A DNA stretch of 64,000 bases. It comes from Lysobacter niastensis (GTDB lineage Bacteria > Pseudomonadota > Gammaproteobacteria > Xanthomonadales > Xanthomonadaceae). The stretch is from NCBI RefSeq assembly GCF_015453285.1, contig NZ_JADLZT010000006.1:62001-126000 (forward strand), in the 5' to 3' direction. The notes below the pieces were generated by a model. That model was not told where the DNA came from. It ran no database searches and saw nothing but the letters and a program-made list of their open reading frames with translations. The position numbers were made by a program, and so were the translations under genes. Positions 1-64,000 of this stretch are shown here, piece after piece. Numbering within the stretch: position 1 is the stretch's first letter; every line of letters starts with the position of its first letter.

Positions 1-21
1 GATCAGCACGGCAACGTCTGA
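1..21 (+). CDS. possible C-terminal end of an upstream gene
   Basis: The first seven codons read D-Q-H-G-N-V-stop (TGA at 19-21). This could be the tail of a gene that begins before the window. The D-x-x-G-N-V string resembles the C-terminal strand of VOC/glyoxalase-fold proteins, which usually continue with a Trp. Reading the TGA as a sense codon would add only a short tail. With so few residues this is a guess, supported mainly by the ribosome binding site of the next gene following at 32-37. Confidence 0.3.
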   Translation, partial: DQHGNV

Positions 22-41
22 TACCACCCCCAAGGAGACAG

Positions 42-460
42 ATGATGAGGATCGAGCCCTACCTGTTCTTCAACGGTCGCTGCGAGGAAGCGATCGAGTT
101 CTACGGCAAGCCGTTGGCGCGAAGGTGGAAATGCTGATGCGCTACAAGGAAAGCCCGGAGCCGCCGAACCCGGATTGCCCGACGCCGCCGGGCTGGGAGG
201 ACAAGGTGATGCACAGCGCTTTCCGCATCGGCGAGACGCTGGTGATGGCCTCCGATGGCCATGGTGGACCGACGCGCTTCGACGGTTTTTCGCTGTCGAT
301 CACGGCCAGGGATGATGCCGAAGCGAAGCGGGTGTTCGATGCGCTCGCCGACGGCGGACAGCTCATCGCGCCGCTGTCGCCTACGTTCTTCGCATCGAGC
401 TTCGGCATGCTGGCCGACCGCTTCGGCGTGTCGTGGATGGTGATCGCGCTGAAGGCGTGA
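42..460 (+). pseudogene. VOC/PhnB-like protein, frameshifted
   Basis: This is a PhnB-type VOC-superfamily protein split by an apparent one-base deletion. ATG codons at 42 and 45 follow AAGGAG (32-37), and the frame reads MRIEPYLFFNGRCEEAIEFY, a typical PhnB N-terminus, before hitting a stop at about 135. The rest of the domain continues in the next frame from 125 (EMLMRYKESPEPP) to the stop at 460. The join lies around 104-110, where GGC AAG CC GTT lacks one base compared with an expected GGC AAG GCC GTT. Restoring one base gives a complete protein of about 139 aa. Such proteins often accompany ECF sigma factors of the kind encoded at 1109. Either the gene is broken or the base was lost in sequencing or assembly; the high conservation on both sides favours a recent event or an error. 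Confidence 0.75.
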
Positions 461-498
461 ATCCCCAAGTGAACATTCAACCCAAAGGAAGGAACCTC

Positions 499-1026
499 AT
501 GTTCAAGACCGTTCTGATCGTCCTTGCCGTGCTGATCGCCGGCGTGCTCGTGCTCGCGGCCACCCGGCCGGATACCTTCCGCGTCGAACGATCCACCCGG
601 ATCCATGCGCCGCCGGACAGGGTGTTCGCGCTGATCAACGATTTCCATCGTTGGCAGGCGTGGTCGCCCTACGAAAAGAAGGATCCCGGCATGAAGCGCG
701 CGTTCTCCGGCAACCCGAACGGTGCCGGTGCCGCCTACGCCTGGGATGGCGACCGCAACATCGGGGCCGGGCAGATGCGCATCACCGAGTCGGTGCCGAC
801 GTCGCGCGTGGCGCTGTCGCTGGAGTTCGCGCGGCCATTCAAGGGCCACAACCAGGTCGAGTTCACCCTGCAGCCCAAGGGGGGCGCCACCGAGGTGACG
901 TGGGCCATGCATGGCCCCAGTCCCTATATCGCCAAGGTGATGGGGCTGGTGTTCGACATGGACGAGATGATCGGCGAAGACTTCGAGAACGGTCTGGCAG
1001 ACCTCAAGGCCGTCGCCGAGCATTGA
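499..1026 (+). CDS. SRPBCC family protein with N-terminal membrane anchor
   Basis: The protein has 175 residues. An N-terminal hydrophobic segment (about residues 4-22, FKTVLIVLAVLIAGVLVLA) is followed by a SRPBCC/polyketide-cyclase-like domain that starts with a V-E-R-S-T-R-I-H-A-P-P strand and has the usual F-x-W-x-A-W-S-P-Y-E region. These helix-grip folds bind hydrophobic ligands; the ligand here is unknown. The ATG at 499 is preferred over an in-frame ATG at 433 because AAAGGAAGGA lies just upstream (484-493) and the longer form would overlap the previous gene. It sits between the VOC gene and the ECF sigma factor, all on the same strand, so joint control by that sigma factor is plausible but not shown. 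Confidence 0.85.
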   Translation: MFKTVLIVLAVLIAGVLVLAATRPDTFRVERSTRIHAPPDRVFALINDFHRWQAWSPYEKKDPGMKRAFSGNPNGAGAAYAWDGDRNIGAGQMRITESVPTSRVALSLEFARPFKGHNQVEFTLQPKGGATEVTWAMHGPSPYIAKVMGLVFDMDEMIGEDFENGLADLKAVAEH

Positions 1027-1108
1027 TGCAGGGCGGAGCGCCAGTGCAGGGCATGTGCGGCCCGGTCGCTATTGCATCGCGCGTGGTGCGATGGTGTCAT
1101 CGCCGGCC

Positions 1109-2374
1109 ATGACGGCGCACGACATCCATCGCACCATCGAAGCGGTCTGGAGGATCGAATCGGCCCGGCTGATCGCTGGGCTGGCGCGCATGGTCCGCGA
1201 CGTGGGCCTCGCGGAGGAGCTTGCCCAGGACGCGCTGGTCGCCGCGCTGGAACGCTGGCCCGAGGCCGGCGTTCCCGACAACCCCGGTGCGTGGCTGATG
1301 GCCACCGCCAAGCATCGCGCCATCGACCGGCTGCGCCGCAGCAAGCTGCAGCAGCGCAAGCACGAGGAACTCGCGCGCGAACTCGAGGACGACCGCGAGA
1401 ACGAGGTCGAGGCGCGGTTCGAGGCGCTCGACGACCCCATCGGCGATGACCTGCTGCGGCTGGTCTTCACCGCCTGCCATCCGGTCCTGTCGATGGAGGC
1501 GCGTGTCGCACTGACGCTGCGCATGCTCGGCGGCCTGACCACGACCGAGATCGCGCGCGCCTTCCTGGTACCGGAAGCAACCGTGGCCCAGCGCATCGTC
1601 CGCGCCAAGCGCACGCTGTCGGACGCCAACGTGCCGTTCGAGGTGCCGCGCGGCGATGAGCTGGCGGCGCGGCTGGCGTCTGTGCTGGGCGTGATCTACC
1701 TGATCTTCAACGAGGGCTATTCGGCCACGGCTGGCGACGACTGGTTGCGTCCGTCGTTGTGCGAGGAGGCGATGCGTCTCGGACGCGTGGTCGCGGGACT
1801 GGCGCCGAACGAGCCGGAAGTGCACGGGCTGGTCGCATTGATGGAGATCCAGGCCTCGCGCTCGAGGGCGCGGGTCGGCCCGACCGGTGAGCCGATCCTG
1901 TTGCTCGACCAGGACCGGGCGCGCTGGGACCGGTTGCTGATCAACCGGGGACTCGCTTCGCTGGAGCGCGCCGTGAAACTCGGCGGCGAGCGCGGACCGT
2001 ACGCGCTGCAGGCGGCCATCGCCGCCTGTCATGCGCGCGCCCGTACCGCCGACGAGACCGATTGGGCCCGCATCGTCGGCCTGTACGGCGCACTCGCGCA
2101 GGTGATGCCGTCCCCGATCGTCGAGCTCAACCGTGCCGTGGCGTTGTCGATGCTGTTCGGCCCCGAGGCGGGGTTGCGCATCGTCGATGCGCTGGTTGAA
2201 GAGGCCGCGCTGCAGCACTACCACCTGCTGCCCAGTGTGCGCGCCGACCTGCTGAAGAAACTGGGACGCCTGGACGAGGCGCGCGCGGAGTTCGAGAAGG
2301 CCGCCGGCCTGACCGGAAATGCCCGCGAGCGCGAACTGCTGCTGCAGCGTGCAGCAGAGTGCGAGGCCGGCTGA
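1109..2374 (+). CDS. ECF42-type RNA polymerase sigma factor
   Basis: An extracytoplasmic-function sigma factor of 421 aa, about twice the usual ECF length. Region 2 (roughly residues 10-80) contains E-L-A-Q-D-A-L-V-A-A-L-E and an N-P-G-A-W-L motif. Region 4 (about 130-180) has L-T-T-T-E-I-A-R-A-F-L-V-P-E-A-T-V-A-Q-R-I. The C-terminal half is a TPR-like helical extension that begins F-N-E-G-Y-S-A, the hallmark of the ECF42 group (DUF6596). ECF42 members have no classical anti-sigma factor and are usually next to small DGPF/YCII proteins; here the neighbours are VOC and SRPBCC proteins instead. Alternative ATGs exist at 1055 and 1091; 1109 matches the family N-terminus. Its stop overlaps the ATG of the acetyltransferase by one base. 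Confidence 0.88.
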   Translation: MTAHDIHRTIEAVWRIESARLIAGLARMVRDVGLAEELAQDALVAALERWPEAGVPDNPGAWLMATAKHRAIDRLRRSKLQQRKHEELARELEDDRENEVEARFEALDDPIGDDLLRLVFTACHPVLSMEARVALTLRMLGGLTTTEIARAFLVPEATVAQRIVRAKRTLSDANVPFEVPRGDELAARLASVLGVIYLIFNEGYSATAGDDWLRPSLCEEAMRLGRVVAGLAPNEPEVHGLVALMEIQASRSRARVGPTGEPILLLDQDRARWDRLLINRGLASLERAVKLGGERGPYALQAAIAACHARARTADETDWARIVGLYGALAQVMPSPIVELNRAVALSMLFGPEAGLRIVDALVEEAALQHYHLLPSVRADLLKKLGRLDEARAEFEKAAGLTGNARERELLLQRAAECEAG

Positions 2375-2880
2375 TGGATCTCATCGACACGCCGCGCCTG
2401 AAGCTTCAGATGGTGGGCAAAGGCGACGAGGCGCTGTACTGCCGGCTGTATGGCGATGCTCAGGTGATGCGCCATATCGCCGGGCCGCTTCCGCACGAAA
2501 CGGCGCGGCGCAGCTTTGCCATCGCGTGCTGCCAGGCGGCGGAGCGGCCGATGCGCCGCCCCTGGTGGGTCATCCGTGAACACGGGCGGGGTGACGCGGG
2601 CATCGTCGGCCTCGTGCTGGATCGCGAAGAGCCGGAGATCGGCGTCGTGCTGGCGCCCGAGGCGCAGGCGCGCGGACTGGCCGTCGAAGCGATGGATGCG
2701 CTGGCGCGCGCGGCCTTTGCCACCGGATTGGCGTCACGGCTGTGGCTGCGCCATGCGCCCGGCAACGTCGCGATGGCCGCCGTGGCGAGCCGCCTGGGCG
2801 CCACGCGCACGCAGGATGGGACAGGGCCGGACGCCTGCCGCTGGAGCCTGTGCATGGAAATGAAATCCATATCCCGCTAG
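2374..2880 (+). CDS. GNAT family N-acetyltransferase
   Basis: A 168-aa acetyltransferase of the RimJ/RimL-like GNAT group (start M-D-L-I-D-T-P-R-L-K-L). It has the expected order of features: a hydrophobic strand G-I-V-G-L-V-L-D, then E-I-G-V-V-L-A-P-E-A-Q-A-R-G-L-A-V-E-A, which is a degenerate acetyl-CoA loop (family consensus R/Q-x-x-G-x-G/A), and the late N-V-A-M-A-A-V-A-S-R-L-G helix. The substrate is unknown. The ATG shares its A with the sigma factor stop, so the two are probably cotranscribed. The borosin methyltransferase starts 32 bp after its stop, so acetylation of the peptide product is conceivable, but nothing in the sequence proves it. Confidence 0.82.
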   Translation: MDLIDTPRLKLQMVGKGDEALYCRLYGDAQVMRHIAGPLPHETARRSFAIACCQAAERPMRRPWWVIREHGRGDAGIVGLVLDREEPEIGVVLAPEAQARGLAVEAMDALARAAFATGLASRLWLRHAPGNVAMAAVASRLGATRTQDGTGPDACRWSLCMEMKSISR

Positions 2881-2912
2881 ATTCCGGACTCCCGTCTCAA
2901 TTCGCGGCCTGC

Positions 2913-3728
2913 ATGCCCCAAACCGGAAGCCTGGTCTGCGTCGGCCTCGGCATGATGCTCGGAGCCCACGTCAGCCCGCGATCGCGCAGCCATATCGAGC
3001 AGGCCGATGTCGTGTTCGCTGCCGTGTCCGACCCGGTGGTCGAGCTGTGGCTGCAGCAGATGCACGGCGACGTGCGCAGCCTTCAGTCCTGCTACGCAGC
3101 GGGCAAGTCGCGCCACGACACCTATCGCGAGATGGTCGAGGCGCTGCTCGCCGAAGTCCGAGCCGGACGGCGCGTCTGCGGCGTGTTCTACGGTCATCCG
3201 GGCGTGTTCGCGCAGGCGCCGCACCGTGCCGTTGCCCAGGCCCGGCATGAAGGCTTCCAGGCCCACATGGAGCCCGGCATCTCGGCCGAGGGCTGCCTGT
3301 ACGCGGACCTGGGCATCGATCCGGGCGACGTCGGCTGCCAGCATTACGAGGCCAGCCAGTTCATGTTCTACCGGCGCCGGATCGATCCTTCGGCCTACCT
3401 GATCCTGTGGCAGGTCGGGCATGCCGGCGACCGCTCGGTCAGCCGGAACATCACCGGGCCGGCGTACCGCCGCCTGCTGGTCGATCTGCTGGCCGAGGAC
3501 TATCCCCTCGACCATGCCGTGATCGCCTACGAAGCTGCTACCCTTCCGATCTCGTCGCCGCGGACGGAGGGGATGCCGCTTGCCGCGATAGTGGATGCCG
3601 ACCTGCGGCTGCAGACCACGCTGGTGATACCGCCAGCCCGGCCTCTGCAACGTAACGAGGCAATGCTGGACCGAATTGCCGCGCTAGATCGTGGGAGCGT
3701 CCTGGGCGAGCCGATCCATTTGCCGTAA
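2913..3728 (+). CDS. split borosin peptide backbone alpha-N-methyltransferase (SonM/OphM-type)
   Basis: A tetrapyrrole-methylase-fold SAM-dependent methyltransferase of 271 aa. It begins G-S-L-V-C-V-G-L-G at residue 5, contains Y-G-H-P-G-V-F (about 93-99), M-E-P-G-I-S-A-E-G (about 119-127), D-L-G-I-D-P-G-D, E-A-S-Q-F-M-F-Y and L-W-Q-V-G, and ends with an I-P-P-A-R region. These follow the Shewanella SonM enzyme and the methyltransferase part of fungal OphMA closely. Tyr61, Arg67 and Tyr71 keep the spacing of the OphMA catalytic Tyr66/Arg72/Tyr76. Known relatives iteratively methylate backbone amides of a peptide. Unlike OphMA, this protein ends after the catalytic domain and carries no fused core, so its substrate must be separate; the gene at 3765 fits. 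There is no clear ribosome binding site for the ATG at 2913, so translation may be coupled to the upstream gene. Siroheme or cobalamin enzymes share the fold but lack this motif set. Confidence 0.9.
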   Translation: MPQTGSLVCVGLGMMLGAHVSPRSRSHIEQADVVFAAVSDPVVELWLQQMHGDVRSLQSCYAAGKSRHDTYREMVEALLAEVRAGRRVCGVFYGHPGVFAQAPHRAVAQARHEGFQAHMEPGISAEGCLYADLGIDPGDVGCQHYEASQFMFYRRRIDPSAYLILWQVGHAGDRSVSRNITGPAYRRLLVDLLAEDYPLDHAVIAYEAATLPISSPRTEGMPLAAIVDADLRLQTTLVIPPARPLQRNEAMLDRIAALDRGSVLGEPIHLP

Positions 3729-3764
3729 TACCTTCGCAACATCACGCATAAGGGGAAATGCAAC

Positions 3765-4046
3765 GTGTCCGAGGTCATTCGTTTTCTGGAAAGCATGGGC
3801 CGCAACCCGGCCATGTCGGCGGCGCAGTTCGCCGCGAGCGTTTCGATGCTGCAGGCCGACGACGCGCTGAAGCAGGCATTGCTCAAGGGCAATGCGGCGT
3901 CGCTCAACGATCTGCTGGGCGGCCGTGCCGCGCCGATGATGATGAGCCAGTACGCGCCGCTGGAAGAGCCGCAGCGCCGCGACGACGACCAGGAAGGCGA
4001 GGAGCCCTCGCAGGATCCGACGCCGGATTCGGAACAGGTCAACTGA
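3765..4046 (+). CDS. candidate split borosin precursor peptide
   Basis: A 93-aa protein starting at GTG (3765) with AGGGGAAA at 3751-3758; an ATG at 3758 is in another frame and gives no sensible product. Residues 1-52 form a predicted helical domain (V-I-R-F-L-E-S-M-G ... S-L-N-D-L-L-G-G). This matches the plan of the borosin-binding domain of SonA: a short helix near the N-terminus, a middle rich in Ala/Gln, and a final Leu-rich turn before a Gly. A short stretch A-A-P-M-M-M-S-Q-Y-A-P-L-E-E-P (about residues 55-69) follows and is the likeliest core; then comes a strongly acidic tail of D, E, Q, P and S to residue 93. It lies 36 bp after the methyltransferase. Methylation sites, any protease cut and the final product cannot be read from sequence. 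A general small helical protein is the alternative, but the pairing makes that less likely. Confidence 0.8.
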   Translation: MSEVIRFLESMGRNPAMSAAQFAASVSMLQADDALKQALLKGNAASLNDLLGGRAAPMMMSQYAPLEEPQRRDDDQEGEEPSQDPTPDSEQVN

Positions 4047-4062
4047 CCGGCAAGCAGACGTC

Positions 4063-5886
4063 ATGCTCGTCGCGCGCAAGCTGCTGCCCTGGGTGATCTT
4101 CACCGGGATCTGCCTTGCGCTGGGTAACGGCAATGCCGCGACTTCGGTCGCGGCATTGTTGAGCCGGGCGGAAGCCGTGCGCAGCTCGGATCCCGGTGAG
4201 TTCCAGCAGCTGCTGGTCGAACTCGAGGAGGCCAGGCCCAATGCCTCGTCGGCGCAGCGCGACCAGATCGCGTACCTGCAGGCATACCGGCAGTCGTACC
4301 TCGGGCGATACAACATCGCCATCCCGGCGCTGCAAAAGCTCGCCCGGGACGCGACCACGGTCGAAACCCGCTATCGCGCCGGCGCACTGATGGTCAATGG
4401 CTACGCGGTCACGCGTCAGTTCACCGAAGGCCTGCGCCAGCTCGACCAGACGCTGGAGCTGGTGGATCGAATCGAGGATACGGACCTGCGTGCCCACGGC
4501 CTGGGCGTGGCGGCCGTGATGTACAACGAAATCGGCGAGTACCGGCTCGGCCTGCATTACGCCGAGCGTATCCTCGCCAATCCTCCGCATGGACGCGCCC
4601 GCTGCTTCGCCGGGCAGTACCGCGCCGAGGCCCTGTGGCAGCTCAAGCGCCTGCCTGCCAGCGACGCCATGCTCCGCGATGCGATCCAGCATTGCGTGGC
4701 CGAAGACGAAGCCGTGATCGCCAACCTGTTGCGCGGAACCCTGGCCCGGCAGTGGGCGTCGCAGGGGCAGCGCGGCAAGGCCATCGCCCTGTTGCAGCAG
4801 CACATGCCGGAGATCGAGTCGACGCGGTATGCGCGGCTGGTCGGCGAAGCCCATTCGCTATTGGCCGAACTGTTGTTGGCCCAGGGCAGCCTCGTCGAGG
4901 CCGAGCGCAACGCACGCGCCGCGATTTCGCACGGTCCCGCCATGCCGCATTCGCAGCCGCTGGTGGCCGCCTTCAAGGCGCTCTACGAGATCGCCAGCCG
5001 CCGCGGTGATACCGCCGCGGCGCTGGATTACTACCGGCGCTACGCCGAGGCCGACAAGGCCTACCTCAACGACGTGAAGACGCGCGAGCTGGCCTACCAG
5101 TTCGTGCGCCAGGAAACCGCGCAGAAGACCCAGCAGATCGAACTGCTCAACCGCCAGAACCAGGTGCTGCAGCTGCAGCAGCGGGTGGCGAAGCAGAACG
5201 CACAGAACACGCGGCTGGTGGTGCTGTTGCTGCTGGTGGTCGTCGCCGGCCTGGGGTACTGGGCCTATTGGATCCGCCGCCGGCAGAAGGCGCTGCGCCG
5301 CTTCGCCGAGACCGACGCGCTGACCGGCGCCAGCAATCGCCACCATTTCACGCAGAGCGCCGAGCAGGCGCTGGCCCAGTGCGCGCGAAACGGCGAACAG
5401 GCTGCGCTGGTGATGTTCGATCTGGACCGCTTCAAGGAAATCAACGACACCTACGGCCACGCCGCCGGCGACTGGGTGCTGCGCGAGGTCGCTGACGCCT
5501 GCCGCAGCTTTTGCCGGGGCATCGACTGCTTTGGCCGGCTCGGCGGCGAGGAGTTCGCGTTCCTGCTGCTCGGTTGCGACCTGGCCGCGGCGACGCGCCT
5601 GGCCGAGGATTGCCGCGTGCGGTTGACCCGCATCGACACGCGGCCCAGCGGGCACAACTTCACCGTGACGGCGAGCTTTGGCGTCAGTGCCACGGCCTCG
5701 TCGGGTTTCGGCCTGGAAGTGCTGATCTCGCACGCCGACCGCATGCTCTATCGGGCCAAGCGTGGCGGCCGCAACCAGGTGCGGGCGTACACGCCGGACA
5801 TGCCGATCGCCGAAACGTCGCGTCGCGAAGAAGACTGCGAGCAGGAGCCGGCCCAGATACCGGCTTTCGGCGCTTCCGCGCCCTGA
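4063..5886 (+). CDS. TPR-containing membrane diguanylate cyclase (GGDEF)
   Basis: A 607-aa c-di-GMP synthase. A signal peptide or membrane start (residues 1-25) is followed by an extracytoplasmic TPR-like helical region (about 28-340), a coiled-coil stretch rich in Gln and Asn (about 345-383), one transmembrane segment (about 385-405) and a cytoplasmic GGDEF domain (about 415-580). The active-site signature is GGEEF at 494-498. An inhibitory-site RxxD, here R-G-I-D at 485-488, lies exactly five residues before it, so product inhibition is expected. D-L-D-R-F-K-E-I-N-D-T-Y-G-H-A-A-G-D is intact, so the enzyme should be active. The ATG lies 16 bp after the precursor peptide stop, suggesting cotranscription with the borosin genes, though GGDEF genes of this design are common and the link may be accidental. 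Confidence 0.93.
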   Translation: MLVARKLLPWVIFTGICLALGNGNAATSVAALLSRAEAVRSSDPGEFQQLLVELEEARPNASSAQRDQIAYLQAYRQSYLGRYNIAIPALQKLARDATTVETRYRAGALMVNGYAVTRQFTEGLRQLDQTLELVDRIEDTDLRAHGLGVAAVMYNEIGEYRLGLHYAERILANPPHGRARCFAGQYRAEALWQLKRLPASDAMLRDAIQHCVAEDEAVIANLLRGTLARQWASQGQRGKAIALLQQHMPEIESTRYARLVGEAHSLLAELLLAQGSLVEAERNARAAISHGPAMPHSQPLVAAFKALYEIASRRGDTAAALDYYRRYAEADKAYLNDVKTRELAYQFVRQETAQKTQQIELLNRQNQVLQLQQRVAKQNAQNTRLVVLLLLVVVAGLGYWAYWIRRRQKALRRFAETDALTGASNRHHFTQSAEQALAQCARNGEQAALVMFDLDRFKEINDTYGHAAGDWVLREVADACRSFCRGIDCFGRLGGEEFAFLLLGCDLAAATRLAEDCRVRLTRIDTRPSGHNFTVTASFGVSATASSGFGLEVLISHADRMLYRAKRGGRNQVRAYTPDMPIAETSRREEDCEQEPAQIPAFGASAP

Positions 5887-5923
5887 GCCATCGCACGCTG
5901 TTGGGCGGTAAAGTGCGCAGGTG

Positions 5924-6526
5924 ATGCATCCACCGCCCATCGTGATCCCCGCGGAACAGCTCGCCGCCGTCGAGGCTTCGTACTCCACGCCTGCGCGCGC
6001 CTATCACCACTTCGGCCACGTGCAGGACGTGCTGCACCACTACGAGGACGTGGTGACCGGGCCGGGCTGGCGCCAGCCGGCCGAGGTGTACCTGGCCGTG
6101 CTCTACCACGACGCGATCTATGAGCCTGGGCGCAAGGACAACGAAGCCCAATCGGCCGTCCTGGCACGCGAACACATCACGCGCTGGCAGCATGGAGTGG
6201 ATGCCGATCGCGTGGCCGCCCTGATCGAGCTGACCGCTCGCCATGGCCACCTCGCCGCGGATGAAGTGGACGCCGAGGCCGCGCTGTTCCTCGACTGCGA
6301 CATGGCCATCCTCGGCGCCGAGCCGGCGGTGTTCGATGCCTATGACCGCGCCATCGCCGCCGAATACCGCGGCCACGTGCCGGGCTGGCTGTACAGGATC
6401 AACCGTCGCCGTTTCCTGAAAGGCCTGCTCGGCCGCGAGCGGATCTACCTCAGCGACTTCTTCCATGCGCGGCTGGACCAGCAGGCGCGTCGCAACCTGC
6501 GCCGGGCGGTGACAGAGAAGCGTTAG
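5924..6526 (+). CDS. HD-superfamily metal-dependent phosphohydrolase-like protein
   Basis: A 200-aa protein of the COG4339-type predicted HD phosphohydrolases. It has Y-H-H-F-G-H-V near residue 27, then Y-L-A-V-L-Y-H-D-A-I-Y-E, the HD doublet that binds metal, a later T-A-R-H-G-H and an L-D-C-D-M-A-I-L-G metal-binding Asp. The substrate is unknown. The start is ambiguous between GTG at 5921 and ATG at 5924, which are adjacent; the ATG is used here. It follows the GGDEF gene by 37 bp on the same strand and is followed by a pair of inverted repeats. Confidence 0.85.
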   Translation: MHPPPIVIPAEQLAAVEASYSTPARAYHHFGHVQDVLHHYEDVVTGPGWRQPAEVYLAVLYHDAIYEPGRKDNEAQSAVLAREHITRWQHGVDADRVAALIELTARHGHLAADEVDAEAALFLDCDMAILGAEPAVFDAYDRAIAAEYRGHVPGWLYRINRRRFLKGLLGRERIYLSDFFHARLDQQARRNLRRAVTEKR

Positions 6527-6541
6527 ACCGCTCGGGCTGAC

Positions 6542-6657
6542 TGCCCTCACCCCAACCCTCTCCCGCAAGCGGGAGAGGGGGAAGGAAAGCAGACTCAGAA
6601 AGCGACTGGCGGGCTTGCTTTTCCCTCTCCCGCTTGCGGGAGAGGGCAGGGTGAGGG
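6542..6657. repeat. facing pair of GC-rich palindromic (REP-like) repeats
   Basis: Two copies of a hairpin element face each other in the gap between 6526 and 6751. Copy one has CCCTCTCCCGC (6556-6566), an AA loop and GCGGGAGAGGG (6569-6579), a perfect 11-bp stem. Copy two has the same arms at 6623-6633 and 6636-6646 with a TT loop, so it is the reverse complement of copy one. Flanks are also inverted: TGCCCTCACCCC at 6542 against CAGGGTGAGGGC at 6646-6657. This is the layout of a BIME-like REP doublet. It may also help end transcription, although there is no U-tract. Confidence 0.8.
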
Positions 6658-6750
6658 CGCACTTGCTTTGGCAGGCCTGCGAACATCGCCCATCGCATTC
6701 ACGTGATGCGCTGCTGCCTAGAATCGGAACGTCCGTTGGAGAGTTGCGCC

Positions 6751-7314
6751 ATGAACCCGATCCGCATCTGGCCTGCTGGGCTCGCGGCGCTCGTGCTGGC
6801 CATGGTCAGCCCGTTCAGTGAAGGAAAGGAGCCTGCCGTGAGCCTGACCCTGACATCCACCGCGTTCACCGCCGGAGGCTCGATCCCGGCCAGGCAGACC
6901 TGCGAGGGGCAGGACGCCTCGCCGCCCTTGCAATGGTCGGGCGTTCCCGACAGCGCGCGCAGCCTGGTCCTGATCGTCGACGATCCCGACGCGCCCGATC
7001 CCGCCGCGCCGCAGCGCACCTGGGTGCACTGGGTGCTGTACAACCTGCCGGCCAGCGCGAAGGGCTTGGAGGAGGCTGTAGCGGCTTCGCAGTTGCCGCC
7101 CGGTACGCGCGAAGGCCTCAACGACTGGAAGCGCACGGGTTATGGCGGTCCGTGTCCGCCGATCGGGCGCCATCGCTATTTCCACAAGCTCTACGCGCTC
7201 GACACCGAACTGCTGGACCTCGGTAAGCCCGACAAAGCGAAGCTGCTGGATGCGATGAAGGGCCACATCGTGGCGCAGGCGGAGCTGGTGGGGACCTACC
7301 AGAAGGATCGCTGA
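6751..7314 (+). CDS. YbhB/YbcL family PEBP-like (Raf kinase inhibitor-like) protein
   Basis: A 187-aa phosphatidylethanolamine-binding-protein-fold protein. Residues 1-26 look like a signal peptide (R-I-W-P-A-G-L-A-A-L-V-L-A-M-V), so the product is likely periplasmic. Family motifs are clear: D-D-P-D-A-P (about 75-80), V-H-W-V-L-Y-N-L-P, and G-P-C-P-P-I-G-R-H-R-Y-F (about 132-143), the ligand-pocket signature. The bacterial role is not established; a small anionic ligand is inferred from the fold. The ATG at 6751 is preferred over an upstream in-frame ATG at 6703 because the signal peptide then begins correctly. It stands alone behind the repeat pair, with a perfect hairpin downstream. Confidence 0.9.
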   Translation: MNPIRIWPAGLAALVLAMVSPFSEGKEPAVSLTLTSTAFTAGGSIPARQTCEGQDASPPLQWSGVPDSARSLVLIVDDPDAPDPAAPQRTWVHWVLYNLPASAKGLEEAVAASQLPPGTREGLNDWKRTGYGGPCPPIGRHRYFHKLYALDTELLDLGKPDKAKLLDAMKGHIVAQAELVGTYQKDR

Positions 7315-7336
7315 GCCCCATCTCCAATGGTGTGTG

Positions 7337-7360
7337 CGCCATCGCCGCGTGGCGATGGCG
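7337..7360. repeat. perfect 10-bp inverted repeat hairpin
   Basis: CGCCATCGCC (7337-7346), loop GCGT (7347-7350) and GGCGATGGCG (7351-7360) form a perfect stem between the PEBP-like gene and the DUF1993 gene. No T-run follows on either strand, so it is not a standard terminator; it may be a degenerate repetitive element or an mRNA end stabiliser. Confidence 0.6.
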
Positions 7361-7432
7361 TGCCGGCCGTCATGAAGGCACGGGTGCGCCGGCGGTACCA
7401 TGCGCGGAACTTCCCCGTGCAAACGAACCGAC

Positions 7433-7942
7433 ATGACGATCTCCATGTACACCGCCTGCGTCCCCGTACTGCGGCAGATGCTGGGCAGCCTCGACAGCCT
7501 GCTCGGCAAGGCCGAGGCGCACATCGCCGCACGCAATATCGATCCCGCGGCGCTGCTGCAGTCGCGGCTGTTCCCGGACATGTTCCCCTTCATCCGCCAG
7601 GTGCAGATCGCCTGCGACTTCGCCAAGAGCGTGCCCGCGCGACTGGCCGGCGTGGACGTGCCGGCGTTCGAGGACAACGAGCAGACCATCGCCCAGTTGC
7701 ACGAGCGCATCGCGCGCACGCTGGCGTTCATCGACAGCCTGGATGCCGCGAAGTTCGAGGGCAGCGAGCAACGCGAGATCGTCCTGCGTCCCGGCACGCC
7801 GAAGGAGAAGAAGCTCAATGGCCAGGCCTACCTGCTAGCGTACGGTCTGCCGCAGTTCTTCTTCCATGTGAGCACCGCGTACGCGCTGCTGCGCCACAAC
7901 GGCGTCGAAGTCGGCAAGAAGGACTACATGGGGGCCTACTGA
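7433..7942 (+). CDS. DUF1993 family protein
   Basis: A 169-aa cytoplasmic helical protein matching DUF1993 along its length: an N-terminal Y-x-x-x-V-P-V-L-R-Q-M-L, F-P-D-M-F-P-F-I-R-Q-V-Q-I-A-C-D-F-A-K in the middle, and F-F-F-H-V-S-T-A-Y-A-L-L-R-H-N-G-V-E-V-G-K-K-D-Y near the end. The family resembles DinB-like helical bundles; its biochemical role is unknown. The ATG at 7433 fits the family start, rather than an upstream ATG at 7400. Its stop TGA shares its final A with the ATG of the next gene, so the two are translated together. Confidence 0.88.
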   Translation: MTISMYTACVPVLRQMLGSLDSLLGKAEAHIAARNIDPAALLQSRLFPDMFPFIRQVQIACDFAKSVPARLAGVDVPAFEDNEQTIAQLHERIARTLAFIDSLDAAKFEGSEQREIVLRPGTPKEKKLNGQAYLLAYGLPQFFFHVSTAYALLRHNGVEVGKKDYMGAY

Positions 7943-8610
7943 TGCTCCCCGCACAGGGTGATGCGACAGCGAGGCGGATGGGCACGGCGGCACTGGCCGG
8001 CGTGCTCGTGTTCACCGTCGTGTGCACGGCGGTGCAGTTCCTTCGCGCCGACCTGGACTGGCTGCGCACGCCGCTGAGCTTCTACCTGGTCGACGCCTAC
8101 GGCCGCTGGGTCCAGGCCGCCTACGTGCTGCTGAGCATGTCGCTGGGCCTGATCGGCATCGGCTACCACCGTGCAATGGCGCCTGGCGCGCGCAGCGGCG
8201 TGGCGCGCGCCTTGTTCGTGCTGGCCGGCATCGCGCTGACCATCACCGCCGTGGCCGAGACCAATCGCAACCTGGCCTCGATCGATTTCGAAGGCTACGT
8301 GCATGCGATTGCCGCGCCGCTGGCGTTCCTGTTCGTCAGCACGGGGATGCTGCTGCTGTCCTGGAGGCTCCGCGCAGACGGGCGCTGGCGGACCCGCTTC
8401 GGGCCGGCCTTCGTTCTGGCGGCAGTCAGTTTCGCGGCGCTGTGGGGGCATGCCCTGTGGCGCTCGGCGCCACGCGGGGCCACCCAGAAGGCCGTGATCC
8501 TGCTGATCCTGGCCTGGATGGGGCTGATGGCCCTGTGGCTGAGGCGTGCCGAGTCGCCGGCCCCCGACCGTCTGGCCACGCCTGCCGGGATGGCGGCCGG
8601 GGACGGTTAA
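7942..8610 (+). CDS. DUF998 family integral membrane protein
   Basis: A 222-aa membrane protein with about six hydrophobic segments, starting around residues 15-33 (A-L-A-G-V-L-V-F-T-V-V-C-T-A-V) and ending around 185-200. The short extramembrane loop W-L-R-T-P-L-S-F-Y-L-V-D-A-Y-G and the conserved spacing of Tyr, Gly and His fit DUF998. Function is unknown. It overlaps the DUF1993 gene by one base (ATGA) and ends nine bases before TrhO, so 7433-9372 probably forms one transcription unit. Confidence 0.8.
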   Translation: MLPAQGDATARRMGTAALAGVLVFTVVCTAVQFLRADLDWLRTPLSFYLVDAYGRWVQAAYVLLSMSLGLIGIGYHRAMAPGARSGVARALFVLAGIALTITAVAETNRNLASIDFEGYVHAIAAPLAFLFVSTGMLLLSWRLRADGRWRTRFGPAFVLAAVSFAALWGHALWRSAPRGATQKAVILLILAWMGLMALWLRRAESPAPDRLATPAGMAAGDG

Positions 8611-8619
8611 AATATCGCC

Positions 8620-9372
8620 ATGATCCTCAATGCCGCCGCCTACCATTTCGCCACCATCGACGACCCGCGGACGCTGGCCGCGCAACTGCGCGAGCGCGCC
8701 GAAATCGCGGAACTGCGCGGAACGGTGCTGGTGGCGGAGGAGGGCGTGAACCTATTCCTGGCGGGTGCCGGTCAGGCACTGCACGGCTTCCTCGACGCAC
8801 TGCGCGAAGATCCGCGTTTCGCTGGCCTGACAGTCAAGTTCAGCCACAGCGCGACCCAGCCGTTCGGACGGCTGAAGGTCAAGGTCAAGAAGGAAATCAT
8901 CAGCTTCCGCCGCGACCAGTCTTCGCCATTGCAGGGCCGTGCGCCGGCGGTGATGCCTGCCGAACTGGCGCGCTGGCTGGAGCAGGGGCGCGACGATGCC
9001 GGCAAGCGCGTGGTATTGCTCGATACGCGCAATCGCGAGGAGGTGGGCTACGGCACCTTCACCAACGCGCTGACGCTTCCGATCGACAACTTCACCGATT
9101 TGCCGGACGCGCTGGCGCCGCACCGCGAATCGCTGCGTGACGCCACGGTGGTCAGCTTCTGCACCGGCGGAATCCGCTGCGAGAAGGCCGCGCTGTGGAT
9201 GCGTGCCGACGGCATGGACAACGTGCTGCAGCTCGACGGCGGCATCCTCGGTTACTTCGAACAGGTGGGCGGTTACGGTTACGACGGCCGCTGCTTCGTC
9301 TTCGACGAGCGCGTCGCACTGGATCCTGCCCTGACGCCGATGGTGGACGTTCCGCAAGACGCCGCAGCGTGA
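8620..9372 (+). CDS. trhO: tRNA uridine 34 hydroxylase, rhodanese-like
   Basis: A 250-aa TrhO/YceA-type protein. The N-terminal part has the UPF0176 domain (G-T-V-L-V-A-E-E-G-V-N-L-F-L-A-G) and a K-V-K-V-K-K-E-I-I-S-F-R linker. The C-terminal rhodanese domain has V-V-L-L-D-T-R-N-R-E-E and the catalytic loop F-C-T-G-G-I-R-C-E-K with Cys181 and Cys187. In E. coli the protein makes 5-hydroxyuridine at the tRNA wobble position in an oxygen-dependent way. The protein is shorter than E. coli TrhO (about 350 aa) but spans both domains. Nine bases separate it from the DUF998 gene. Confidence 0.9.
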   Translation: MILNAAAYHFATIDDPRTLAAQLRERAEIAELRGTVLVAEEGVNLFLAGAGQALHGFLDALREDPRFAGLTVKFSHSATQPFGRLKVKVKKEIISFRRDQSSPLQGRAPAVMPAELARWLEQGRDDAGKRVVLLDTRNREEVGYGTFTNALTLPIDNFTDLPDALAPHRESLRDATVVSFCTGGIRCEKAALWMRADGMDNVLQLDGGILGYFEQVGGYGYDGRCFVFDERVALDPALTPMVDVPQDAAA

Positions 9373-9494
9373 ACCCGGCACAACGAGCGGTGTGACCTGC
9401 CGCCCGCGTTTTCACGCTTCGCGCATTGCGCGTGCGGGCGAAGTCGTGTTTCCTTGCGAATCGATCCGGACCCTCGTCCGGAATGGAAGGCGTC

Positions 9495-10124
9495 ATGCGC
9501 GGATTTCGAGTCATCCCCCTGGCCACGAGTGGTCTCGTGATCGTCGCTGCGCTCGCCGGACTGACCGCCTGCGAGGCCAGGAAACCCGCCGAGACTCCCG
9601 CCGTTGCGGCACCGGAAGCGACGATCGCGCCGCCGCCGCCCGCCAATCCTGAGCCGGACGCCAGCGCCGCGCCGGTCGAACGTGCCGCGCCGCCGATGCT
9701 GAAGCCAGTCGCACTGGGCACGTTCGAGCCCGGCAATCCGGTTGCCGAAGCCATCACCGGCAGGCTGCAGATCGAGGACACGATGCTGAAGGGGGCCAAT
9801 GGCGCCAGCTTCACCACCGAGCGCGTGGCCATCCTCAAGGGTGGCGACGAATACACCGCGGGCGAAACCTACGCCGAGGCGATGATGATCGAGCCGTCCG
9901 AGACGGTGGAACTGCGCCGCGTGCTGGAAGAAACCCCGCCCAGCAAGACGCCGGGCAACGCCATCTGCGCGAACACCAAGGCCGGTTACATCGCGATGGC
10001 GAAGGTGATGGAAGACAACACCGAGATCGTCAAGCTGATCGGCCTGCAGGGCAGCGACATCCCCGCGCCGGGTGCTTCGGGTACCGCGTTGTGCGCGAGC
10101 ACGAACTACATCGGGAAGAAGTGA
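9495..10124 (+). CDS. lipoprotein of unknown function
   Basis: A 209-aa exported lipoprotein. The start M-R-G-F-R-V has a hydrophobic core and a lipobox A-G-L-T-A-C at about residues 18-23. A Pro/Ala-rich spacer (about 28-65) precedes a compact domain from about residue 70 with I-E-D-T-M-L-K-G-A-N-G-A-S-F-T-T-E-R-V-A and two Cys residues (N-A-I-C-A-N-T-K and T-A-L-C-A-S-T) likely to form a disulphide. No family recognised. ATGs at 9426 and 9483 lie upstream in frame; 9495 gives the normal lipoprotein signal. Confidence 0.75.
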   Translation: MRGFRVIPLATSGLVIVAALAGLTACEARKPAETPAVAAPEATIAPPPPANPEPDASAAPVERAAPPMLKPVALGTFEPGNPVAEAITGRLQIEDTMLKGANGASFTTERVAILKGGDEYTAGETYAEAMMIEPSETVELRRVLEETPPSKTPGNAICANTKAGYIAMAKVMEDNTEIVKLIGLQGSDIPAPGASGTALCASTNYIGKK

Positions 10125-10189
10125 TGTCGGAATCGCTGCTCGATGGCGCGCTGTCGGCGCGCTATCCGCGCGCATCAGGGCGGATTCCC

Positions 10190-11434
10190 TCAGCGATGTG
10201 ACCTGATCCACTCCACCGCGCCAAGCCCGGCCTTGCGGCCGCTGGCGTAACAGGCGGTCAGCAGATAGCCGCCGGTGGGTGCTTCCCAGTCGAGCATTTC
10301 GCCCGCGCAGAACACGCCCGGCAACGAACGCAGCATCAAGTCCTGATCCATCGCTTCCAGCCGCACGCCACCGGCGCTGCTGATCGCCTCGGCGATCGGC
10401 CGCGCACGCAGCAAGCGCAGCGGCAGACGCTTGATCGTGTCCACGATCGCATCCACGTCGCCGCGCCGCGATGCGTCCAGCACTTCATGCACCAGGGCGA
10501 CCTTGACCGGGTTGAGCCCGGTCTGGCGGCGCAGGTGTTCGCCGAGGCTGCGGCCGGCGCGAGGCTTGGCGAGGTCGCGGCGCAGACGTTCGGCGTCGCG
10601 GCCGGGCGCCAGGTCGAGATGCAGCCAGGCTTCGCCATTTCGCGCAATCGAGTCGCGCAGCATGGCCGACAGCGCGTAGACCAGGCTGCCTTCGATGCCG
10701 GTGGTGGTGACCACGCACTCGCCCTGCAGCGAATGTTCCTGTCCTGAGTCGTCGGTCCAGATCGCAACGACCGGCTTCAGCGGTGCGCCGGCATGGCGGC
10801 TGGCGACATGATCGCTCCAGCCGATGTCGAAACCGCAGTTTGACGGCTGCAATTCGGCCACGTCGACACCTCGCTCGCGCAGCAGCGACTGCCAGGCACC
10901 GTCCGAGCCGAGCTGCGGCCAGCTTCCGCCGCCTAGAGCGAGCAACGTAGCTTGGGGCCTGACGGCGACTTCGCCCTCGGGCGTGGCGAATCGCAACGCG
11001 CCGGTCTCATCCCAGCCCAGCCAGCGGTGCTGCACGTGGAAGCGCACACCGGACTCGCGCAGGCGCCGTACCCAGCCGCGCAACAGCGGCGCGGCCTTGC
11101 GATCCATCGGGAACACGCGGCCGGACGTGCCGATGTAGGTGTCCACGCCGAAACCGCGCGCCCAATCGCGCAGCGCATCGGCGTCGAAATCGTCGAGCCA
11201 TGCGCCGACTTCGCCGCTGCGCGCGCCGTAGCGCTGGTCGAAGCCGGGACGCGGCTCGCCGTGCGTCAGGTTGAGCCCGCCCTTGCCGGCGATCAGGAAC
11301 TTGCGCCCGACCGAACCCTTGCCTTCGAACAGATCCACTTCGATCCCGGCTGCGCGCGCGACCTCGGCGGCCATCAGGCCGGCGGGACCGCCGCCGACGA
11401 TGGCGAGTCCGGGAAGGGCGGTGGGCGAGGGCAT
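10190..11434 (-). CDS. HI0933/BaiN-like NAD(P)/FAD-dependent oxidoreductase (TIGR03862 type)
   Basis: A flavoprotein of 414 aa from the ATG at 11434 (an in-frame ATG at 11464 adds 10 residues). FAD binding begins with L-A-I-V-G-G-G-P-A-G-L-M-A-A-E-V-A-R-A-A-G, followed by V-D-L-F-E-G-K-G-S-V-G-R-K-F-L-I-A-G-K-G-G-L-N-L-T, the family signature. A second conserved motif near the end, G-V-F-C-A-G-E-M-L-D-W-E-A-P-T-G-G-Y-L-L, closes the FAD site. Substrates of this clan are mostly unknown. It is a distant paralog of the gene at 16957. It is divergent from the serine hydrolase, which starts at 11546. Confidence 0.88.
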   Translation of the reverse strand: MPSPTALPGLAIVGGGPAGLMAAEVARAAGIEVDLFEGKGSVGRKFLIAGKGGLNLTHGEPRPGFDQRYGARSGEVGAWLDDFDADALRDWARGFGVDTYIGTSGRVFPMDRKAAPLLRGWVRRLRESGVRFHVQHRWLGWDETGALRFATPEGEVAVRPQATLLALGGGSWPQLGSDGAWQSLLRERGVDVAELQPSNCGFDIGWSDHVASRHAGAPLKPVVAIWTDDSGQEHSLQGECVVTTTGIEGSLVYALSAMLRDSIARNGEAWLHLDLAPGRDAERLRRDLAKPRAGRSLGEHLRRQTGLNPVKVALVHEVLDASRRGDVDAIVDTIKRLPLRLLRARPIAEAISSAGGVRLEAMDQDLMLRSLPGVFCAGEMLDWEAPTGGYLLTACYASGRKAGLGAVEWIRSHR

Positions 11435-11545
11435 GCGTGGGGAACCGGGGACACGGTCCGACATTATGCCGGGCCGCGCGTCCGCACCTGCGGCGGCGGC
11501 TGGCCTTCGGTTATCTTCGGCGGGACGTTTCCGGGGAAGTCGTAG

Positions 11546-13207
11546 ATGCGAAATGCAGGTTGGGCGCGCAGCGCCCTGTTGGGGGCCACGCTGTCAGGGG
11601 CCACGCTGGCCTGGGGTGGCATCGCGACCGCGGCGGCGCCCGCGCCGTCCGCTGCCGAGGCGGAACTGCCGGCGCAGTTGCAGGATTTCGATGCCTACGT
11701 CGAAGGCGTGCGCAAGCAGTTCGACGTGCCCGGCATCGCCGTGGCGATCGTCAAGGATGGGCGCGTGGTGCTGGAGCGCGGCTTTGGCGTACGTCAGCTG
11801 CCGCAGGATGCACGCGGCAAGCCGGCTCCTGTCGATGCGCACACGCTGTTCGCGATCGCATCCAATACCAAGGCATTCACCGCGGCCTCGCTGTCGATCC
11901 TCGCCGACGAAGGCAAGCTCAGTCTCGACGACCGCGTCATCGACCATCTGCCCTGGTTCCAGATGTCCGATGCCTATGTCACCCGCGAGATGCGAGTGCG
12001 CGACCTGCTCGCGCACCGTAGCGGGCTCGGCCTGGGCGCGGGCGACCTGCTGTACTGGCCGGGTACCGACTACAGCACGCAGGACGTGGCGCGGCGGCTG
12101 AAGGATGTTCCCCTCAGCGGCGGATTCCGCAGCCAGTACGCCTACGACAACATCCTCTACGGTGTCGCCCAGCTGGTGATCGAACAGGCCAGCGGCCAGT
12201 CCTACGAAACGTTCCTGCGCACGCGGATCCTTCGTCCGCTCGGCATGGACGAGACGCGCTTCAACAGCGATGCGCTGAAGCCCGGCGACAACGTCGCCAC
12301 CGGCTATGCCAAGGCCGACTTCAAGGACCTGCAGGCGGCGCCGCGCATGACCTGGTCCAACGTGTCGGGTGCCGGCGGCCTGTATTCCAGCGTGCACGAC
12401 ATGACCCGCTGGATGCGCATGCAGCTCGACGGCGGCGTCTATCGCGATGCGCAGGGCCGCGAACAACGCCTTTTCAGCGAGAAACGGCAGCAGGAGATGT
12501 GGTCGGTATTGACGCCGATGCCGATCGCCAAGCCTTCCGTGCCTGAACTGGAGCCGGTGCGCCCCAATTTCCTGGGCTACGGTGAAGGCTGGCAGTTGTC
12601 GGACTACCGCGGCCAGAAGCTGGCCTGGCACACCGGCGGATGGCCGGGCATGGTGTCGCGGCTGACGCTGGTGCCGTCGAAGAAGCTCGGCGTCATCGTG
12701 CTGACCAGCGCCGAGCTGTCAGGTGCGTTCAACGCCGTGACGATGCGCGTGCTCGACGCATACCTGGATGCGCCGAAGACCGACTGGGCCGCCGCCTACG
12801 GCGCCGCGCTGGCCAAGTCGCAGGAGAAGGCCGGCGAGGACTGGAACAAACACCAGCAGGCGCGTGCGAAGGATTCACATCCGTCCCTGCCGCTGGCCGG
12901 GTACGCCGGCACCTATCGAGACCCGTGGTACGGCGATGTCGTCATCGAGCCGCGCGGAAACAAGCTGGTCATGCGCTTCAGCCGCACGAAGCAGTTGGTA
13001 GGCGAGCTGTCGCACTGGCAGCACGACACCTTCATCGTCCGCTGGAACGAGCGCTGGCTCAACGCCGATGCGTTCGTGACCTTCTCGCTGGACGCCGACG
13101 GTGCGGTCCGCGAGGCGCGCATGGAAGCGATCTCGCCGCTGACCGATTTCAGCTTCGATTTCCAGGACCTGCGGCTGACGCCGGTAAAGGCGGAAGGCCA
13201 AGGCTGA
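11546..13207 (+). CDS. beta-lactamase-fold serine hydrolase with DUF3471-like C-terminal domain
   Basis: A 553-aa exported class-C-type serine hydrolase. A signal peptide covers about residues 1-30. The S-x-x-K nucleophile is S-N-T-K (Ser106, Lys109), the Y-x-N is Y-D-N (Tyr200-Asn202) and the third motif is H-T-G-G (362-365). All three are intact. After residue about 430 a separate domain follows, matching the DUF3471 region found on many such hydrolases (Y-A-G-T-Y-R-D-P-W-Y-G-D-V-V-I-E). Such proteins are esterases or peptidases; a true beta-lactamase role is less likely given the long C-terminal part. It stands alone and converges with chrA. Confidence 0.92.
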   Translation: MRNAGWARSALLGATLSGATLAWGGIATAAAPAPSAAEAELPAQLQDFDAYVEGVRKQFDVPGIAVAIVKDGRVVLERGFGVRQLPQDARGKPAPVDAHTLFAIASNTKAFTAASLSILADEGKLSLDDRVIDHLPWFQMSDAYVTREMRVRDLLAHRSGLGLGAGDLLYWPGTDYSTQDVARRLKDVPLSGGFRSQYAYDNILYGVAQLVIEQASGQSYETFLRTRILRPLGMDETRFNSDALKPGDNVATGYAKADFKDLQAAPRMTWSNVSGAGGLYSSVHDMTRWMRMQLDGGVYRDAQGREQRLFSEKRQQEMWSVLTPMPIAKPSVPELEPVRPNFLGYGEGWQLSDYRGQKLAWHTGGWPGMVSRLTLVPSKKLGVIVLTSAELSGAFNAVTMRVLDAYLDAPKTDWAAAYGAALAKSQEKAGEDWNKHQQARAKDSHPSLPLAGYAGTYRDPWYGDVVIEPRGNKLVMRFSRTKQLVGELSHWQHDTFIVRWNERWLNADAFVTFSLDADGAVREARMEAISPLTDFSFDFQDLRLTPVKAEGQG

Positions 13208-13223
13208 GCGCGCAGCAGCCGGA

Positions 13224-14438
13224 TCATCGCGCCAGCAGGTGCATGGCGGCCGCAGTGGCCACGCACCAGGCGACGGTCCACAGCGCGCCTTGTCGAAGAC
13301 GCGCCAGTAGCGCGATCCCCACGATAGCGATGGCGACATCGCTCCAGTGTTGCACGCCCTGCAGCAGCACCGGGTCATACAAAGCCGCCGCGAGCAGGCC
13401 GACGACCGACGCATTGATGCCGGCGAGCATCGGTGCTGCGCGTTTCGAGGCGATCAGGCGCTGCCAGGCCGGCAGCGCGGCCACCAGCAGCAGGAAGCCC
13501 GGCAGGAACAGCGCGGCGACGGCGAGCAGCGCGGCCGCCAACCGCGGGATGTCCAACGGAACCTCGGCGCCAAGGTAGGCAGCGATCGAGAACATCGGCC
13601 CCGGCACCGCCTGCGCCGCGCCATAGCCGGCGAGGAACGTGTCCGTACCGATCCAGCCAGTATCGACCAGCGACTCCTGCAACAGCGGCAGCACCACGTG
13701 TCCTCCACCGAACACCAGCGCGCCGGCACGGTAGAACGCCGCCGCCATCGCCGGTGCGGTCGGCTCGCGTGACGGCCACAATATCGCCAGCGCCAGCGCG
13801 GCCGTGAATACAGCCAATGCCGCCAGCGCCGCACGCTTGCCGTGGCGAACGATGAAGCCCTGCGACGCTGGTGCGTAGGATGCAGGCGCGATGGCATCCC
13901 GGCACAGCCAGGTGCCCAGTACCGCGCCCACTGCGATGGCGAGCAGCTGCGACCAGGCGGTTCCCGCGGCCAGCACCAGCACGCAGGCTGCCGTCGCGAG
14001 CAGCGCGCGCCTGACGCCCGTGATCATCTGCCGTGCCATTCCCCAGAGACCCCACGCGACGACGCACACCGCGACCAGCTTCAGCCCGTGCAGCAGCGCC
14101 ACGCCCACACCCTGCTGCAGCCGCTGCGCAAACCCCGCGAAAGCCAGCATCAACAGGAACGATGGCAGCGTGAAGCCGGCGAAGGCTGCAAGTGCGCCGC
14201 GCCACCCCGCGCGCGCCAGACCGATGGCAAAGCCCATCTGGCTGCTGGCCGGGCCGGGCAGGGACTGGCAGACCGCGAGCAACTGCGCGTAATGCGCGTC
14301 GTCGAGCCAGCCGCGGCGCACGACGAACTCCTCGCGGAAGTACCCCAGGTGCGCAATCGGCCCACCGAACGAGGTCAGTCCCAGGCGCAGGAAGGCCAGG
14401 AATACCTCGCGAACGGTATGAGAGCGTGGAGGAAGCAT
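13224..14438 (-). CDS. chrA: chromate transporter ChrA
   Basis: A 404-aa long-chain CHR-family transporter with two homologous halves, each of about five to six membrane segments. The first half has R-L-G-L-T-S-F-G-G-P-I-A-H-L-G-Y-F and the L-P-G-P-A-S-S-Q signature, and the second has V-F-G-G-G-H-V-V-L-P-L-L-Q and V-P-G-P-M-F-S. Family members export chromate, often together with sulfate antiport. No chrB regulator is adjacent, so expression may be constitutive. It ends 16 bp from the serine hydrolase stop, in convergent orientation. Confidence 0.92.
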   Translation of the reverse strand: MLPPRSHTVREVFLAFLRLGLTSFGGPIAHLGYFREEFVVRRGWLDDAHYAQLLAVCQSLPGPASSQMGFAIGLARAGWRGALAAFAGFTLPSFLLMLAFAGFAQRLQQGVGVALLHGLKLVAVCVVAWGLWGMARQMITGVRRALLATAACVLVLAAGTAWSQLLAIAVGAVLGTWLCRDAIAPASYAPASQGFIVRHGKRAALAALAVFTAALALAILWPSREPTAPAMAAAFYRAGALVFGGGHVVLPLLQESLVDTGWIGTDTFLAGYGAAQAVPGPMFSIAAYLGAEVPLDIPRLAAALLAVAALFLPGFLLLVAALPAWQRLIASKRAAPMLAGINASVVGLLAAALYDPVLLQGVQHWSDVAIAIVGIALLARLRQGALWTVAWCVATAAAMHLLAR

Positions 14439-14546
14439 GCGTCAGTCGGGAAACGGCGACGCGGCCGATTATCACGCACGGACGTTGCGGCACTTGTGCA
14501 AGAAGCCCGCGTCCGTAATCTCCGCCCGAGCAGGGAGGGAGACCGA

Positions 14547-14996
14547 ATGAATACACAGTGGTGGCAGGACACGCAGGACATTCCGCGCCTGGTGCGCGCG
14601 ATCTACGAATGCATCTCGGGCCCGGCCGGGGCGCCGCGCGACTGGGAGCGCTTCCGCTACCTGCAGCATCCGCAGGCGCGCAGCCTGCGCACCGTGGTGG
14701 AGGGTGACGGCAGCACGCGCGCGCGGGTGTTCGACGTCGACAGCTACATCGAGGACGTGGCGCCGTTCTTCGCCGCCCACGATTTCCACGAGGTCGAAAT
14801 CGACCAGCGCATCCAGCGCTTCGGCCAGGTCGCCCACGTGTGGAGCCTGTATGAGGCGCGCCCGGCACCGGACTCGCCGGTGCTGCTCAAGCGCGGCGCC
14901 AACAGCATCCAGCTGTGCCACGAGCACGGGCGCTGGTGGGTGTTCAGCACGATCTGGGACAACGAACGCGAAGGCCTGGTGTTCGACCTCTGGTAG
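14547..14996 (+). CDS. NTF2-like/SnoaL-like protein of unknown function
   Basis: A 149-aa protein with no signal peptide. It is rich in Trp and Tyr and has W-E-R-F-R-Y-L-Q-H-P, Y-I-E-D-V-A-P-F-F, then a central E-V-E-I-D-Q-R-I-Q-R-F-G-Q-V-A-H-V-W-S-L-Y-E and a late G-R-W-W-V-F-S-T-I-W-D. This pattern is typical of cone-shaped NTF2-fold proteins such as SnoaL-like domains; no catalytic residue is evident. The ATG at 14547 follows AGGGAGGGAGA (14532-14542). It is a lone gene between divergent chrA and a convergent FKBP gene. Function is unknown. Confidence 0.75.
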   Translation: MNTQWWQDTQDIPRLVRAIYECISGPAGAPRDWERFRYLQHPQARSLRTVVEGDGSTRARVFDVDSYIEDVAPFFAAHDFHEVEIDQRIQRFGQVAHVWSLYEARPAPDSPVLLKRGANSIQLCHEHGRWWVFSTIWDNEREGLVFDLW

Positions 14997-15010
14997 GCCT
15001 GTGCGCGGGA

Positions 15011-15445
15011 TCAGTGCTCGCGCACGTCCAGCAGTTCGACTTCGAACACCAGCGAGCCGTTCGGCGGAATCACGCCGCCGGCGCCGCGGCGGCCATAGCC
15101 GTACTCCGGCGGGATCATCAGCACGCGGTGGCCGCCCACGCGCATGCCGGCGACGCCTTCATCCCAGCCGCGGATCACACGCCCCGCGCCGAGCAGGAAG
15201 GTGAAGGGCTCGTTGCGGTCGCGTGAGCTGTCGAACTTCGCGCCGCGCTTGTCCGGCGCCTTCTCGTCGTAATTCCAGCCGGTGTAGTGGACCACCACGT
15301 CCTGCCCGGCCTTGGCGACGGCGCCATCGCCGACCTTCTCGTCGATGGCCTCGAACTTCGCGATGGTGCCGCCCGGCGGCGGACCCGGGTCGGCGCAGGA
15401 CGTGAGCAGGCCGCAGGCCAGCAGGAGAAGGAGCAGCACGCGCAT
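15011..15445 (-). CDS. FKBP-type peptidyl-prolyl isomerase lipoprotein
   Basis: A 144-aa lipoprotein. The start M-R-V-L-L-L-L-L-L-A-C-G-L-L-T-S-C carries a lipobox with Cys at about residue 17. The FKBP domain follows: V-V-V-H-Y-T-G-W, K-F-D-S-S-R-D-R, P-F-T-F-L-L-G-A-G-R-V-I-R-G-W-D-E-G-V-A-G-M-R-V-G-G and P-P-E-Y-G-Y-G. It should speed cis-trans proline isomerisation in the envelope. An upstream ATG at 15478 is in frame; 15445 gives the clean lipoprotein signal. It converges with the NTF2-like gene. Confidence 0.93.
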   Translation of the reverse strand: MRVLLLLLLACGLLTSCADPGPPPGGTIAKFEAIDEKVGDGAVAKAGQDVVVHYTGWNYDEKAPDKRGAKFDSSRDRNEPFTFLLGAGRVIRGWDEGVAGMRVGGHRVLMIPPEYGYGRRGAGGVIPPNGSLVFEVELLDVREH

Positions 15446-15526
15446 GTCGATGTCGCCGGAAGCAGGAACGGGCGGCAAGGATAACGCGGGGGTCGATCGG
15501 TCTCCTGCGGCTTGCGACCGCTTGGC

Positions 15527-16066
15527 TCAGGCTTCGGGGATGCGCCGTGCGTACTCCGCTTCCAGTCGCGTGTGCGAGCGCCAGAAGCCGTCCGGTTCGC
15601 GGTCTTCCAGACGCGCCGCGAGGATGTCGAGATGTGCGTGCCAGCCACCGGCGACGCTGAGCATCGCATCGCGCGTGCTCAAGCGACTGTGCGTCACCAC
15701 CAGGTGCACGCGCTCGCCCTGCGGGCTGAGCTCGAAGCGCACCTCCGAGTAGTCGCCGCCGTCCTCGCCCCAGGTGTAGGCGAGCAGGCGCGGCGCGTCG
15801 CAGGCCGTGATGCGTCCGTGCATGCGGCTTTCGCCGGCGTACTGCGCGTACTTGGCCGGTGCGGGGTCATCGTTCCCGGTCAGCTCCGAGTTGCGGAATA
15901 CCAGATCGACGCGGCCGCCTTCGCGCAGTTCCATGTCGCCCGCGGCGAGCCAATGCCCGCGCTTTTCCGAATCGGTGAGGTAGTCCCACAGGCGCTCGAT
16001 CGGGCCGGGCATGCTGCGCTCGATGCGCACGGTGGTGGGGGCAATGACCTGGGCGTAGTCGTTCAT
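15527..16066 (-). CDS. SRPBCC/AHSA1 family protein (third gene of ArsR operon)
   Basis: A 179-aa helix-grip protein of the AHSA1/SRPBCC type. It begins with R-I-E-R-S-M-P-G-P-I-E-R-L-W-D-Y-L-T-D-S-E-K-R-G-H-W-L-A, a typical first strand-helix motif, and has a late T-R-L-E-A-E-Y-A-R-R. Such proteins sit beside ArsR-family regulators in many bacteria, and their ligands are unknown. It starts 18 bp after the AHSA1-like gene at 16085 ends, so 15527-16878 reads as one operon. Confidence 0.88.
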   Translation of the reverse strand: MNDYAQVIAPTTVRIERSMPGPIERLWDYLTDSEKRGHWLAAGDMELREGGRVDLVFRNSELTGNDDPAPAKYAQYAGESRMHGRITACDAPRLLAYTWGEDGGDYSEVRFELSPQGERVHLVVTHSRLSTRDAMLSVAGGWHAHLDILAARLEDREPDGFWRSHTRLEAEYARRIPEA

Positions 16067-16084
16067 GGCGTGGTCCTCGTGGGC

Positions 16085-16516
16085 TCAGCGAAGTTGCTCG
16101 GCCAGGGCTGCCAGCACGCCGGTCCATCCAGACCCGGTGCGATCGGCGTACTCGGCCCATTCGGCGGCGAGCAGGTGGGTGAGGGTGAGCGTGCATCCGG
16201 CGCCTTCGGACTCGATCTCGACGGTGACCACGTCGCCCTCGGAGGATGCGTCGGCTGCCAGTGTGAACACGAGCCGGCGCGGACGATCGATTTCCAGGTA
16301 GCGGCCGTGGTGTTCCGCGTCGCCTTCGGTCCTGCGTTCGACGATCACGTAGCGGCCGCCGGCGCGCGCGTCTATCTCCACGCGCTGCATCTGACCGGAC
16401 GGCGTGGCAAACAGCCAGCGGCCGGCAGTGGCGGGATCGAGCCATGCATCGAACACGCGTTCGGCGGGCGCGTCGAAGTGGCGGCTCACGCGGATCTGGA
16501 TCGTGGCGTCGGTCAT
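16085..16516 (-). CDS. SRPBCC/AHSA1 family protein (second gene of ArsR operon)
   Basis: A 143-aa SRPBCC protein. The N-terminal motif I-Q-I-R-V-S-R-H-F-D-A-P-A-E-R-V-F-D-A-W-L-D-P is standard for the AHSA1 group, and it ends in the usual helix, S-G-W-T-G-V-L-A-A-L-A-E-Q-L. Its ATG overlaps the stop of the ArsR gene by four bases (ATGA), so both are translated together. Function is likely the binding or processing of a small hydrophobic molecule sensed through the regulator; the molecule cannot be named. Confidence 0.9.
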   Translation of the reverse strand: MTDATIQIRVSRHFDAPAERVFDAWLDPATAGRWLFATPSGQMQRVEIDARAGGRYVIVERRTEGDAEHHGRYLEIDRPRRLVFTLAADASSEGDVVTVEIESEGAGCTLTLTHLLAAEWAEYADRTGSGWTGVLAALAEQLR

Positions 16517-16878
16517 CGCGACTTCCCGGGTTTGCGCGCCTTCGCGGCGCGGGCGTCTTCGGCCTGGAGCAATGCTTCAAGTGCGTCGAGGCGCTGGTTC
16601 CAGAACCGCTCGTAATGGCGGATCCATTCCAGGCCGGCGTGCATCGGCCGCGCGTCGAGGCGGCAGACATGCGTGCGCCCTTGCACATCGCGGCGGATCA
16701 GGCCTGCGCCTTCCAGCACCTTGATGTGCTTGGATGCCGCGGCCAGCGACATCTGGAACGGTGCGGCCAGTTCGCCGACGCTGCGCTCGCCCCCGGCGAG
16801 GTCGTTGAGCATCGCGCGCCGGGTGGGATCGGCGAGCGCCCGGAAGACGGCATCGAGGCGGGCTTGTTTGTCAACCAT
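16513..16878 (-). CDS. ArsR-family HTH transcriptional regulator
   Basis: A 121-aa winged-helix regulator with L-D-A-V-F-R-A-L-A-D-P-T-R-R-A-M-L at the start, a recognition helix M-S-L-A-A-A-S-K-H-I-K-V-L, and the E-G-A-G-L-I-R-R-D-V-Q-G-R wing. It has no Cys pair of the classical arsenic sensors, so it belongs to the SdpR-like ArsR proteins paired with SRPBCC genes. The ATG at 16878 is preferred over one at 16914 because a good promoter lies in between. It leads the operon 15527-16878 and probably represses itself. Confidence 0.92.
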   Translation of the reverse strand: MVDKQARLDAVFRALADPTRRAMLNDLAGGERSVGELAAPFQMSLAAASKHIKVLEGAGLIRRDVQGRTHVCRLDARPMHAGLEWIRHYERFWNQRLDALEALLQAEDARAAKARKPGKSR

Positions 16879-16923
16879 GCGGTTGAATATGCGCGCGCCC
16901 GAAACGATTGTCAACCAATTGGT
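16868..16923 (-). promoter_or_regulatory. promoter and candidate operator of the ArsR operon
   Basis: On the minus strand a TTGACA -35 box (16909-16914), a 17-bp spacer and a CATATT -10 box (16886-16891) precede the ArsR ATG at 16878. Transcription would begin at about 16879, so the message would be leaderless or nearly so. Two sequence signs suggest operators: ACCAATTGGT (16914-16923), a perfect palindrome at the edge of the -35 box, and TTGTCAACCA present twice, at 16868-16877 and 16908-16917, exactly 40 bp apart, one copy covering the start codon and one covering the -35 box. Confidence 0.65.
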
Positions 16924-16956
16924 AAAGTGTTTTCGATGGAGCCCATTCCGGCTGGG

Positions 16957-18147
16957 CTATACCGCGTTGCCCGCAGCGTGGCCCGAGGCCCAGGCCCACT
17001 GGAAGTTGTAGCCGCCGAGCCAGCCGGTCACGTCGATGACCTCGCCGATGAAATACAGGCCCGGTACGCGCCTGGACTGCATCGTGCTGGAGGACAGTTC
17101 GTCGGTGTCCACGCCACCCAGCGTGACCTCCGCCGTGCGGTAGCCCTCGGTGCCGCTGGCGACCAGCGTCCAGTCGCTGAGAACCTGCGCGATCTCGCGC
17201 AGTTGCGGGGCGTTGTACTGCTTCATCGGGCGGTTCGGCAGCCAGTGCTCGCACAGGCGCTGCGCGAAGCGCTTGGGCATGGCGTCTCCGAGCACGGTCT
17301 TCAGTTCTGCCGCGGGACGCTCGCGTTGCCATTGCTGCAGCGTTTCCAGCGCGTCATGCCCCGGCAACAGGTCCAGGCGCAGGTCGTCGCCTGCTTGCCA
17401 GAAGGACGAGATCTGCAGGATCGCAGGCCCGCTGACGCCGCGGTGCGTGACCAGCATGTAATTGCTGAAGCTCGTGCCGTTGCAGCTGGCGGTGACGGGG
17501 AGCGCCACGCCGCTGAGATCGGCCAGCCGCTCCTGATGCTTGCCGCTGAGCGTGAGCGGCACCAGCCCGGCGCGCGTCGGCAGCACGGCATGGCCGAACT
17601 GCTTGGCGACCTCGTAGCCGAAACCGGTTGCGCCCATGCTGGGAATGGACAGTCCGCCGCTGGCGATGACCAGCGCGGGAGCGGAGAAATTGCCGTGCGT
17701 AGTGTGCAGGCGGAAGCTGGCATCGTCGCTGTCGCCGTGGCTCATGCGCTCGATGCTGCAGCTGGTTTCGACGCGCACGCCGGCGGCATGACATTCGTCC
17801 AGCAGCATCTTCACGATCAGCTTGGACGAGACGTCGCAGAACAGCTGGCCCAGTTCCTTCTCGTGGTAGGCGATGCGGTGCCGCTCGACCATCTCGATGA
17901 AGTGCCACGGTGTGTAGCGCGCCAATGCCGATTTGCAGAAATGCGGATTGGCCGAGAGGTAGTTCGCCGGCGTGGCGCCGGTGTTGGTGAAATTGCAGCG
18001 GCCGCCGCCCGACATCAGGATCTTCTTGCCGACGCGATTGGCATGCTCGACGACCAGCACGCGCTTGCCGCGCTGGCCGGCGGTGATCGCACACATCAAC
18101 CCGGCGGCACCGCCGCCGACGATCATCACGTCGAAATGACCGCTCAT
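16957..18147 (-). CDS. HI0933/BaiN-like NAD(P)/FAD-dependent oxidoreductase
   Basis: A 396-aa flavoprotein. It starts with M-I-V-G-G-G-A-A-G-L-M-C-A-I-T-A-G-Q-R-G, has the family signature N-R-V-G-K-K-I-L-M-S-G-G-G-R-C-N-F-T-N, an S-G-G-L-S-I-P-S-M-G-A-T-G-F-G-Y motif, and G-L-Y-F-I-G-E-V-I-D-V-T-G-W-L-G-G-Y-N-F-Q-W-A near the end. The reaction is not defined for most of the family. It begins two bases after the YaeQ gene stops, so yaeQ-flavoprotein is an operon. The other family member in the window (10190) is only distantly similar. Confidence 0.93.
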   Translation of the reverse strand: MSGHFDVMIVGGGAAGLMCAITAGQRGKRVLVVEHANRVGKKILMSGGGRCNFTNTGATPANYLSANPHFCKSALARYTPWHFIEMVERHRIAYHEKELGQLFCDVSSKLIVKMLLDECHAAGVRVETSCSIERMSHGDSDDASFRLHTTHGNFSAPALVIASGGLSIPSMGATGFGYEVAKQFGHAVLPTRAGLVPLTLSGKHQERLADLSGVALPVTASCNGTSFSNYMLVTHRGVSGPAILQISSFWQAGDDLRLDLLPGHDALETLQQWQRERPAAELKTVLGDAMPKRFAQRLCEHWLPNRPMKQYNAPQLREIAQVLSDWTLVASGTEGYRTAEVTLGGVDTDELSSSTMQSRRVPGLYFIGEVIDVTGWLGGYNFQWAWASGHAAGNAV

Positions 18148-18149
18148 GT

Positions 18150-18707
18150 TCAGGCCGCTTGCATACCGGCTGCCATGCGCGTGCGGGCGCGCAGGGCGAC
18201 CGTGCCGGTGTCGCCCATCAGCTGCAGCTCGCCGTCCTGGATCAACGCGTTGAAGCGCATGGTGCGCTGGATCATGGCAGCCAGCGCTTCGACGGCGTCG
18301 GCATCGATGTCGATCACGGTGAGGTTGCCCAATCGCATCAGCGCGGCCGATTGCTTGTCCCACCAGAGGTCTGCGGCGCGGCCGGCGTAGTTGACGACGA
18401 TCACCTGGCGCGCGCGGCCGCAGGCCTTGCGGATGCGGGACTCGTCGGGCTGGCCGAGGTCGATCCATTGCTCGATCTCGCCGGTGTAGTCGCGACGCCA
18501 GAGGTCGGGTTCGTCCTCGGCGCTCAGGCCCTTGCCGAACTCCAGGCGTTCGCTGGCGAAGAGTGCGAACGCGACCAGCCTCACCATCAGCCGCTGGTCC
18601 GTCTCAGACGGATGCTGGGCCAGGGTGAGCGGGTAGGTTGCGTAATGGTGCCGGTCAAGGTCGCTGAGCTGGAGCTCGGCCTTGACCACGGTCGCCTTGA
18701 GCGCCAT
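18150..18707 (-). CDS. yaeQ: YaeQ family protein
   Basis: A 185-aa cytoplasmic YaeQ protein. It begins M-A-L-K-A-T-V-V-K-A-E-L-Q-L-S-D-L-D-R-H and has E-D-E-P-D-L-W-R-R-D-Y-T-G-E-I-E-Q-W-I-D-L-G-Q-P-D-E, the family core, which structurally resembles PD-(D/E)XK nucleases. Family work in E. coli tied YaeQ to compensation for loss of RfaH; its biochemical role is unclear. First gene of a two-gene operon with the flavoprotein; divergent from the pseudouridine synthase at 18800 over a 92-bp gap that must hold both promoters. Confidence 0.94.
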   Translation of the reverse strand: MALKATVVKAELQLSDLDRHHYATYPLTLAQHPSETDQRLMVRLVAFALFASERLEFGKGLSAEDEPDLWRRDYTGEIEQWIDLGQPDESRIRKACGRARQVIVVNYAGRAADLWWDKQSAALMRLGNLTVIDIDADAVEALAAMIQRTMRFNALIQDGELQLMGDTGTVALRARTRMAAGMQAA

Positions 18708-18799
18708 GTGCGGTTGCCTTGGGCGAAAACGGAGCGCGCATTCTAGGCGCTGCGGCCGGCCGCTGCCTGACCCGGTGGAGGCGATGCCAGAATGGGCGC

Positions 18800-19693
18800 A
18801 TGACGGGAACCGGACTGCCTCGCGATGGCGTCGCTGCCAGCCGCTGGCAACTGCCGCCGGGGCCATGGGCCACGGTGCTCGACGGCCTGTGCGCGCGCTT
18901 TCCCGCGATCGAACGGGCACGTTGGCTGGATCGCATGGCGCGCGGGCTGGTACGCGACGCAGACGGATTCGCGATCACGCCCGACAGCCCCTACCGCGTA
19001 GGCGTCGAGATCCGCTACTACCGTGAAGTGCCTGCGGAGCGGCCGATTCCGTTCGAGGAGGGCGTGGTGCACGCCGACGACCATCTGGTGATCGCCGACA
19101 AGCCGCACTTCCTGCCGGTCACGCCGGCAGGCGGCTTCGTCACCGAGACGTTGCTGGCGAGGCTGGTGCGCAGGCTGGGCAACCCGAATCTGGTGCCATT
19201 GCACCGGATCGATCGCGGTACCGCTGGGCTGGTGATGTTCTCCGTGGATCCGGACACGCGCTCGCGCTACCAGGCGCTGTTTCCGCAGCGCCTGATCCGG
19301 AAGCGCTACGAAGCTTTGGCGCCGGCGCTGCCTGGAGTGAGCTTCCCACTGTTGCGCCGGTCGCGGCTGGAGCCAGGCGAGCCGTTCTTCCGCATGCGCG
19401 AAGCAAATGGAGACGATCTCGAGCCGAACAGCGAGTCCCGCATCGATGTGCTGGAACGCGGCGAGGCGTGCTGGCGTTATGCGCTGGAACCCGTCACCGG
19501 CCGCAAGCACCAGTTGCGCGTGCACATGGCGGCGTTGGGTGCGCCCATCCTCAACGACCCGTTGTATCCGTGGCCGGGCACGGAGCAGGGCGACGATTAC
19601 GAGCGCCCGTTGAAGCTGCTGGCGCGCTCGCTGGCGTTCGTCGATCCAATCAGCGGCGCTGAGCGGCGATTCGAAAGCCTGCGATGCCTTTGA
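18800..19693 (+). CDS. RluA-family RNA pseudouridine synthase
   Basis: A 297-aa pseudouridine synthase. The catalytic motif H-R-I-D-R-G-T-A-G-L (about 136-145) carries the Asp that attacks the uridine. A T-G-R-K-H-Q-L-R-V-H-M motif occurs later (about 235-245). The first 80 residues are less typical and contain no clear S4 domain, as in the RluA/TruC subgroup that acts on rRNA or tRNA; the exact target base is not readable. Divergent from yaeQ, convergent with the glutamine amidotransferase gene. Confidence 0.9.
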   Translation: MTGTGLPRDGVAASRWQLPPGPWATVLDGLCARFPAIERARWLDRMARGLVRDADGFAITPDSPYRVGVEIRYYREVPAERPIPFEEGVVHADDHLVIADKPHFLPVTPAGGFVTETLLARLVRRLGNPNLVPLHRIDRGTAGLVMFSVDPDTRSRYQALFPQRLIRKRYEALAPALPGVSFPLLRRSRLEPGEPFFRMREANGDDLEPNSESRIDVLERGEACWRYALEPVTGRKHQLRVHMAALGAPILNDPLYPWPGTEQGDDYERPLKLLARSLAFVDPISGAERRFESLRCL

Positions 19694-19708
19694 TCGGGTG
19701 GACGTCGC

Positions 19709-20476
19709 TCAAACCCATTCGCGCGAGGGCAGGGTCCAGCGCCGCTGTGGCATGCCGACCAGGTCGAGGAAGCGATTGAAGACGCTGTCGGCCTGCACCT
19801 GCATGGCCGCGATGTGCTCGCGCGTACGGGCGCGGATGCTGTCCTCGGTGGCGTGGCCCTGCGCGATTCCCGAGAGTTCGGCCAGCTCCTCGCGATACGC
19901 CGGGTTGCCGAGCCATCGCTCGATGAGCGGCTGGTCCATCTCCAGATGGAACTGGAAGCCATAGGCGTTGTCGCCGTAGCGGAATGCCTGGTGCTCGCAA
20001 CCTTCCGTGCGCGCCAGGTGCACGGCGTCGCGCGGCACGTCGAAGCTGTAGCGGTGCCACTGGAACACGGGTGCGGAGTCGCCCAACGGCGACAGCACCG
20101 GATCGGCGCGTCCGGCCTGCGTGGTATGCAGCGGATACCAGCCGATCTCGGCTTCCGGATGCCTGCGTATCGGCGCGCCGAGCACGTGCGCCAGCAATTG
20201 CGCGCCCAGGCAGATGCCCAGCACCGGGCGGCCGAGTTCGAGCATGCGTTCGATCGCGCGCATTTCGGTCAGCAGGTGCGCGCGATGGGCATGGTCCTCG
20301 ACGTTCATCGGACCGCCCAGCACGATCAGGCCGCGATAGCGGTCGACGTTGGGCTGCAGGTCGGGATGGCGCTCAAAGTTGGCGAAACGGATGCGATGGC
20401 CGCGCCGCCGGATCAATGGATCGAGCGTGCCGAGCGGTTCGGCGGCGACATGCTGGAAGACGAGCAGGCGGGGCAT
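19709..20476 (-). CDS. class I glutamine amidotransferase-like protein
   Basis: A 255-aa protein of the GATase1/GuaA-like group. The nucleophile elbow is G-I-C-L-G-A-Q (Cys about 89), and F-Q-F-H-L-E-M gives the catalytic His-Glu pair (about 174-176). The N-terminus, M-P-R-L-L-V-F-Q-H-V, matches the stand-alone family often annotated as GMP synthase-like amidotransferase. No synthase partner is present nearby, so it may act on a gamma-glutamyl compound. It faces the pseudouridine synthase gene with 15 bp between stops. Confidence 0.9.
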   Translation of the reverse strand: MPRLLVFQHVAAEPLGTLDPLIRRRGHRIRFANFERHPDLQPNVDRYRGLIVLGGPMNVEDHAHRAHLLTEMRAIERMLELGRPVLGICLGAQLLAHVLGAPIRRHPEAEIGWYPLHTTQAGRADPVLSPLGDSAPVFQWHRYSFDVPRDAVHLARTEGCEHQAFRYGDNAYGFQFHLEMDQPLIERWLGNPAYREELAELSGIAQGHATEDSIRARTREHIAAMQVQADSVFNRFLDLVGMPQRRWTLPSREWV

Positions 20477-20596
20477 GGTGCAAGGGCGTTGCGGGTGTAC
20501 GCCGCGACTATGCCAAATCCGCGCCGGGGGCGGGCGTTGCGCCGACCTTCCGGCCGGTCAGGGCGACATGAGCGATCGTCATGCCGCCCCTGTCTC

Positions 20597-22672
20597 TCAA
20601 CCGCGCGGCGGGCGCGGTTTGCCCTTGAAGCCGCCCGGACGGTGCGGTCCGCCATGCGGCTTGTCACCGTGGGGTCGCGGGCCGCGCGGCGGACGGCGAT
20701 CGCTGTCGAAATGGCGACCCCCTCCTTCATGGCGATCGCCGGTTCGTCCGTGCGGGGGCGGGGTGCCTTCGCCTGGGCGGCTGATGCGCAGCGGCTGCCC
20801 GGCGACGCGCACGCGCTTGAGGTGATCCATGACCTCGTGCGGCATGCCTTCGGGCAGGTCGATCAGGCTGTGGTCGTCGCGGATGTCGATGCGGCCGATA
20901 TAGCGGCTTTCCAGGTCCGCCTCGTTGGCGATGGCGCCGACGATGTTGCCGGGCTTCACGCCGTGCATGTGGCCGACCTCGATGCGGAAGGTTTCCATGC
21001 CGACGTCGGGTGCACGCGGTTCCCGCGTCTCACGCATGGGACGACGCGGCGCGGCATCGTCGTCGAACATCGTCTCGCCGACATTGGCGGGCGGGGTGTG
21101 CGACGGCAGGGTCGAAGGACGATCGTGGCGCGGGCGCTCGTCGCGTTCGAAACTGCGCTCCGGACGGTCAAAACTGCGTTCCGGGCCGCGATCGAAGCTG
21201 CGCTCGCGCGGTGCGCGCGGGCCGCTGTCGCGCTCGCGGCGTCCGTCGCGCTGGAACTCGCGGCGTTGACCTTCGCGCGGCTGGTCGAAGCCGGCGCGCT
21301 GCGGACGCAGCTGCTCGGCGGTGACATCCAGCAGCAGCGGCATGTCGCCCTGCACCAGCTTGGCGAGGGCGGCGGCAATCTCCACCGCCGGCACGTTCTT
21401 CTCGCGCTCGTAACGCTCCACCAGATCGCGGAACTGGCTGATTTCCTGGCTTTCCAGCGCCGAGGTGATGCGGCCGAGGAAGCGGTTCACGCGTTGCTCG
21501 TTGACGGTCTCGACCGTGGGCAGCGCCATCGGTTCGATCGGCTGGCGCGTGGCGCGTTCGATCGCGCGCAGCATGCCGCGCTCGCGCGGCGTGACGAAGA
21601 GGATCGCCTCGCCCTTGCGCCCGGCGCGGCCGGTACGGCCGATGCGGTGCACGTAGCTCTCGGTGTCGTACGGAATGTCGTAGTTCAGCACGTGGCTGAT
21701 GCGCTCGACGTCGAGGCCGCGCGCGGCCACGTCAGTCGCCACCAGTACGTCGATCTTGCCGTCCTTGAGCTGCTGGATGGTCTTCTCGCGCTGCGCCTGG
21801 ACCACGTCGCCGTTGATCGCCGCCGCCGACACACCGCGTGCCGACAGCTTCTCGGCCAGTTCCTCGGTGCCGAGCTTGGTGCGCGCGAATACGATCATCG
21901 CGTCGAACGGCTCGGCCTCGATGATGCGGGTGATCGCATCGAGCTTGTGCACGCCGCTGACCGACCAGTAGCGCTGGCGGATGTTGGCGGCGGTGGTGGT
22001 CTTGGCCTTGATCGCGACCTCGACCGGATCCTTCAGGTAGGTCTGCGCGATGCGCTTGATCGGTGCCGGCATCGTCGCCGAGAACAGGGCGACCTGGCGC
22101 GTTTCCGGGGTCTTCTTCAGCACCGCCTCGACGTCGTCGATGAAGCCCATGCGCAGCATTTCGTCGGCTTCGTCGAGCACCAGACAGCGCAGTTCCGACA
22201 GGTCCAGCGAGCCGCGCTCGAGGTGGTCGATGACGCGGCCGGGCGTGCCGACGATGACCTGAACGCCGCGCTTGAGCGCCTGCAACTGCGGGTAATAGCT
22301 CTGGCCGCCGTAGATCGGCAGCACGTGGAAGCCGGGCAGGTGGTGCGCGTACTTCTGGAACGCCTCGGCGACCTGGATCGCCAGTTCGCGCGTCGGGGCC
22401 AGCACCAATGCCTGCGGCTTGTGCTGCGCGGCGTCGATGCGGGCCAGGACGGGCAGGGCGAACGCGGCGGTCTTGCCGGTGCCGGTCTGGGCCTGGCCCA
22501 GCACGTCGCGGCCTTCCATCAGGGGCGGAATGGTCGCCGCCTGGATGGGGGAAGGCGATTCATAGCCGACCTCGGCCAGCGCGCGCAGCAACGGCTCTGG
22601 CAGGCCCAGATCGGTGAATTTCAGGGTCGGTTGTTCAGGAGGGGTGTCGGAAGAGGGCGTTTCGGCGCTCAT
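20597..22672 (-). CDS. DeaD/CsdA-type DEAD-box RNA helicase
   Basis: A 691-aa ATP-dependent RNA helicase. Helicase motifs are in order: Q motif (S-P-I-Q), A-Q-T-G-T-G-K-T, P-T-R-E-L-A, V-L-D-E-A-D, S-A-T, then D-V-A-A-R-G-L-D and H-R-I-G-R-T-G-R. A DbpA-like RNA-binding domain (E-T-F-R-I-E-V-G-H-M-H-G-V) lies about residues 545-620. An arginine-rich disordered linker (about 470-540) with repeated R-S-F-D/E-R blocks sits before it, and a Gly/Pro/Arg tail after it. This is the plan of DeaD/CsdA, which remodels structured RNA and ribosome precursors, especially in the cold. A lone gene. Confidence 0.92.
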   Translation of the reverse strand: MSAETPSSDTPPEQPTLKFTDLGLPEPLLRALAEVGYESPSPIQAATIPPLMEGRDVLGQAQTGTGKTAAFALPVLARIDAAQHKPQALVLAPTRELAIQVAEAFQKYAHHLPGFHVLPIYGGQSYYPQLQALKRGVQVIVGTPGRVIDHLERGSLDLSELRCLVLDEADEMLRMGFIDDVEAVLKKTPETRQVALFSATMPAPIKRIAQTYLKDPVEVAIKAKTTTAANIRQRYWSVSGVHKLDAITRIIEAEPFDAMIVFARTKLGTEELAEKLSARGVSAAAINGDVVQAQREKTIQQLKDGKIDVLVATDVAARGLDVERISHVLNYDIPYDTESYVHRIGRTGRAGRKGEAILFVTPRERGMLRAIERATRQPIEPMALPTVETVNEQRVNRFLGRITSALESQEISQFRDLVERYEREKNVPAVEIAAALAKLVQGDMPLLLDVTAEQLRPQRAGFDQPREGQRREFQRDGRRERDSGPRAPRERSFDRGPERSFDRPERSFERDERPRHDRPSTLPSHTPPANVGETMFDDDAAPRRPMRETREPRAPDVGMETFRIEVGHMHGVKPGNIVGAIANEADLESRYIGRIDIRDDHSLIDLPEGMPHEVMDHLKRVRVAGQPLRISRPGEGTPPPHGRTGDRHEGGGRHFDSDRRPPRGPRPHGDKPHGGPHRPGGFKGKPRPPRG

Positions 22673-22843
22673 GGGGGAGGGCTCGGCAGCGCCGGCAGAC
22701 GCCGGTCGGAAGACCGAACAGTGTACCGGACGCCGGTGTATCGACCGGGTGTAGCGGTCCGGGCGTGCCGGCAGGATGGTTGCAAGCGCGCCGGTTATTC
22801 CGGGAATTGCGGATTCTTCAGTCCGGGTGAAGGCGCGCTGCCA

Positions 22844-22990
22844 CCGTTCGTCCTGAGCGCAGCGGCAACGCCGCGAAGTCGAAGGATGAACGGGTCAGTG
22901 CGCCGGCTCCAAAGCGATTCAAACGAGCCTGACCCGCTGGGACCCGTCCGCCCTTGCCCGGTGCTGCGCACCTGCGCTCAGGGCGAACGG
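22844..22990. repeat. two tandem GC-rich inverted-repeat elements
   Basis: This fills much of the 334-bp gap between the helicase (start 22672) and the amidohydrolase (stop 23007); 22673-22843 shows nothing recognisable. Element one has arms CCGTTCGTCCT (22844-22854) and AGGATGAACGG (22883-22893). Element two has arms CCGTCCGCCCT (22944-22954) and AGGGCGAACGG (22980-22990). Each arm pair matches at 10 of 11 bases, and the elements begin exactly 100 bp apart. This is the style of dispersed repeats seen in Xanthomonadaceae genomes. Confidence 0.7.
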
Positions 22991-23006
22991 GTTGATGCGC
23001 ATTTCC

Positions 23007-24377
23007 TCAACGCCCGCGTGAATCCTTCTCGACGCGGCCATCCTTGATCACCACATCCACATGCTTGAGGACGGTGACGTCGCTCAGCGGATCGCCCGCG
23101 ACGGCGATCAGGTCTGCGCGCTTGCCCGGCTCGAGGCTGCCGACCTGGTCGCCCAGGCCGAGCAGGTCGGCGGCGTTGACGGTGGCGGCCTGGATCGCGG
23201 TGGCCGGGGTCATGCCGTGGGCGACCATCAGCTCGAACTCGTCGGCGTTGCGGCCGTGCAGGCTGACGCCGGCGTCGGTGCCGAAAGCGATCTTCACGCC
23301 GGCCGGAACCGCGCGCTCCAGCGATTTTCCGGTGATGCCGATGCGCCATTCGATCTTGCTGCGTACCTCGCCGGTGTAGGCGTCCGGATTCTTCGCCAGG
23401 CGCTCCTTGTAGCCGTTGACGGTCGACAGCGTCGGTACGTAGTACGCGCCGGTCTTCTTCATCAGCTTCAGGTCCTCGTCGTCCATCAGCGTGCCGTGTT
23501 CGATCGAGTCGGCGCCGGCACGAAGAGCGAGGGCGATGCCATCGGCGCCGTGGGCGTGCACCGCGACCTTCTTCTTGTACAGGTGCGCGGTCTCGACGAT
23601 CGCGCGGGCCTCGTCGTCGAACATCTGCTGGCCCAGGCCCGCGCCGATGCGGCTGTTGACGCCGCCGGTGGTGGCGATCTTGATCACGTCCACGCCGCGC
23701 GCGACCTGGCGGCGCACGGCCTTGCGGCAATCTTCGGCGCCGTCGCAGGTATTGCCATGCACGTCCAGCGCCGCGTGCAGGTCGTCGCGGAAGCCCAGCG
23801 TCGGGTCCATGTGGCCGGCGGTGGTGGAGATCGAGGTCCCGGCGTCGATGATGCGCGGACCGGACAGCTTGCCGGCGGCGATCGCGTCGCGCAGCGACAG
23901 CGTCACGCCATCCTCGTCGCCGAGGTTGCGCACGGTGGTGAAGCCGGCATCGAGCGTGCGACGTGCGTTGACCGCGGCCTGGTAGGCGAGGTCGGCGACG
24001 TTGGCTGTCACCGATTCCAGCTGGCCTTCGATGCCGGCCTTGTCCGAGGTCAGGTGGACGTGGCTGTCGATCAGGCCCGGCAGGACGTAGCGGTCGCGCA
24101 GGTCGACGACGTTCGGTTCGCCGGTGACACCGGCGAACGCGCTGGCGTCGACGAAGCCGTCGCGCACCGCCTCGATGCGGCCGTCGCGCAGCAGCAGCGT
24201 GCTGGCCCCGCGTGGCGCGTGGCCGGGGCGGTCCAGCAGGTGGCCGGCCTGGACCAGCGTCCACTGCGCCGGAGCGGTTGCGGCGAAGACCTGTGGCGCG
24301 ACAGCCAGGCCGAGGCTGGCGAGGGCCGCCCACAAGGCGGTACGAGGGCCGGCGATGCGGCCAGGATGTGCGGTCAT
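23007..24377 (-). CDS. exported metal-dependent amidohydrolase (imidazolonepropionase-like)
   Basis: A 456-aa amidohydrolase-superfamily enzyme with a signal peptide (about residues 1-30). The metal motif L-I-D-S-H-V-H-L-T-S supplies two His, later ones are V-H-A-H-G-A-D-G and S-I-E-H-G-T, and the closing Asp is in F-G-T-D-A-G-V. This fits the Xaa-Pro dipeptidase/imidazolonepropionase-like subgroup that cleaves peptide-like amides outside the cytoplasm. The ATG at 24377 starts the signal peptide. Divergent from SelO over 153 bp. A second, longer amidohydrolase is at 54292. Confidence 0.93.
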   Translation of the reverse strand: MTAHPGRIAGPRTALWAALASLGLAVAPQVFAATAPAQWTLVQAGHLLDRPGHAPRGASTLLLRDGRIEAVRDGFVDASAFAGVTGEPNVVDLRDRYVLPGLIDSHVHLTSDKAGIEGQLESVTANVADLAYQAAVNARRTLDAGFTTVRNLGDEDGVTLSLRDAIAAGKLSGPRIIDAGTSISTTAGHMDPTLGFRDDLHAALDVHGNTCDGAEDCRKAVRRQVARGVDVIKIATTGGVNSRIGAGLGQQMFDDEARAIVETAHLYKKKVAVHAHGADGIALALRAGADSIEHGTLMDDEDLKLMKKTGAYYVPTLSTVNGYKERLAKNPDAYTGEVRSKIEWRIGITGKSLERAVPAGVKIAFGTDAGVSLHGRNADEFELMVAHGMTPATAIQAATVNAADLLGLGDQVGSLEPGKRADLIAVAGDPLSDVTVLKHVDVVIKDGRVEKDSRGR

Positions 24378-24530
24378 TGCGGTGTTTCCCCCATTCGATG
24401 ACCGCAGCATACAAACCGCGCGGCCGTCCGTCCGCGACTGCGTACGGGTTCCGCTTTGCCGGATGGGCCGTGACCGCTTGTCCACGGACTCCGCGGGCAC
24501 CATGTCGGGGGATGTACTTTGCAGACGACC

Positions 24531-26087
24531 ATGCTGACGCCCGATTTCGACAACGCCTTCATCCGCGACCTTCCCGGCGACTCCGAGGCGGGCCCCGGCG
24601 TGCGCCAGGTCCAGGCTGCCTGGTCGCCGGTCGAGCCCACGCCGGTGGCCGCGCCGCGGCTGCTCGCGTATTCGCCGGAGATGGCCCGGACGCTCGGCTT
24701 CAGCGACGCCGACGTTGCATCGCCGGAGTTCGCGCAGGTGTTCGGCGGAAACGCGTTGCTGCCGGGCATGCAGCCCTTCGCGGTCAACTACGGTGGCCAC
24801 CAGTTCGGCCATTGGGCCGGCCAGCTTGGAGACGGCCGCGCGATCACGCTGGGCGAGATGGTCAACGCCACCGGCGAGCGCTGGGAGCTGCAGTTGAAGG
24901 GCGCCGGGCTGACGCCGTACTCGCGCAGTGCCGACGGCCGCGCCGTGCTGCGCTCATCGATCCGGGAGTTCCTGTGCAGCGAGGCCATGCACCACCTGGG
25001 CGTGCCGACCACGCGCGCCCTGAGCCTGGTCGGCACCGGCGAACTGGTCGAGCGCGACATGTTCTATGACGGCCATCCGGAGTTGGAGCCGGGCGCGGTG
25101 GTGTGCCGCGTCGCGCCGAGTTTCCTGCGCTTCGGCAATTTCGAACTGCCGGCCTCGCGCGGCGACGTGGACCTGCTGCGCCGGTTGGTGGACTTCTGCA
25201 TCCGTCGCGACTACCCGCGCCTGCGTGGCGAGGGCCAGGCGCTGTACGCCGAATGGTTCGCGCAGGTGTGCGAGCGCACCGCGCTGATGGTGTCGCACTG
25301 GATGCGCGTGGGCTTCGTCCACGGCGTGATGAATACCGACAACATGTCGATCCTCGGCCTGACCATCGACTACGGCCCGTACGGCTGGATCGACAACTTC
25401 GACCCGGGCTGGACACCCAACACCACCGACCGCCACCAGCGCCGCTACCGCTTCGGCCAGCAGCCGCAGGTCGCGTACTGGAACCTCGGCCGCCTCGCCG
25501 GTGCGCTATCGCTGGTGTTCGACGGCGTCGAGGACCTGCAGGAAGGCTTGCGGCGCTACGTGGCTGCCTACACGGCGGCCGATCGCGACCAGATCGCGCG
25601 GAAGCTCGGCCTGGATGAATGCCGCGACGAGGACGTCGGCCTGATGCAGGCGCTGCAGGACCTGATGGTGGATGCCGAGATCGACATGACGCTGTTCTTC
25701 CGCGCGCTGGCCGATGTCGACCCTGACGCGCCGGATCCAAACCTGTTCGCCGACAGCTTCTACGACGAAGCCAAGCGCGAAACCGCGATGCCGCAGTTGC
25801 AGGAATGGCTGTCGCTGTACGCGGCCCGGCTCCTGCAGCAGGACCTGCCGGAAAGCCTGCGGCGCGAAACGATGAACGCCGCCAACCCGCGTTACGTGCT
25901 GCGCAACTACCTGGCGCAGCAGGCGATCGATCGCGCGACGCAGGGCGACCTGGCCGGCGTCAACGACCTGCTCGACGTGATGCGGCGTCCGTACGAGGAC
26001 CAGCCCGGTCGCGAGGCCTATGCGGCACGGCGTCCGGACTGGGCCCGCTCGCGTGCAGGTTGCTCGATGCTGTCCTGCAGTTCCTGA
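24531..26087 (+). CDS. selO: protein adenylyltransferase SelO
   Basis: A 518-aa SelO/YdiU pseudokinase. It transfers AMP from ATP to Ser, Thr or Tyr of target proteins, with roles in redox stress in the family. Seen here: [11 protein letters not shown] (ATP loop), the inverted catalytic region [12 protein letters not shown], and [10 protein letters not shown]. The protein ends with G-C-S-M-L-S-C-S-S, where eukaryotic SelO uses Sec; here both residues are Cys, as usual in bacteria, and they may form a regulatory disulphide. The ATG at 24531 is chosen. Divergent from the amidohydrolase. Confidence 0.95.
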
Positions 26088-26100
26088 GGCTGGGACGCCT

Positions 26101-26805
26101 TCAGGGCAGGGACGCCGCTCGACCGTCAGCGACGAAGCGCAGGCCGTCGGTGTGTTTGGCCACCGTGGTTCCGGGTTCGCAGGAGCGTCCGCGGCGGATG
26201 TCCAGGCCGCGCCGGTAAGCGGCTCCATGCTGGTAGGCCAGCCACCAGCCGCCGTTGACCGGACGGAAACGGAACGCGTCCGGGTCCGGTGTCGCCGGCG
26301 CGCCGTGCGGGCTGTGCACCAGCGCCAGGCTGGTGCCGGTGCCGCCACCGAACGGCCGTCCCAGCCACAGCCACGGCGAAGTGCCGCAGGGATGGCGGCG
26401 GGTGTCGACCAGCAGCCAGCCGCTGCGATGACGCAGGTCGCTGTCGCCCTTGCCGAGTTCCGTGCGCAGCGCTACGGCGCTCCATTGCGTGCGCCACGCA
26501 AGACCCGTCGCAGTGTGCTCCAGTGCAGTGGCCGACACCGCGACGCTGCCGGCCAGCGCCAGCATGGCCAGTACCGCTGCAGCGGACCGGTGGGTGCCGC
26601 GACGGACCCGGTACAGCGCGATGCCGGCTTCGGCGATGCCCCAGAACAGCAGCGCAAAGCCCAGGTAGTAGCGCGTGTCGTACAGCCAGAGGCGATGGTC
26701 GAGGTCCTCCGCCCACGGCGTGAACACCGAGCCGGCCCAGACCCATGTCAGGACCAGCGCCAGCCAAAGCGAGGCCCGCAGCGGTGATGGGGAAAGAGCA
26801 GCCAT
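26101..26805 (-). CDS. membrane protein of unknown function
   Basis: A 234-aa protein with three hydrophobic segments in its first third, at about residues 10-30 (W-L-A-L-V-L-T-W-V-W-A-G), 41-60 and 69-90. The remaining part is soluble and rich in Trp, Gly and Arg (S-P-W-L-W-L-G-R-P-F-G-G-G). No family recognised. The ATG at 26805 gives a sensible N-terminus; a much longer reading from 27054 only adds non-coding-looking residues. It runs toward SelO with 13 bp between the two stops. Confidence 0.65.
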   Translation of the reverse strand: MAALSPSPLRASLWLALVLTWVWAGSVFTPWAEDLDHRLWLYDTRYYLGFALLFWGIAEAGIALYRVRRGTHRSAAAVLAMLALAGSVAVSATALEHTATGLAWRTQWSAVALRTELGKGDSDLRHRSGWLLVDTRRHPCGTSPWLWLGRPFGGGTGTSLALVHSPHGAPATPDPDAFRFRPVNGGWWLAYQHGAAYRRGLDIRRGRSCEPGTTVAKHTDGLRFVADGRAASLP

Positions 26806-26942
26806 GGGCCCAGTGTCGCAGCGGCAGGGTGCCGACAGGAAGCCGGACGATGACGGTTCGGCCAGGCAAGCCGCAAGCCGCAGCACGAGGCGTATACATC
26901 GCCTCCCGCACGATGGCCTCCCGCAACCGCAGGAGCAGGGCC

Positions 26943-27608
26943 ATGAGTGGCATCGAATCGGCGCGCAGCAGTCGTGATCTGCGAATGCACCGGCTTGCGT
27001 GGAGGTGGCTGGCGATGCTTGCCGCGGTCGTCCTCGCTGCGGCGCAGGCGGCACCGCCGACCGCGACGGATCGCACCGTCGGCACGTTCCAGCGGCTCGA
27101 TGAGGGAAGCCGACGCCTGGTCCTGAACCGCGATTCCAAGACCGGAAGCGGCGTGGGCCAGAGCAGTCCCATCCACCTCTATTACGACGACGCGACGCAG
27201 TTCAGCCGCGACGGCGCGACCATCACGGCCGCTGGCCTGCAGCCGGGCCAGCGCCTGCTCGTCGACACGAGCAAGGCGGGCAACCGCGTGCAAGCCAAGC
27301 GTGTGTACGTCCTGGCCAGCACCACGCCGGGGCAGACCTGGGGTGGTTACCTGCACGGGACGATCAAGGCGGTCGAGACCGGCAGCCGTACGGTGCACAT
27401 CGACCAGGCGGATACGATGATCTTCAATCGCATCAACTACGACGAGCAGACCACGCTGAAGTCGGTCGACGGCAAGGTGCTGCCGGTGACATCGCTGAAG
27501 GCCGGCGACGAGGTCGACATGTCGGTCAAGATGCGTGGGCGGCTGGGCTATGCCGACCGCGTGGTGCTGATCCGCCCAGGCGGCAACCCGCCAGCTGTCA
27601 ATCCGTGA
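26943..27608 (+). CDS. exported protein with two DUF5666-like repeats
   Basis: A 221-aa exported protein with a hydrophobic signal region at about residues 20-36. The mature part shows two similar halves: G-T-F-Q-R-L-D-E-G-S-R-R-L-V-L and later G-T-I-K-A-V-E-T-G-S-R-T-V-H-I, each followed by a T-x-F/T-L-K segment, a G-Q/G-D-x-L/V-x-V turn and a final V-Y/V-V-L strand. This resembles tandem small beta-barrels of the DUF5666 kind. Function is unknown. AGGAG at 26931-26935 supports the ATG at 26943. The next gene, uup, follows by 31 bp. Confidence 0.7.
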   Translation: MSGIESARSSRDLRMHRLAWRWLAMLAAVVLAAAQAAPPTATDRTVGTFQRLDEGSRRLVLNRDSKTGSGVGQSSPIHLYYDDATQFSRDGATITAAGLQPGQRLLVDTSKAGNRVQAKRVYVLASTTPGQTWGGYLHGTIKAVETGSRTVHIDQADTMIFNRINYDEQTTLKSVDGKVLPVTSLKAGDEVDMSVKMRGRLGYADRVVLIRPGGNPPAVNP

Positions 27609-27639
27609 TCGCCGCGGGCGGGGGCCGTAGAATGGCGCC

Positions 27640-29523
27640 ATGCCCCTGATCACCCTGAACAACGTCGACTACGGCGTCGGCGGCCCTTTGCTGCTGAATG
27701 ACGTCGGCCTCTCGATCGAAGCCGGCGAGCGCATTGCCCTGATCGGCCGCAACGGCGCCGGAAAGTCCACGCTGATGCGCCTGCTTGCCGGTGAGATCCA
27801 CCCCGATGACGGCGAAATCCGCCGCGAGGGCAATGTGCGCATTGCCCGGCTCGAGCAGGAAGTGCCGGCCGGCGCCGACGGCGACGTCTGGGACGTCGTG
27901 GCCGGAGGACTGGGTGACCTCGGCGCCTGGCTGGCCGAATACCACCACCTGAGCCATGCCGAACACGTCGACACCGACGCGTTGGCGAAAGTGCAGGCGA
28001 AGATCGAGGACGCGCACGGCTGGTCACTGGACCAGCGCGTGACCGAGACGCTGGAGCGGCTCGGCCTGGACGGCGACGTGCTGTTCGCGCGGCTGTCGGG
28101 CGGCATGAAGCGCCGCGTGCTGCTGGCGCGCGCACTGGTGTCCGCGCCGGACCTGCTGCTGCTCGACGAACCGACCAACCACCTCGACATCGAAGCGATC
28201 GATTGGCTCGAAGGGTTCCTGAAGGCCTGGCAGGGCGCGCTGCTGTTCGTCACCCACGATCGCCGTTTCCTGCGTTCGCTGGCCACGCGCATCGTCGAGA
28301 TCGACCGCGGCCAGGTGACCAGCTGGCCGGGCGACTGGGACAACTATCTGCGCCGCCGCGAGGAGCGGCTCAACGCCGAGGCGCAGGAGAACGCGCGCTT
28401 CGACAAGCTGCTGGCGCAGGAGGAAGTCTGGATCCGCCAGGGCATCAAGGCCCGGCGCACCCGCGACGAGGGTCGAGTGCGCAGGCTCAAGGCGATGCGC
28501 GTGGAACGCGCGCAGCGCCGCGAGCAGACCGGCAACGTCAAGATGGCGCTGGCGCAGGGCGATTCCTCGGGCAAGAAGGTAGTCGAGGCCAAAGACGTGT
28601 CCTTCGCCTACGGCGAGCGCACGCTGATGCGCGACCTGTCGACGACGATCTTCCGTGGCGACCGCATCGGTCTGATCGGCCCCAACGGCAGCGGCAAGAC
28701 CACGCTGATCAAATTGCTGCTGGACGAGCTGAAGCCGGATAGTGGCGAGGTGAAGCTCGGCAGCAACCTGCAGGTCGCGTACTTCGACCAGTACCGGGCG
28801 ACACTGCGCGAGGACTGGAACGCGCTGGAGAACGTTGCCGAGGGGCGCGAGTTCGTCGACGTCGGCGGCAAGTCCAAGCACGTGATCGGCTACCTGCAGG
28901 ACTTCCTGTTCACGCCCGAGCGTGCGCGCGCGCCGATCACACGTCTGTCCGGCGGCGAGCGCAACCGGCTGCTGCTGGCCAAGCTGTTCGCGCAGCCGTC
29001 CAACCTGCTGGTGATGGACGAACCAACCAACGATCTCGATGTCGAGACGCTGGAACTGCTGGAAGAAATGTTGGGCGAGTACCCGGGCACGCTGCTGCTG
29101 GTCAGCCACGACCGCGACTTCCTCGACAACGTGGTGACGTCGACCCTCGTCATGGAAGGCGATGGCCGTGTCGGCGAGTACGTGGGTGGCTACAGCGACT
29201 GGGTGCGGCAGCGACCCGCGGCCGGGCAGGAACCCATCGCCAAGGCTGCGGCGAAGTCCGCGGCGACGCCTGCAGCGGCAGTCGTATCGCCTCCCGCAGC
29301 GGCCAAGCGCAAGCTCAGCTACAAGGACGCGCGCGAACTGGAGCAGTTGCCGGCGCGCATCGAATCGCTGGAGACCCGCGTCGCCGAGCTGACCGCGCAG
29401 ATGAACGAACCCTCGTTCTTCCAGCGCGATCGCGCCGCGGTCGCCGCGCACAACGACGAGCTGGCCAGGACGCAGGCAGAGCTGGAAGTGGCCTACGCGC
29501 GCTGGGGCGAACTGGAAGGCTGA
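27640..29523 (+). CDS. uup: ABC-F family ATPase Uup
   Basis: A 627-aa ABC-F protein with two nucleotide-binding domains and no membrane domain. Domain one has G-R-N-G-A-G-K-S-T, L-S-G-G-M-K-R-R and L-L-D-E-P-T-N-H-L-D; domain two has G-P-N-G-S-G-K-T-T, L-S-G-G-E-R-N-R and M-D-E-P-T-N-D-L-D. A charged linker lies between, and a C-terminal helical coiled-coil (about 560-627) is the hallmark of Uup, separating it from EttA or YheS. ABC-F proteins act on the ribosome; Uup also affects precise excision of transposons and genome stability in E. coli. Confidence 0.95.
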   Translation: MPLITLNNVDYGVGGPLLLNDVGLSIEAGERIALIGRNGAGKSTLMRLLAGEIHPDDGEIRREGNVRIARLEQEVPAGADGDVWDVVAGGLGDLGAWLAEYHHLSHAEHVDTDALAKVQAKIEDAHGWSLDQRVTETLERLGLDGDVLFARLSGGMKRRVLLARALVSAPDLLLLDEPTNHLDIEAIDWLEGFLKAWQGALLFVTHDRRFLRSLATRIVEIDRGQVTSWPGDWDNYLRRREERLNAEAQENARFDKLLAQEEVWIRQGIKARRTRDEGRVRRLKAMRVERAQRREQTGNVKMALAQGDSSGKKVVEAKDVSFAYGERTLMRDLSTTIFRGDRIGLIGPNGSGKTTLIKLLLDELKPDSGEVKLGSNLQVAYFDQYRATLREDWNALENVAEGREFVDVGGKSKHVIGYLQDFLFTPERARAPITRLSGGERNRLLLAKLFAQPSNLLVMDEPTNDLDVETLELLEEMLGEYPGTLLLVSHDRDFLDNVVTSTLVMEGDGRVGEYVGGYSDWVRQRPAAGQEPIAKAAAKSAATPAAAVVSPPAAAKRKLSYKDARELEQLPARIESLETRVAELTAQMNEPSFFQRDRAAVAAHNDELARTQAELEVAYARWGELEG

Positions 29524-29648
29524 TCGAAGCACGCCGAGCCTGACGCAGGCCAAGGTGGGAGGGGGCGGAGGGCCTCCTTCCCAAATCCGTGCTTCCAACC
29601 TTTCGCCCAGGAGCAAATAATCGGCGGGTCCACCATGAGGCCTTCGCC

Positions 29649-30200
29649 ATGCGCTCGCTCACCCTGACGGTCGTCTCACTGTTGCTCGGCTGGTGCGCGA
29701 TCGCCCACGCCGAGGTTAAGGACTCCGCACGCGACGGCTTCACCATCGAGAACAGCCAGGTCGTTCCGGTCGATGCCACAACGGCATGGAAGGCGCTGAC
29801 GCAGGACGTCGATCGCTGGTGGCCGAAGGACCACACCTGGTGGGGCGCCGCATCGAAGCTGTCCATCGACGCGCGTGCCGGTGGCTGCTTCTGCGAGATC
29901 GCCGGAGCGCAGCAGGCGCAGCACCTCACCGTCACCTTCGTCGATCCGGGCAAGACCCTGCGCATGGTCGGTGGCCTCGGTCCGCTGCAGGGCATGGGCC
30001 TAGGCGGCGTGGTCGAGTTCCGGCTCGCCCCGGCCGAAGGCGGTGGCACGCGCATCACGCTGTTCCTGCGCGCCGGCGGCTATGCGCCGGACGACCTGGG
30101 CAAGTTCGCGCCTGTGGTCGATCAGGTACAGGGCCTGCAGCTCGGCGGCCTGGCCGACTACCTGCGCAAGCAGGCAGGCGCGGCGCCAGCGAAGCGCTGA
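29649..30200 (+). CDS. exported SRPBCC family protein
   Basis: A 183-aa SRPBCC protein with a signal peptide (about residues 1-21, ending A-H-A). The first strand-helix, F-T-I-E-N-S-Q-V-V-P-V-D-A-T-T-A-W-K-A-L-T, and R-W-W-P-K-D-H-T-W-W-G are clear, with a C-terminal helix near the end. The ligand is unknown; the export is unusual for this fold and may mean it handles a lipid or aromatic compound in the periplasm. Starts 125 bp after uup; ThpR follows by 7 bp. Confidence 0.82.
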   Translation: MRSLTLTVVSLLLGWCAIAHAEVKDSARDGFTIENSQVVPVDATTAWKALTQDVDRWWPKDHTWWGAASKLSIDARAGGCFCEIAGAQQAQHLTVTFVDPGKTLRMVGGLGPLQGMGLGGVVEFRLAPAEGGGTRITLFLRAGGYAPDDLGKFAPVVDQVQGLQLGGLADYLRKQAGAAPAKR

Positions 30201-30207
30201 TAAGGCG

Positions 30208-30780
30208 ATGAAGCCCGTCGGCCATCGCGGCGATGCGGCACAGGACGGCATGCACCGCCTGTTCTTCGCGCTGTGGCCCGACGACACGCTGCGTGCGGGC
30301 ATCGACGAGGTGGCGCGCGAGCTGATGCAGCGCCACGATCCCGGCGGACGCCTGCTGTCCGCCGCGCGCTACCACATGACGCTGCAGTTCCTCGGCGATT
30401 TCAATCCGCTTCCGCCGTCGCTGATCGGCGACGCCTGCGCGGCCGCGGACACACTGCAGTTGCCGCCGTTCGACATGACCCTGGACTGCGCCGGCAGTTT
30501 CCATGGCAGCCACGTGTGGTGGCTTGGCACGCAGCACCGGCCGCCGGAATTGCTGCGGTTGTGGGATGAGATGGGCATCGCCCTGGCCCGCGCGAAGGTG
30601 CCGGTGAAGCCGCACGGGCAGGCATTCGCGCCGCACCTGACGATCCTGCGCAACGTGCGCCGATTCATCGCGCCGGAACCGGTCGCGCCACTGCCATGGC
30701 GTGTCGATGCGTTCGTGCTCGTCGACAGCCGCCCGGGCCGGGACTACGAGGTGGTGCGGCGCTGGCCGCTGCTGGCGTGA
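30208..30780 (+). CDS. thpR: RNA 2',3'-cyclic phosphodiesterase (LigT/ThpR family)
   Basis: A 190-aa 2H-phosphoesterase. The two catalytic His motifs are H-M-T-L (in Y-H-M-T-L-Q-F-L-G, about residue 50) and H-L-T-I (about residue 140), which together hydrolyse the 2',3'-cyclic phosphate of RNA or reverse it as a ligase. The N-terminus R-L-F-F-A-L-W-P is the family's standard first strand. The ATG at 30208 is one choice; ATG at 30250, right before R-L-F-F-A-L, is an equally good start. Confidence 0.9.
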   Translation: MKPVGHRGDAAQDGMHRLFFALWPDDTLRAGIDEVARELMQRHDPGGRLLSAARYHMTLQFLGDFNPLPPSLIGDACAAADTLQLPPFDMTLDCAGSFHGSHVWWLGTQHRPPELLRLWDEMGIALARAKVPVKPHGQAFAPHLTILRNVRRFIAPEPVAPLPWRVDAFVLVDSRPGRDYEVVRRWPLLA

Positions 30781-30790
30781 CGCGTACGGC

Positions 30791-31024
30791 TCAGTGGCGC
30801 AGCTGGATGTCGTCGTCGATGCTGCCGTCGGCGCGCACGACCAGGTAGTCCTGCTCGCCTGCGAACATCACCGGCGTGGGGTGTTCCAGCGGGCCGCGCA
30901 CGAAGCGCAGCGTCCAGCCGTTGTCCTCGCAGACCATCATCATCAGCTCCTGCGCGCGGGTCAGGCCCATGCGCCGTTGCACACGGATGTGGGTGGGTGG
31001 CGTACGCCGGTCGAATCGCAGCAT
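30791..31024 (-). CDS. small hypothetical protein
   Basis: A 77-aa acidic-basic mixed protein: R-F-D-R-R-T-P-P-T-H-I-R-V-Q, then a helix of T-R-A-Q-E-L-M-M-M-V-C-E-D-N-G-W, and a final Y-L-V-V-R-A-D-G-S-I-D-D-D-I-Q. GGAGGG, read on the minus strand, lies eight bases before the ATG at 31024, a good ribosome binding site, so this start is preferred over one at 31102. No family recognised. It converges with thpR (10-bp gap) and is divergent from the gene at 31114. Confidence 0.6.
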   Translation of the reverse strand: MLRFDRRTPPTHIRVQRRMGLTRAQELMMMVCEDNGWTLRFVRGPLEHPTPVMFAGEQDYLVVRADGSIDDDIQLRH

Positions 31025-31113
31025 GACGGTGCCCTCCGGTCTTGCCGTGGCCTCTGCCCGAGCCAACGCAAAACCCGGTGCACAATAGGCCGCGAACCCC
31101 AAGGAGCCCGTTC

Positions 31114-31722
31114 ATGGCCGAGCAGGACCCGCGCATCGATGCCTATATCGCCAAGGCGGCCGAGTTCGCCAGGCCGATCCTCACCCACCTGCGCGCGGCG
31201 GTGCATGCGGCCTGCCCCGAGGTGGTGGAGACGCTGAAGTGGGGCGCGCCGAGCTTCACCTACCGCGGCAAGATCCTGTGCAGCATGGCCGCGTTCAAGC
31301 AGCACGCGGCATTCGGTTTCTGGCAGGGCGCGCAGGTCGTCGGCGGCGCCGATGCGGCCGGCGAGGGCATGGGACAGTTTGGTCGTCTGACCAGGATCTC
31401 CGACCTTCCTGGCAAGCGCGAACTGACCGGCTATCTCCGCCAGGCCATGCAGCTGATCGACAGCGGTGCCACGCGCACGCCCGCCAACGCCACCAAGGGA
31501 CCGAAGCCGGCGCTGGAAGTGCCGCCGGACCTCGCTGCAGCGCTGGCGAAGAACGCGAAGGCGAACGCCACGTTCGAGGGCTTTGCGCCCAGCTACCGCC
31601 GCGACTACATCGAATGGATCACCGAGGCCAAGCGCGAGGACACCCGCAAGCGGCGCCTGGAACAGACCGTCGAGTGGCTGGCCGAGGGCAAGCCACGCAA
31701 CTGGAAGTACATGAACTGCTGA
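31114..31722 (+). CDS. YdeI/OmpD-associated-like protein
   Basis: A 202-aa protein of the DUF1801/YdeI group. Residues 1-110 form the DUF1801 region (R-P-I-L-T-H-L-R-A-A-V-H-A-A-C-P-E-V-V-E and W-G-A-P-S-F-T-Y-R-G-K), which resembles the frataxin-like domain of this family. The C-terminal part has A-F-A-P-S-Y-R-R-D-Y-like text (F-A-P-S-Y-R-R-D-Y-I-E-W-I-T-E-A-K) typical of the bacteriocin-protection YdeI family. AAGGAG at 31101-31106 supports the ATG at 31114. Function is unknown; some relatives affect envelope stress. Confidence 0.85.
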   Translation: MAEQDPRIDAYIAKAAEFARPILTHLRAAVHAACPEVVETLKWGAPSFTYRGKILCSMAAFKQHAAFGFWQGAQVVGGADAAGEGMGQFGRLTRISDLPGKRELTGYLRQAMQLIDSGATRTPANATKGPKPALEVPPDLAAALAKNAKANATFEGFAPSYRRDYIEWITEAKREDTRKRRLEQTVEWLAEGKPRNWKYMNC

Positions 31723-31738
31723 GGGCGGTGGGCCCGCA

Positions 31739-32449
31739 TCAGCGAGCCGAGTCGGCCTGCGTGCAGTCGCGCTTCTTCTCGCCGGCCAGCGTCAACACGC
31801 CGGCATCGCCCTTGGTCCAGAACTCGTTGCCGGAACCGTCGGCGTAGCGTGCGCCGGACGCGGCCATCGCATGCAGCAGCGGCAGGCTTCGGCCGGCGAA
31901 AGCGAGGACGACCCGATCGGCGGCGTTGTCGAAAGTCGCTCCGACATGCAGGTCGCCGCAACTCCAGTGGGTGACATTGGCCGCGGCATTCGCCTGTGTT
32001 TCCCCCGGTCCCGGGACGCGCACCATGCGGAACTCCACCGGCGCGCTGCTGGCCGGATCGACCGGCACGCGCGTGTCGGTGACGAACCACAGTTCGCCGT
32101 TCGGCCCGTTCAAGGAAGCATGCAGGCCGTACATGCCGCCTTTGCGCAGCGTCTTCGGATCGTAGGGCAGGGTGAAGTGGTACGGCGCGCCGGCAACGTC
32201 CTTCATCGTGATCTCCGACAACACCGCCTTGGGCGTGTCGGCAAGCTGGCTGTCGATCAACTGCACGTGGAAGCTCGCGCCCGGCGGCACTTTCATGCGT
32301 TCGAGGTAGGTCGCGGTGCCCGTGATCACGTGCTCGGACGGACCGCTGGTGGCATTGCCGCTGGATGCGCCTGCCGGAGTGGACTGGCACGCGGCCAGTG
32401 AAATCGCCAGGGCGGGAATGAGCGCAAGGCTGAGAAAACGAGGGTTCAT
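31739..32449 (-). CDS. YbaY-MliC fusion lipoprotein
   Basis: A 236-aa lipoprotein. A signal peptide ends with the lipobox L-A-A-C at about residue 21. Residues about 40-140 match the YbaY/DUF4377-like type-III secretion chaperone-like domain (G-T-A-T-Y-L-E-R-M-K-V-P-P-G-A-S-F-H-V-Q-L), common in YbaY lipoproteins. Residues about 160-236 match MliC, the inhibitor of C-type lysozyme (W-S-C-G-D-L-H-V-G-A-T-F-D, then S-G-A-R-Y-A-D-G, F-W-T-K-G-D-A and a final Cys). The joint suggests an outer-membrane protein that protects the cell wall. The pairing of a YbaY domain with MliC is seen in some related lineages. Its 3' end faces the gene at 31114. Confidence 0.85.
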   Translation of the reverse strand: MNPRFLSLALIPALAISLAACQSTPAGASSGNATSGPSEHVITGTATYLERMKVPPGASFHVQLIDSQLADTPKAVLSEITMKDVAGAPYHFTLPYDPKTLRKGGMYGLHASLNGPNGELWFVTDTRVPVDPASSAPVEFRMVRVPGPGETQANAAANVTHWSCGDLHVGATFDNAADRVVLAFAGRSLPLLHAMAASGARYADGSGNEFWTKGDAGVLTLAGEKKRDCTQADSAR

Positions 32450-32578
32450 GGTGTGTCTCCGTGGACGTTTGTCGTCGTCCCCGCCTGCGACCGGAGCGAG
32501 TCCGGCCGGGTGCGGGGATGACAAGCCGTGGCCAGCCTAGCGAGGCGTTTGTTCAGCCCGCGTCAGCTGGACGATGCA

Positions 32579-34345
32579 TCAGCGTGGTGCGCTATCGGTG
32601 CGCAGCACCGGGTAAAGACGATAGTGCGAATCCCACGAGGAGTGCCGGCGCGCGAAATATTCCAGGCGTGCCTGCGAATCCTTTGCGAATGCGGGATCGT
32701 CCTTCAGGCGCCGCTCGAAATCGGCCTTTACCTTCGGATCCTTGAGCATGTCGCGCGCCACTTCCTCCGCGACGTAGTCCTCCATGTACTCCTTGCGCTC
32801 GAAGTGGGTGTTGAACTCGCCCCACGCCACCAGCGCGTCCGGCGCCAACGGTTCCAGCAGCGCCATCGCCAGGCGCGCCTTGGGCTGGGCGATCGGTACG
32901 AAAAGCGCACCGGCGACGAGGTCCTGTGTTTCCGGCTTCCACGCGCCGGTGAGCGTGAGGCGCTGATGTCCCTCCAGCGACTTCGCGTCGAAGACCGACG
33001 TATCGGCGCGGAAGGCTTCGACCGGCGCCTTGCTCAGCGCGCCGCCGATGCGCCGGTACTGGACGCCGTGCTGGTCGAGCTTGCCCGCGACCCACGCGGC
33101 ATGCGCGGCTGGAACGAGGTAGCCGGCCTTCGGCGCGGCGACAACGTGGTCGGGCACGATCTCGTCGCGCATCGGCACGTGCCAGACCTGCGGCTGGCTT
33201 TCGTCGTAGCGGGTCATCAGCGCACCGGACACCTCCGATGGCGTGCGCGTGTAGACATAGCCGCGGAAGTCGATCGTGCGGGTCTTCGCCGTGGCCTTGT
33301 AGTCGAGCGCGACCGGCTGGCCGCCCAGCTTCGCGGCGCGCGCATCGGCCGCGGCGACGTCTCGACGCCATTGGCTGCCGTGCTGCGCGACCAGGTCGAG
33401 CAGGGCGACGATGGTATTGCGCGTGACCTTCACGCGGTGCGGGTACTCGCGCCAGGAATGCGTCTCCACCAGCATGCCCAGCCGGTTGCGCAGCTGGAAG
33501 TAGCCCTGCGAAAAACGGGGCGTGGCGACGCCGTCCTCGAAGCCCGAGGCCGGGTCGTCGCTAACCACGAACGAGGGATAGAACGGCACCGGCAGCGAGC
33601 CCTGCGCGGCCAGGCGTTCGATCACGCCGTCGCGAAGTGCCTTGCCGTCCGTGCGCAGCGGCTCGTCGCCGCTGTTGACCGGTTCGACCTGGATCGAGAC
33701 GTCGTGCTCGAACTTGGCGCCGTCGGTGACGTGCAGGTCGATGTAGGCCAGCGGGTCCCACGCTTCGACCAGGCGCAGCATCGCCTGCATTTCCGGCGTA
33801 TCGGCCTTCACGTAGTCGCGGTTGAGGTTGTAGTTCTGCGCGGTGACGCGCCAGCCCATTTCCTCCGGGCCGCGCTGGTTCGGACGGTTCCATGCCGCGA
33901 AACGCTCATGGCCGTCGACGTTGAACACAGGCACGAACAGCAACACCTGCTTCTCCAGCGCGCCCGGCGCGGCTTCGCCCTCCAGTGCCTGGCGCAGCGC
34001 GAGGAATCCCGCATCCTTGCCGTCGATCTCGCCGGCATGGATGCCGCCCTGGATCAGCATCACGGGCAGGTTCTTCGCCTTGGCCGCTTCCGCCGTGAGC
34101 GCGCCGGACTTCGAGACGACCAGAACCTTCATCGGACGGCCTTCAGGCGTGGTGCCGAAGTCGGCGCAACGCACGGCGTCCGGGTAGCGGCGTGCGAACG
34201 CGTCGCACAGCGCGATGACTTCGTCGTAGCGGCCGGTGCGGACGAAGCCGCTGCGTTCGGACACCGTGGTCAACGCGTCGCCATGGGCGAGTGCGTGTGC
34301 CGGCAGCGTCGCCAGCAGCGCGGAGAGCAGGAGGGTGCGGGTCAT
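32579..34345 (-). CDS. exported M14 family zinc carboxypeptidase
   Basis: A 588-aa metallopeptidase with a signal peptide (about residues 1-20). The zinc site is G-I-H-A-G-E (His103, Glu106) with a third ligand His at about 205 in Y-I-D-L-H-V-T. N-L-N-R-D-Y carries the substrate-binding Asn-Arg pair. The C-terminal part (about 330-588) is not obviously part of the peptidase fold and may be a dimer or substrate domain. The ATG at 34345 begins the signal peptide. The gene is alone, divergent from the GST over 179 bp. Confidence 0.92.
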   Translation of the reverse strand: MTRTLLLSALLATLPAHALAHGDALTTVSERSGFVRTGRYDEVIALCDAFARRYPDAVRCADFGTTPEGRPMKVLVVSKSGALTAEAAKAKNLPVMLIQGGIHAGEIDGKDAGFLALRQALEGEAAPGALEKQVLLFVPVFNVDGHERFAAWNRPNQRGPEEMGWRVTAQNYNLNRDYVKADTPEMQAMLRLVEAWDPLAYIDLHVTDGAKFEHDVSIQVEPVNSGDEPLRTDGKALRDGVIERLAAQGSLPVPFYPSFVVSDDPASGFEDGVATPRFSQGYFQLRNRLGMLVETHSWREYPHRVKVTRNTIVALLDLVAQHGSQWRRDVAAADARAAKLGGQPVALDYKATAKTRTIDFRGYVYTRTPSEVSGALMTRYDESQPQVWHVPMRDEIVPDHVVAAPKAGYLVPAAHAAWVAGKLDQHGVQYRRIGGALSKAPVEAFRADTSVFDAKSLEGHQRLTLTGAWKPETQDLVAGALFVPIAQPKARLAMALLEPLAPDALVAWGEFNTHFERKEYMEDYVAEEVARDMLKDPKVKADFERRLKDDPAFAKDSQARLEYFARRHSSWDSHYRLYPVLRTDSAPR

Positions 34346-34524
34346 TGCGCGGAAAGGTCTCGCTAAAGGTGGGCGCATGGTAGCCGAGCGGCGCGGCCCT
34401 GCCGCGGCCATGCATCACGCTGCTGACGCCGGATGGCAGCAGGCCTCGCGTTCGTCGCCGACGGACGCCACATTCCGGAAGGCGTGCCCATGCGATCATG
34501 CCTGCATCCAAAGGGGAGACCTGC

Positions 34525-35154
34525 ATGTATTGCCTGTATTACTCGCCCGGTGCGGCAAGCTTCGTCGTGCATTGGCTGCTGATCGAACTCGGGGTGCCGC
34601 ACGAACTCCGGCTGGTCGACACCGCTTCCAAGCAACACAAGAGCGCGGAATACCTGTCCCTCAATCCCAACGGCGTGGTCCCGACGCTGGTCGACGGCGG
34701 CAAGCCGCTGTATGAGACGGCAGCGCTGGTGATGCACCTGGCCGACCGCCATGCCGATGCGGGCCTCGCGCCTGCGGCGGACGACACGCGTCGCGGCGAG
34801 TACCTGCAGTGGATGTTGAACATCGCCAACACGGTGCAGTCGCCGCTGCGCCTGTGGTGGTATCCGCAGGACATCGATGCCGAGCACGCCGAGGCTGTGA
34901 AGCACGGCGTGGGCCAGCGCATCGAAGCGGCCTGGGACCGGCTCGATGCACACCTGGCCGCGAACGGACCGTACCTGCTCGGCGAGCGCATGAGCGCAGC
35001 CGACTTCTACCTGACCATGCTGATGCGCTGGACCCGCAACATGCCCAGGCCAGCCCTCCAGTGGCCGCACCTGGCCGCACTGGCGCAGCGCATGAAGGCG
35101 CGGCCGTCGTTCAAGACGCTGTACGAGCGCGAGGGCCTGACCGAATGGGCCTGA
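34525..35154 (+). CDS. glutathione S-transferase family protein
   Basis: A 209-aa GST. The N-terminal thioredoxin-like half begins Y-C-L-Y-Y-S-P-G-A-A-S-F-V-V and contains N-P-N-G-V-V-P-T-L-V and Y-E-T-A-A-L-V (the glutathione gamma-glutamyl site). The C-terminal half is all-helical and includes Y-L-L-G-E-R-M-S-A-A-D-F-Y, the N-capping box. No single catalytic Cys or Tyr is certain; Ser/Tyr near residues 7-12 is possible. The stop shares one base with the lipoprotein ATG, so both are likely cotranscribed. Confidence 0.9.
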   Translation: MYCLYYSPGAASFVVHWLLIELGVPHELRLVDTASKQHKSAEYLSLNPNGVVPTLVDGGKPLYETAALVMHLADRHADAGLAPAADDTRRGEYLQWMLNIANTVQSPLRLWWYPQDIDAEHAEAVKHGVGQRIEAAWDRLDAHLAANGPYLLGERMSAADFYLTMLMRWTRNMPRPALQWPHLAALAQRMKARPSFKTLYEREGLTEWA

Positions 35155-35915
35155 TGCCGCAACGCAATCGCACGCCATGGCTGGCTGTCGCTCTCTGCGC
35201 GCTCCTGCCGTTGCTGGCCTCCGGCTGCAAGGAATTGAAGGATGCCGGCGAGGAGCTGGGCTGGATCGAGCGCGAGCGAACGCTCCCGCCGATCGAGGAG
35301 ACCTCGCTCGCTTCGCACTGGATTCCGTCTGACACGGCCGTGGACAGCGCCGGCCAGGCGCGATGGAGCGAGCGCTGGTGGCAATGGGTCGCCCGTTTCG
35401 ACGCTGCCGATGTCCCTTACCTCGATCCCGATGGACGCCGCTGCACGCAGCATCAGGAGCAGGGGCCGGTGTGGTTCCTGGCCGGCACCGACGGCAACTT
35501 CGACGCAGTGCGCAGCTGCAAGGTACCGGCCGACCGGCACCTGTTCGTGCCGCTGATCAACTGGGTCGTCACCGCGGGGCCTCCCGGCGACGCAGCGTGG
35601 TCGTGCGAGCAGAAGCGCGCGCAGGCCGCCCGCTTTGCCGAACATGTCATTTCCGGCCTGGTGCTGCTCGACGGCCGTCCGGTCGGCGAGTTCAAGCGCA
35701 TGCGCGTCGCCAGCCAGGACTGCTTCAGCGGGCCCGGCGGCGTGTCTGGCGCCAGTGATGGCTACTGGCTGATGCTCAAGCCCTTGCCACCGGGGAAGCA
35801 CCAGCTCGCGATCGCGGCGACGTTCCGCGAAGGACCGCGCGAGTCGATGCAGAACTTCCGCTACGAGCTCGAAGTGGAAGGCGCGGCGGGCGAGGTGGCC
35901 GGCGCCGTTCAGTAA
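35154..35915 (+). CDS. lipoprotein of unknown function
   Basis: A 253-aa lipoprotein; the lipobox L-A-S-G-C ends at about residue 25. The ATG at 35154 overlaps the GST stop (ATGA). The mature domain has R-W-S-E-R-W-W-Q-W-V-A-R-F-D-A, a G-P-V-W-F-L-A-G segment, several Cys (C-T-Q, S-C-K, W-S-C-E, D-C-F-S-G) fit for disulphides, and a Y-W-L-M-L-K-P-L-P-P-G-K-H-Q-L turn near the end. This combination is seen in secreted proteins of related bacteria, but I do not recognise a named family. A terminator-like hairpin follows at 35996. Confidence 0.75.
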   Translation: MPQRNRTPWLAVALCALLPLLASGCKELKDAGEELGWIERERTLPPIEETSLASHWIPSDTAVDSAGQARWSERWWQWVARFDAADVPYLDPDGRRCTQHQEQGPVWFLAGTDGNFDAVRSCKVPADRHLFVPLINWVVTAGPPGDAAWSCEQKRAQAARFAEHVISGLVLLDGRPVGEFKRMRVASQDCFSGPGGVSGASDGYWLMLKPLPPGKHQLAIAATFREGPRESMQNFRYELEVEGAAGEVAGAVQ

Positions 35916-35995
35916 GACAGCCACGGTCCGCCCGACGGGGCGGGCCGCCGGCGGCGCTTCGCGGGCCGTCCGCCGCCTGCTAATCTCCAGAAACC

Positions 35996-36018
35996 AGCGG
36001 AGCCTACCTCCGCTGCTT
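35996..36018 (+). terminator. probable intrinsic terminator
   Basis: AGCGGAG (35996-36002), loop CCTAC and CTCCGCT (36008-36014) give a 7-bp stem, followed by GCTTTT. It fits an end for the GST-lipoprotein unit. The stem is short, so strength is uncertain. Confidence 0.5.
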
Positions 36019-36113
36019 TTGTGTCCGGACTCCGCCACGCGTGGCGGACCCGGCGGCGGGCTCCCGCCTCGCGAACGGATTCGCGCCGCTACCCACGCAA
36101 CAGGCAGAACCGG

Positions 36114-37721
36114 ATGACGATCCAGACCAGCGCAAGCCCCGCCGAGAACACCGCCGCCGCAGGCAGCGCCAAGCTCCCGCGCCAAATTCCCTACATCATC
36201 GGCAACGAAGGCTGCGAGCGCTTCAGCTTTTACGGGATGCGCAACATCCTGACGCCGTTCCTGGTCAGTACGCTCCTGCTGTACGCGCCCGAGGCCGAAC
36301 GCGCCGGCATCGCCAAGGAAATCTTCCACAGCTTCGTCATTGGCGTGTACTTCTTCCCGCTGCTGGGCGGCTGGCTGTCGGACCGCTTCTTCGGCAAATA
36401 CCGCACGGTGCTGTGGTTCTCGCTGATCTACTGCGCCGGCCATGCCTGCCTGGCGATGTTCGAGGACAACCGCACCGGCTTCTACACCGGCCTGTTCCTG
36501 ATCGCGTTGGGCTCCGGTGGCATCAAGCCACTGGTGGTGTCGTTCGTCGGCGACCAGTTCGACCAGACCAACAAGCACCTGGCGAAGGTCGTCTTCGACG
36601 CCTTCTACTGGATCATCAACTTCGGCAGCTTCTTCGCCTCGCTGCTGATGCCGATCTTCCTGCGCAGCTACGGTCCGGCAGTCGCGTTCGGCATCCCCGG
36701 CATCCTGATGTTCATCGCCACGCTGATCTTCTGGCTGGGCCGCAAGCAGTACGTCAACGTGCCGCCGACGGCGGCCGACCCGAACTCGTTCCTGCACGTG
36801 TGCCGCACCGCATTGCTGGCGCAGGCGCCGGGGCAGGGACGTGCGGGCCTGACCGTCGCGGCGCTCGGCGGTGTGCTGGCGCTCGGCGCGCTGGCGCTGA
36901 TCCCCAAGCTCGGCTTCGTCATCTGCGCCTGCATGGCGCTGGGCCTGGTCATCGCCTTCGGCGGCATGGGCGCGTCGATGCAGCTCGAGCGCGCGCGTGG
37001 CAAGCATCCCGACGCCGCCGTCGACGGCGTGCGTGCGGTGCTGCGCATCCTGATCGTGTTCGCCCTGACAACGCCGTTCTGGTCGTTGTTCGACCAGAAG
37101 GCCTCGACCTGGGTGCTGCAGGGCAACGAGATGGCCATGCCGCACGAGGCGTGGTGGTGGCCGAGCTGGCTGGTCAAGGACGCCGCGCAGATGCAGGCGC
37201 TGAACCCGGCCCTGGTGATGCTGCTGATTCCGTTCAACAACCTCGTGCTGTATCCGGCGCTGCGCAAGCTCGGATTCAACCCGACCGCGTTGCGGCGCAT
37301 GGGCGCCGGCATCGGTTTCTCCGGCCTGGCGTGGGTGGTGGCGGGCCTGATCCAGCTGTGGATCGACGGCGGCGATCCGGTGTCGCTGGCCTGGCAGATC
37401 GCGCCGTACGCGCTGCTGACCTTCGGCGAAGTGCTGGTGTCGGCAACGGCGCTGGAGTTCGCCTACAGCCAGGCGCCGCAGGCGATGAAGGGCGTGATCA
37501 TGGCGTTCTGGTACCTGGCCAGCACGTTCGGCAGCCTGTGGGTGCTGCTGACCAATGCCGGCGTGCGCAATGAAGCGGTGATATCGCACATCGCCAGCAC
37601 CGGCCTCAGCGAGAACGCGTTCCTGATGTTCTTCTTCGCCGGTTTCGCGTTCCTGGCCGCGGCGGCTTTCGCGCTTTACGCGCGCAGCTACCCGATGCAG
37701 GACAACTATCGCGCCGCCTGA
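36114..37721 (+). CDS. POT family peptide/MFS transporter
   Basis: A 535-aa proton-dependent oligopeptide transporter with about 14 membrane segments. The signature E-G-C-E-R-F-S-F-Y-G-M-R (about 29-40) is intact, including the E-x-x-E-R-F proton-coupling site, and a second motif F-D-A-F-Y-W-I-I-N-F-G-S (about 158-170) matches the PTR2 pattern. It should import di- and tripeptides. The ATG at 36114 is near the first conserved segment. A hairpin follows the stop, then the rhomboid gene. Confidence 0.93.
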   Translation: MTIQTSASPAENTAAAGSAKLPRQIPYIIGNEGCERFSFYGMRNILTPFLVSTLLLYAPEAERAGIAKEIFHSFVIGVYFFPLLGGWLSDRFFGKYRTVLWFSLIYCAGHACLAMFEDNRTGFYTGLFLIALGSGGIKPLVVSFVGDQFDQTNKHLAKVVFDAFYWIINFGSFFASLLMPIFLRSYGPAVAFGIPGILMFIATLIFWLGRKQYVNVPPTAADPNSFLHVCRTALLAQAPGQGRAGLTVAALGGVLALGALALIPKLGFVICACMALGLVIAFGGMGASMQLERARGKHPDAAVDGVRAVLRILIVFALTTPFWSLFDQKASTWVLQGNEMAMPHEAWWWPSWLVKDAAQMQALNPALVMLLIPFNNLVLYPALRKLGFNPTALRRMGAGIGFSGLAWVVAGLIQLWIDGGDPVSLAWQIAPYALLTFGEVLVSATALEFAYSQAPQAMKGVIMAFWYLASTFGSLWVLLTNAGVRNEAVISHIASTGLSENAFLMFFFAGFAFLAAAAFALYARSYPMQDNYRAA

Positions 37722-37730
37722 TTCTTCTTC

Positions 37731-37758
37731 CTCCCTTTCGCCATAGGCGAAGGGGAGG
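37731..37758. repeat. imperfect GC-rich hairpin after the POT gene
   Basis: CTCCCTTTCGCC (37731-37742), an ATA loop and GGCGAAGGGGAG (37746-37757) form a 12-bp stem with one mismatch, a G-U in RNA. No U-tract follows. It may be a degenerate repeat or an mRNA end that stabilises the transporter transcript. Confidence 0.5.
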
Positions 37759-37794
37759 GGCGGGAGGGTGCTTTTTCGCTACGAGCTGGAGCCC

Positions 37795-38400
37795 ATGCTG
37801 ACTTTCATCCTGATCGCCGTGACCGTACTGGTGTCCTGGCTGGCCTGGGAGCGACCGGCGCTGTTGAACCGGCTGATCCTGTGGCCGCCGGCGATCGATC
37901 GCAGCAAGCAGTACGACCGCCTGCTGACGCACGGCTTCATCCATGCCGACTGGTCGCACCTGCTGTTCAACATGATCACGCTGTACTTCTTCGGGCGCGT
38001 GGTCGAGCAGGTGATCGGCCAGATCATCGGGCCGATCGGGTTCGTGGTGTTCTATCTGTCAGCGATCGTGATCGCGATCCTGCCGACCTATCTGCGCCAC
38101 CGCCACGACCCGCATTACCGGAGCCTGGGCGCTTCGGGCGCGGTGTCGGCGGTGCTGTTCGCCTACATCCTGCTGAAGCCGTGGGCACTGATCATCGTGT
38201 TCGTGGTGCCGCTGCCGGCGATCCTGTATGCCGTCGGCTACGTGGCGTATTCGTTCTGGATGGACCGCCGCGGCGGCGACAACATCAACCACAGCGCGCA
38301 CCTGTCGGGTGCCGTCTACGGCGTGCTGTTCATGCTGCTCATGGAGCCCACGGTAGGGGCGGAATTTGTGCAGCGGTTGCTGAACCCCAGGCTCGGCTGA
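37795..38400 (+). CDS. rhomboid family intramembrane serine protease
   Basis: A 201-aa protein with about six membrane segments. The catalytic Ser is in L-G-A-S-G-A-V-S (the G-x-S-G motif), the His in I-N-H-S-A-H-L-S-G, and a W-S-H-L-L-F-N-M motif precedes the first of them. These give the Ser-His dyad. It is smaller than typical GlpG since it has no N-terminal cytoplasmic domain. The ATG at 37795 is preferred over one at 37768. Its 3' end overlaps a small possible gene on the minus strand by about 60 bp. Confidence 0.9.
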   Translation: MLTFILIAVTVLVSWLAWERPALLNRLILWPPAIDRSKQYDRLLTHGFIHADWSHLLFNMITLYFFGRVVEQVIGQIIGPIGFVVFYLSAIVIAILPTYLRHRHDPHYRSLGASGAVSAVLFAYILLKPWALIIVFVVPLPAILYAVGYVAYSFWMDRRGGDNINHSAHLSGAVYGVLFMLLMEPTVGAEFVQRLLNPRLG

Positions 38401-38611
38401 GCCGGTCGTCCTCCGGCTGCCGCACGCGCGCGTGGGGCAGGTGATCTTCGGTGTCGTGCCCATACGCCTCTTCGAGGCGGGCATAGACCTGGGCGTCGAT
38501 GGCATTCAGCTCGTCGCTGGCGGTATCGCCGTTCAAGGCGAGATCGAACAGACGCTCGGTCAGCAGCTGATCGTCGCCTTCTTTGACCGGAATGTGCGGA
38601 ATGATGCGCAT
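38339..38611 (-). CDS. possible small protein overlapping the rhomboid gene
   Basis: A 90-aa reading frame on the minus strand from ATG at 38611. The first 60 residues (R-I-I-P-H-I-P-V-K-E-G-D-D-Q-L-L-T-E-R, then an acidic helical run) use codons with high GC at third positions, like true genes here. The last 20 or so residues lie opposite the rhomboid gene end and look poor. No clear ribosome binding site was found. A GTG at 38629 is another start. It resembles no family I know; a complementary frame on the plus strand (38432-38644) exists but is weaker. Confidence 0.4.
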   Translation of the reverse strand: MRIIPHIPVKEGDDQLLTERLFDLALNGDTASDELNAIDAQVYARLEEAYGHDTEDHLPHARVRQPEDDRLSRAWGSATAAQIPPLPWAP

Positions 38612-38818
38612 CTGAACGTCTGGATTCACACCTGCGGTATGTAAAAAAACGTCCCGGGCAGGCGTGTCAGGACCGTTTGCGGCGGGTGAGGGAACGGGTG
38701 ATGGACAACACCACGCCATGGCGCTAGGCGCGCGATCACTGTTCGTGCAGGTCGATCGTGGTATCGCTACGCCCACGAACCACGCTCACCTGCTGTCCAC
38801 AGACCGAAGGAGACGCCA

Positions 38819-39520
38819 ATGGCCACTAGCGCCCGCCGTGCCGGCAAGACCCCTGCCCGTAAAGCCGTGAAGAAAGCCGCGAAGAAGACCGCCGCAAAGA
38901 AGGTTGCCAAGAAGGCGGCAAAGAAGGCCGTGGCCAGGAAGGTGGCGAAGAAAGTGGTCCGGAAGGCGGCGGCGAAGAAGGTCGCCAAGCGCGTCGTGAA
39001 GAAGACTGCCGCGAAGAAGGCCGCCAAGCGTGTCGTGAAGAAGGCCGCTGCGAAGAAGGCCGCTGCGAAGAAGGTCGCCAAGCGCGTCGTGAAGAAGGCG
39101 GTCGCGAAGAAGGCGGCCAAGCGCGTCGTGAAGAAGGCCGTCACGAAGAAGGTCGCCAAGCGGGCGGTGAAGAAGGTCGTCGCCAAGAAGGTCGTCAAGC
39201 GCGGAGCCAAGACGGTCGTGGCCGGAGCGGTGGCGAAGAAGGCCGTTCGCAAGGCCGTGAGGAAGCGGCACATCACGCCGGAGCAGGCCCTCGCCAACAC
39301 CCGTCGCCTGCTGGAAGCCAAGCACGAGCACGATCGTCACGCGCAGCCGTGGCAGCAGCTCGACCCGCAGCACGGCCACGTGCCGGGTCCGGGGTTCCAG
39401 TCCGAGGGCGCGGCGGCGAAGGCCGAGGAGCTGCACGCCAACGAGAGCCGCATGCAGGCGATCCAGGGCAGCATCAGCAGCCAGGACCGGCACAACCAGG
39501 GCAAGCGCGACCACCGCTGA
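38819..39520 (+). CDS. histone H1-like DNA-binding protein with lysine/alanine repeats
   Basis: A 233-aa basic protein. Residues about 10-148 are a low-complexity Lys/Ala/Val array with repeated K-K-x-A-K-R-V-V-K-K-A blocks, typical of bacterial H1/Hc1-like and AlgP-like nucleoid proteins. Residues about 150-233 form a different, conserved-looking tail (I-T-P-E-Q-A-L-A-N-T-R-R-L-L-E-A-K-H-E-H-D-R, ending rich in Gln and His). It should bind DNA through charge. AAGGAG (38807-38812) precedes the ATG. The gene is followed by a small acetyltransferase 22 bp downstream, and its upstream gap holds an A7 tract (38643-38649). Confidence 0.88.
   Translation: MATSARRAGKTPARKAVKKAAKKTAAKKVAKKAAKKAVARKVAKKVVRKAAAKKVAKRVVKKTAAKKAAKRVVKKAAAKKAAAKKVAKRVVKKAVAKKAAKRVVKKAVTKKVAKRAVKKVVAKKVVKRGAKTVVAGAVAKKAVRKAVRKRHITPEQALANTRRLLEAKHEHDRHAQPWQQLDPQHGHVPGPGFQSEGAAAKAEELHANESRMQAIQGSISSQDRHNQGKRDHR
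38972..39181 (+). repeat. 39-bp tandem repeats in the H1-like gene
   Basis: Near-identical units containing GCGAAGAAGG begin at 38972, 39011, 39065, 39104 and 39143. The spacing is 39, 54, 39 and 39 bp, so one unit is 39 bp (13 codons) and one gap carries 15 extra bases. The units encode the K-K-V-A-K-R-V-V-K-K-A pattern. Confidence 0.75.
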
Positions 39521-39542
39521 CCACGATCATCGAGGAGGGCCG

Positions 39543-39821
39543 ATGACCGGCCACGCCATCACCCACGATTCCGCCGCCAGCGAGTTCAGTGCCATCGTCG
39601 ACGGGCATCACGCGCGCCTGGACTATTACCTCGACGGCAACCACCTGGTGATCACGCATACCGGCGTGCCCGATCCGATCTCGGGCCGGGGCATTGCCGG
39701 GGAACTGGTCCAGGCAGCGTTCGAGTACGCCCGCGAAAAGGGCCTGCATGTGCGCCCGGAATGCTCCTACGCCGCGGCGTGGGCCGAGCGCCATCCGGAG
39801 TTCAACCAGCAACTGGGATGA
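39543..39821 (+). CDS. small GNAT-fold N-acetyltransferase (NATD1-like)
   Basis: A 92-aa single-domain protein of the COG2388 type. A beta-strand-rich first half (E-F-S-A-I-V-D-G-H-H-A-R-L-D-Y-Y-L-D) is followed by the acetyl-CoA motif I-S-G-R-G-I-A-G-E-L-V-Q-A-A-F-E-Y-A-R and C-S-Y-A-A-A-W-A-E-R-H-P, the family's conserved C-terminal motif. The full family fits in about 90-100 aa, so nothing is missing. Substrate is unknown. It lies 22 bp after the H1-like gene on the same strand, and could acetylate that lysine-rich partner, but this is only a guess. Confidence 0.88.
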   Translation: MTGHAITHDSAASEFSAIVDGHHARLDYYLDGNHLVITHTGVPDPISGRGIAGELVQAAFEYAREKGLHVRPECSYAAAWAERHPEFNQQLG

Positions 39822-39831
39822 GCCCAAGGCT

Positions 39832-39912
39832 TTCGTGCCCGCCGCAAGGGCGGGCCGTTGGCCCGCGGCGAACGGAGCCCTGCGGGCCCGAGCCTTCGTG
39901 CCCGGAAGGGCG
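39832..39912. repeat. intergenic palindromic and direct repeats
   Basis: TTCGTGCCCG occurs at 39832-39841 and 39895-39904. Between them are two hairpins: GCCCGCC (39837-39843), loop GCAAG, GGCGGGC (39849-39855); and GGCCCGC (39860-39866) with GCGGGCC (39882-39888). This compact array between the acetyltransferase and the RluF gene is a probable repetitive element of the local genome. Confidence 0.5.
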
Positions 39913-39980
39913 ATCATCCTGGCCCGGCGCCCGCACAGGTATCATGCGCGCCCGTTTCCGATCCCGACGCGCCGCCCCCA

Positions 39981-40694
39981 ATGCGCCTGAACAAGCACAT
40001 CAGCGATACCGGTTTCTGCTCGCGGCGTGAGGCCGACCGGCTGATCGGCGAGGGACGGGTCACCGTCAACGGCGTGCGCGCGCGCGTCGGAGCCGAACTG
40101 GGCGAGGGCGACGAGGTCCTGGTCGACGGGGAGGCCCTGCGCGTGCGCAAGGTCGCGCCGGGCAAGCGCCAGCACATCTACATCGCCCTAAACAAACCGG
40201 TTGGCATCACCTGCACGACCGAATCGGGCGTCAAGGACAACATCGTCGACTTCGTCGGACACGAGCGCCGCATCTTCCCGATCGGCCGCCTCGACAAGGA
40301 CTCCGAAGGGCTGATCCTGCTGACCAGCAACGGCGACATCGTCAACGAGATTCTGCGTGCCGAGAACAAGCTGGAAAAGGAATACCTGGTCGCGGTGAAC
40401 CACGCGGTCACCGACGAGTTCCTGCGCGGCATGAGCCGCGGCGTGCCGTTGCACGGGCAGACCACGTTGCCGTGCAAGACCGGCCGGCTCGGCAAGTTCG
40501 GCTTCCGCATCGTGCTGGTGCAGGGCCTCAACCGGCAGATCCGCCTGATGGCCGCGCATTTCGGCTTCCGCGTGAAACAGCTGATGCGGGTGCGCATCGG
40601 CAACGTCAAGATGGCCCATCTCAAAGTCGGGCAATGGCGCAACCTGACCGACGCCGAATTGCACGGCCTGCTGCCCAACCGCACGCAGTGGTGA
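39981..40694 (+). CDS. rluF: 23S rRNA pseudouridine synthase RluF-like (RsuA family)
   Basis: A 237-aa synthase. An S4 RNA-binding domain (residues about 1-50, R-L-N-K-H-I-S-D-T-G-F-C-S-R-R-E-A-D-R-L) precedes the catalytic domain with G-R-L-D-K-D-S-E-G-L, where the Asp is the nucleophile, and a later L-V-Q-G-L-N-R-Q-I-R-L-M-A motif. The alignment of these with RluF of E. coli, which modifies 23S U2604 and some tRNA-Tyr, is good, but RluB/RluE are close relatives. The ATG at 39981 matches the S4 start. Confidence 0.88.
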   Translation: MRLNKHISDTGFCSRREADRLIGEGRVTVNGVRARVGAELGEGDEVLVDGEALRVRKVAPGKRQHIYIALNKPVGITCTTESGVKDNIVDFVGHERRIFPIGRLDKDSEGLILLTSNGDIVNEILRAENKLEKEYLVAVNHAVTDEFLRGMSRGVPLHGQTTLPCKTGRLGKFGFRIVLVQGLNRQIRLMAAHFGFRVKQLMRVRIGNVKMAHLKVGQWRNLTDAELHGLLPNRTQW

Positions 40695-40778
40695 GTTGAT
40701 CGACAAGGTGTGACTTGCGTGGTGTCAATTCCGGCATCACGTCACGTTCGTTATGATTCCGTTATCCCCTCCCCCGGA

Positions 40779-41645
40779 ATGGAATCTGTCGTGGTTCGAC
40801 CCCCCGTGTCCGTATCGTCCGGCCGTGCTTCGCGCTGGGTGTTGTTTCGTGCTGTCCTGCTGATCGTCCTACTGATTCTGTGCGCGGCCTGCCGCCGTGA
40901 AGCCCCGGCGCCGCAGCCGGCCCCCGCCGCGACGCCGCCCGCACCGGCCGCGGTGTCGGCGACGGAGCTGAAGGACGTCGTCGAGACGACGTCCAACTAC
41001 GTCATCGGCATCAGCTATCCGCCGGCCGCAGCGAAGTACCCGGGCCTGGCCGCCGAACTCAGGCGCTACGCCGATGATGCCCGCGCCGAACTGGTGCAGG
41101 CCGCATCCGAACGCCGGCCCGATGCGCCTGCGCCTTACGACCTGTCACTTAGCTTTTCGATGGTGATGGACTCGCCGGCGCTGGTCGCCGTCGCTGCAGA
41201 CGGCAGCAGCTATACCGGTGGCGCGCATGGCGCGCCCCTGCTCGAACGTTTCGTCTGGCTGCCACAGGAGAACCGGCGCCTGCTCGCCAGCGACCTGGTG
41301 CCCGGCAAGCAGGGCTGGAACGCCATCTCCGGTTACGTGCGCGAACAGCTGCATACCGCGCTGTCGCAGCGCATCGACGCGGACGACCTGGATGCCGCCG
41401 AGCGCGCCGAGGTGATCAAGAGCGCCGGCCAGATGATCGATGAGGGCACCGAGGCCGACGCCGCGCACTTCGCCCAGTTCGAACCGGTAGTCGGCGTGGG
41501 CGGCAAGCTGTCGGCGCTGCGCTTCGTGTTCGCGCCTTATCAGGTTGGCCCGTACTCGGACGGCACCCAGACGGTGGACGTGCCGGCCTCGGTGCTGCTG
41601 CCGTTCCTCGCTCCGGAGTATCGCGGCCTGTTCGCGGGCGGCTGA
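40779..41645 (+). CDS. RsiV/DUF3298-type lipoprotein
   Basis: A 288-aa lipoprotein. A hydrophobic segment (about residues 22-38) ends in L-I-L-C-A-A-C, with the lipidated Cys near residue 38. A Pro/Ala-rich spacer follows, then the DUF4163/DUF3298 module seen also in the lysozyme-sensing RsiV: Y-T-G-G-A-H-G-A, L-A-S-D-L-V-P-G-K and F-V-F-A-P-Y-Q-V-G-P-Y-S-D-G-T, which are typical. The family's role is unclear outside RsiV. GTG at 40791 and ATG at 40779 are both possible starts. Followed on the same strand by the Cfa-like gene 106 bp downstream. Confidence 0.88.
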   Translation: MESVVVRPPVSVSSGRASRWVLFRAVLLIVLLILCAACRREAPAPQPAPAATPPAPAAVSATELKDVVETTSNYVIGISYPPAAAKYPGLAAELRRYADDARAELVQAASERRPDAPAPYDLSLSFSMVMDSPALVAVAADGSSYTGGAHGAPLLERFVWLPQENRRLLASDLVPGKQGWNAISGYVREQLHTALSQRIDADDLDAAERAEVIKSAGQMIDEGTEADAAHFAQFEPVVGVGGKLSALRFVFAPYQVGPYSDGTQTVDVPASVLLPFLAPEYRGLFAGG

Positions 41646-41751
41646 CGCCGCGTTTACGGCCCCTCGCTACGATGAACGGGCGCCGCGGCAATTGCGGCGC
41701 CCCGCCGACCTTGCGCAACCAGCGCCGGGCGGTGGCCGACACGAGGTCGCC

Positions 41752-42888
41752 ATGCCGGCATTGTCGTCCCGCAGCAAGGTCGAGGAACTGCTCGCCTCCG
41801 CAGATGTGCGGGTCGGCGGAGAACGACCGTGGGACCTGCAGGTGCATGAGCCGCGCTTCTATGCGCGCGTGCTCGCGCAGGGTTCGCTGGGCCTGGGCGA
41901 GTCGTATATGGACGGCTGGTGGGATGCGCCTTCGCTGGATGGCTTCCTCTTCCAGGTGTTGCGCGCGCGGGTGGACGAACGCGTGCGCGGCCTGGGCGAT
42001 CTGATTGCCGGCCTGCAGGCGCGGCTGATCAACATGCAATCCAGCCGGCGCAGCTTCGCCATCGGGCGCCGCCACTACGACCTCGGCAACGACCTGTATG
42101 CGGCGATGCTCGGCCATCGCCTGGTGTACAGCTGCGGCTACTGGCGCAATGCCTCGGGCATGCCGCTGGACGACCTCGATGCCGCGCAGGAGGCCAAGCT
42201 CGACCTGGTCTGCCGCAAGCTCGACCTTGGCCCGGGGCTGCGCGTGCTCGACGTCGGATGCGGCTGGGGCGAGGCACTCAAGTACGCTGCCGAACGTTAT
42301 GGCATCAGCGGCGTCGGCATCACGGTCTCTCGCGAGCAGGCGGAGTTTGCGAGGCAACTGTGCGATGGCTTGCCGATTGAGATCCGCCTGCAGGACTACC
42401 GCGAAATCGACGAGCGTTTCGACCGCGTGTTCTCTCTCGGCATGTTCGAGCATGTCGGCGTGCGCAACTACGACATCTACTTCGACACGGTGCGGCGCTG
42501 CCTGGACCCGCAGAAGGGCCTGTTCGTGCTCCATACCATCGGCGGCAACGAGTCGGTGCGGCACACCGATCGCTGGATCGGCAAGTACATCTTCCCCAAC
42601 TCGATGCTGCCATCTGCCGAACAGATCACGCAAAGCGTGGAAGGGCGCTTCGTGATCGAGGACTGGCACAACTTCGGCACCGACTACGACCGCACGCTGC
42701 AGGCCTGGCGCGACAACGTCGAGGCCGCCTGGCCACGGCTCGAAGCGCGTTACGACGAACGCTTCCACCGTATGTGGCGGTTCTACCTGTGCAGCTCGAT
42801 GGCCTCCTTCCGCAGCCGCCGCTCACAACTGTGGCAGTTGGTCCTGTCGCCCCAGGGTGTCCCGGGCGGGTACGTGGCGCCGCGCTGA
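41752..42888 (+). CDS. cfa: cyclopropane-fatty-acyl-phospholipid synthase family methyltransferase
   Basis: A 378-aa SAM-dependent enzyme. The N-terminal part (about 1-110) is the lipid-interacting domain, with W-D-L-Q-V-H-E-P-R-F-Y and G-E-S-Y-M-D-G-W-W. The SAM domain has R-V-L-D-V-G-C-G-W-G-E-A-L (about 164-176), then the catalytic bicarbonate/Tyr region F-S-L-G-M-F-E-H-V-G, and H-T-I-G in the later part. It should add a methylene bridge to unsaturated phospholipid chains. Length matches E. coli Cfa. The ATG at 41752 is used. Confidence 0.92.
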   Translation: MPALSSRSKVEELLASADVRVGGERPWDLQVHEPRFYARVLAQGSLGLGESYMDGWWDAPSLDGFLFQVLRARVDERVRGLGDLIAGLQARLINMQSSRRSFAIGRRHYDLGNDLYAAMLGHRLVYSCGYWRNASGMPLDDLDAAQEAKLDLVCRKLDLGPGLRVLDVGCGWGEALKYAAERYGISGVGITVSREQAEFARQLCDGLPIEIRLQDYREIDERFDRVFSLGMFEHVGVRNYDIYFDTVRRCLDPQKGLFVLHTIGGNESVRHTDRWIGKYIFPNSMLPSAEQITQSVEGRFVIEDWHNFGTDYDRTLQAWRDNVEAAWPRLEARYDERFHRMWRFYLCSSMASFRSRRSQLWQLVLSPQGVPGGYVAPR

Positions 42889-43006
42889 CAGCGGCCTCAG
42901 CAGGCCCTCGTCCAACACGCAAGCTGCACTGCACATCGCCAAGGCCGGGGTGGATGGCACATGATGTGCGTCCTTTCATCCTTTGCCTGCCCAAGACGGG
43001 GGTTCT

Positions 43007-44428
43007 ATGCAGACATGGTTCCGGCGCAAGAACATCGATCAGGTCACCGTGCATGAGGAGGGGCGCCGGCTGGTGCCCACCCTGAGCTGGCCCCACCTGA
43101 TCGCGCTGGGCATCGGCGCCATCGTCGGCACCGGCATCTACACCCTGATCGGCGTCGGCGCCAACCTGGCGGGCCCGGCGGTGCTGCTGTCCTTCCTGGT
43201 GGCGGGCGTGGTCTGCGCCTGCGCCGCGCTGGCGTATGCCGAGATGGCGACGATGATGCCCGCCGCCGGCAGCGCCTACACCTACAGCTACATCGTGCTG
43301 GGCGAGGCGATCGCCTGGGTGGTCGGATGGAGCCTGATCCTGGAGTACTCGCTGGTCGTCAGCGCGGTCGCGGTGGGCTGGTCCGGCTCGGTGCTGGAAT
43401 TCCTCAATGGCCTCGGCATCCACATACCGCATGCCCTGGCGGCGGGACCGCACGCGGGCGGCATCATCAACCTGCCGGCGGTGCTGATCACCTTCGCCGT
43501 GGCCGGCATGCTGATCGTCGGCACCAAGGAAAGCGCCACGCTCAACGCGATCCTGGTGGTCATCAAGGTGGTGGCGCTGGGCGTGTTCGTCGCGATCGCG
43601 ATGCCGCACTTCAACCCGGACAACCTCGAGCCGTTCATGCCGTTCGGCTTCGCCAAGCAGATGGGGCCCGACGGCGTCGAACGCGGCGTGATGGCAGCCG
43701 CGGCGATCATCTTCTTCGCCTTCTACGGCTTCGATGCGATCTCCACCGCGGCAGAAGAAACCAAGAACCCGGGCCGCGACCTGTCGATCGGCATCATCGG
43801 TTCGATGGTGGGTTGCACGGTGATCTACATGGTCGTCGCGCTGGCCGCGGTCGGCGCGCTGAGCTACACGGTGTTCAGCCAGAGTCCGGCACCGCTCGCG
43901 CTGATCATGCGCGAACTGGGGCAGGGCACGGCGGCGAAGATCGTCGCCGGCGCGGCCGTGGTGGCGCTGCCGACGGTGCTGCTGGCGTTCTTCTATGGCC
44001 AGAGCCGCATCTTCTTCGTGATGTCGCGCGACGGCCTGTTGCCGCGCAGCCTGTCCAAGGTCAACCCGCGCACCGGCACGCCGGTGGCGATCACCGCCTT
44101 CACCGCGATCCTGGTCGCGGCACTGGCTGGCGTAGCGCGTCTGGACGAGATCGCCGCGCTCGCCAATGCCGGCACGCTGGCGGCCTTCACGGCCGTGGCG
44201 GTCTGCCTGCTGGTGCTGCGTAAGCGCGATCCCGGCCGCAAGCGCATCTTCCGCACGCCGCTGGCGTGGGTGGTCGGTCCGGTCGCGATCCTCGGCTGCC
44301 TGTACCTGTTCTGGAGCCTGCCGCAGAAGACCCAGCTGTGGTTCCTGCTGTGGAACGCGCTGGGTGTTGTCGCCTACCTGGCCTACGGCCGCCGCAGCAG
44401 CGTGCTTGCGCGCGGACAGGAAGCGTAA
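43007..44428 (+). CDS. APC-superfamily amino acid permease
   Basis: A 473-aa permease with about 12 membrane segments. The first carries L-G-I-G-A-I-V-G-T-G-I-Y, the standard APC helix break for substrate, and a later F-F-A-F-Y-G-F-D-A-I-S-T-A-A-E-E-T-K-N-P-G-R-D, a hallmark of the cationic amino-acid transporter (CAT) subgroup. It imports amino acids; lysine/arginine is one possibility from the subgroup, not proven. It starts 118 bp after the cfa stop; a GFA gene follows by 27 bp. Confidence 0.9.
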   Translation: MQTWFRRKNIDQVTVHEEGRRLVPTLSWPHLIALGIGAIVGTGIYTLIGVGANLAGPAVLLSFLVAGVVCACAALAYAEMATMMPAAGSAYTYSYIVLGEAIAWVVGWSLILEYSLVVSAVAVGWSGSVLEFLNGLGIHIPHALAAGPHAGGIINLPAVLITFAVAGMLIVGTKESATLNAILVVIKVVALGVFVAIAMPHFNPDNLEPFMPFGFAKQMGPDGVERGVMAAAAIIFFAFYGFDAISTAAEETKNPGRDLSIGIIGSMVGCTVIYMVVALAAVGALSYTVFSQSPAPLALIMRELGQGTAAKIVAGAAVVALPTVLLAFFYGQSRIFFVMSRDGLLPRSLSKVNPRTGTPVAITAFTAILVAALAGVARLDEIAALANAGTLAAFTAVAVCLLVLRKRDPGRKRIFRTPLAWVVGPVAILGCLYLFWSLPQKTQLWFLLWNALGVVAYLAYGRRSSVLARGQEA

Positions 44429-44455
44429 GGCGCGGGCGCCGCAGGAGGCTCCGGA

Positions 44456-44812
44456 ATGATTTCGGGAAGCTGCCACTGCGGCGCCGTCCAGATCGAGGTC
44501 CCGGAGCCTCCGCAGTCGCTGCTCGACTGCAACTGCTCACTGTGCCGCCGCAACGCGGCGCTGTGGGCGTACTACCCGCCGGATGCCGTGCGCGTCATTG
44601 GCCATCCGCAGCACACCAGCGAGTACGTGTGGGGCGACCGCACGCTGCGCACGGTGCGTTGCAGCCACTGTGGCTGCATCACCCATTGGGAACCCCTGCA
44701 GCCGGGGCTGGAGCGCGTTGGCGTCAACATGCGCAACTTCGATCCGGCGGTGATCGCCGCGGTGCCGGTGCGCCACTTTGATGGCGCCGATACCTGGGAG
44801 TATCTCGACTGA
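44456..44812 (+). CDS. GFA family zinc protein
   Basis: A 118-aa protein of the glutathione-dependent formaldehyde-activating (GFA) family. Zinc-binding Cys sets are C-H-C-G near residue 6, C-N-C-S-L-C-R-R near residue 25 and C-S-H-C-G-C near residue 64. Such domains bind zinc and in a few relatives act on S-hydroxymethyl-glutathione; the activity of most is unproven. It ends two bases before the sirtuin stop, so the two converge. Confidence 0.92.
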   Translation: MISGSCHCGAVQIEVPEPPQSLLDCNCSLCRRNAALWAYYPPDAVRVIGHPQHTSEYVWGDRTLRTVRCSHCGCITHWEPLQPGLERVGVNMRNFDPAVIAAVPVRHFDGADTWEYLD

Positions 44813-44813
44813 C

Positions 44814-45659
44814 TCAGCCCAGAGCGGCGGTCAGCACCGCTCCGGCATCGGCTTCCAGCTTCAAGCCGGCCAAGTCGTCGGCGCGGGTACGGCCGCGGTT
44901 GAGGATCGCCACCGGCACGCCTGCTTCCGTTGCCTGCCGCACGAAGCGGTAGCCGGAATAGACCATCAACGAGGAGCCGACCACCAGCACCGCATCGGAC
45001 GCGGTCAGCGCGGCCAGCGCCTGCTGATAGCGCGGACGCGGCACGTTCTCGCCGTAGAACACGACATCGGGCTTGAGCATGCCGCCGCAGCGTTCGCAGG
45101 CCGGCACGTCGAAGCGCGAGAAGTCGTGGCCCTCCAGGTCGGCGTCGCCATCGGGGGCGGTGGCGGCATCGAGACCGCTCCAGGCGGGGTTCATTGCCGA
45201 CAGCCTCTCCTGCATCTCCGCGCGCGAGTGGCGCTCGCCGCAGCCCAGGCAGACGACCGTATCGATGCGTCCGTGCAGGTCGATCACCTCGCGGCTGCCG
45301 GCACGCTGGTGCAGACCGTCGACGTTCTGGGTCACCAGCGTGGTGATGCGTCCCTCGGCCTCGCATCGCGACAGCGCGCGGTGCACGTCGTTGGGATGGG
45401 CCTGGGCCATGCGCGGCCAGCCGATGAAGCTGCGGGCCCAGTAGCGGGCGTTGGTGTGCGCGTCGCCGGTGAAGGCCTGATAGGTCACCGGCGGCGTGCG
45501 CTTCCATTGGCCGTCCGCATCGCGGTAGTCGGGGATGCCGGAGCCGGTGCTGCAGCCGGCTCCGGTCAGCACGAACAACCGCCGGTGCGAGGCAAACCAC
45601 TGGCGCAGTCGCTGCGCGGCCTCGGGTACGGGATTGGAAAGCATGTTCACGGCCGCCAT
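44814..45659 (-). CDS. Sir2-family NAD-dependent protein deacetylase
   Basis: A sirtuin of about 281 aa from the ATG at 45659 (alternative starts at 45728, 45683 and 45644). NAD-binding motif [22 protein letters not shown] and the catalytic His in D-L-H-G-R are all present. A zinc ribbon with C-L-G-C and C-E-R-C surrounds an insert, and K-P-D-V-V-F-Y-G-E is standard. It should remove acyl groups from lysines. No classical acetyl-CoA synthetase partner lies nearby. It is divergent from lhr over about 118 bp. Confidence 0.93.
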
Positions 45660-45777
45660 GATCTCATCCCACGAGTGCTCCATTCGTGGGCTGCGCGCGA
45701 CGGTCTGTTCAGCCGCGGGCAGGAACACTCCGGTTCCGTCTCACAGGTTGAGACGCCGCCACGGCAGCATCCATCCC

Positions 45778-48700
45778 ATGCCTCTGGAAGCCTTCCATCC
45801 CGCCGTCGCCGCCTGGTTCGCCGACACCTTTCCTGCACCGACCCAGGCGCAGGCGCAGGCGTGGCCGGCGATCCGCAGCGGCCGCAACACGCTGGTCGCG
45901 GCGCCTACCGGCTCGGGCAAGACGTTGACCGCATTCATGTGCGCGATCGACAGCCTGGTGCGACAGGGCCTGGAAGGCGGCGGACCGGGGTTGTTCGGCG
46001 AGGAGCCGGTGCAGTCCGGCCTGCCCGATGAAACCGTGGTGGTCTACGTCTCGCCGCTGAAGGCCCTGTCCAACGACATCCGCATCAATCTGGAAGCACC
46101 GCTGGCGGGCATCCGCGCGGAGCTCGAGCGCCTCGGCCTGCCCGATGTCGATATCCGCACCGCGGTGCGCACCGGCGACACGACGCAGAACGAGCGTGCG
46201 CAACTGCGGCGCAAGCCGCCCCACATTCTCGTGACCACGCCGGAATCGCTCTACGTGCTGCTCGGATCCGAATCGGGGCGGGCGATGCTGGCGACCGTGC
46301 GCGAGGTCATCGTCGACGAAATCCACGCGATGGCGTCGAGCAAGCGCGGCAGCCACCTGGCCTTGTCGCTGGAGCGGCTGGAAGCGCTGTGCGGCCGCCG
46401 TCTCACCCGGATCGGCCTGTCGGCAACGCAGAAGCCAATCGAGGAGGTCGCGCGCTTCCTGGTCGGCGCCGCAGCGATGGCGCCGGACGGCACGCCGGAC
46501 TGCGAAATCGTCGACATCGGCTACACCCGCCAGCGCGACCTCGCGATGGAGGTGCCGCCGACGCCGCTGAGCGCGGTGATGTCCAACGACCAGTGGGAGC
46601 AGGTCTACGCCCGCGTCGCCGAACTGGTGAAGCAGCACCGCACCACGCTCGTCTTCGTCAACACGCGGCGCATGGCGGAGCGCGCGGCCAAGAACCTGGG
46701 CGACCTGCTCGGCAAGGAGCACGTCGCCGCGCACCACGGCAGCCTCGCCAAGGAACTGCGCCTGGACGCCGAACAGCGCCTCAAGCGTGGCGAACTGAGC
46801 GTGCTGGTCGCGACCGCGTCGCTGGAGCTCGGCATCGACATCGGCGATGTGGATCTGGTCTGCCAGCTCGGCTCGCCGCGTTCGATTGCCGCTTTCCTGC
46901 AGCGCGTCGGCCGTTCCGGCCACCATGTCGGCGGCGTGCCCAAGGGGCGGCTGTTCCCGCAGACGCGCGATGAACTGGTCGAGTGCGCAGCGTTGCTTGA
47001 CAGCGTGCGGCGCGGCGAGCTCGACGCGCTGGTAATGCCAGTTGCACCGCTGGACGTGCTGTCGCAGCAGATCGTCGCCGAGGCCTCGTGCCGCGAATGG
47101 GACGAGGATGCGCTGTACGACTGGGTGCGCCGCGCCAGGCCGTACGGCACGCTGGAGCGCAAGGATTTCGATGCCGTCGTGCGAATGCTCGCCGACGGAT
47201 TCACCACCCGCCGCGGCATCCGCGCGGGTTACCTGCACCGCGATGCGGTGAACCACAAGCTGCGCGGACGCCAGGGCGGGCGCACCACCGCGCTGATGTC
47301 GGGCGGCACGATCCCCGACACCGCCGATTACTCGGTGATCCTCGAGCCGCAGGCGCAGAACATCGGCACCATCAACGAGGATTTCGCCATCGAGAGCATG
47401 GCCGGCGACATCTTCCAGCTCGGCAACGCCAGCTACCGCATCCTGCGTGTCGAGCCCGGCCGCGTGCGCGTGGAGGATGCCGAAGGCCTGCCGCCGAGCA
47501 TCCCGTTCTGGCTGGGCGAGGCGCCCGGTCGCACCGATGAACTGTCGTTCGCGGTGTCGCGTCTGCGCGAGGACGTGGCGGAGCGGATCGCGATGGGCAG
47601 CGGAGGCAGCGAGGTGGTTCGCTGGCTTGCCGAGGAGTTGCAGCTTCCGCGCGCCGCCGCCGAGCAGATCGCCGAATACCTCGGCCAGACGCAGGCCGCA
47701 CTGGGCGAGATGCCGACCCAGCACACGATCGTGCTGGAGCGCTTCTTCGACGACTCCGGCGGCACCCAACTGGTCATACACACGCCCTACGGCAGCCGGG
47801 TCAATCGCGCCTGGGGCTTGGCACTGCGCAAGCGCTTCTGCCGCAAGTTCAACTTCGAACTGCAGGCGGCCGCGACCGAGGACGCGATCGTGCTGTCGCT
47901 GTCGACCAGCCACAGCTTCCCACTGGAGGAGGTTGCGCGCTACCTGCATTCCAGCTCGGCTTGCGACGTGCTGATCCAGGCGCTGCTCGATGCTCCGCTG
48001 TTCCCGGTGCGCTGGCGCTGGAACGCGACCACGGCGCTGGCGCTGCCGCGCTTCGTCGGCGGCAAGAAGGTGCCGCCGCAACTGCAGCGCATGAAGTCCG
48101 AAGACCTGCTGGCGACAGTGTTCCCCGACCAGGTCGCCTGTGCCGAGAACCTGGTCGGCGAGCGCGAGGTGCCCGACCATCCGCTGGTCGCGCAGACGCT
48201 GCACGATTGCCTGCACGAGGCGATGGACGTCGACCAGTGGCTGGAGCTGCTGCGCGGGCTTGAATCGGGTGACGTGAAAGTGGTCGCGCGCGATCTGATG
48301 GCGCCGTCGCCGTTCGCCGCCGAGGCGCTCAATGCGCGTCCGTACTCGTTCCTCGACGATGCTCCGCTGGAGGAGCGCCGCACCCAGGCGGTGCAGACAC
48401 GCCGGTATGCCGACCCGCAGAGCGCGGATGACCTCGGCCGGCTCGACCGCGACGCGATCGAGGCGGTGCGCGAGGAAGCCTGGCCGCAGGTGCGCAACGC
48501 GGACGAGATGCATGAGGCGCTGATGGGACTCGGCGTGGTCACCGCACGCGAGGCGCGAGAGAACGGCTGGGCCGACTGGCTGCAGCGGCTGGTGAAGGCG
48601 CACCGCGCCACGCGCATGGAGCCACCGGTGGCAGGTAGCGCGATCGCGCTGCGAGGCAGCGACGGTCACGGTCTTTGGGTCGCGGCGGAACGGCTTCCAC

Positions 48701-50232
48701 AGTTGCGCGCGATCTTCCCGGACTCACCGTTGAGACCCGCTATCGATGCGCCCGCCGAATATGCGAAACAGGAGTGGTCGCGAGAGGAAGCGCTGGTCGA
48801 ACTGCTGCGCTCGCGCCTGACCGGGCTGGGTCCGGTGACCGCGCGCGCGTTGGCCGACGACCTGTCGCTGTCGCGTGGCGATATCGACGTGGCGCTGCTG
48901 CACCTTCAAGGCGAGGGCTACGTGATGCAGGGCCGCTTTTCACCCAGTACGTCCTCGCCCGGCGCGAGCGAAGACGAGTGGTGCGAACGGCACCTGCTGG
49001 CGCGCATCCACCGGTACACGCTCAAGCGCCTGCGTCGCGAGATCGAGCCTGTCGAACCACGCGACTTCATGCGTTTCCTGTTCGACTGGCAGCGGGTCAG
49101 CCCGGGTACCCGCGTCAGCGGGCCTGAGGCGCTGGAAGGCGTGCTCGCGCAACTGGAGGGCTACGAGGCGCCCGCCGCGGCGTGGGAAGGCGAACTGCTC
49201 CCGGCACGCGTGCTCGACTACTCGATCACCTGGCTGGACGACCTGTGCACCGCCGGTCGCGTGATGTGGACGCGGCTCCGCGCCAACGCCACCGAAGGCG
49301 GGCGGGGCACGACGTCCGTCCGTGCCACGCCGGTGGTGCTCCTGCCTCGTCGTAATGCCGCGATGTGGGCGCGGCTCGCACCGCCGCCTTCGGCCGATGA
49401 ATCATTGTCGTCGCGTGCGCAGCGGGTGGTCGATCATCTGGAACAGAATGGCGCTTCGTTCTTCGATGAACTCGTGACCGGCGCGCATCTGCTGCGGACC
49501 GAACTGGAAGATGCGCTGGCCGAGCTGGTCGCGAACGGCCGCGTGCACGGCGACAGTTACGCCGGCCTGCGTGCGCTCCTCGTGCCCGCATCGAAGCGTC
49601 CCAGCGCGCAGCCCCAGCGGCGCCGTCGCGCCGCGCTGTTCGGCATCGAGGACGCAGGACGCTGGGCATTGATCCGCCGTCCGGCGCCCGTCGTTGAAGC
49701 AGGGAAGAAGCCCGATCCCGAGGCGATCGAACACATTGCCCGCGTACTGCTGCGCCGTTACGGCGTGGTGTGCTGGCGGCTGCTGGAACGCGAGGCGGGC
49801 TGGCTACCGCCGTGGCGCGAGCTGCTGCGCGTCTATCACCGCCTCGAAGCGCGCGGTGAAATCCGCGGCGGCCGCTTCATCGCCGGCCTGTCGGGCGAGC
49901 AGTTCGCGCTGCCGGAGGCGATCGGCCTGCTGCGCCAGGTGCGCCAGCGAGCGCATGACGGTGCCTGGATCTGCCTGTCGGCCGCCGACCCGCTCAACCT
50001 GGTCGGTACCGTGTTGCCCGGTGACAAGGTCGCGCGCCTGAGCGGATCGCGTGTGCTCTATCGCGACGGCGTGGCGGTGGCGACGCTGGTGGCGGGCCAG
50101 GTCGAGATCACGGCCCCGCTCGATGCCGACGATGAGCGCACCGCACGCAAGCAGTTGCTGCGCGAGCCCGAGACAGCGATCTGGACTGCGCTGGCCAGCC
50201 ATGACGAGCCGCCACCGAAGCACGTCCACTGA
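45778..50232 (+). CDS. lhr: large helicase-related protein Lhr
   Basis: A 1484-aa superfamily-2 helicase close in length to E. coli Lhr (about 1538). Motifs seen: Q-A-Q-A-W-P (Q motif), A-A-P-T-G-S-G-K-T (Walker A), V-D-E-I-H-A-M with DEIH at 180-183, L-S-A-T-Q, then C-terminal helicase motifs V-F-V-N-T-R-R and Q-R-V-G-R-S-G-H. The Lhr-core winged helix and WH domains follow, and the long C-terminal half (from about residue 880) matches the Lhr-specific extension. It unwinds 3'-tailed DNA and RNA-DNA hybrids in repair. The ATG at 45778 is the first with a good family fit. Confidence 0.96.
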
Positions 50233-50305
50233 GAACACGTTCACTGAGCCGCCGAACGGTCGCGTTACGCTGAAATAGACTCGACGCAGACGACACCGGA
50301 ACCGC

Positions 50306-51433
50306 ATGCGAATGGCAGCCCATACGAGCCCCATCGTGATCGCCCACCGCGGCGCCAGCGGCTACCGGCCGGAGCACACGCTGGAGGCGTACCGGCTGGC
50401 GATCCACCAGGGCGCCGATTTCATCGAGCCCGACCTGGTGGCGACGAAGGATGGTGTGCTGGTCGTCCGGCACGAGAACGAGATTTCCGGCACGACCGAC
50501 GTCGCCGCGCGCCCGGAATTTGCCGATCGCAGGACGACCAAGCCGGTGGATGGCGCCAGCATGACGGGCTGGTTCACAGAAGACTTCACGCTGGCCGAAC
50601 TCAAGACGCTGCGCGCGAAAGAACGCATTCCCGAGTTGCGCCCAGACAATGCCCGTTTCGATGGCCTGTACGAAATCCCGACCTTCGCCGAGGTGGTGCA
50701 GCTGGCCAAGCGCGAGAGCCGCGACGGACGCCGCATCGGCATCTATCCCGAAACCAAGCACCCGACCTATTTTGCATTCGAGGGGCGCCGCCTCGATGGC
50801 AGCGTCATCGGCCTGTCGCTGGGCCAGATGCTGGTGGACACGCTGGTAGCGGAGGACTTCACTGATCCGGAACGCGTCTATATCCAGAGCTTCGAGATCG
50901 CGAACCTGATCGAACTCCATGATGTCGTCATGCCGCGTTCGAATGTGAGCGTGCCGCTGGTGCAGTTGATGGGCGAGCTGGAGTTCACGCGGCCTTACGA
51001 TGTGCTCTTCAATGCGGCCCGCGGTGCGGACCTCGCGGAGATCTACAGCGGCTTGAACGGAGTCGTTTCATCGGGTGCGCAGACGCACTACGCGGACCTC
51101 GCCAGCGAGTCCGCGCTTGCCTGGATGAAAGGGCGCTACGCCACCGCCATCGGCCCCTGGAAGGGCAGTCTGCCGGTGTCGGTTTCGGCGATGGAGCAGG
51201 GCACGCATCCGTTGCTTGCGCGGGCGCTCGCTGCCGGATTGCAGGTTCACCCCTACACGTTGCGCGCGGAGGAGCCGTTCCTGTCGCGAACAACCGACGG
51301 CGCAAAGCGGCCCGTGCTGGACGAGGCGCGGTTGCTGCTTGAACTCGGCGTGCACGGATTCTTCATCGATCACCCCGACCTGGGAGTGGCCGCGCGAAAC
51401 GCGCACGAAGCAGCGCGGCGCAAGGTTCTGTAA
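50306..51433 (+). CDS. glpQ: glycerophosphodiester phosphodiesterase
   Basis: A 375-aa GDPD. The catalytic signature A-H-R-G-A-S-G-Y-R-P-E-H-T (about 13-25) and E-P-D-L-V (about 43-47) supply the two His/Glu metal ligands. A long family insert includes R-P-D-N-A-R-F-D-G-L-Y-E-I-P-T. It releases glycerol-3-phosphate from phospholipid head groups. There is no clear signal peptide, so a cytoplasmic form (UgpQ-like) is possible; length suits GlpQ better. The ATG at 50306 or 50312 may be used. It follows lhr by 73 bp. Confidence 0.92.
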   Translation: MRMAAHTSPIVIAHRGASGYRPEHTLEAYRLAIHQGADFIEPDLVATKDGVLVVRHENEISGTTDVAARPEFADRRTTKPVDGASMTGWFTEDFTLAELKTLRAKERIPELRPDNARFDGLYEIPTFAEVVQLAKRESRDGRRIGIYPETKHPTYFAFEGRRLDGSVIGLSLGQMLVDTLVAEDFTDPERVYIQSFEIANLIELHDVVMPRSNVSVPLVQLMGELEFTRPYDVLFNAARGADLAEIYSGLNGVVSSGAQTHYADLASESALAWMKGRYATAIGPWKGSLPVSVSAMEQGTHPLLARALAAGLQVHPYTLRAEEPFLSRTTDGAKRPVLDEARLLLELGVHGFFIDHPDLGVAARNAHEAARRKVL

Positions 51434-51436
51434 TCA

Positions 51437-51751
51437 TCATTCGATGACGCGGAATACCTGCCAATGCGGTGTGCCGGAGACGATGTAGGGCTCCAGCGCC
51501 TTGCTCCATTCCTTGTGGGCGGGAATCGTCGCAAGCTTGCTCCACGAAGCATCGAGCTCGGACAGGTCCTTGAGCGTGATCTCGACTTCGATCGTGGATT
51601 CCAGTGCACCGACCGAACCGGTCATCAGGCGGCACCTGTCCGCGGTCCAGCCGATCTCGATGGCGATGGTGCTGTGCCACTTTTTCATTGAATCGATGAC
51701 GGTCTGCTTGTGACCGAAGCGGGCGTCGATATGCCAGCGGGCGATGATCAT
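51437..51751 (-). CDS. small hypothetical protein
   Basis: A 104-aa protein: I-I-A-R-W-H-I-D-A-R-F-G-H-K, then a long helix with M-K-K-W-H and T-A-D-R-C-R-L-M-T-G-S-V-G-A, and a later D-A-S-W-S-K-L. The alternation of beta and helix resembles dimeric alpha/beta-barrel proteins such as NIPSNAP or Dabb types, but I cannot name a family. The ATG at 51751 is used; upstream alternatives only add low-quality residues. It converges with the glycerophosphodiesterase gene by three bases. Confidence 0.7.
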   Translation of the reverse strand: MIIARWHIDARFGHKQTVIDSMKKWHSTIAIEIGWTADRCRLMTGSVGALESTIEVEITLKDLSELDASWSKLATIPAHKEWSKALEPYIVSGTPHWQVFRVIE

Positions 51752-51845
51752 GGACGGCCTCCGTGCGCGGCGCGGAGCGCGCCGGATGCGAGCGAATTGG
51801 GGCGCGGACCCGGCAACGCCCATCCCCCGGTAGGGGGACCGGGCG

Positions 51846-51878
51846 AAAAAAAGCCGCCCGGATCTCTCCGGGCGGCTT
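51846..51878 (-). terminator. intrinsic terminator of the M3 peptidase gene
   Basis: Read on the minus strand, a GC-rich stem GCCGCCCGG (51868-51876) with a six-base loop and CCGGGCGGC (51853-51861) is followed by seven Ts (complement of A7, 51846-51852). The stem of 9 bp extends by two A-T pairs. It lies just after the M3 peptidase stop and fits as its terminator. Confidence 0.9.
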
Positions 51879-51902
51879 CGTGCATCCGACGTTGCGTGCG
51901 GC

Positions 51903-54098
51903 TTACTTCTTGGCAGCCTTGTCGACGCCTGCCGCGCCCTTGCCGGCGGTCAGGCCACGCTTCTCCAGCAGCGGCTCGATCTGCGGATCGTGGCCGGCGA
52001 AGTTGCGGAACAGCTGCAGCGCGTCCTCGCTGCCGCCCTGCGACAGGAGGCTCTGGCGGAAGTGGTCGCCGTTGGCGCGGGTCAGGCCGCCGTTCTGCTT
52101 GAACCACTGCACCGAGTTCGCGTCCAGCACTTCCGACCAGATGTAGGCGTAGTAGCCGGCCGCATAGCCGCCCATGATGTGGCTGAAGTAGGTCGTGCGG
52201 TAGCGCGGCGGAACGGCGTAGAAGTTGACGCCGTCCTTCTTCAGCGCATCGGCTTCGAAGCCGATCACGCCAGCCGCGGCCGGCAGCTGGTCGGCGGTGG
52301 CCTGGTGCCAGTTCTGGTCGAGCATGGCCGCACCGAGGTATTCGGTGGTGGCGAAGCCCTGGTTGAACTTCGACGTGGCCAGCACCTTGTCCAGCAGTGC
52401 CTTCGGCATCGGTGCGCCGGTCTGGTAGTGCTTGGCGTAGTTGCCCAGGATCGACGGCCAGTCGGCCCACATCTCGTTGACCTGCGACGGGTACTCGACG
52501 AAGTCGCGCGGGACGCTGGTGCCGCTGAAGTACGGGTACTTCACGTTCGAGAACATGCCGTGCAGCGCGTGGCCGAACTCGTGGAACGCCGTGGTCACCT
52601 CATCCCAGGTCATCAGCGTCGGCTTGCCTTCCGACGGCTTGGGGATGTTGAGGTGGTTGGCGACCACCGGCTTGAAGCCGCTCAGACCGGACTGGTCGAC
52701 GTAGGAGTTCATCCAGGCGCCGCCGCGCTTGGAGGCGCGCGCGTACGGGTCGAAGATGAAGATCGCCAGCTGCGAACCATCCTCGTTGAACACGTCGTAC
52801 ACGGTGGTGTCGGCGTGGTACTTCGGCAGGTCGGTGCGCTCCTTGAACTTCAGGCCGTACAGCTGGCCGGCGGCGTAGAACACGCCGTTCTCCAGCACGT
52901 TCTTCATTTCGAAGTACGGCTTGAGCTGCGATTCGTCGAAGCTGTACTTCGCCTGGCGCACCTTTTCGGTGTAGAAGGCCCAGTCCCACGGCTCGAGCTT
53001 GAAGGTCGGCTGTCCCTTGGCCTTCTGCTCCTTGTCGATCATCGCCTGCAGGTCGGCGGCTTCACGCTCGGCGTTGGCGACCGCCGCCGGGGCGAGCTGG
53101 CCGAGCATCTTGTTGACGGCGTCCGGGGACTTGGCGGTCTCGTCTTCCAGCACGTAGGCCGCGTAGTTCGGGTAGCCCATCATCTTGGCGCGCTCGGCAC
53201 GCAGCTTGGTGACCTGCGAGACGATGCCGGTGTTGTCGAACTCGTTGCCGCGGGCGCCGCGGACCACCGAGGCCTTGTGCAGACGTTCGCGCAGGGCGCG
53301 GTTGGTCAGCGAGGCTTCCGGCGGCTGGCCGGTCGTGTTGAGCAGCGCGATGACGTACTTGCCCTCGAGCTTGCGCGCCTTGGCGGCTTCAGCGGCGGCG
53401 GCGATCTGCTCGTCGGACAGGCCGTCGAGCTCTTCCTTGGTGTCGACGACGATAGCGGACGCGTTCACTTCGGCCAGCACGTTCTGGCTGAACTTGGTGC
53501 CCAGTGCAGCCAGTTCGGAGTTGATCTGCTTCAGGCGGACCTTGTCGGCGTCGGACAGGTTGGCGCCGGAGCGGACGAAGTCGGTGTAGTAGCGCTCGAC
53601 CAGGCGCACGCCCTGGGCGTCCAGGCCCAGCGAGTCGCGGGTCTCGTACAACGCCTTGACGCGCGCGAACAGCTTGCCATTGAGGTTGATGGCGTCACGG
53701 TGCGCCGACAGCTTCGGCGCGTACTCGGCCTGCAGCTTTTCGCGCGTCGGATTGGTGTCGGTGCCGACGAGGTTGAAGAACACCGTGAGCGAGCGGGTCA
53801 GCGTGCGGCCCGACTTCTCCATCGCGATGATGGTGTTGTCGAAGGTCGGCTTGGCGGAATTGTTGGCGATCGCATCGATCTCCTTCAGCTGCTCGGCCAT
53901 GCCGGCGTCGAAGGCAGGAGCGAAATCGCTGTCCTTGATCTTGTCGAACTGCGGGTAGTGCAGCGACAGCGGGCTGTCGGCGAAGAACGGATTCGCGGCT
54001 TGCGCACTCACGGAGGTATCTGCCTTGGGGGATTTGGCATAGGTGGGGGCGGTTGCGGCCAAAGCCACGGCCAGCGCCAGCGCGAGAGGGTGCTTCAT
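51903..54098 (-). CDS. periplasmic M3 family metallopeptidase (Dcp-like)
   Basis: A 731-aa zinc oligopeptidase. It has a signal peptide (residues 1-21, ending T-Y-A) and so is exported, unlike cytoplasmic PrlC. The zinc motif is H-E-F-G-H (506-510) with the third ligand in a downstream E-x-x-S/A-Q-like region (V-E-Y-P-S-Q-V-N-E-M). The long N-terminal helical half is typical of the M3 family. It trims small peptides, in Dcp from the C-terminus in dipeptide steps. A strong terminator is at 51846. The amidohydrolase at 54292 is divergent. Confidence 0.94.
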   Translation of the reverse strand: MKHPLALALAVALAATAPTYAKSPKADTSVSAQAANPFFADSPLSLHYPQFDKIKDSDFAPAFDAGMAEQLKEIDAIANNSAKPTFDNTIIAMEKSGRTLTRSLTVFFNLVGTDTNPTREKLQAEYAPKLSAHRDAINLNGKLFARVKALYETRDSLGLDAQGVRLVERYYTDFVRSGANLSDADKVRLKQINSELAALGTKFSQNVLAEVNASAIVVDTKEELDGLSDEQIAAAAEAAKARKLEGKYVIALLNTTGQPPEASLTNRALRERLHKASVVRGARGNEFDNTGIVSQVTKLRAERAKMMGYPNYAAYVLEDETAKSPDAVNKMLGQLAPAAVANAEREAADLQAMIDKEQKAKGQPTFKLEPWDWAFYTEKVRQAKYSFDESQLKPYFEMKNVLENGVFYAAGQLYGLKFKERTDLPKYHADTTVYDVFNEDGSQLAIFIFDPYARASKRGGAWMNSYVDQSGLSGFKPVVANHLNIPKPSEGKPTLMTWDEVTTAFHEFGHALHGMFSNVKYPYFSGTSVPRDFVEYPSQVNEMWADWPSILGNYAKHYQTGAPMPKALLDKVLATSKFNQGFATTEYLGAAMLDQNWHQATADQLPAAAGVIGFEADALKKDGVNFYAVPPRYRTTYFSHIMGGYAAGYYAYIWSEVLDANSVQWFKQNGGLTRANGDHFRQSLLSQGGSEDALQLFRNFAGHDPQIEPLLEKRGLTAGKGAAGVDKAAKK

Positions 54099-54291
54099 GG
54101 GACGGTTGCCTCGTCAAAGGGAGCCCGCAGCCTACCTGAAGGGTCACGGCCGGACCCCTGACGAAAGGCATGGGGCCGTGAACGGCTTCATCGGTATCCG
54201 GACGGCTACACTCCGGCGACCAGGCAGGCGCGGGTGGGCTTGCCGGATGTGGCGGCTCATCAACCTGAACACGTGGGGCAAGGGGAATCGC

Positions 54292-56352
54292 ATGAAGTCG
54301 AACGTCGTGACGCTGAAATCGAGTGCGGCGCTGGCAGGCCTGCTGGCCGTGGGGATGGCCGGCAATGCCCTGGCCGCGGAAACGCTGCGCTATGTGGCTC
54401 TGGTGGACGGCGGCAAGCAGGCCGGCCAGCAGGTGGTGACGGTCCGCGACGACGGTTCGACCGCGGTCGACTTCATCTTCAAGGACAACGGCCGAGGCCC
54501 GGAGCTCAAGGAGGAATACCGTCTCGCCGCCGACGGCACGTACCAGACCTACCGGGTCCAGGGCACGTCCACGTTCGGCGCCAAGGTCGACGAAAGCTTC
54601 ACGCGCGATGGCACGCAGGCGCAGTGGAGGTCGACCTCCGACGACGGCCGGCAGAGCGTCGACGGCACCGCGCTGTACTCCCCGCTGGGTGGCACCCCGG
54701 CGTCGTTCTCGGTTGCGCTCAACGCGCTGGCGCAGCGGCCCGACGGCAAGCTGTCGCTGATCCCGAGCGGCACGCTGACGTCGCGCAAGGTCGACCAGGC
54801 CGAGGTGCAGTGCGGCGGCGCCAAGCGCCAGGTGCAGTTGGTGGCCGTCACCGGTGTCGGCCTGACGCCGACCTTCGCCTGGGCGACCACGGACGCCAAT
54901 CCGCGTCTGTTCGCCTATATCTATCCGGGCTACCTGCAGTTGATCGAGGACGGTTGCCAGGCTGACGCGAACGCGCTGGAAGCCAGGCAGAAAGTCGCCG
55001 AGGGCGAAGCGCTGGTCGACCTTGCCAAGCGCCTGGGTCATCGCCTCGAAGGCGCCACGCTGATCCGCAATGCGCGCGTGTTCGACAGCGAGAAGGCCAC
55101 TCTCGGTCCGGCCAGCGACGTGCTGGTGCAGGGTGGCAGGATCGTGTCGGTCGCGCCCGCGGGGAAGGGCAAGGCGAAGGCCGACAACGTCGTCGACGCC
55201 GGTGGCAAGGTGCTGCTGCCCGGCCTGTTCGACATGCACGGCCACATGGGGCGCTGGGATGGCGGGCTCGACCTCGCGGCCGGTGTCACCACCGTGCGAG
55301 ACATGGGCAACGACAACGCGACACTGCAGCAGATGCTGCAGGAGATCCAGTCAGGCACGCTGATGTCGCCGGACATCGTCCCGGCCGGGTTCATCGAGGG
55401 CGAAAGCAAGTTCTCCGCGCGCAACGGCTTCGTCATCAAGGACCTGGACGAGGCGAAGAAGGCCGTCGACTGGTATGCCGAGCACGGCTATCCGCAGATC
55501 AAGATCTACAACTCGTTCCCGAAGGACGTGCTGAAGGACACCGTCGCCTACGCGCACGCCAAGGGCCTGCGCGTCAGCGGACACGTGCCGGCGTTCCTCC
55601 GCGCGCAGGATGTCGTCGACAGCGGTTTCGACGAGATCCAGCACATCAATCAGTTGATGCTGAACTTCTTCGTCGACGACAAGACCGACACGCGCACGCT
55701 GGCGCGCTTCTACCTGGTCGCCGACAGGACCGACGCGCTCGATCTCGACAGCAAGCCGGTGCAGGACTTCATCCAGTCGCTGGCGTCGAAGCAGATCGTG
55801 ATCGATCCGACCCTGGCGACATTCGAGTTCCTGCATCAGCGTGCGGGTGAGATGTCGCCGATCGTCGCCGATGTCGCCGACCACCTGCCGCCGGACATCC
55901 AGCGCGGCCGCCGCGTCGCCGAGATGAACATCCCTGACGACGCCACGGCAGCGAAGTACAACCGCTCGTACAGCAAGATGGTCGACTTCGTCGGCCGCGC
56001 CTACCGGGCTGGCGTGCCCATCGTGGCCGGCACCGACGAGATGGTGGGCTTCACGCTGCAGCGTGAGCTTGAGCTCTACGTGAAGGCCGGCCTGACCCCG
56101 TCCCAGGCGCTGCAGATCGCGACCTGGAACGGAGCCAAGTACAGCCGCACGCTTGACCAGCGGGGTTCGGTCAGTCCTGGCAAACGCTCCGATCTGGTGC
56201 TGATTGACGGTGATCCGACCAGGAACATCGGCGATATCCGCAAAGTGGCGCTGGTCATCAAGGGCGATACGGCCTATTACCCCAGCGAGATCCATGAAGC
56301 GCTGGGGGTCAAGCCGTTCGCCCTGCCGGTCAAGGTGGGCAAGGCCAACTGA
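54292..56352 (+). CDS. exported amidohydrolase with extra N-terminal domain
   Basis: A 686-aa enzyme with a signal peptide (about residues 1-28, ending A-L-A). Residues about 30-250 form an extra domain with E-T-L-R-Y-V-A-L-V-D-G-G-K-Q-A-G-Q-Q, not typical of amidohydrolases. The catalytic half begins with G-L-F-D-M-H-G-H (two His), contains V-S-G-H-V-P-A and I-Q-H-I-N-Q (further His), and the Asp in V-A-G-T-D-E-M. It fits the exported peptide/imide hydrolases of this superfamily. The next gene on the strand is the TonB receptor; the M3 peptidase is divergent. Confidence 0.9.
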   Translation: MKSNVVTLKSSAALAGLLAVGMAGNALAAETLRYVALVDGGKQAGQQVVTVRDDGSTAVDFIFKDNGRGPELKEEYRLAADGTYQTYRVQGTSTFGAKVDESFTRDGTQAQWRSTSDDGRQSVDGTALYSPLGGTPASFSVALNALAQRPDGKLSLIPSGTLTSRKVDQAEVQCGGAKRQVQLVAVTGVGLTPTFAWATTDANPRLFAYIYPGYLQLIEDGCQADANALEARQKVAEGEALVDLAKRLGHRLEGATLIRNARVFDSEKATLGPASDVLVQGGRIVSVAPAGKGKAKADNVVDAGGKVLLPGLFDMHGHMGRWDGGLDLAAGVTTVRDMGNDNATLQQMLQEIQSGTLMSPDIVPAGFIEGESKFSARNGFVIKDLDEAKKAVDWYAEHGYPQIKIYNSFPKDVLKDTVAYAHAKGLRVSGHVPAFLRAQDVVDSGFDEIQHINQLMLNFFVDDKTDTRTLARFYLVADRTDALDLDSKPVQDFIQSLASKQIVIDPTLATFEFLHQRAGEMSPIVADVADHLPPDIQRGRRVAEMNIPDDATAAKYNRSYSKMVDFVGRAYRAGVPIVAGTDEMVGFTLQRELELYVKAGLTPSQALQIATWNGAKYSRTLDQRGSVSPGKRSDLVLIDGDPTRNIGDIRKVALVIKGDTAYYPSEIHEALGVKPFALPVKVGKAN

Positions 56353-56610
56353 CCCCTCTGGCCCCGCAAGCCCGCGCCATCCGGGCGCGGGATGCGCCGG
56401 AGTACGGGGCTTTAACCGTCTGGTAACATTTGCCGGCCAAGTGAGCCGACATGGCGCGGATGCGACCGCGTCGGGGCCGTCAGGGGACGGCCTGAGTCAC
56501 ACGTGAAGACTCGTTCCATCGCCGTACCAGCATGTCGGAGAGGGCGTGCCGGTGCGTCGGCCTTCGAATCCTTGGCGCCCGTTTTGGCGCCGCCTATCGA
56601 GACCGCCCGA

Positions 56611-59001
56611 ATGCCTTCCATGCCGCTTGCCCGCAAGCTTCCCCGTCACGCCCTGACCGCCGCCATCGCGCTGCTGCTGCCGGCCCAGGTCGCCCTCGCG
56701 CAGGACGCGCAGACCGCTGCCCCCGCGCAGTCGGAGGCCCGCACGCTCGATACGGTGCAGGTCACCGCACAGCGCAAAATCGAGAACCTGCAGGACGTTC
56801 CGGTGTCGGTCACCACGATCAATACCGAGACGCTGGACGTGCTCGGCTCGGGCGGCAACGACGTGCGCTTCATGTCCGGCCGCGTGCCCAGCCTGAACAT
56901 CGAATCCTCGTTCGGCCGCGCCTTCCCGCGCTTCTACATCCGCGGCTACGGCAACACCGACTTCCGCCTCAACACGTCGCAGCCGGTGTCGCTGGTCTAT
57001 GACGACGTCGTGCAGGAGAACCCGATCCTCAAGGGCTTCCCGGTGTTCGACCTAGATCGCGTCGAAGTGCTGCGCGGCCCGCAGGGCTCGCTGTTCGGCC
57101 GCAACAGCCCGGCCGGCGTGGTGAAGTTCGAGTCGACCCGTCCGTCGCAGGACTTCGGCGGCTACGGCAAGGTCGGCGTCGGCGAGGACAACATGTGGAA
57201 CCTCGAGGGCGCCGTTGGCGGCGGCCTGACCGACCAGTGGTCGGCGCGCGCGTCGGTGCTGTTCCAGCGCCGCGACGACTGGGTCAACAACACGTTCCCG
57301 GGCCCGAACGATGCCTTCGAAGGCTATGACGAATCCGCCGCGCGCCTGCAGGCGCTGTACGAAGGCGAGGGCTTCGAGGCGCTGTTCAACGTGCACGCGC
57401 GCCACCTCAACGGCACCGCGCGCGTGTTCCGCGCCAACATCATCGAGCCGGGCACCAACAACCTGGTCGACGGCTTCGACGAGGACAAGGTCTCGCTGGA
57501 CGGCCTGAACCACTCCGAACTGGACAGCTTCGGCGCGAATGCCCGCCTGAGCTGGGAACTCAACGACGACTACACGCTGTACTCGATCACCGGTTACGAG
57601 ACGCTGGACACCTTCAGCCGCGGCGACATCGACGGCGGCTTCGGTGCGGTGTTCCTCGGTCCGGGCAACTCCGGCCCGGGCATCATCCCGTTTGCTTCGG
57701 AAACCGCCGACGGCATTCCGGACCACTCGCAGTGGACCCAGGAGTTCCGCATCGAGTCGAACTACGACGGTGCGTGGAACTGGCAGGGCGGCCTGTTCTA
57801 CTTCAACGAAGACTACGACGTCGAAAGCTTCAGCTACGACTCGCTCAACAACAACCAGCAGGACGGCTACGAGCGCGTCAACCAGACCAACGACTCGTGG
57901 GCCGTGTTCGCGGCAGCGACCTGGCAGGCGACCGAGAAGCTCGAGCTGCGCGCGGGCGCGCGCTACACCTGGGACAAGAAGGATCTGAAGGTCGAGGAGT
58001 ACTTCGCGGACGGCTTTGCGCCGTGCATCCGCTATCAGTTCATCTTCAACCGCCCTGACCTGGCGAAGTGCACCATCGAGCAGTTGGCCGCGCAGGAGCC
58101 GGACGGCGACCTGTCGGCTTCGACCGACGATCAGAAGTTCAGCTGGGACCTGTCGGCCACGTACGAGATCAACGACGACGTCAACGTCTACGGTCGCGTC
58201 GCCACGGGCTACCGCGGCAGCAGCATCCAGGCGGCCGGCGCGTTCAACGCCAAGTCGGTCGCCGAGCCGGAGACCTCCACGTCGTTCGAAATGGGCATGA
58301 AGGCCGACCTGTGGGACAACCGTGCGCGCATCAACGCCGGCATCTTCTACTACGAGGTCAAGGACCAGCAGCTCACCGCGGTCGGTGGCTCGGCCAATTC
58401 CAACATCCTGCTCAACGCCGACAAGTCCACGGGTCAGGGCTTCGAGCTGGACTTCCAGGCCTACCTGACCGACACGCTGCTGCTGACCCTGGGCAGCAGC
58501 TACAACGACACTGAAATCGACGATCCCGACCTGGTGGTCTCGGCCTGCGGTACCGGCCAGAAGTTCCCGAACCCGGAGGCCAACTGCACGATCCGCGACC
58601 CGCATGTCTTCGAGCAGGATCCGGTGACGGGCGATTGGACTGCGCGTGCCAATATCGACGGCAACCGCTTGCCGCAGGCGCCGGAGTGGACGCACAACCT
58701 GACCCTTCGCTGGGGCATCCCGATGGACAACGGCGGCGAGTTCTACGCCTACACCGACTGGGTCTACCGCAGCGAAGTGAATTTCTTCCTGTACGACTCG
58801 GTGGAGTTCACCGGCAAGTCGCTGGTCGAGGGTGGCCTGCGCCTGGGTTACACCTGGGGCTACGGCAAGTACGACGTTGCCCTGTACGGCCGCAACATCA
58901 CCGACGAGGTGCAGGTGGTCGGCGCGATCGACTTCAACAACCTGACCGGCATGATCAACGAGCCGCGCCTGTTCGGTGCGGAGTTCAAGGCGACCTTCTG
59001 A
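56611..59001 (+). CDS. TonB-dependent outer-membrane receptor
   Basis: A 796-aa receptor from the ATG at 56611 (a signal peptide follows; ATGs at 56503 and 56620 are alternatives). The TonB box region is T-L-D-T-V-Q-V-T-A, the plug domain contains V-F-D-L-D-R-V-E-V-L-R-G-P-Q-G-S-L-F-G-R-N, and a 22-strand barrel fills the rest, ending with the outer-membrane insertion signal A-T-F. Its ligand is unknown; the nearby exported peptidase and amidohydrolase suggest peptide or catechol-type substrates. The 258-bp upstream gap has TTTAAC and TAACAT text at 56411-56429 that may be promoter, but unproven. A terminator follows. Confidence 0.93.
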   Translation: MPSMPLARKLPRHALTAAIALLLPAQVALAQDAQTAAPAQSEARTLDTVQVTAQRKIENLQDVPVSVTTINTETLDVLGSGGNDVRFMSGRVPSLNIESSFGRAFPRFYIRGYGNTDFRLNTSQPVSLVYDDVVQENPILKGFPVFDLDRVEVLRGPQGSLFGRNSPAGVVKFESTRPSQDFGGYGKVGVGEDNMWNLEGAVGGGLTDQWSARASVLFQRRDDWVNNTFPGPNDAFEGYDESAARLQALYEGEGFEALFNVHARHLNGTARVFRANIIEPGTNNLVDGFDEDKVSLDGLNHSELDSFGANARLSWELNDDYTLYSITGYETLDTFSRGDIDGGFGAVFLGPGNSGPGIIPFASETADGIPDHSQWTQEFRIESNYDGAWNWQGGLFYFNEDYDVESFSYDSLNNNQQDGYERVNQTNDSWAVFAAATWQATEKLELRAGARYTWDKKDLKVEEYFADGFAPCIRYQFIFNRPDLAKCTIEQLAAQEPDGDLSASTDDQKFSWDLSATYEINDDVNVYGRVATGYRGSSIQAAGAFNAKSVAEPETSTSFEMGMKADLWDNRARINAGIFYYEVKDQQLTAVGGSANSNILLNADKSTGQGFELDFQAYLTDTLLLTLGSSYNDTEIDDPDLVVSACGTGQKFPNPEANCTIRDPHVFEQDPVTGDWTARANIDGNRLPQAPEWTHNLTLRWGIPMDNGGEFYAYTDWVYRSEVNFFLYDSVEFTGKSLVEGGLRLGYTWGYGKYDVALYGRNITDEVQVVGAIDFNNLTGMINEPRLFGAEFKATF

Positions 59002-59030
59002 CGTCTGCCTCGATCGTTTGTTGTGCACTG

Positions 59031-59061
59031 ACAACGCCGGGCTCGCCCGGCGTTGTCTTTT
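59031..59061 (+). terminator. intrinsic terminator of the TonB receptor gene
   Basis: ACAACGCCGGG (59031-59041), loop CTCG and CCCGGCGTTGT (59046-59056) make a perfect 11-bp stem followed by CTTTT. This is a clean rho-independent terminator 29 bp after the receptor stop. Confidence 0.93.
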
Positions 59062-59119
59062 GTGCGTCCGTACGACGTGCTGCGCTATCCTTCGGCAAAC
59101 GACGAACGGAGGACTCCCC

Positions 59120-59602
59120 ATGACCACCGCCTACGATTTCACCGCCACCGACATCGACGGCCAAGCCCGTTCGCTGGACGAATACCGCGGCAAGGTGTTG
59201 CTGATCGTCAACGTGGCCTCGCAATGCGGGTTCACCCCGCAGTACACCGGCCTGGAAAAGCTTTGGCGCGACTATGGCAACCGTGGAATGGCGGTGCTCG
59301 GGTTTCCGTGCGACCAGTTCGGTCACCAGGAGCCGGGCGACGAAGCCGAGATCAAGAACTTCTGTTCGCTGAACTACGACGTCACATTCCCGATGTACGC
59401 CAAGATCGACGTCAACGGCGATGCGGCCCATCCGCTGTGGAAGTGGCTGAAGGACGAGAAGGGCGGCATCCTCGGCATCGATGCGATCAAGTGGAACTTC
59501 ACCAAGTTCCTGGTCAGTCGCGACGGCCGCGTGCTGAAGCGCTACGCGCCGACCGACAAGCCCGAGTCGATCGCCAGGGACATCGAGACCGCACTGGCGT
59601 AA
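59120..59602 (+). CDS. glutathione peroxidase
   Basis: A 160-aa thiol peroxidase of the Gpx family. The active Cys is in V-N-V-A-S-Q-C-G-F-T (Cys36), with F-P-C-D-Q-F-G-H-Q-E-P-G (Gln about 71) and K-W-N-F-T-K-F-L (Trp about 125) completing the tetrad. A second Cys (F-P-C-D-Q) is positioned for thioredoxin-dependent cycling, as in most bacterial Gpx. GGAGGA at 59108-59113 precedes the ATG at 59120. Confidence 0.95.
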   Translation: MTTAYDFTATDIDGQARSLDEYRGKVLLIVNVASQCGFTPQYTGLEKLWRDYGNRGMAVLGFPCDQFGHQEPGDEAEIKNFCSLNYDVTFPMYAKIDVNGDAAHPLWKWLKDEKGGILGIDAIKWNFTKFLVSRDGRVLKRYAPTDKPESIARDIETALA

Positions 59603-59642
59603 GCCGCGCTCCCGGCAGCCGGTGCCTGTCCGTGCGGGCATA

Positions 59643-60065
59643 TCAGCGCACGATCGTCACCGGAAGGGTCGTGTGCGAGATCACCTTGGCCGAGACGGAG
59701 CCGAGGAACATGCCGCGTAGCGGGCCGTTGCCATGCGAGCCCATCACGATCAGGTCGACGCGCCGCTTCTTCGCGATGCCGAGCAGCACGTCGGCGACGT
59801 CGCCCACGTGGATCTCCTCCTCGAACGCGAGGCCGGCACGGCGCAGCATGCGCCGTACCTTGCCGCACATCGCTTCCGCATTCTCGGCGTGGTAGCGCGC
59901 TACGCCTTGTGCCCCGAGGGTCACTGCGACGCGCTGTAGCAACGGAACATCGACGTTGCCCAGGATTACCTGCGGCGGTTTGGCCAGCTGCTTGGATAGC
60001 GCGATGACGTGTTTGACGGCGCGCAGGCTGATGTCGCTGCCGTCGACCGCGAGCAAGATCTTCAT
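59643..60065 (-). CDS. universal stress protein UspA family
   Basis: A 140-aa UspA-type protein. The ATP-binding pattern G-x2-G-x9-G-S is present (G-S-H-G-N-G-P-L-R-G-M-F-L-G-S, about 112-126), and the first strand K-I-L-L-A-V-D-G-S-D carries the Asp of the nucleotide site. It should bind ATP and protect under starvation or redox stress. It converges with the Gpx gene (40-bp gap) and lies 87 bp after the reductase gene starts upstream on the same strand. Confidence 0.94.
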   Translation of the reverse strand: MKILLAVDGSDISLRAVKHVIALSKQLAKPPQVILGNVDVPLLQRVAVTLGAQGVARYHAENAEAMCGKVRRMLRRAGLAFEEEIHVGDVADVLLGIAKKRRVDLIVMGSHGNGPLRGMFLGSVSAKVISHTTLPVTIVR

Positions 60066-60152
60066 CTGGACTTCTCCGGTGCATGCCCAACCAGAGCATA
60101 CCGAGCCGGTGCTTTCCGGTACTTGATCCTGGTCAATCCGGCGGCGAGATGC

Positions 60153-60962
60153 TCACTTCTCCACGAAAGCGCGCTCGAACACGTACTGACCGGGCGTACC
60201 GATGCGCGGCGCAGCAGTGAAGCCACGACCGTCCAGCAGCGCGCGGAAGTCGGCCAGCATCTGCGGACTGCCGCAGATCATCGCGCGGTCGCGCCCGGAA
60301 TCCAGCGGCTCGATGCCGAGCTGCTCCATCATCTGGCCGCTGGCCATCAGGTCGGTGAGGCGGCCGCGGTGGTCGTGGCCGTTGAACCGGAAGTCCTCGC
60401 GCGTCACCGCCGGGTAGTACTTGAGCTTGGCGGCGATCTGCTCGCCCAGGAACTCGTGGCGCGGCAACTCGTTGACGATGTAGTCGCGGTAAGCGAGGTC
60501 CTGCGCGTTGCGCACGCCATGGGTCAGGATGACCTTGTCGAAGCGCTCGTAGGTTTCCGGGTCCTTGATGATCGCCAGCCACGGCGCGAAACCGGTACCG
60601 GTGCCGAGCAGGTACAGATTGCGGCCGGCATGCAGGTCGTGGATCAGCAGCGTGCCAGTGGGCTTGCGCCCGACCAGTACCTGGTCGCCCGGCTGGATCG
60701 ACTTCAGGCGCGACGTCAGCGGGCCGTTGGGCACCTTGATGCTGAAGAACTCGAGCTGCTCCTCCCAGTTCGCGCTGGCGATCGAATAGGCGCGCAACAG
60801 CGGGCGCGTCGAACCGTCGGCTTGCGGCACCTGCAAGCCGATCATCACGAACTGGCCGTTGTCGAAGCGGAAGCCGTCGTCGCGCGTGGTGGTGAAGCTG
60901 AAGTAGTCGTCCGTCCAGTGACGGACGTCCAGCACGGTTTCGGTGCCGAAAGCAGAGGACAT
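60153..60962 (-). CDS. fpr: ferredoxin--NADP reductase
   Basis: A 269-aa FAD/NAD(P)H reductase. FAD binding: R-A-Y-S-I-A-S (about 65-71); NADP binding: G-T-G-T-G-F-A-P-W-L (about 118-127) and C-G-S-P-Q-M (about 225-230), with the C-terminal aromatic-containing Y-V-F-E-R-A-F-V-E-K. It passes electrons between NADPH and ferredoxin or flavodoxin, and so supports iron-sulphur enzyme repair and redox stress. The ATG at 60962 begins the conserved domain. Divergent from the gene at 61066. Confidence 0.93.
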   Translation of the reverse strand: MSSAFGTETVLDVRHWTDDYFSFTTTRDDGFRFDNGQFVMIGLQVPQADGSTRPLLRAYSIASANWEEQLEFFSIKVPNGPLTSRLKSIQPGDQVLVGRKPTGTLLIHDLHAGRNLYLLGTGTGFAPWLAIIKDPETYERFDKVILTHGVRNAQDLAYRDYIVNELPRHEFLGEQIAAKLKYYPAVTREDFRFNGHDHRGRLTDLMASGQMMEQLGIEPLDSGRDRAMICGSPQMLADFRALLDGRGFTAAPRIGTPGQYVFERAFVEK

Positions 60963-61065
60963 TGCGGGGGCGGGGGAGTGAATCTGGGCGAATTTTACGC
61001 CACTGGCGCGGGTGTATGGGGGGCGGCCGCGGGTATCATGGGCTGAGTTCCCGGGAGGTGCGCCG

Positions 61066-61482
61066 ATGTCCATCCATTCCAAGGCGCGCCGCGATGCGAA
61101 GAAGCGCAGGCTGTCCAAGCAGAAGACAGCGTCGCCCGAGCGTCCATCGATCGAGCCGCACGCCGAACTCCGTGATCCCGAAGGCACGCTGCTCGGCGGC
61201 ATCGTCCGTCGCGAAGGCGAGTGGACCCTGGGCCTGGGAGGCCGCATCGTCGGCGAGACGCACAGCGCGGCCCGCGTGCTGGCGATCCTCCGGCGCGCCG
61301 CCGAACTGCACGAGCGCGAAGGCACGGAAGTGCGGCTGACCTGTTCCGCGGCATTGCGCGCCGCAGCCACGGAGGAGGCGGCCGGGCAGGGCCTGAGCTT
61401 CGAGCAGTTCGAGTCCAAGCTCGCGCAGGAATTGACGTCGGATGTCGCCGCCATGCCGGTGCAGGGCGGCGCCACCCACTAG
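61066..61482 (+). CDS. conserved small hypothetical protein
   Basis: A 138-aa protein with a strongly basic N-terminus (S-I-H-S-K-A-R-R-D-A-K-K-R-R-L-S-K-Q-K) followed by a compact domain with G-T-L-L-G-G-I-V-R-R-E-G-E-W-T-L-G-L-G-G-R-I-V-G-E-T. The basic head suggests nucleic-acid or ribosome contact. No named family recognised. GGGAGGTG (61053-61060) precedes the ATG at 61066. It converges with the sugar dehydrogenase gene with six bases between stops. Confidence 0.75.
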   Translation: MSIHSKARRDAKKRRLSKQKTASPERPSIEPHAELRDPEGTLLGGIVRREGEWTLGLGGRIVGETHSAARVLAILRRAAELHEREGTEVRLTCSAALRAAATEEAAGQGLSFEQFESKLAQELTSDVAAMPVQGGATH

Positions 61483-61488
61483 CGGACC

Positions 61489-62682
61489 TCAGTTGCCTGG
61501 CGCGTCCAGGCGCAGCAACTGGCCGTCGGCCTCGTCGGTCAGCACATAGATCTTGCCGTCCGCGCCGACGCGCACGTCGCGGATTCGCTTGCCCAGTTCC
61601 TTCAGCAGCCGCTCCTCACCCGTGATCCTGTCGCCGTCGAGCGAGAGGCGGATCAGGCTGCCGTCCGAGAGTGCGCCCAGGAACAGGCTGTCGTTCCACT
61701 TGCTGCCCGCGTGTCCGGTGTAGAACGCCATGCCCGACAGCGCGGGCGAGACCGGCCAGTAATGGTGGGGCTGCTCCATGCCCGGCGCGGACGTGCCGAT
61801 CGCCTCGGGAATCTTCAGGCCGGAGTAGTTGATGCCGTAGGTGATGATCGGCCAGCCATAGTTCTTGCCGGGCTCGGGGATGTTGATCTCGTCGCCGCCG
61901 CGCGGGCCGTGTTCGGCTTCCCACACTTTGCCGGTGCGCGGATCGAGGGCCAGCGACTGCATGTTGCGGTGGCCATAGCTCCAGATTTCCGGGCGTGCAT
62001 CCTTGCGGCCGTTGAACGGGTTGTCGGCGGGGACACTGCCATCGAGGTTCAGGCGCACCAGCTTGCCCTGCAGCATGTCGAGCTTCTGCGCGGTCGGGCG
62101 ATCGTTGCGCTCGCCCTGGCTGATGAACATGTGGCCCTTGCCGTCGAAGACGATGCGCGAGCCGAAGTGGTTGGGGCCGACCAGCTTGGGTTGCTGCTGG
62201 TACACGCGACGCACGTCGCTCAGGCCGGAATCGCCTAGCGTGGCGATCGACACGGCGGTGCCGGCGCTCCCGTCCGGGCCCGGTTCGGAGTAGCTCAGGT
62301 AGATGCGCCTGCTGGTGGCGAAGTCGGGCGCAAGCACGACATCGAGGAGGCCGCCCTGACCTTCGGCCCACACCTGCGGCACGCCGGACAGCGGCGCAGA
62401 CAGCGCACCATCGGCGGACACACGGCGCAGGCGTCCCGGGCGTTCGGTCACCAGGAATCCGCCGTCGGACAGCAGCGCGACCGACCACGGGTGTTCGAGG
62501 CCAGATGCGATCGTGGTGACGCGGACGGCGCCGTTCTTGCTCGACACCTCCTGCGACGGCAACTGCTTCGGCGCCGCGGTTGAGGCAGTCGTGGCCGAGG
62601 CGGCTTCATTCATCGGCGCCTGGCAGGCGGCAAGGGCCAGCGACAAACCGAGGGCGATCAGTGTGCGATTGGAAGGAAGCAT
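61489..62682 (-). CDS. PQQ-dependent sugar dehydrogenase lipoprotein
   Basis: A 397-aa soluble aldose/sorbosone dehydrogenase-type beta-propeller. A lipobox L-A-A-C at about residue 20 anchors it in the envelope. Propeller motifs include H-P-W-S-V-A-L-L, G-G-L-L-D-V-V-L-A-P-D-F and G-K-N-Y-G-W-P (the PQQ- and calcium-binding regions). It oxidises a sugar or alcohol using PQQ and passes electrons to the membrane; the substrate is unknown. The ATG at 62682 begins the signal peptide. No PQQ biosynthesis genes are in the window. Confidence 0.93.
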   Translation of the reverse strand: MLPSNRTLIALGLSLALAACQAPMNEAASATTASTAAPKQLPSQEVSSKNGAVRVTTIASGLEHPWSVALLSDGGFLVTERPGRLRRVSADGALSAPLSGVPQVWAEGQGGLLDVVLAPDFATSRRIYLSYSEPGPDGSAGTAVSIATLGDSGLSDVRRVYQQQPKLVGPNHFGSRIVFDGKGHMFISQGERNDRPTAQKLDMLQGKLVRLNLDGSVPADNPFNGRKDARPEIWSYGHRNMQSLALDPRTGKVWEAEHGPRGGDEINIPEPGKNYGWPIITYGINYSGLKIPEAIGTSAPGMEQPHHYWPVSPALSGMAFYTGHAGSKWNDSLFLGALSDGSLIRLSLDGDRITGEERLLKELGKRIRDVRVGADGKIYVLTDEADGQLLRLDAPGN

Positions 62683-62758
62683 GTGGCAGTTCCGTCGTAT
62701 GGATAAGGGAAGCGTAGCGAAATCCCGTCGATCATATCGGGCAGGTGTTGGCGGCATT

Positions 62759-64000
62759 TCAGCGATAGCCCGAAGCCTGCAGTTCGAACAGTTCGGCATA
62801 GCGGCCGCCCTGTCGAAGCAATTGCTCGTGTGTGCCGCTGGCCTCGAGGCGTCCTTCGGCGAGAACCAGGATCCGGTCGGCCATGCGCACGCTGCTGAAG
62901 CGATGCGAGATCAGCACGGCGGTCTTGCCTTCCGACAGTTCCTTGAAGCGCTGGAACACTTCGAACTCGGCTCGCGCGTCCAGTGCCGCCGTCGGCTCGT
63001 CGAGGATCATCACCTGCGCATCGCGCATGTAGGCGCGGGCGATCGCGATCTTCTGCCATTGTCCTCCGGAGAGGTCGACGCCGGTCTTGAAGCGTCGGCC
63101 GATCACCTGGTCGTAACCCTGCGGCAGGGTTTCGATCACCTCGTCGGCCATCGCCCGGCGCGCAGCGTCGCGGACGCGCTCGCGGTCGCCCATCGCATCG
63201 ATCTGGCCGACGCCGATGTTCTCGCCGGCAGTCAGGTGATAGCGGACGAAGTCCTGGAAGATCACTCCGATGCTGGCGCGCAGTTCGTCCAGGTCGTATT
63301 CGCGCAGGTCTCGGCCGTCCAGCATGATGCGGCCTTCGTCGGGGTCGTACAGGCGCGCGAGCAGCTTGACCAGCGTGGTCTTGCCGGCGCCGTTCTCGCC
63401 GACCAGCGCGAGCACCTCGCCGGCGTGCAGCTCGAAGCTGAGGTTGCGCAACGCCCAGCGTTCGGCGTCTGGATAACGGAAGCCGACATTCTCGAACACG
63501 AAGCCACGCGCGATCGGGCGGGGCACGGCTAGCGGATTAGCCGGGGAGACGATCTCCGGCTGGATCTCGAAGAACGAGAACAGATCATCGAGATAGAGCG
63601 CCTGCCCGGCGACCTGCGAGAAGCCTACCAACAGTCCTTCGAGCAGCTGGCGCAGGCGGCGGAAGCTGCCGGCGAGGAAGGTAAGGTCGCCGATGCTGAA
63701 GTCGCCCCTGACCGTGCGCCAGGCGATGTAGGCATAGGCGAAGTAGTAGCCCAGCGTGCCCAATGCCGCCAGCAGCGTGCCCCACACGGCGCGTCGGCGG
63801 GCGAGGGCGCGATTGGCCCGGAAGAACTTGTCGGCCAGTTCGCGGTATCTGGAAATCAGATAGCGATGGAGGTTGAAGATCTTCACCTCCTTCGCTGTTT
63901 CCACGCTCGCGCCCATCTGGCGTACGTACTCGAGCTGGCGACGTTCCGGCGTCCAGGCGAAGTTGAGCGAATAGCCCAGCGCATTGAAGTGCGCTTCGCC
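62759..64000 (-). CDS. ABC transporter ATP-binding/permease protein (5' end beyond the window)
   Basis: The C-terminal 413 or so codons of an exporter-type half transporter; reading continues through 64000 without a stop (…N-A-L-G-Y-S-L-N-F-A-W-T-P-E). The visible permease part has two or more membrane helices (about 63600-63780). The ATPase domain has G-E-N-G-A-G-K-T-T (Walker A), L-S-G-G-Q-W-Q-K and L-D-E-P-T-A-A-L-D, and an H-loop in I-S-H-R. The K-N-F-x-R-Y-H-L-like Q-loop text (I-F-Q-D-F-V-R-Y) is typical. The substrate cannot be read. Confidence 0.9.
   Translation of the reverse strand, partial: GEAHFNALGYSLNFAWTPERRQLEYVRQMGASVETAKEVKIFNLHRYLISRYRELADKFFRANRALARRRAVWGTLLAALGTLGYYFAYAYIAWRTVRGDFSIGDLTFLAGSFRRLRQLLEGLLVGFSQVAGQALYLDDLFSFFEIQPEIVSPANPLAVPRPIARGFVFENVGFRYPDAERWALRNLSFELHAGEVLALVGENGAGKTTLVKLLARLYDPDEGRIMLDGRDLREYDLDELRASIGVIFQDFVRYHLTAGENIGVGQIDAMGDRERVRDAARRAMADEVIETLPQGYDQVIGRRFKTGVDLSGGQWQKIAIARAYMRDAQVMILDEPTAALDARAEFEVFQRFKELSEGKTAVLISHRFSSVRMADRILVLAEGRLEASGTHEQLLRQGGRYAELFELQASGYR

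Follow-up and report, generated by a model that had tools for sequence, protein, structure and literature searches.

A predicted split borosin gene pair and its linkage to a periplasmic-TPR diguanylate cyclase in Lysobacter niastensis and related loci

The window analysed (the whole stretch of 64,000 nucleotides taken from Lysobacter niastensis contig NZ_JADLZT010000006.1, positions 62,001 to 126,000) was found to contain an operon-like unit of four genes on the forward strand. These are predicted to encode, in order, a GNAT acetyltransferase (2374..2880), a SonM-type stand-alone peptide backbone alpha-N-methyltransferase (2913..3728), a borosin precursor peptide (3765..4046) and a diguanylate cyclase with a periplasmic TPR sensor (4063..5886), separated by 32, 36 and 16 bp respectively. 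The GNAT open reading frame (Pfam Acetyltransf_3, E = 1e-20) opens at a GTG at 2359; its likely start is the ATG at 2374, which overlaps the stop of the upstream gene. A reading of this DNA from sequence only had described the enzyme and precursor as a complete minimal split borosin locus, and this description was too narrow, as the GNAT gene and the cyclase also belong to the unit. Further along the window, an intergenic inverted-repeat element of the CCCTCTCCCGCAAGCGGGAGAGGG type (6541-6660) resembles a REP-like or terminator repeat.

For comparison, 71 loci were chosen by similarity to the enzyme alone. A GNAT homologue was present in 44 of them, nearly always directly adjoining the methyltransferase, before or after it. 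Its position varies; it lies ahead of the enzyme in most loci and between enzyme and precursor in Rheinheimera, Steroidobacter and Tahibacter relatives, where the precursor stays with the cyclase.

The enzyme (271 amino acids) belongs to a single Pfam family, TP_methylase (PF00590, E = 2e-20), of which two further genes are found elsewhere in the same genome. When it was searched against all PDB sequences, the best matches were SonM constructs (E = 1e-75, residues 5-255 of 271, 49% identity over 251 residues), followed by the fungal fused borosins dbOphMA, MroMA and OphMA (E = 1e-47 to 1e-51), with a precorrin-2 methyltransferase as the lowest match (E = 8e-4). The SonM/OphM-type motifs claimed for it from sequence are thereby borne out, and the Tyr61/Arg67/Tyr71 triad was found exactly where it had been placed. 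Window residues Y61, R67, Y71 and Y93 align with SonM Y58, R67, Y71 and Y93, and counterparts of SonM Q55, Y58, R67, Y71, Y93, F99 and W166 are all kept (Q58, Y61, R67, Y71, Y93, F99 and W166 in window numbering) and are invariant across the 71 aligned enzymes. Kinetic data have shown that R67, Y71 and Y58 of SonM are important for catalysis (PMC8429565). A three-residue insertion of SonM is absent from the 61/67/71 spacing of the window enzyme, and an OphMA-like spacing, as had been proposed, is plausible from the alignment. The loop wrapped by the borosin-binding domain (BBD) in SonM (residues 208-216) is conserved, reading AANLPIQAP in SonM and AATLPISSP in the window enzyme, while SonM F179 and I234 are changed in the window enzyme. 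The 2913-3728 reading frame carries no fused core peptide at its end, also as first read.

Membership of the TP_methylase fold raises the alternative that the enzyme is a small-molecule methyltransferase of the siroheme or cobalamin pathway and that the small reading frame behind it is unrelated. Weak matches to NCBIfam cobalamin-pathway models were indeed obtained, far under their cut-offs (11-21 bits against cut-offs of 163-391), and the YabN model scored 37 against a cut-off of 525. Set against these are the difference between the SonM and precorrin-2 methyltransferase scores given above, the invariant borosin residues and the conserved BBD-type neighbour, and we consider this alternative very improbable; on the scores, a siroheme or cobalamin methyltransferase identity was rejected. 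The closer match to such enzymes, which the sequence-only reading had itself named as the result that would speak against it, did not appear. At a separate locus, a single reading frame of 545 amino acids contains two fused borosin-type methyltransferase domains (L169, 3829-5463, in genome G118; also in G195).

The precursor gene encodes 93 amino acids from a GTG start preceded by an AAGGGG ribosome-binding site. In-frame homologues adjoin the enzyme in almost all related loci, and this small reading frame is therefore not a chance occurrence; loci missed by the precursor profile mostly have, at the corresponding position, a short reading frame in which the core-like motif and the acidic tail recur. 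An alignment of 40 precursor sequences comprises an N-terminal domain, then a short motif and then an acidic tail. A single-sequence search of PDB and Pfam returned nothing meaningful, and Pfam gave no consistent family across all precursor homologues; the 40-sequence profile was required, and its top seven matches among all PDB sequences were SonA constructs (E about 1e-3, SonA residues 1-53). AlphaFold2 modelled residues 3-50 confidently as four helices, the pLDDT per block being about 86-95 for residues 1-50, and gave the tail low confidence. A Foldseek search with this model ranked SonA first with an E-value above 3, which is not significant alone. The leader (residues 1-52; 3765..3920) is thus assigned as a borosin-binding domain by sequence profile, with the predicted structure only consistent with it. 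Inspection of the N-terminus revealed no signal-peptide-like stretch; it is formed by the BBD helix MSEVIRFLESMG.

Just past the BBD, 57 of 80 precursors carry a motif of roughly hydrophobic-x-C-x(2-4)-P-(D/E). The precursor of genome G033 (locus L130) has four tandem copies of it (SCLVFTPEE, YFCWVATPEE, YFCAVNTPE and YFCGVLTPEE), and the motif is therefore taken to mark the core. On the basis of the alignment, this motif survey and the tandem cores, the presumed core region of the window precursor is MMMSQYAP (residues 58-65; 3936..3959). Its version of the motif, MMMSQYAPLEEP, is atypical, with Met instead of the common Cys and Gln for Val/Ile; the precursors of L010 and L013 likewise have Met-rich cores that lack Cys. 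The remainder (residues 66-93; 3960..4043) is an acidic and, judging from its low pLDDT, disordered tail. In two loci (L034, 6426-6854, and L036, 6470-6898) the C-terminal tail of the precursor is long and lysine-rich (KKKSSKKKGSKKK...) instead of acidic. Luteimonas-type precursors (L039, L042, L043, L045 and L047) keep the core motif on a much altered, eroded leader, which leaves their recognition by the enzyme to be explained.

Searches of both proteins against SonM and SonA, which the sequence-only reading had proposed, thus returned SonM constructs as best for the enzyme and SonA constructs for the precursor profile, and the architecture it gave for the second gene (a BBD, a short core and an acidic tail) agrees with the alignment, the SonA matches and the predicted helices. 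Taken with the invariant active site and the precursor homologues beside the enzyme, 2913-3728 and 3765-4046 very probably encode a borosin enzyme-precursor pair. By sequence it is a type IV split borosin, a known kind (PMC8429565). Like SonM/SonA of Shewanella oneidensis (PMC8429565; PDB 7LTC), it consists of a stand-alone methyltransferase of similar size with the same active-site residues and a separate small precursor with an N-terminal BBD and a C-terminal core; unlike that system, the enzyme is only 49% identical, the core sequence is another one and an acidic tail follows the core. As split borosins of this kind have already been described, the pair alone is not a discovery. From the homology to SonM/SonA, the methyltransferase would, with little doubt, dock the helical BBD leader of the precursor and N-methylate backbone amides of the short hydrophobic core.

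The fourth gene encodes a protein of 607 amino acids (PF00990, E = 2e-42) with a signal peptide, a periplasmic TPR sensor domain (residues 25-347; 4135..5103), a membrane helix at about 386-404 and a GGDEF diguanylate cyclase domain. The window cyclase has an intact GGEEF active site and an RxxD I-site (RGID), and a GG(D/E)EF active site is present in 70 of 71 cyclase sequences. In a structural model (mean pLDDT 92) a TPR-like solenoid (29-313) is followed by a long helix through the membrane and then by GGDEF. Pfam TPR models match homologues of the sensor, TPR_12 doing so in 16 of 53. Two cysteines of the periplasmic part, C181 and C211, are invariant; they are the only periplasmic cysteines of the window cyclase after the signal peptide and probably form a disulfide.

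When the cyclase model was compared using VIA-align, nine of the ten non-GGDEF rows were Rap/NprR receptors (Z 23-25 over about 300 residues), the rows on the sensor part including several Rap structures with pheromone, RapF, Rap with CSF, and NprR. In the model, the sensor fold therefore resembles that of peptide-binding TPR receptors, which does not by itself prove peptide binding. This likeness shows no function, since TPR is a common fold and APPBP2, an unrelated TPR protein, scores Z 24.3 beside Rap in the same comparison. The genome encodes another sensor cyclase of this family elsewhere (L125; contig 14, 11669-12748), with a sensor that is 48% identical; it lies beside a putA-like gene, and neither a precursor nor a methyltransferase was found beside it.

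In 70 of the 71 loci the enzyme is accompanied by a cyclase that is homologous to the window protein over its whole length. The one exception (L010) is a locus of 6195 bases in which the contig end is reached 78 bases past the precursor. With cyclases called using the sensor profile, the next gene after the precursor was a cyclase in 75 of 79 cases, and the gene immediately before the cyclase was a precursor in 75 of 81. The precursor-cyclase pair is doubled beside a single enzyme in six loci (L032, L035, L037, L044, L050 and L071), and genome G054 has a second pair (L128) away from the enzyme. Three Shewanella loci (L051, L060 and L068) also carry the cyclase.

The same association was observed at the level of whole genomes. 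Among 59 relatives (enzyme called at E below 1e-50; cyclase residues 26-387 as sensor query), the sensor was found in 24 of 25 enzyme-bearing genomes but not in any of the 34 without the enzyme. A survey of 299 genomes from the order gave 134 with both, nine with the enzyme only, 20 with the sensor only and 136 with neither, counts which ignore kinship. Among the enzyme-only genomes, G214 and G266 encode cyclase-methyltransferase fusions with a sensor too divergent for calling, a GGDEF gene lies close by in G217 and G252, and in G065 the locus is truncated by the end of its contig. The trait is patchy over genera and families. Enzyme and sensor distances are correlated (r = 0.75), which was not used as proof because it is expected from shared descent. 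Both enzyme and sensor were absent from all 11 same-genus genomes searched; in these the gene groups that flank the unit on its two sides are widely separated, and a boundary of gain or loss could therefore not be drawn. One genome reported as 100% complete (G289) encodes a sensor cyclase (L162) and no methyltransferase; this could be an eavesdropper or a remnant.

Bacterial borosins are not known to have an assigned natural role. In our opinion the pair itself is of less interest than the near-obligate pairing of precursor and periplasmic TPR cyclase, which makes it testable whether the peptide functions as a c-di-GMP signal. We put the chance that the cyclase is a receptor for the N-methylated peptide at a little under even. 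On this proposal, following methylation the core would be freed by an unlinked protease, perhaps acetylated (N-terminally or on a side chain) by the GNAT protein, and delivered to the periplasm by export or membrane permeation; there it might, with the same near-even chance, bind to the TPR domain of the neighbouring cyclase and alter c-di-GMP synthesis. This proposal is favoured by the linkage in 70/71 loci, the 75/79 adjacency, the duplicated pairs, the further pair in G054, the fusions, the co-occurrence in genomes, the sensor fold, the signal peptide, membrane helix, GGEEF and I-site of the cyclase, and the four tandem cores and C39-peptidase ABC exporter of G033. Points that weigh against it are the lack of a Sec signal on the precursor, the absence of an exporter or protease linked to the window operon, the failure to find a pepsin homologue in this genome (in searches with no positive control), the commonness of the TPR fold, a co-occurrence counted without regard to kinship, the sensor-only genomes, the second sensor cyclase L125 and the atypical window core.

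Such a system would work in the manner of RRNPP propeptide-receptor pairs, except that the peptide would be modified and the receptor would be a membrane cyclase. As in the RRNPP systems (Rap-Phr and NprR-NprX; PMC10075063), a small propeptide gene adjoins a TPR receptor gene, and the sensor has a Rap/NprR-like fold (Z 23-25). The precursor, at 93 amino acids and 16 bp before the cyclase, falls within the 10-100 amino acids of an RRNPP propeptide adjoining its receptor gene. Where RRNPP receptors are cytoplasmic and of 250-500 amino acids, the window protein has 607, with a signal peptide and membrane helix, and is a membrane cyclase with periplasmic TPRs; the hosts are Gram-negative. Where RRNPP propeptides are secreted by Sec (or PptAB), the N-terminus of the window propeptide is, on inspection, occupied by a BBD and not by a secretion signal; the peptide is probably N-methylated, judging from the homology. 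The broader idea that bacterial split borosins of this type are pheromones, a dedicated periplasmic TPR diguanylate cyclase reading the N-methylated peptide as an RRNPP-like pair that writes into c-di-GMP, is put forward tentatively. If true, it would answer what bacterial borosins are for (a signal for c-di-GMP) and, in many Gammaproteobacteria, connect a pathway for modified peptides with a switch that is central to bacterial lifestyle; it would also suggest membrane passage and protease resistance as the reason for backbone methylation.

In four genomes (G015, G025, G214 and G266) the cyclase and the methyltransferase are fused in one protein. These proteins (L131, L132, L166 and L167; about 850-1005 amino acids) consist of a TPR sensor, a membrane helix, GGDEF and a borosin methyltransferase, and a BBD precursor precedes each. 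The fusions place the enzyme next to GGDEF in the cytoplasm, as would be expected if information flowed in reverse, with the periplasmic sensor responding to a cue from outside and the c-di-GMP formed at the membrane turning the methyltransferase or precursor maturation on or off. The window methyltransferase, however, is a separate gene, in which Pfam and NCBIfam model searches revealed no c-di-GMP-binding domain, and it is the precursor, not the enzyme, that is duplicated along with the cyclase; reverse flow is accordingly held to be improbable.

A GGDEF domain is drawn within the borosin architectures named in the Figure 1 legend of PMC11395268 (citing earlier work), a paper which also sets out the classification of borosin types. 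To the extent of that legend, the association of borosins with GGDEF is itself not new. The architecture drawn there probably corresponds to fusions of the G015, G025, G214 and G266 type. It has GGDEF and borosin parts together, as in the window; the window cyclase differs from it, as far as that legend goes, in that it is encoded separately and carries a signal peptide and a TPR sensor of its own. In a literature search that left the original split-borosin surveys outside its scope, nothing beyond this paper was found to link RiPP N-methyltransferases to diguanylate cyclases or to propose a cyclase as the peptide receptor.

It is also possible, if on the doubtful side, that the split borosin pathway is real and the peptide acts elsewhere (in metal capture, antibiosis, or interaction with a host or surface), the cyclase reading another signal and sharing the operon only since the cell requires the peptide and the sessile state at the same time. 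Operon neighbours often share regulation only, many inputs are known to drive cyclases, and in G033 a C39-peptidase ABC exporter takes the place of the cyclase, which implies that the peptide can be useful where there is no cyclase. This reading accounts poorly for the duplication of precursor and cyclase together and their adjacency even when other genes move, for a sensor family nearly confined to enzyme-bearing genomes, and for a sensor model that resembles peptide receptors. Overall, we regard it as about an even chance that this is a type IV split borosin operon coupled to a receptor of its own.

With regard to maturation, in 11 of the 71 loci the methyltransferase has a pepsin-like PF00026 protein as a neighbour; these proteins are candidate leader peptidases and are possibly related to shewasins. 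A 2024 paper reportedly identified a borosin precursor as a substrate of shewasin A. Proteins of this family beside the methyltransferase recall the shewasins, bacterial pepsin-like peptidases (PMC4814920), of which shewasin D is mainly cytoplasmic (PMC4814920), a location that would fit leader removal before export. In the window's genome, unlike those 11 loci, no pepsin homologue was found with PF00026 or the L010 homologue as query, a search run with no positive control, so that absence is not proven. The G033 operon (L130) comprises the four-core precursor, a GNAT gene, the methyltransferase and the C39-peptidase ABC exporter, the next gene being maybe HlyD-like, and no TPR-GGDEF cyclase was found beside it. 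Its product is likely an exported multi-core borosin, and, given the exporter, at least one variant would seem to be made for export.
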